Shown: in pieces, positions 1 through 16,557 of the stretch | Layout of the letters: each line of letters opens with the position of its first letter | How positions within the stretch are numbered: the first letter of the stretch is position 1 | From: a bacterium | GTDB lineage: Bacteria; UBP15; UBA6099 | DNA: 16,557 nt | Direction: 5' to 3' | Assembly: GCA_029564595.1 (NCBI GenBank) | Contig: JAKQPS010000148.1 | Span: 1 to 16,557, forward strand | Program-made: the position numbers and the translations under genes | The notes under the pieces: generated by a model | Told to the model about the DNA's origin: nothing | The model's input: only the letters and a program-made list of their open reading frames with translations | Database searches by the model: none

Positions 1-50
1 AGGAACGAAGAAAATTCATAAGAGGGCAGCGTAAGGCTTTGTGGAAATCT

Positions 51-78
51 GCCCCCTCCCCTCCGGAGGGGAGGGGGC
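51..78. repeat. Perfect 28-bp GC-rich palindrome
   Basis: The arms GCCCCCTCCCCTCC and GGAGGGGAGGGGGC are exact reverse complements with no spacer, so the DNA can form a 12-13 bp hairpin on either strand. It lies about 120 bp beyond the stop codon of the minus-strand oxidoreductase. It could help terminate that transcript, but no T-run follows on the minus strand, so a classical intrinsic terminator is not supported. A dispersed palindromic (REP-like) repeat is an equally good reading. Confidence 0.7.
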
Positions 79-197
79 ATCGCCATCATCATACGCTTTA
101 CCTTGGAGATACTGATTTCGCAGAAACTACTTTACACAACTTAGGTTTGTTATGAAACAATAATCGAGCGAGTCGCCGGGCGCAAATCTGGAAGCAT

Positions 198-1187
198 TCA
201 GGATTTGGTTTTGTTGCGAATGGCGTCTATGAGCCGCATGTTCAGCGCTCCTTGCCCGGCGTCTGTGACTGTTTGCCGGTTTTCGCAGACCGCGCGGCAA
301 AACTCTTTCAACTGGCAGTGATAGGATGTGACGGTGGGGACTTTTATCCTCTCGATATTCAGGCCGCGCTGAACTATGAAGAAGTAGACGTCTTTCACCG
401 AGCCGCCTTTCTGCCATCCGGGGCAGAACGGTCTGTTGATAAAGATCGACCCTCGGTCGCCTCTGATGAACGCGGACACTGGCTGCAACAGATCGATGCT
501 GCACACGATGTTGGCGGCGACCCCGTTTGTGAATCTGAGCCTTGCCGCCGTCGTGCCGTCCACGCCCGTCTCGGTTTTAATTGATTTCGCCCAGACCACC
601 TCCGCGTCGTCGCATCCGGCTATCCAGCTCGAAAAACTCGTCAGGTAACATCCGGTGTCCAGCAGCGCGCCGCCGCCAAGCTTAGGCGAAAGCTGGGGCT
701 TTTTTCTATCCCGCACCCGATTGTTGAACGCGGAGTCGATCTCCACGACATTCCCGATGCGCCCGGAGCGGATGATTTCTTCCAGCCTTTCCGCAAGCGG
801 GTGATAACGGTAGTGAAACGCCTCGGCGAACACCATCCCCGTCTCCCTCGCCGTGCACGCAACTTCGCGAGACTCCGACTCGTTCAAAGCCATAGGTTTT
901 TCGCACAAAACATGTTTGCCAGCCCGCAACGCTTTCACCGACCACTCCGCGTGCAGGGAGTTTGGCATGGATATGTAAACGCAGTCGATCTCAGGATCGG
1001 CCACAAGCTCCTCGTAGCTTCCGAGCGCCTTGGGGATTCCGCGCCTCTCGGCGTATTCCTTAGCCCTATCGATACCTCGCGAAGCCACGGCGGCTATCTC
1101 CATGTTGTCCATCATGCCCGCCATCGGCAATATCGCAAAGTTGTTCGCGTGCGCCGTGGACATTATTCCGAATCTCAGTTTTTTCAT
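198..1187 (-). CDS. Gfo/Idh/MocA-family NAD(P)-dependent oxidoreductase
   Basis: This 329-residue protein is a complete cytoplasmic oxidoreductase of the Gfo/Idh/MocA family. The N-terminal Rossmann fold starts with GIMSTAHAN (about residues 7-15). This is the variant nucleotide loop typical of the dihydrodiol dehydrogenase-like branch rather than a strict GxGxxG. The family signature EKP is at residues 96-98 within AGKHVLCEKPMA, where the lysine is the expected catalytic residue. The C-terminal substrate domain carries EAFHYRYHP (122-130) and GGGALLDTGCY (171-181). The ATG at 1187 is preceded by GGAG about nine bases upstream, which supports this start. Substrates in this family range over sugars, inositols and diols, and nothing here identifies the actual one. 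The gene is transcribed divergently from the phosphate regulator genes and shows no functional link to them. Family assignment is secure; substrate is unknown. Confidence 0.92.
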   Translation of the reverse strand: MKKLRFGIMSTAHANNFAILPMAGMMDNMEIAAVASRGIDRAKEYAERRGIPKALGSYEELVADPEIDCVYISMPNSLHAEWSVKALRAGKHVLCEKPMALNESESREVACTARETGMVFAEAFHYRYHPLAERLEEIIRSGRIGNVVEIDSAFNNRVRDRKKPQLSPKLGGGALLDTGCYLTSFSSWIAGCDDAEVVWAKSIKTETGVDGTTAARLRFTNGVAANIVCSIDLLQPVSAFIRGDRGSIFINRPFCPGWQKGGSVKDVYFFIVQRGLNIERIKVPTVTSYHCQLKEFCRAVCENRQTVTDAGQGALNMRLIDAIRNKTKS

Positions 1188-1231
1188 CGTGCGCGCTCCC
1201 GACTCGCTAGTTTTTCGCTCGTCAATAAATT

Positions 1232-1260
1232 ACTATACCAAAAAGAGCCGCCGGAGTTAA
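1232..1260 (-). promoter_or_regulatory. Probable sigma70-type promoter of the oxidoreductase gene
   Basis: Read on the minus strand, TTAACT (1260-1255, four of six matches to TTGACA) is followed after exactly 17 bases by TATAGT (1237-1232, five of six matches to TATAAT). Transcription would begin near 1225 and leave a leader of about 38 bases containing the GGAG ribosome-binding site. This is a pattern match only. Confidence 0.45.
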
Positions 1261-1355
1261 ACGGCAAATTGTTTTTGACGCTTCCGCGCGGCGCTCGGCC
1301 GCATCGGGGATTGCCGGGTTGTTAAAATCCGGCTTTTTAAGGATAATGTTCAGCC

Positions 1356-2075
1356 ATGAGAAAAGACACGATACTTGTCGCTGACGACGAGCCTTCAATC
1401 GTCGAGTTGCTCGTTTACAATCTGGGCAGGGAAGGATACGACGTGGCGGCGGCGGCAGACGGGCCGGAGACGTTGCGCGTGTTCGCCGATAAAAAACCGT
1501 CGCTTGTCATACTGGATATCTCCATGCCGGGCATGGACGGGTTCGACGTTTGCAGGGAGATAAGAAAGGTGTCGGATGTTCCGATAATCATGCTTACGGC
1601 GAGGAACACCGAGACGAACAAGGTGGTGGGGCTGGAGCTTGGAGCGGACGACTATGTGACCAAGCCGTTCTCTGTGGCGGAACTGATGGCGAGAGTGAAG
1701 GCGAATCTCAGGAGGGCGGAGGCGGGGCGCGGCGTCGCGGACGGAAACAGCCCGGCGAATTTGATAACCAGAGGCGATTTCAGCATGGACCGGGACAGGC
1801 GCGAGGTCAAAGTCGGCGGCGCGAAGGCGGACCTGACCACAAAGGAGTTCGATCTGCTTTGGCTTCTGGCTTCAAGGCCGGGGGTGGTTTTTTCGAGGCA
1901 GAGGATACTTGACATAGTATGGGGCGGAGAAGCCTGCGTTGTGGACAGGGCGATTGATGTTCACGTGCGGCACGTCAGAGAGAAATTAGACGCCGCAAGC
2001 CCCGGAGGCGGGGGGCTGGTCAACTCCGTCAGAGGTGTCGGTTACAGGTTCGAGGAGCCGGGCGGTTCGCGCTGA
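1356..2075 (+). CDS. phoB: Phosphate-regulon response regulator, PhoB/PhoP type (OmpR family)
   Basis: This 239-residue protein is a two-domain DNA-binding response regulator. The receiver domain (about 1-120) has the acidic pair D10-D11, the phosphoacceptor D54 in VILDISMPGMDGF, the conserved T81 in MLTARN, and K103 in VTKPF. A winged-helix OmpR/PhoB-type output domain follows (about 135-235), with LTTKEFDLLWLLA, the recognition-helix stretch VDRAIDVHVRHVREKL, and the terminal wing NSVRGVGYRF. Receiver and wing motifs alone do not separate PhoB from other OmpR-family members. The assignment rests on position: it directly precedes a PhoR-type kinase, and the pst genes follow. Phosphorylated, it should bind the 11-bp repeats at 3877-3920. 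The ribosome-binding site is AAGGA, a rather long twelve bases before the ATG. A TAAAAT hexamer at 1323-1328 could be its -10, but I see no good -35. Confidence 0.9.
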   Translation: MRKDTILVADDEPSIVELLVYNLGREGYDVAAAADGPETLRVFADKKPSLVILDISMPGMDGFDVCREIRKVSDVPIIMLTARNTETNKVVGLELGADDYVTKPFSVAELMARVKANLRRAEAGRGVADGNSPANLITRGDFSMDRDRREVKVGGAKADLTTKEFDLLWLLASRPGVVFSRQRILDIVWGGEACVVDRAIDVHVRHVREKLDAASPGGGGLVNSVRGVGYRFEEPGGSR

Positions 2076-2112
2076 AACGGCGGCGGGCGGAATTGCGCTT
2101 CGGCGCGGTATT

Positions 2113-3873
2113 ATGAAATCAATTATCGCAAAATACATCGCTTTCCTTTTGCTTGCTACGCTCGCTTCGATAGCGACCAGCGGGCTGATTTCGATTTCGA
2201 TATTGAACAAGAAGCATCAGGAATCTATGGAAGATAGGCTGTTCGGACTGACGGCGGTCGTCGCGTCGCTAGTCAGAGAGGTTCCGCGGGAAAGGCTTCG
2301 GGACGCTGTGGGGGACGCTGCCCGGACTCTGGGCATGGAAGGGGATATCAGGCTCACTGTGATCATGGCGGACGGTTCGGTGGCCGCCGACAGCGCGGCG
2401 GACGCGGACAGCATGGACAATCATCTCGACAGGCCGGAGATCGCCGAGGCCGCGAATGGGAAAGTGGGTTTCGCGTCGCGGAAAAGCGACACGGTTAATA
2501 AAAGATACATGTACGCCGCGAGAAAGGCGGTTCTGAAAAACGGGGAAGAATGCTTCGCGCGAGCCGCCGCTCCGATGGAAAGAGTTGAGTCGTCGGCAAA
2601 GCAGGCGCGCGCGTCTATGATTACGGCCGCGGCCTTCACCCTTGCCGCGGCTCTCATAGCCGTGCTGGCTTCTTCCATCATGTTTGCCGCTCCGGTCAGA
2701 CGTCTGACCGAAATGAGCGCGAAGATTTCAGCAGGGGATTTCTCCGCGCGCAGCGGCGTCAGTGGCGACAACGAATTCGGAGTTCTGGGCCGCTCGATGG
2801 ATTCGATGGCGGAAAGCATCGAAAGAGACGTCGCCGAACTGAAACGCGCGCGAGACGACATCGAAAACATACTACGGGGCATGAGGGACGGAGTTATTGT
2901 TGTGGACTCCGGCAAACGAATAATCCTTATCAATGAAGCTGTCGAGGAGATATTCCGCGTTGAATGCCGGAACAGCTCCGGGAAACCGCTTTTGAGCGTG
3001 TTGAGGCTGGCGGCTCTTAACGGCGCTGTGGACGCGGTTCTTGCCGACGGCGCTCCGCGCGCGATTGAAATTGAGACCGACCCCATCGAGGGCACAGTCA
3101 TCGACGCGAGAATATTCCCTTTCAGAGGCGGCGACGCGGACTCAGGCGCCATTGTCGCCGCCCGCGACATCTCCCGCCTTAAAAAACTGGAAATCGTAAG
3201 GCGCGAGTTCATTGAGAACGCTTCTCACGAACTTCGCACCCCTGTGGCGATAATCAGAGGGTTCGTCGAAACACTCCTCGCCGGAGCCTCGAAAGACGCG
3301 TCCGCGCTCGACAGGTTCCTCATCCTGCTTGACAAGGAATCCCTCCGCCTTATGAACCTGACCGAAGATATTCTGTCCCTTGAAAGGGCCCAGAGAAGGA
3401 GTTCCCCGGACGACGCCGAATCGTTCGACGCGGCGGCTCTCCTCAAAGACTGCGCATCCTCCTTTGACCTCTTCATTTTCGGGGAAGGGCTGAAGCTGGA
3501 AACGGACTTCCCGCCGGAACCGGCGTTCCTCCGCATGTCCAAACAGGATTTTAATCAGATATTCGTCAACCTGATAGACAATGCCGTCAAGTTCACCGAC
3601 AGAGGCGTCGTCAGACTGAAGGTGGAAAGCGCGGCAGACGCTGTCAGGATTTCCGTGAGCGACACCGGGGTCGGCATTCCGGCGCAGGATATCGAGCGTG
3701 TTTTCGAGAGGTTCTATAGAGTGGACAAATCCCGCTCCCGCGAACGCGGCGGCACGGGGCTGGGGCTTTCCATCGTGAAGCATCTGACGGAAAAATGGGG
3801 CGGCTCTGTGTCGGTGGAGAGCAAATTGGGAACCGGTTCGTCTTTCTCCGTGTCTTTTCCAGCCGCCCTCTGA
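2113..3873 (+). CDS. phoR: Phosphate-regulon sensor histidine kinase, PhoR type
   Basis: This 586-residue membrane kinase is the likely partner of the regulator just upstream (37-base gap). Order of parts: TM1 (about 5-29), an extracytoplasmic region of roughly 140 residues, TM2 (about 169-193), HAMP linker (about 190-242), PAS domain (about 244-345) and the kinase core. In the core, H372 in SHELRTP is the phosphorylated histidine, N486/N490 in NLIDNAVKF form the N box, DTGVGIP (517-523) is G1 and GGTGLGLSIVKHL (546-558) is G2. All catalytic motifs are intact. I chose the ATG at 2113 because it places TM1 at the N-terminus. A GTG at 2035 in the same frame would overlap the regulator gene and add 26 residues of hydrophilic, arginine-rich sequence. 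The ribosome-binding site at 2113 is weak, so translational coupling is possible. The sizeable sensor domain resembles Gram-positive-type PhoR more than E. coli PhoR. Confidence 0.9.
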   Translation: MKSIIAKYIAFLLLATLASIATSGLISISILNKKHQESMEDRLFGLTAVVASLVREVPRERLRDAVGDAARTLGMEGDIRLTVIMADGSVAADSAADADSMDNHLDRPEIAEAANGKVGFASRKSDTVNKRYMYAARKAVLKNGEECFARAAAPMERVESSAKQARASMITAAAFTLAAALIAVLASSIMFAAPVRRLTEMSAKISAGDFSARSGVSGDNEFGVLGRSMDSMAESIERDVAELKRARDDIENILRGMRDGVIVVDSGKRIILINEAVEEIFRVECRNSSGKPLLSVLRLAALNGAVDAVLADGAPRAIEIETDPIEGTVIDARIFPFRGGDADSGAIVAARDISRLKKLEIVRREFIENASHELRTPVAIIRGFVETLLAGASKDASALDRFLILLDKESLRLMNLTEDILSLERAQRRSSPDDAESFDAAALLKDCASSFDLFIFGEGLKLETDFPPEPAFLRMSKQDFNQIFVNLIDNAVKFTDRGVVRLKVESAADAVRISVSDTGVGIPAQDIERVFERFYRVDKSRSRERGGTGLGLSIVKHLTEKWGGSVSVESKLGTGSSFSVSFPAAL

Positions 3874-3876
3874 AAC

Positions 3877-3930
3877 TTAAAGAACAATTAACCCCCCCTT
3901 AATATTCCCTTAACATTGCCGTCATATAGT
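3877..3930 (+). promoter_or_regulatory. Pho box array and -10 element driving the pst operon
   Basis: Starting four bases after the phoR stop codon, TTAA occurs at 3877, 3888, 3899 and 3910, exactly every 11 bases. The units are TTAAAGAACAA, TTAACCCCCCC, TTAATATTCCC and TTAACATTGCC. GTCATA follows in the same register at 3921. Direct repeats with an 11-bp period are the known binding pattern of PhoB/PhoP regulators, and TTAACA is close to the Bacillus-type half-site. TATAGT at 3925-3930 is a five-of-six -10 element. It lies nine bases beyond the last TTAACA, where a regulator-replaced -35 would sit. Transcription would start near 3937 and leave a leader of about 108 bases before pstS. Confidence 0.8.
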
Positions 3931-4030
3931 TATCGCCGTGAAAGCTATTGGGCCGCAAAAAATTATTCCGCAGCAAAGACCGCTCGGAAACTATTTCATA
4001 CATCCGCAAATATCTTTTTCCCATCAAAGA

Positions 4031-4037
4031 GGAGGAG
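4031..4037 (+). promoter_or_regulatory. Strong ribosome-binding site fixing the pstS start
   Basis: GGAGGAG lies seven bases before the ATG at 4045. The same frame is open from 3916, but that upstream ATG falls inside the Pho repeats, before the predicted transcript start. The 43 extra residues would also bury the lipoprotein signal. The start at 4045 is therefore preferred. Confidence 0.85.
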
Positions 4038-4044
4038 CCTCAAC

Positions 4045-4929
4045 ATGAAAAGAGCATTGGCATTGACGATTGCGTGTGTCGCGGCGATAGCGTTAGCCGC
4101 CGGATGCAGCAGGCCCGAAGGGGCGAAGACGGCGTCGCAAGGAGTTTCGGGAAGCATACAAATCAAGGGAAGCGACACGATGGTGAACCTGACGCAGGCG
4201 CTGGCGGAGAAGTACATGGCGACAAATCCGGACGCCAGCGTGGCGGTCACCGGCGGCGGTTCCGGCACAGGCATCGCCGCAATGATAAACGGAACGACGG
4301 ACATCGCCGAAAGCTCGCGCGCGATTAAGGAAAAAGAGCTTGAAGCCGCCGCCGCAAACGGCATCTCTCCCAAAGAGTTTCTTGTCGGATATGACGGGCT
4401 TGCGGTGGTCGTTCATCCCGACAATCCTGTGTCGGAACTGACGCTGCCCCAACTCAAAGATATCTTCACAGGCAAGATTACAAACTGGAAAGAGTTCGGC
4501 GGCCCGGACGCCGGCATCGTCGTTCTTTCCCGCGAGGTCAATTCCGGCACTCACGTTTACTTCAAGGAGCATGTGCTAAACGAAGGCGACTCCAAAGGAA
4601 CGGAAGAGTTCGTCAGAACCGCTCTGTTGATGCCGTCCTCGCAAGCCATAGCGGACGAAACTGCTAAAAACAGGAACACAATCGGCTACTACGGGATGGC
4701 GTATATTTCGGAGAAGCAAAAAGCAGTGAAAATAGTCAACGAGAACGGCGAGGCGGTGTCGCCTACGCTGGAGAACGTGGTGGCAAAGAAGTATCCCGTG
4801 TCTCGCCCGCTCTTCATGTACACGAGAGGCGAACCCGCCGGAGTCACAAAATCTTTCATGGACTTCGTGTTCTCGGCAGAAGGGCAGAACATTGTTAAAG
4901 AGCTGGGCTTCGTGCCGGTGAAGATGTGA
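4045..4929 (+). CDS. pstS: Phosphate ABC transporter substrate-binding lipoprotein PstS
   Basis: This 294-residue protein captures phosphate outside the inner membrane and delivers it to PstCA. The first 20 residues are a lipoprotein signal peptide ending in the lipobox LAAGC, with C21 as the acylated cysteine, so the mature protein is membrane anchored. The PBP-like fold shows the phosphate-binding loops of the family: GSDTM (42-46), GGGSGTG (70-76), SSR (90-92) and REVNSGTH (163-170). FTGKITNW (141-148) and NTIGYYGMAYI (211-221) are also typical of PstS. The gene follows the Pho box array and a strong ribosome-binding site, and should be the first and most highly expressed gene of the operon. 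E. coli PstS is a soluble periplasmic protein, so the lipid anchor is a difference from that model, though common elsewhere. Identification is secure. Confidence 0.96.
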   Translation: MKRALALTIACVAAIALAAGCSRPEGAKTASQGVSGSIQIKGSDTMVNLTQALAEKYMATNPDASVAVTGGGSGTGIAAMINGTTDIAESSRAIKEKELEAAAANGISPKEFLVGYDGLAVVVHPDNPVSELTLPQLKDIFTGKITNWKEFGGPDAGIVVLSREVNSGTHVYFKEHVLNEGDSKGTEEFVRTALLMPSSQAIADETAKNRNTIGYYGMAYISEKQKAVKIVNENGEAVSPTLENVVAKKYPVSRPLFMYTRGEPAGVTKSFMDFVFSAEGQNIVKELGFVPVKM

Positions 4930-4970
4930 GCGCGGAGTTGCAATCGCAGAACGTAAATGCGTTGAAGCGC

Positions 4971-4975
4971 GGAGG
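4971..4975 (+). promoter_or_regulatory. Ribosome-binding site fixing the porin start
   Basis: GGAGG ends four bases before the ATG at 4980. An upstream in-frame ATG at 4926 overlaps the end of pstS, but it would put 18 hydrophilic residues in front of a clear signal peptide. The ATG at 4980 is the better start. Confidence 0.75.
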
Positions 4976-4979
4976 ATTT

Positions 4980-6056
4980 ATGAAGAATATAAAGGCGATC
5001 ATATCGACGGCATTTCTAATGGCGGCGATAGCGGCGATTCAAATGCCCGCTCTCGCCGACGCCGAAATGGACGCTCTGAAGGCAAGGCTTGAATCGCTGG
5101 AAAAAGAAGTGGTCGAACTGAAAGCCGCTATTGACAAGAAGTCGTCAAAACCTGAAGAAAAAGGCGTGGAAATAAGCGGGTTGGGGTATCTTTCATACTC
5201 CTACGACACGGACGGGAACGATAAAAGCGCGAACGAGTTCGCTATCGACCGCTTTTATCTTACAGTCAGAAAGAAAGTTGGCGAGAGGACAAACGTAAGA
5301 TACACGACTGACATAAAAACAACGCCGGACGGCAATTTCGACGCTTACATCAAATACGGATATGTTGAAGTGTCGGAGGCGGTATTCGGCGCGAATCTCG
5401 TTTTCGGATTGCAGGACGCTCCTTGGGTCGGTTATGAGGATTCGGAATGGAAATATAGAATGCAGCAGAAGAGCGCTTCCGATCTCGCGGGCATGCTTAA
5501 TTCGGCGGAGTTCGGAGTGGCTTTGAAAAACAAGTTTTCAAAGGGAGACTATCATTTTCTTGTCGCTAACGGAGAAGGCGGAAACCGAAGAGAACGCGAC
5601 ACCAAGAAAGACATTCAGGGCCGCGTTTCCTTTGCGCTCGGCGGCAAAGCTCCAAAGCTGTCACTCTATGGGGATGTCGGCTCGATTGACGGAAACAAGT
5701 CCAACAGGATTGGCGCAATGTTGAGCGGTGGCGCCGGCCGCTTTTCTTACGGCTTAAGCTTAATGAGCGGCTCTGACTATGACGATTCCGCCGATAGAAC
5801 TGTGAATGAGAGCGTTTATTCTGCGTTTGCAAGCCATTCTTTGAAGGATTCTCCTTGGTCTGTTTTCGCGCGATATGATCGCAACGATCCCGACACAAGT
5901 GTATCAGGCGATTTGATATCCCGCGTTATTGCCGGCGTCGCGGTCGACCTCGACAAAAATCTCAACCTATCCATAGCGGCTCACGTCGACGACGACGACG
6001 CTGCCGCGGAAAAGAAGGACAAAGCGGTAAAAGCGGTTCTACAGGTGAAATACTGA
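4980..6056 (+). CDS. Outer-membrane porin with N-terminal coiled coil, probably phosphate-related
   Basis: This 358-residue protein has a signal peptide ending near ALADA (about residues 22-28). A short heptad-like segment rich in Leu, Glu and Lys follows (about 28-53). The rest shows alternating hydrophobic/polar strands: GYLSYSYDTDG, DRFYLTVRKKV, NVRYTTDIKTT, FDAYIKYGYVEV, RFSYGLSLMSG and WSVFARYDRND. The chain ends in VLQVKY, and a terminal aromatic residue on the last strand is a classic signal for the outer-membrane assembly machinery. The general plan resembles OprO/OprP-type phosphate-selective porins, but I cannot see residues that prove phosphate selectivity. Its position between pstS (50-base gap) and pstC (five-base gap) makes it part of the phosphate-starvation operon, and the phosphate role is inferred from that. 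An acidic run of six aspartates near the C-terminus is probably an exposed loop. Confidence 0.82.
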   Translation: MKNIKAIISTAFLMAAIAAIQMPALADAEMDALKARLESLEKEVVELKAAIDKKSSKPEEKGVEISGLGYLSYSYDTDGNDKSANEFAIDRFYLTVRKKVGERTNVRYTTDIKTTPDGNFDAYIKYGYVEVSEAVFGANLVFGLQDAPWVGYEDSEWKYRMQQKSASDLAGMLNSAEFGVALKNKFSKGDYHFLVANGEGGNRRERDTKKDIQGRVSFALGGKAPKLSLYGDVGSIDGNKSNRIGAMLSGGAGRFSYGLSLMSGSDYDDSADRTVNESVYSAFASHSLKDSPWSVFARYDRNDPDTSVSGDLISRVIAGVAVDLDKNLNLSIAAHVDDDDAAAEKKDKAVKAVLQVKY

Positions 6057-6061
6057 GGCCC

Positions 6062-6988
6062 ATGATGGAGCGGAATACGGCAATTGTGAAGAAATCAGCC
6101 GGTGTTAAACGAAAAACCGCGCGCTTCAAGGAGTTCGCGTGGGAGAAGAGCATAGCCGTTCTAGGCTCGATTTCCATCGTCATACTAGCTCTGATATTTC
6201 TATTTCTAGTTAAAGACGGGATTCCGCTGTTCCGGCATGTGGGAGTGGCGGAGTTCCTGTTCGGAAACACATGGCGACCTATCTCCGAGCCGCCTGTCTT
6301 CGGCATCCTACCTCTCATTGCCGGGTCGATTATCGTCACTCTTGCCGCGGCGGCGATGAGTGTGCCAATGGGGGTCGGCTGCGCGATTTATATCGCCGAG
6401 ATTGCGGACCCCCGCGCGAAGGAATTCCTTAAGGTCGTCGTCGAGCTGATAGCAGGCATACCGTCGGTCGTGCTCGGCTTTATAGGCGTTCTTACGCTTG
6501 CCCCTTTCGTTCAGGAAATGTTCGACCTCCCGACAGGGCTGACGGCGTTCACAGGGGCGGTCGTGCTGGCTTTTATGGCCGTGCCGACTATCGCAACCAT
6601 TTCCGAAGACGCCATTTATTCGGTTCCGAGGGAATACCGGGAGGCGTCGCTTGCGATGGGAGCGACGCGCTGGCAGACGATTTACAAGGTGATTATCCCC
6701 GCGTCGTCGTCGGGAATCCTCGCCGCGTCTCTTCTCGGCGTTGGTCGCGTTATCGGCGAAACGATGGTGGTCATGATGGTGTGCGGCAACGCGCCGGTGA
6801 TTCCAAACACCATTTTTCAGCCGGTCAGAACCATGACAGCCACCATCGCAGCCGAGATGGGAGAAACTGTTCACGGCGGCGATCACTACATGGCGCTGTT
6901 CGCCGTGGGGCTTGCGCTGTTCGCGATATCGTTCGCCATAAACGCCGCCGCCTCCGGAGCGGTGAGGCGGAGAGGGGCGGGGGCTTGA
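6062..6988 (+). CDS. pstC: Phosphate ABC transporter permease PstC
   Basis: This 308-residue inner-membrane protein is one of the two channel subunits of the Pst importer. A positively charged cytoplasmic tail of about 30 residues precedes the first membrane segment (about 31-50). Further hydrophobic helices lie around 80-110, 120-140, 150-172, 214-240 and near the C-terminus (about 277-300). The EAA loop that contacts the ATPase is REASLAMGATRWQTIYKV (about 193-210), followed by IIPASSSGIL. GIPSVVLGF and VIGETMVVMM are typical of this subunit. Two adjacent ATG codons (6062, 6065) are possible starts, and the ribosome-binding site is weak, so translation may be coupled to the porin stop five bases upstream. 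Length and motifs are those of a normal PstC. Confidence 0.95.
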   Translation: MMERNTAIVKKSAGVKRKTARFKEFAWEKSIAVLGSISIVILALIFLFLVKDGIPLFRHVGVAEFLFGNTWRPISEPPVFGILPLIAGSIIVTLAAAAMSVPMGVGCAIYIAEIADPRAKEFLKVVVELIAGIPSVVLGFIGVLTLAPFVQEMFDLPTGLTAFTGAVVLAFMAVPTIATISEDAIYSVPREYREASLAMGATRWQTIYKVIIPASSSGILAASLLGVGRVIGETMVVMMVCGNAPVIPNTIFQPVRTMTATIAAEMGETVHGGDHYMALFAVGLALFAISFAINAAASGAVRRRGAGA

Positions 6989-6992
6989 AGAA

Positions 6993-7838
6993 ATGAGCGC
7001 AAAATCCAGCGAGAGAGCGGCTTTTCTGGCGCTGCGGATATGCGGGTACGCGGTGGCGGCTCCGATACTGCTCATCCTCGGTTTGCTGATTGTCAAAGGC
7101 GCGCCCGCGCTGAGCGCCGAGTTCCTTCTGAGCGCGCCCCGAATGGGCCTCAAGGAGGGCGGCATTTTCCCGGCCATAGTCGGCACCGTTATCCTAGTGG
7201 CTCTCGCCATATCGGTCGCGCTTCCCCTCGGAGTCGCTTGCGCCGTCTACCTGAACGAGTACGCAGGCGACAGCAGGCTCACGCGGCTCATCCGCCTGAG
7301 CATAGTCAACCTAGCGGGCGTGCCGTCCGTCGTGTTCGGCCTTTTCGGCCTCGGCCTTTTCGTGCTGTTTCTCAAGTTCGGCGTTTCCATACTGTCCGGC
7401 TCGCTTACTCTCGCGTTCCTCATTTTGCCCGTTGTGATTACGGCCTCGGAAGAGGCGCTCACGTCGGTTCCAAAGTCCTTCAGAGAGGCGTCTCTCGCGC
7501 TCGGAGCCACGAAGATGCAGACCATCCTCAGAGTGGTTCTGCCCAACGCGCTGCCCGGCATGTTGACCGGCGCCATACTAGGCGTAAGCCGCGCCGCGGG
7601 CGAGACCGCTCCGATACTGTTCACCGTCGCGGCCTTTTATCTGCCCCGCCTTCCTTCTTCCATATTCGATCAGGCTATGGCTCTTCCTTATCACCTATAC
7701 ATCGTTTCAACTCAGGTTCCGGGAGCCTCGGAGACCGTCAAGTACGGAACCGCTCTCGTTCTCGTCTCGCTCGCGTTCGGCCTCAACCTTGTCGCGATTA
7801 TCGCCAGAAACAGAATCAGAAAACAAAGAAAATGGTAG
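6993..7838 (+). CDS. pstA: Phosphate ABC transporter permease PstA
   Basis: This 281-residue inner-membrane protein is the partner of PstC in the phosphate channel. It has about six hydrophobic helices: roughly 16-35, 57-88, 103-128, 134-152, 186-215 and 243-270. The EAA loop [18 protein letters not shown] (about 163-180) is followed by [28 protein letters not shown] and [12 protein letters not shown] are characteristic PstA stretches. The ATG at 6993 comes four bases after the pstC stop. The end overlaps or nearly abuts pstB, so translation of pstC, pstA and pstB is probably coupled. Nothing is truncated. Confidence 0.95.
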
Positions 7839-7846
7839 GCGTCAGC

Positions 7847-8626
7847 ATGGCTAAAGAAACCGCGCAGAACCCGGTGGAGATATCGGTCAGGGGCCTCGAC
7901 CTCTTTTACGGACGGTTTCAGGCCCTAAAGAGCGTGGAAATCGACATCCTGAAAAATCAGGTCACCGCGCTGATCGGGCCTTCCGGCTGCGGCAAATCCA
8001 CTTTCCTCCGCTCTCTGAACCGGATGAACGACATGATACAGGGCGTCAGGACTGAGGGCGTCGTGGAGTTCGAGGGACGCCGCATCCTCGATCCGGAAAC
8101 CGATGTCGCGGAACTGAGAAAACGCGTCGGCATGGTGTTTCAGAAACCCAACCCTTTCCCGATGTCGGTGTACAACAACGTGGCATACGGCCCGAGGATA
8201 CACGGCTCGGCAGGCTCGAAAAGCGACCTCGACGGAATAGTCGAGGAAAGCCTCGCGGCGGCCGCCCTGTGGGGCGAGGTGAAGGACAAACTGAAACAGT
8301 CCGCCCTATCTCTATCCGGCGGCCAGCAACAGCGGCTCTGCATAGCAAGACTTCTGGCGGTCAGGCCGGATGTTCTGCTCATGGACGAGCCTTGCTCAGC
8401 CCTTGATCCTATCGCCACTCTGAAAATCGAAGAACTTATGCGCGATCTGAAAAATCAATATACAATTGTTATTGTGACGCACAATATGCAACAGGCGGCC
8501 CGCGTGTCCGACCGCACCGCGTTCTTTCTCAACGGTGAACTGGTGGAGCAGGGCGACACGGACATGATTTTCACCCGCCCGAAAGACAAAAGGACGGAAG
8601 ACTACATCACCGGGAGGTTCGGATGA
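7847..8626 (+). CDS. pstB: Phosphate ABC transporter ATP-binding protein PstB
   Basis: This 259-residue ATPase powers phosphate import, and a dimer docks on the EAA loops of PstC and PstA. All ABC motifs are intact: Walker A GPSGCGKS (44-51), Q-loop glutamine in VFQKPNPFP (about residue 99), signature LSGGQQQR (156-163), Walker B VLLMDEP with D180 and catalytic E181, and the switch histidine H212 in [14 protein letters not shown] after the Q-loop is a PstB hallmark. I prefer the ATG at 7847, with GGTAGG seven bases upstream. A second in-frame ATG at 7832 would overlap the end of pstA and add five residues. The frame stays open well upstream, to 7040, but that stretch lies inside pstA and is not coding in this frame. 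The stop overlaps phoU by four bases. Confidence 0.96.
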
Positions 8627-9300
8627 CCGATCAGGTTCGCAGGACATACTCTCAGGAGCTAGAGGCCCTGAAACATTCCACTCTGCGCATGGGCGCGCTC
8701 GCCGAGGAACTTATCCGCTCCTCCATAAAAGCCCTCATTGAGAGAGACGCGGCCCTCGCCGCGCGCACCGTCGCCGACGATGAAAAAGTCGACGAAATGG
8801 AAGCCGCCATTAACCAGACATGCATCAGGCTCCTTGCGCTTCAGCAACCTATGGCCACCGACCTGCGCCTCATCGCAAGCTCGATGAAAATATCCTCAGA
8901 CATCGAGCGGCTGGCCGACCACACGACAAAAATTTCAAAAAAAGCCGCCATCCTCTCAGAACTGCCGCAACTCAAACCTTATGTCGATCTCCCCGAAATG
9001 GCTAAACGCGTCATCGAGATGTTCAAACTCAGCTTGGACGCCTTCATCAACCTCGACCCCGTTCTGGCCCTGAAGGTCATCGACATGGACGACTCGATAG
9101 ACGAATACAACCACAGGATTTTTACCGAACTGATTGAACTGATGAAGCGGGACCCTTCCTGCATCAACTACGTTTCGCATCTCATGGTCGTGGTTCAGTC
9201 TCTCGAACGCATCGCCGACCACGTCACCAACATCTGCGAAAGCACCGTCTTCATAGTAGAGGGAGCTTCTCCGAAATCAAGTTGGTCGGCGCGGAGTTAA
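8623..9300 (+). CDS. phoU: Phosphate signalling protein PhoU
   Basis: This 225-residue cytoplasmic protein is a negative regulator of the phosphate response. PhoU is known to link the Pst transporter to the PhoR kinase, so that the pathway is off when phosphate is plentiful. It shows the two-fold repeat of the family. Each half ends in a metal-binding acidic motif at strikingly equivalent positions: SDIERLADH (92-100) and QSLERIADH (192-200). [21 protein letters not shown] (71-91) is also typical. The start ATG overlaps the pstB stop in an ATGA arrangement, so the two are translationally coupled. It is the last gene of the operon; the next gene is on the other strand. The last ten or so residues ([10 protein letters not shown]) are unconserved. 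Confidence 0.96.
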
Positions 9301-9466
9301 CGTAAACATTTGAAAGCGTTTCTCGAAGCGCTGAAATAGCGATTCGTCGAACTGTTTGTCTGCATCGCGAAAGACTGTCTCAAATCGCATTAAAGCGCCT
9401 CCGGCGGCCAAAGAGAAACTTTTGAAAAAGTTACTCTTTGGATTCTCTTCAAAACGTTTCAATGGT

Positions 9467-9505
9467 CGTCGGGAGCGAATCGCTGCCGCGCTTCTCCTCC
9501 CGACG
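9467..9505. repeat. Hairpin next to the left inverted-repeat arm
   Basis: CGTCGGGAG (9467-9475) and CTCCCGACG (9497-9505) are perfect 9-bp reverse complements separated by 21 bases. The hairpin begins two bases inside the left arm of the large inverted repeat. There is no T-run on either side. Confidence 0.55.
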
Positions 9506-9552
9506 CCCCATGTAAATCATTTAGAAACACATGCCAAGGAGCCATTCTATCC

Positions 9553-9573
9553 GGGCTGCCCGACGGGTAGCCC
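9553..9573. repeat. REP-like hairpin, GGGCTGCCC / GGGTAGCCC
   Basis: The stem GGGCTGCCC and GGGTAGCCC has nine pairs, including one G-T, around a GAC loop. CCCTACGAAG follows. Short palindromes of the GTAGGGGC...GCCC type are frequent dispersed intergenic repeats in many bacteria. From memory this resembles that class, but copy number cannot be judged from one window. Confidence 0.5.
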
Positions 9574-9656
9574 CTACGAAGATATTTTCGATTCTCAGTG
9601 GTATTCGGAGCACAGGCATTCTCATGAAAACCCTTTTCCAATAACTTTTCACATTA

Positions 9657-9698
9657 GCGCGGCGGAGCGGAGGCGCGAACGCGCCCGCTCCGCCGCGC
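9657..9698. repeat. Very stable GC-only-type hairpin
   Basis: A 13-bp perfect outer stem (GCGCGGCGGAGCG with CGCTCCGCCGCGC) is followed by a two-base bulge and a 5-bp inner stem GGCGC/GCGCC closed by a GAAC loop. It ends one base before the right arm of the inverted repeat. The flanks have no uninterrupted T-run, so it is not a textbook terminator, although such a stem could block exonucleases or stop convergent transcription. Confidence 0.65.
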
Positions 9699-9824
9699 GC
9701 ATTGAAACGTTTTGAAAGGGATTTTAAGGGAAAACTTTTTCAACGTTACGTCATTAGTAATGCTTATTACAAATATCTCTTTATTCATGTGGATATATGC
9801 AGGCTTTAACTTGCCGATGGAAGG

Positions 9825-12800
9825 CTAGTCTGTCTTAACATCCCACCATGGGGCTAATCGAATCGTTCTGTATGGGTCTATGCTTTCACCTCTTATGTAT
9901 TTGTCTAGTTCTCTTCCGTTCACCTTTACTTTCGCGAGACCATTTCTCAGCTTGTTCCAAAACACCGACCTGATCGCATAATTAACTTTGTTTTCAGGAA
10001 TATTATTAGCTTGCTTTTCTTCAGCCAGAATCGTGCTTTTCCAGAGAAGGGCAGCCGGTGTCAACGCAGGTTTGATTTGTTGAAGCATGGCAGACATCCT
10101 TTTCGGTTCCTTTTCCCGCAATGCTGTTCTGTATAGCTCACGACAACAGCGCTCATTTAAGGCAACATCACAAGCCCATTCCGCATGGTTTCGCACCCAT
10201 CGGTTTGGATCGTTTTTTTTCAAATTACGCAATATATCGAGCGCTTCCGCGTCTGTCAGCCATGGTAGAACTGAAACCGCAAGACATCTTTCTCTTGCCA
10301 CATCCGCGCTGAGATAGTGTTTTTTTACAAAGTCCAGAATATATTTTTCCGCGCCATTGTCAACGGCAGCAAGAGTTATAACCATAGCATCCATGTCGCT
10401 TAGCCAAACGTCATCAAATATCTTTTTTCTCAATTCATCATGTTGCTGTGTTCCGCAACTCTCGACATCCCAGAGAGCCGCAATAATTTCATCCGCGCCA
10501 TATTCTAGCTTTAAGCCATATCTTTGAAATCCTTTAACGAAATGCTTCTGGTATATTTCCCACGCCAGATGAGGCTCGTGTTTCATATGAAGACACAAAA
10601 GCCTAAGTGTGAATAGCGCCATTTCGTGTTGCACAAAACCTGAGCTATCAATTCTATCCAAATATGCCTTCACAAATCTTACAAAGTCTTCTTCGTTCCT
10701 TTCCGCCCATGCTGGTATGAGTCCGACAAACCTTATTTTGTTTATCCAAGCTGAAGACCACTGATCAATTCTTTTGAGGTCTTTTCGCCACAACTCAGCT
10801 TCCGTCCGCATTCGTTCTGCTCTTTTTGAATTATCAAATATCTCTTCGATGTTTTCATTCCCAACGGAGCCATAGTCAACTCCCCATGTTGCGGAGTCAG
10901 TGTTTCTAAATGTGACGCTGCTGGACGGTGGTTTCTGACGTATTCTATTGAGGGTTCCGTCCTTGTTCAGAATATATTCCGTTGCGCTCCTTGATTCAGG
11001 CTCAAAGTAGGATGGGGGAAGACTGTCCCGAACTTTCTCATGCAATTCACGTCCCCATTTATTGAATTCTTCTTTCCTGTCTGTTTTGGCAAGCACATAG
11101 CCGGCAAAATCTTTAGGCAACGCTTGCATAAGCTTTTCATAAGTCCTGTTTGTCGATAACGTAATCGGAAAAGGTCTTTTGCTGTCAACAAAAGCCCTGA
11201 CAGCGCTTTCATCGATGAGCGGAAAAAGGTCATCATTATTTAAAATGTCGTTGAGCCAATTGCCAGAGCCTCGACTTGCCGCAATATAGAAAAGATAATA
11301 ATTTGTCGGATGGCTTACTCCGTTCTCAATTAATCGGGCTTTCGCCCATTCAAAGAATGTTTCATCCGTTTCATGTGTGCTCGATGCGATGAAACTCCAG
11401 AATGCGAATTCAGATATGCGAACGTTATTATCATCAAGAAGGATACAAGATTCGAAAGCTCCTAATGTTTTCTCTTTTGCGTATTCCGCGATATCACGCG
11501 ACAGCAAAAATCTCATAAGTAATGGTTTAGTGTCAAATATCAGAATGCCTTTTCTGGTCTGTTCGTCGGTTGACAATAACTCGAACCATTGTTTCAGCTT
11601 ATCAGGGGCGGCGTGCAAGATAATTGATTCGAAAAATACAGAAACGATATATGCTCTGTTACTGTGAAGCTCTGAAATGTATTTCTTAGTCGCAGTTATG
11701 ATGCTGTCCACAATGCTTTCATTATCTTGGACTGATTCAGAAAAGTGATATATGCCGGAAGTCTTATTAAACAGGATGCTCGGATGTTCATTGCTAAACG
11801 CTCTTGTCCGCAACACGCTCATCAACTCTGCCAATTCATCGGGATAGTATCGCGCCACCCACGGCAGATATTTATCGAAAGACATGTCTTCCTCGACAGT
11901 TCCATCAAGTCGTTTTGGTCTTCTGTTTCGGCATAGGTCTTCAAATCTGCGAAACACCTCCTTCTTGTCTGAATCGTGGATTTCTGGAAGGTCCGTTCTG
12001 GCCGCAAGCGCCCCCAGAGAGCCGAACACCTTTTCTCCCGCCTCGAAAAGTGGCTCTCTCTTCTTGATGCGTTGAATTATTGTTTCATACCATGGCGGCC
12101 TGTCTTGGCTTGCATATTGAAGCTCCTGCGGCGGATCGATAACGCCGAGACTTCGTGTAAGCAGTTGCAGTCCTTCAAGAAGCAGCATATCATCCTTGTT
12201 CGCCGCCGCTAAGACGCGCATGTCTTTAATAACCTTCTCCGTATAAACCCATCTCATAAGCAAGCCGATATTGTTCCTGATATCCTTGGGATGTCTTTTT
12301 AAACCATCATCTTCACATAAAGGCAGATTCCAAGAAATCATGGAAAGCGCGAGTGTTTTTAGAAACTCTATGTCGGGTTGAATCGAGACGAGGGACACGG
12401 CAAGCGCGGATAGTCGGAGATGATCTCTACTGGACGCAATCGGGAAACTGCGCCCCCTATATTCATAGCAACCTGTTTCATCGTTATTCGAAGTGTGAAC
12501 AAGCAGCAGCCATTGTTCGATATGTTTTTTGATAATATCCGGGGCGCTCTGTTTCCAAACTTTTGCCAGCGGATAAAAAACAAACATCTGAAGTTCGCCT
12601 TGATATAGCTTGTGGGAAAAAGCGTCAATAAAGCCAAGATAAGCCTCTGTATCCTCATTGACCCAGAAGTCCAATTTCTCAACTTTTAGGTCCGCATTGT
12701 TTGAAAAGAGCCAGCGATGAAGCAACGCGGCGCGCTTTTTCTCTGTTAAAACTCCGAGTTTCGCCTTGTCATTCACACTCAGCAGCAACGCTGAATAAAG

Positions 12801-14540
12801 AGCTTCTGTTCGTATGTCGTCTGAAGATATAGGCTCCAGAAGCGCTCGGATATCATTAGAGACTGCCGATACGTTTTTATTACCATCTATTATTCCGACT
12901 TTCTTAAGGATGTACAGCGCCCAGCCCAGCTTGACATGCTCCTTGCTCAAAATGGCGTCGAACTTATTTGCTTTTTCGGCAATCCTGAGTTCTGTAAGGT
13001 CTTGTCTAATGCTGTTGTATTTATTGTCAAAGCACTTGTCGAGCAACTCTTTATCAGCTCTCTGCGTTCCATCTGCTTCAATCGCATTTTGAGCCAGCAT
13101 AGATAAAACATCTTCGGCGTCTTGCGCGCTCTGCCATCCAAGCTTAGTCCTTATTTGGATGTCGGTTTCTTCAATTCTTGATCTAAGGTCTTCCCAAAGC
13201 ATTATCTCCTTTGAGATATTTGACAGCGCCCCCAGCCGTTCTCTAATCTTTAAGAAACCCCCGAAGAAGTGCGGTATTTTCATGTATGGCTTAATATTCT
13301 CTGGAATATCTTCAATGCATATCTGAGTTTCAAATATTCTCAGCGCATCAGACAACTCGTTATCGTCGTATTCCTTTACCGGTATTCTTTTGACACCGCT
13401 CCACGTTCTTTTGTCATATGCGGTGATATTGTCTAAAAGCCTGCTGGTAAATAGGAATCTTATGTGTGATATGTCAGCATCTCTGTCCGATAAATATGCA
13501 GAGTTATAATCATTTAGTATTTTGTTGGCGGCATTGATGGCGTCTTTTTCGTTTACTCCGTCACAAACTATCAGAATCGGCTCTTTCCATCTGCTAAGAG
13601 ACTTCTCCACGAGTTTTTCTGTCCGAGACGGATTAAATGGCTCAATTGCTTCAAAACCAGACCTCAACACTTCTCTCAGATTGCTTATTTCGCACCATGC
13701 CGAGCTGTCCAACCAGATGACAAGGGCATTAGACATATCAGAAATATTCCTTATCGCGAGAGCGGCCGCCCACGACTTGCCTGTTCCTTCCTCGCCTTCA
13801 AGGCAAGCCGCTTCCTTGTCTGTATCGCGCCACCATTCTAAAACCGCGTTCTCTACGGAGCGCCTTCTCACAGATTTATTCAGATTAATATCGTATGAAA
13901 ACAATCTATTTGCTGGCTTTTCTCCAAACCTCTCTTTAAGTTTATTTGCGGCGGCGGCGCGCACAGAGCGGTAGCTGGCAATAAGATCTTTTACGCGCTT
14001 TTCGATTTCCCTTATTCTCTCTTTCACATCAGGCGTTTGGCTCTGAGTTTTTGCCCAACTGTGAAATTCCGGTTCCAAATCCTTTATCGGCGCGAAAGAC
14101 AAGATCGCATCCCAGTAAGTTACACACAGACAGAACAAGTCGGACAATTCATCAGTCCTATGGTCCAGCACAACAATATCGAGACCCGTTTCATTGGAAA
14201 TCTTCTTCAGCCTATCGTCCGTCTGTTCATCCAGTGACCTAGTTGTGGCCAGAACATAGCACTGTAACTCTTTATTCAGCCTTATGCACTGACTTATTTC
14301 TCCTTCGATTTCATTGAGGTTGAAAGCTGTCGTTTCTTGATATCGTTTTGCTTGCATTGTAACAACGCCGGAGACGCTACGCGCATCGCCGCCCGGCTGG
14401 CTGCCTGCCCGCGCCACCACAAACTGCACGTCGAGAAGTTTTCCTAGAAGCGCTGCGATCAGTCCTTCGAAACCGTTTTCGCCTGAAGCAGTCATGCCTC
14501 TCAACGCTTCGATTAGCTGATTCATTTTATCATGAGACAT
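9825..14540 (-). CDS. Avs-like antiviral STAND NTPase with Mrr-like nuclease domain (Avs4-type architecture)
   Basis: This 1571-residue protein has three parts. Residues 1-130 look like an Mrr-type PD-(D/E)xK nuclease: GFEGLIAALL (E25), GGDARS (D52), then MQAKRY with Q63 and K65, the QxK form usual in Mrr. Residues about 225-450 form a STAND P-loop NTPase with Walker A GEEGTGKS (249-256), Walker B PILIVCDG (D327) and a FLFTSR sensor-like strand (362-367). About 1100 residues of helical, repeat-like sequence follow, with a HEAT-like stretch near 1417-1465. In known Avs proteins such a C-terminal region recognises a phage protein (terminase or portal), the NTPase oligomerises, and the N-terminal nuclease degrades DNA. 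Mrr plus STAND at this length fits Avs4. GGAG about nine bases upstream supports the ATG at 14540. The gene is AT-richer than its neighbours. Function is inferred; similarity to a characterised Avs4 was not tested. Confidence 0.82.
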   Translation of the reverse strand: MSHDKMNQLIEALRGMTASGENGFEGLIAALLGKLLDVQFVVARAGSQPGGDARSVSGVVTMQAKRYQETTAFNLNEIEGEISQCIRLNKELQCYVLATTRSLDEQTDDRLKKISNETGLDIVVLDHRTDELSDLFCLCVTYWDAILSFAPIKDLEPEFHSWAKTQSQTPDVKERIREIEKRVKDLIASYRSVRAAAANKLKERFGEKPANRLFSYDINLNKSVRRRSVENAVLEWWRDTDKEAACLEGEEGTGKSWAAALAIRNISDMSNALVIWLDSSAWCEISNLREVLRSGFEAIEPFNPSRTEKLVEKSLSRWKEPILIVCDGVNEKDAINAANKILNDYNSAYLSDRDADISHIRFLFTSRLLDNITAYDKRTWSGVKRIPVKEYDDNELSDALRIFETQICIEDIPENIKPYMKIPHFFGGFLKIRERLGALSNISKEIMLWEDLRSRIEETDIQIRTKLGWQSAQDAEDVLSMLAQNAIEADGTQRADKELLDKCFDNKYNSIRQDLTELRIAEKANKFDAILSKEHVKLGWALYILKKVGIIDGNKNVSAVSNDIRALLEPISSDDIRTEALYSALLLSVNDKAKLGVLTEKKRAALLHRWLFSNNADLKVEKLDFWVNEDTEAYLGFIDAFSHKLYQGELQMFVFYPLAKVWKQSAPDIIKKHIEQWLLLVHTSNNDETGCYEYRGRSFPIASSRDHLRLSALAVSLVSIQPDIEFLKTLALSMISWNLPLCEDDGLKRHPKDIRNNIGLLMRWVYTEKVIKDMRVLAAANKDDMLLLEGLQLLTRSLGVIDPPQELQYASQDRPPWYETIIQRIKKREPLFEAGEKVFGSLGALAARTDLPEIHDSDKKEVFRRFEDLCRNRRPKRLDGTVEEDMSFDKYLPWVARYYPDELAELMSVLRTRAFSNEHPSILFNKTSGIYHFSESVQDNESIVDSIITATKKYISELHSNRAYIVSVFFESIILHAAPDKLKQWFELLSTDEQTRKGILIFDTKPLLMRFLLSRDIAEYAKEKTLGAFESCILLDDNNVRISEFAFWSFIASSTHETDETFFEWAKARLIENGVSHPTNYYLFYIAASRGSGNWLNDILNNDDLFPLIDESAVRAFVDSKRPFPITLSTNRTYEKLMQALPKDFAGYVLAKTDRKEEFNKWGRELHEKVRDSLPPSYFEPESRSATEYILNKDGTLNRIRQKPPSSSVTFRNTDSATWGVDYGSVGNENIEEIFDNSKRAERMRTEAELWRKDLKRIDQWSSAWINKIRFVGLIPAWAERNEEDFVRFVKAYLDRIDSSGFVQHEMALFTLRLLCLHMKHEPHLAWEIYQKHFVKGFQRYGLKLEYGADEIIAALWDVESCGTQQHDELRKKIFDDVWLSDMDAMVITLAAVDNGAEKYILDFVKKHYLSADVARERCLAVSVLPWLTDAEALDILRNLKKNDPNRWVRNHAEWACDVALNERCCRELYRTALREKEPKRMSAMLQQIKPALTPAALLWKSTILAEEKQANNIPENKVNYAIRSVFWNKLRNGLAKVKVNGRELDKYIRGESIDPYRTIRLAPWWDVKTD

Positions 14541-14579
14541 TGATAAACTCCGAGAGAGCGACGCGCGGCTATTACGGAC

Positions 14580-16557
14580 TCAGCCCACAATATAGTCGAA
14601 GCAGACAAGGCGTAGGTCTTCCGCTGTCAGTTCTTTTTCCTTGCGCTTGCCGGGGTGGGCGGCCGCCTGTTTTCCGTACTTGTTCGTCATATCGAGGATC
14701 GGCTCTATGAAAGCATCAAAGTTTCCGCTCTTCTGAAACTCGTTGTATAAGGCTCTCAGTTCCTTGACATGAACCGAAAGCATTGGTTGATTCAGATATT
14801 TGATCGCCTCAAGCGTCTGTTTTCTGTCCACGTTGGGATTGTTCAGATATCCCTGCAGGGTGGTTGCGATTGTCTGTTGTAGCGGATCAATCGTCTTGGG
14901 CGCTGATTCCAATCCGCGCTGTTGCTCATGCCGCCGCAATATATCGTCGATAATTCTTTGTTGAATCTCGAAGGCATCGCAGTCGCCTATGACTCTTGGC
15001 GTATCTGGGCTGCACGCTATCAGATTCCCAATCAGATACCGATTATCAATAATTCTGTCTGTCTTCAAATCGTAATATTTCCAGAAGTGCGATTTGACGC
15101 CGTCTTTGTTCGCCGTGAAATAGAAAAACATTCCTTTTGCGTTCTGTCGCGCCAACCCGGAGTGTATCCCGTCAGGAAGCTCGTCCAGTTTTTCTTTTCC
15201 GCCGGCCTCCAGCAGTCCCGCCAGTTGTTTCATCATATATTCACTGCTTACAAGCTCCGTGAACTGCTCTTCCTCCTCTATCACAGAGCCGTCTTCCTGT
15301 TTTATTCTCCTCAGCGTGTTGAAGCATTTCGGATGCACCGTCTCCCCCAGAATGCTCGCGTCCAGAAATCCGGCTTGGTCGATCATGTTTATCTTCGTGG
15401 TCAGGCTTTCCACTAGCTTGAGCAGTTTCTCCAGCCCCTCGTCGGGAAACATGTTGTGCAGATATATCCTGTCGAATTCCGAGCCGATCCGGTCAACTCT
15501 CCCAGCCCGTTGAACCATGCGCACAGGGTTCCAGTGCAAGTCGTAATTTATCAGATGTCCGCAGTCCTGCAGATTCTGCCCCTCGGACAACACATCCGTC
15601 GAAAACAGTATGTCTATCTCATCGGCGGTTCCGGCGATGGACTCCCTCTTATTGGACTTCGGCGAAAATCTCTGTATCGTTCTTTCCCTGTCGGGCGGAT
15701 TTATTCCCCCGTCGATTCTTTTTATATTCGGCCCGCCGAGGCTTTCCCTGAATTCAACCCCGCGCTCCCCGCCTATCTCCCTAAAAAGATACCTCGCGGT
15801 GTCCTTGTAATATGAAAACACCAGCGTTTTTTTCCCTTTCAACTTCCCGCTCAACAGTTCCTTCAACTTCCCAAGTTTTTTGTCCTCATCCGGCCCTATG
15901 CCTTTCACCTTTTCCCAGATATCCGACAGCGCCGCGATGTCGCGCTGGACGTCCTCATGAATCTTGCGCAGGTTATATTCCTTCGTGTCTATCCGCTCCA
16001 TCTTTTCCACTATCAGCCGCGCGTCTTCCGCCCCGTCCATATCATCCGCCCTCGACGTCGGCGCGGCGTCGTCCTCCTCGTCCTCCTTCGCAAGATACTG
16101 CATCGCCTTATGGAAATCCCAACTCTTCAGCAACTTCCCGTCCAGTATGTAAGCCTCGAATGTCTTCTGGAATTCCAGCGCCCGTGTGACGCTTATCCTG
16201 AACGCCTCCACGCTCGATTCAAACCTTTTCAGATATCGGCTTTTGAATATCCCCACCAACGCCTGTCCGCGCCCCTCTTCCATCTTGTCTATTTTGTTCG
16301 CGTCCTTTTTGTACGATTCCAGATTGTACGGCGCCAGCTTCAAACTCTCGATCCCCGACACCACGCCGTCATATATCCCCTGATACGTGGCCTCGAGATT
16401 GTATTCCTCTGTCTTCAACGCTCTTTCAGGAAACTTTATCTTCTTGCCCGAAATCATCGTTTCCGGGTACGCCTGCTTTATGAACGCCCTTGACCTTCTC
16501 ACCACCACCTCTTCCAGCAGATTGAAAAGCTCGACCGCGCTTCCGCCGTCCCGCGAC
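14580..16557 (-). CDS. SNF2-type DNA helicase, C-terminal part (5' end beyond window)
   Basis: The frame is open to the right edge, so about 658 C-terminal residues are visible and the N-terminal ATPase lobe lies outside. A GTG at 16508 sits within the open frame and is unlikely to be the true start. The second RecA lobe of a SNF2-family motor is clear: KGKKTLVFSYYKDTARYLF (motif IV region), STDVLSEGQNLQ (motif V, near 15570-15605) and QRAGRVDRIGS (motif VI, near 15481-15515). Before it is VVVRRSRAFIK, an acidic insert rich in Glu and Asp (near 16020-16090), and FPERALKTEEYNL. About 290 residues of unassigned sequence follow the motor. Similar helicases occur in defence systems (for example DrmD of DISARM) and in PLD-domain helicases, and I cannot choose between these. 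The stop is 39 bp before the STAND gene, suggesting co-transcription. Confidence 0.85.
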   Translation of the reverse strand, partial: SRDGGSAVELFNLLEEVVVRRSRAFIKQAYPETMISGKKIKFPERALKTEEYNLEATYQGIYDGVVSGIESLKLAPYNLESYKKDANKIDKMEEGRGQALVGIFKSRYLKRFESSVEAFRISVTRALEFQKTFEAYILDGKLLKSWDFHKAMQYLAKEDEEDDAAPTSRADDMDGAEDARLIVEKMERIDTKEYNLRKIHEDVQRDIAALSDIWEKVKGIGPDEDKKLGKLKELLSGKLKGKKTLVFSYYKDTARYLFREIGGERGVEFRESLGGPNIKRIDGGINPPDRERTIQRFSPKSNKRESIAGTADEIDILFSTDVLSEGQNLQDCGHLINYDLHWNPVRMVQRAGRVDRIGSEFDRIYLHNMFPDEGLEKLLKLVESLTTKINMIDQAGFLDASILGETVHPKCFNTLRRIKQEDGSVIEEEEQFTELVSSEYMMKQLAGLLEAGGKEKLDELPDGIHSGLARQNAKGMFFYFTANKDGVKSHFWKYYDLKTDRIIDNRYLIGNLIACSPDTPRVIGDCDAFEIQQRIIDDILRRHEQQRGLESAPKTIDPLQQTIATTLQGYLNNPNVDRKQTLEAIKYLNQPMLSVHVKELRALYNEFQKSGNFDAFIEPILDMTNKYGKQAAAHPGKRKEKELTAEDLRLVCFDYIVG

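Follow-up and report, generated by a model that had tools for sequence, protein, structure and literature searches.

The window analyzed here, a DNA stretch of 16,557 nucleotides, makes up the whole of contig C14 in a genome bin of 4.4 Mb that is 97% complete; the host, a member of a little-studied phylum, is known from metagenome bins. The locus consists of a receptor gene of the nuclease-NACHT/STAND kind and, 39 bp upstream of its start, a helicase gene truncated where the contig stops (Table 1). The receptor reading frame of 1571 codons starts with ATG and ends exactly at the listed borders; the 1571-residue chain that a sequence-only reading had placed there is thus a real ORF, and it lies on the minus strand, which that reading had left unstated.

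Table 1 Features of the receptor locus (window positions).
Feature	Position	Strand	Evidence
Receptor gene, nuclease-NACHT/STAND, 1571 aa	9825..14540	minus	ORF; 80% identical intact paralog; dN/dS 0.26
Mrr-like PD-(D/E)xK nuclease domain (predicted), N-terminal, residues 1-165 (E25, D52, Q63-A-K65)	14046..14540	minus	invariant residues; Mrr motif order; HHalign
D52 codon, predicted catalytic aspartate	14385..14387	minus	invariant in family alignment
Q63-A64-K65, third catalytic motif	14346..14354	minus	alignment and Mrr comparison
STAND/NACHT NTPase core, residues 229-440	13221..13856	minus	HHalign to NACHT profile, Avs2 and Avs4; Pfam NPHP3_N
Walker A GEEGTGKS, residues 249-256	13773..13796	minus	motif and alignment
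Walker B ILIVCDGVN, residues 322-330	13551..13577	minus	D327, G328 and N330 invariant
Post-NTPase region, residues 441-731, still alignable to family	12348..13220	minus	HHalign 7-731, 99.9%
Orphan C-terminal sensor, residues 732-1571	9828..12347	minus	no profile, tblastn or credible out-of-genus match
HKD/PLD-SNF2 helicase gene, 3' part, 658 codons, cut by contig end	14580..16557	minus	full length in L009; PADLOC C3a139

The same genome contains a second full-length, intact receptor copy (C174:979-5688) that is 80% identical to the window protein. Comparison of the two copies (dS 0.41, dN 0.109, dN/dS 0.26) shows that the receptor is a real gene under purifying selection. By region, dN/dS peaked in the NTPase (0.37) and was lowest in the post-NTPase region (0.20) and the nuclease (0.23). 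For the helicase ends, dN between the copies was 0.011 and dS 0.30; thus the receptor protein evolves about tenfold faster than the helicase end. Both receptor loci stop at contig ends inside the repeated helicase gene.

The operon upstream of the window's own helicase fragment was deduced from a same-genus contig of another bin (L009, the same sequence as JAKQBV010000378.1), in which the helicase is full length (1125 aa, 11145-14522) and its best PADLOC match is C3a139 'HKD+Snf2' (6.6e-68). This contig carries, in order, an Eco57I-type N6-methyltransferase (1423 aa), a 128-aa protein, an OLD-TOPRIM protein (603 aa), the HKD-SNF2 helicase and the start of the receptor, and a tyrosine recombinase on the opposite strand precedes the methyltransferase operon. 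Adjoining both the recombinase and the receptor operon is a second protein with an Mrr_cat match above the Pfam cut-off and an AAA/STAND-like part (L009:1-2604, minus strand), cut by the contig end. In all three same-genus copies with upstream sequence, the receptor begins about 39 bp behind this HKD-SNF2 helicase.

On its other side the receptor gene borders on an ordinary phosphate regulon (window 1356-9300, read from translations), in which genes for a response regulator and a sensor kinase are followed by one resembling those of phosphate-binding proteins, then by pst-type permease and ATPase genes and finally by phoU. Two same-genus genomes (G002 and G003) continue with other genes downstream of phoU, which suggests that the receptor locus was inserted next to the pst-phoU operon. 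The last 855 bp of the receptor are 99.9% identical in G003 at another site, the phoU region being 96.7% identical, which is suggestive of a recent transfer between species. At that different site (L003, on G003:C13) the last 243 codons are identical, and a further 3'-end fragment lies on G003:C100 (88%); both contigs end at the receptor fragment, as if the assembly had broken at a repeated locus. The intergenic space beside the regulon holds a dispersed repeat (window 9393-9537 and 9618-9744). When window 6000-9823 was used as a query, each of three same-genus genomes returned 100-116 matches, almost all of which were to these two stretches. In the repeat a conserved flank, AAACGTTTCAATG, leads into a GC-rich hairpin with a stem that differs from copy to copy; the repeat had no match in Rfam.

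Analysis of the N-terminal region revealed the Mrr-like PD-(D/E)xK motif set FE...GxD...(E/Q)xK, with G50-D52 followed by M62-Q63-A64-K65-R66-Y67. The GGD...QAK nuclease motif named in the sequence-only reading is therefore present. The motifs are not chance: E25, Q48, G50, D52, K65 and Y67 were invariant in an alignment of six homologs at 16-18% identity together with the 80% paralog. E. coli Mrr (FE...GDGGID...QAKRW) has the same motif order as the family's FE...G-D...(E/Q)-x-K; the third motif is Q-x-K in the window protein, Mrr and Avs4, and E-x-K in other family members. Because the catalytic E is replaced by Q63, as in Mrr, the putative nuclease activity of the window protein is likely, though unproven. 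HHalign comparison of the nuclease gave 92% to Avs2, 20-45% to Avs4 depending on direction, and less than 3% to unrelated controls, and the Pfam Mrr_cat_2 match was sub-threshold only. AlphaFold2 on single sequences produced unusable models for residues 1-160 and 1-450 (mean pLDDT 46 and 39, respectively), a Foldseek search with the former returned chance matches only, and sequence searches of the PDB gave no significant match. Among the PDB profile matches AspBHI ranked best (E 0.24); its alignment falls at the E-x-K motif, which alone is not evidence, and it was set aside.

The P-loop GEEGTGKS and the Walker B ending in CDG (residues 326-328), also pointed out beforehand, are both in place. 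The P-loop glycines and lysine, as well as D327, G328 and N330, were invariant in the same alignment of six homologs and the paralog. The two residues proposed for mutant controls, D52 and K255, are correct by position in the predicted motifs. HHalign matched the NTPase to a NACHT profile at 98.8% (E 1e-16), to Avs2 at 98.5% and to Avs4 at 96.4%; the comparison by domain gave 98% for Avs2 and 96% for Avs4, against 38% over 20 P-loop columns for the best unrelated control. Pfam NPHP3_N reached 26.6 bits (cut-off 24.8) when the first 450 aa were scanned alone, whereas the full 1571-aa chain had nothing above the Pfam cut-offs; one relative (P0004) passes the cut-off of NACHT PF05729. The P-loop, the NACHT-type Walker B and the profile match over about 190 residues place the protein in the STAND/NACHT superfamily.

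Sequence comparison assigns the window protein to an unnamed nuclease-NACHT family that appears to stand apart from Avs4. Its members have about 1,440-1,570 residues, and many are located on Alphaproteobacterial and Nitrospirota plasmids; NCBI names them only 'NACHT domain-containing protein' or 'hypothetical protein'. A tblastn search of plasmids revealed 11 records with distant, full-length relatives (about 1,500-1,550 residues; 16-18% identity to the window protein), whose hosts are Sphingobium, Azospirillum, Sphingomonas, Methylobacterium, Ensifer and Candidatus Manganitrophus; a Rhizobium member and a member from genome G089 were added to the family set. The family is small within the collections searched, and no relative was found in the viral contigs or phage records searched. 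Defense genes are frequent neighbors of the homologs and include HamA, a SAVED protein with a DEAD helicase, a XamI restriction-modification system, RloB and an Avs4-like STAND protein. On the Azospirillum plasmid two giant STAND-type genes are adjacent (L011:6556-16545), one encoding P0008 (PADLOC Avs4, 1.4e-23) and the other a member of the present family. At another locus, near a contig end (L029:7301-8041), a PadR-like winged-helix region is apparently fused to the family's nuclease domain. The analysis adds a family of nuclease-STAND immune receptors for which PADLOC 2.0 has no model.

Nuclease, NTPase and the region that follows match the family collinearly, at 99.9% over residues 7-731. 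Beyond this part neither the window protein nor its paralog aligns with the rest of the family; the last 840 residues scored below 1%. The window sensor scored 0.8% against the family-type sensor, whereas the eight other members, each left out singly, scored 98-100%. The nuclease of the G089 member is about as distant from the family (99.2%) as that of the window protein (99.0%), yet its sensor aligns. Since the other eight members align through the sensor and the window protein does not, the comparison favors replacement of the sensor over mere divergence. No profile match linked the window sensor to the sensors of Avs4 or Avs2, tblastn against 72,556 plasmid records gave no match even at E 1, and a search of 386 genomes returned nothing credible outside the genus. 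A match in G179 was dismissed as a fragment with eight stop codons. The C-terminus had been described beforehand as very long and helical; its length is plain, and a helical fold is plausible from a sub-threshold HEAT_2 match (E 0.01-0.035). Pairs of proteins like these, in which effector and switch are kept and the sensor is unlike that of the relatives, make the gain of new triggers testable.

The sequence-only reading had called the protein 'Avs4-type', possibly a divergent member with a new trigger. The sensor is indeed new, even within its own family, but the Avs4 label was not supported. The profile search that had been proposed gave no match to PADLOC Avs models at E<=1, nor was there a match in NCBIfam; Avs1, Avs3 and Avs5 were compared through PADLOC models only. 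The Avs2 references came from four genomes, and those for Avs4 were two annotated avs4 proteins (E. coli plasmids), one Calothrix relative and one protein from G122. In the NTPase tree of 45 sequences, likewise a proposed check, the family formed one clade (99/99) outside Avs4 and, weakly, nearer to Avs2 (87/73), but the AU test also tolerated a forced union of the family with Avs4 (p = 0.37), so the tree was no longer taken to exclude Avs4. A true but very divergent Avs4 that recognizes phage portal proteins would agree with this tolerated joint clade, with a similar size (1571 vs 1581-1587 aa), with the nuclease motif Q-[AS]-K-x-Y common to both and with a 95% match to Avs4 that runs collinearly through nuclease and NTPase. 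We nevertheless regard it as highly improbable. The PADLOC Avs4 model PDLC02169 was silent on the window protein and across its genome, whereas it scored 2290 bits on a true Avs4 (G122), and both shared domains score higher to Avs2 than to Avs4. Moreover, the window sensor scored 0.1% against the Avs4 sensor with shallow profiles (four sequences for Avs4, two for the window type), whereas P0008, the Avs4-like positive control from the Azospirillum plasmid, scored 96.5% in the same test. As far as sequence can tell, the protein seems to resemble Avs proteins in how it works, and it is not shown to be an Avs4, with whose sensor its own does not match.

An immune receptor of the nuclease-STAND kind, as had been anticipated, agrees with the Mrr-like effector, the NACHT NTPase, the long C-terminus and the defense-type neighbors; against unrelated controls, nuclease and NTPase match Avs2 collinearly, and the NTPase also matches NACHT profiles. 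Phage activation and DNA cleavage we infer. The receptor is probably a single-chain, oligomerizing, DNA-degrading anti-phage receptor that acts by abortive infection. The C-terminal 840 residues would sense a sign of infection, in all likelihood a phage protein, and thereby release the NACHT-type NTPase, which may then bind ATP and oligomerize, and oligomerization would bring the N-terminal Mrr-like PD-(D/E)xK domains together. The assembled nuclease domains would cut phage and host DNA alike, and the infection would be aborted. In Avs1-4, recognition of conserved phage proteins leads the nuclease to cut the DNA of both phage and host (PMC12931631). bNACHT25 and bNACHT32, which are PD-(D/E)XK-NACHT proteins, degrade DNA upon infection, and their D48A nuclease mutants lose defense (PMC12169576). 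The receptor may co-operate with its operon as a probable back-up, suicidal layer behind the set of N6-methyltransferase, OLD-like nuclease and HKD-SNF2 helicase.

A different trigger is unlikely but makes a serious rival reading: the receptor may guard the restriction-like operon, in which case it would fire once anti-restriction proteins of a phage had put the methyltransferase-helicase system out of action, and not in response to a phage structural protein. Its constant place behind the helicase in the three same-genus copies is consistent with this, as are the back-up effectors of related HKD-SNF2/N6-MTase systems (PMC12839542) and the guard-like sensing of bNACHT25 (PMC12169576); homologs from other phyla, however, stand without that operon, though their sensor differs. 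It is rather doubtful that the whole sensor of the nuclease-NACHT chassis was exchanged for a single-genus sensor through which the receptor senses failure or a product of the restriction-like operon; if true, this would be a modular sensor swap that ties a STAND receptor to restriction. The target of the new sensor is an approachable question. Control of non-phage targets, such as incoming plasmids or mobile elements, might be suspected from the many homologs on plasmids and near recombinases or transposases, but defense genes are commoner neighbors and Avs4 is also usually plasmid-borne, and we consider such a role very improbable.

Among known systems, BREX-related type 2 (PMC12839542) shares with the receptor's upstream operon an HKD nuclease-SNF2 helicase fusion and an N6-methyltransferase, whereas the operon here includes an OLD-TOPRIM protein, and no match to DUF499 or DUF3780 was found among the scanned proteins. 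Avs4 resembles the receptor in its Mrr-like nuclease with Q-x-K, STAND NTPase and similar length, but differs in its unrelated sensor, in the low nuclease match and in its separate position in the best NTPase tree. In Avs2, an N-terminal PD-(D/E)xK-like nuclease is likewise followed by a STAND NTPase in one chain (1400-1500 aa); however, its sensor shows no similarity, its P-loop lies near residue 372 (249 in the window protein), the grouping in the tree is weak and the PADLOC Avs2 models are silent on the window protein, one relative (P0001) giving E 0.029 over about 50 residues. The 840-residue orphan sensor also sets the window protein apart from bNACHT25/32 (clade 6), to which it was likened by description, not by sequence, its NTPase having matched a NACHT profile from other genomes. 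As described (PMC12169576), these proteins share with it a PD-(D/E)XK effector, a NACHT module and a C-terminal sensing domain, and their D48 is comparable to D52 of the window protein.
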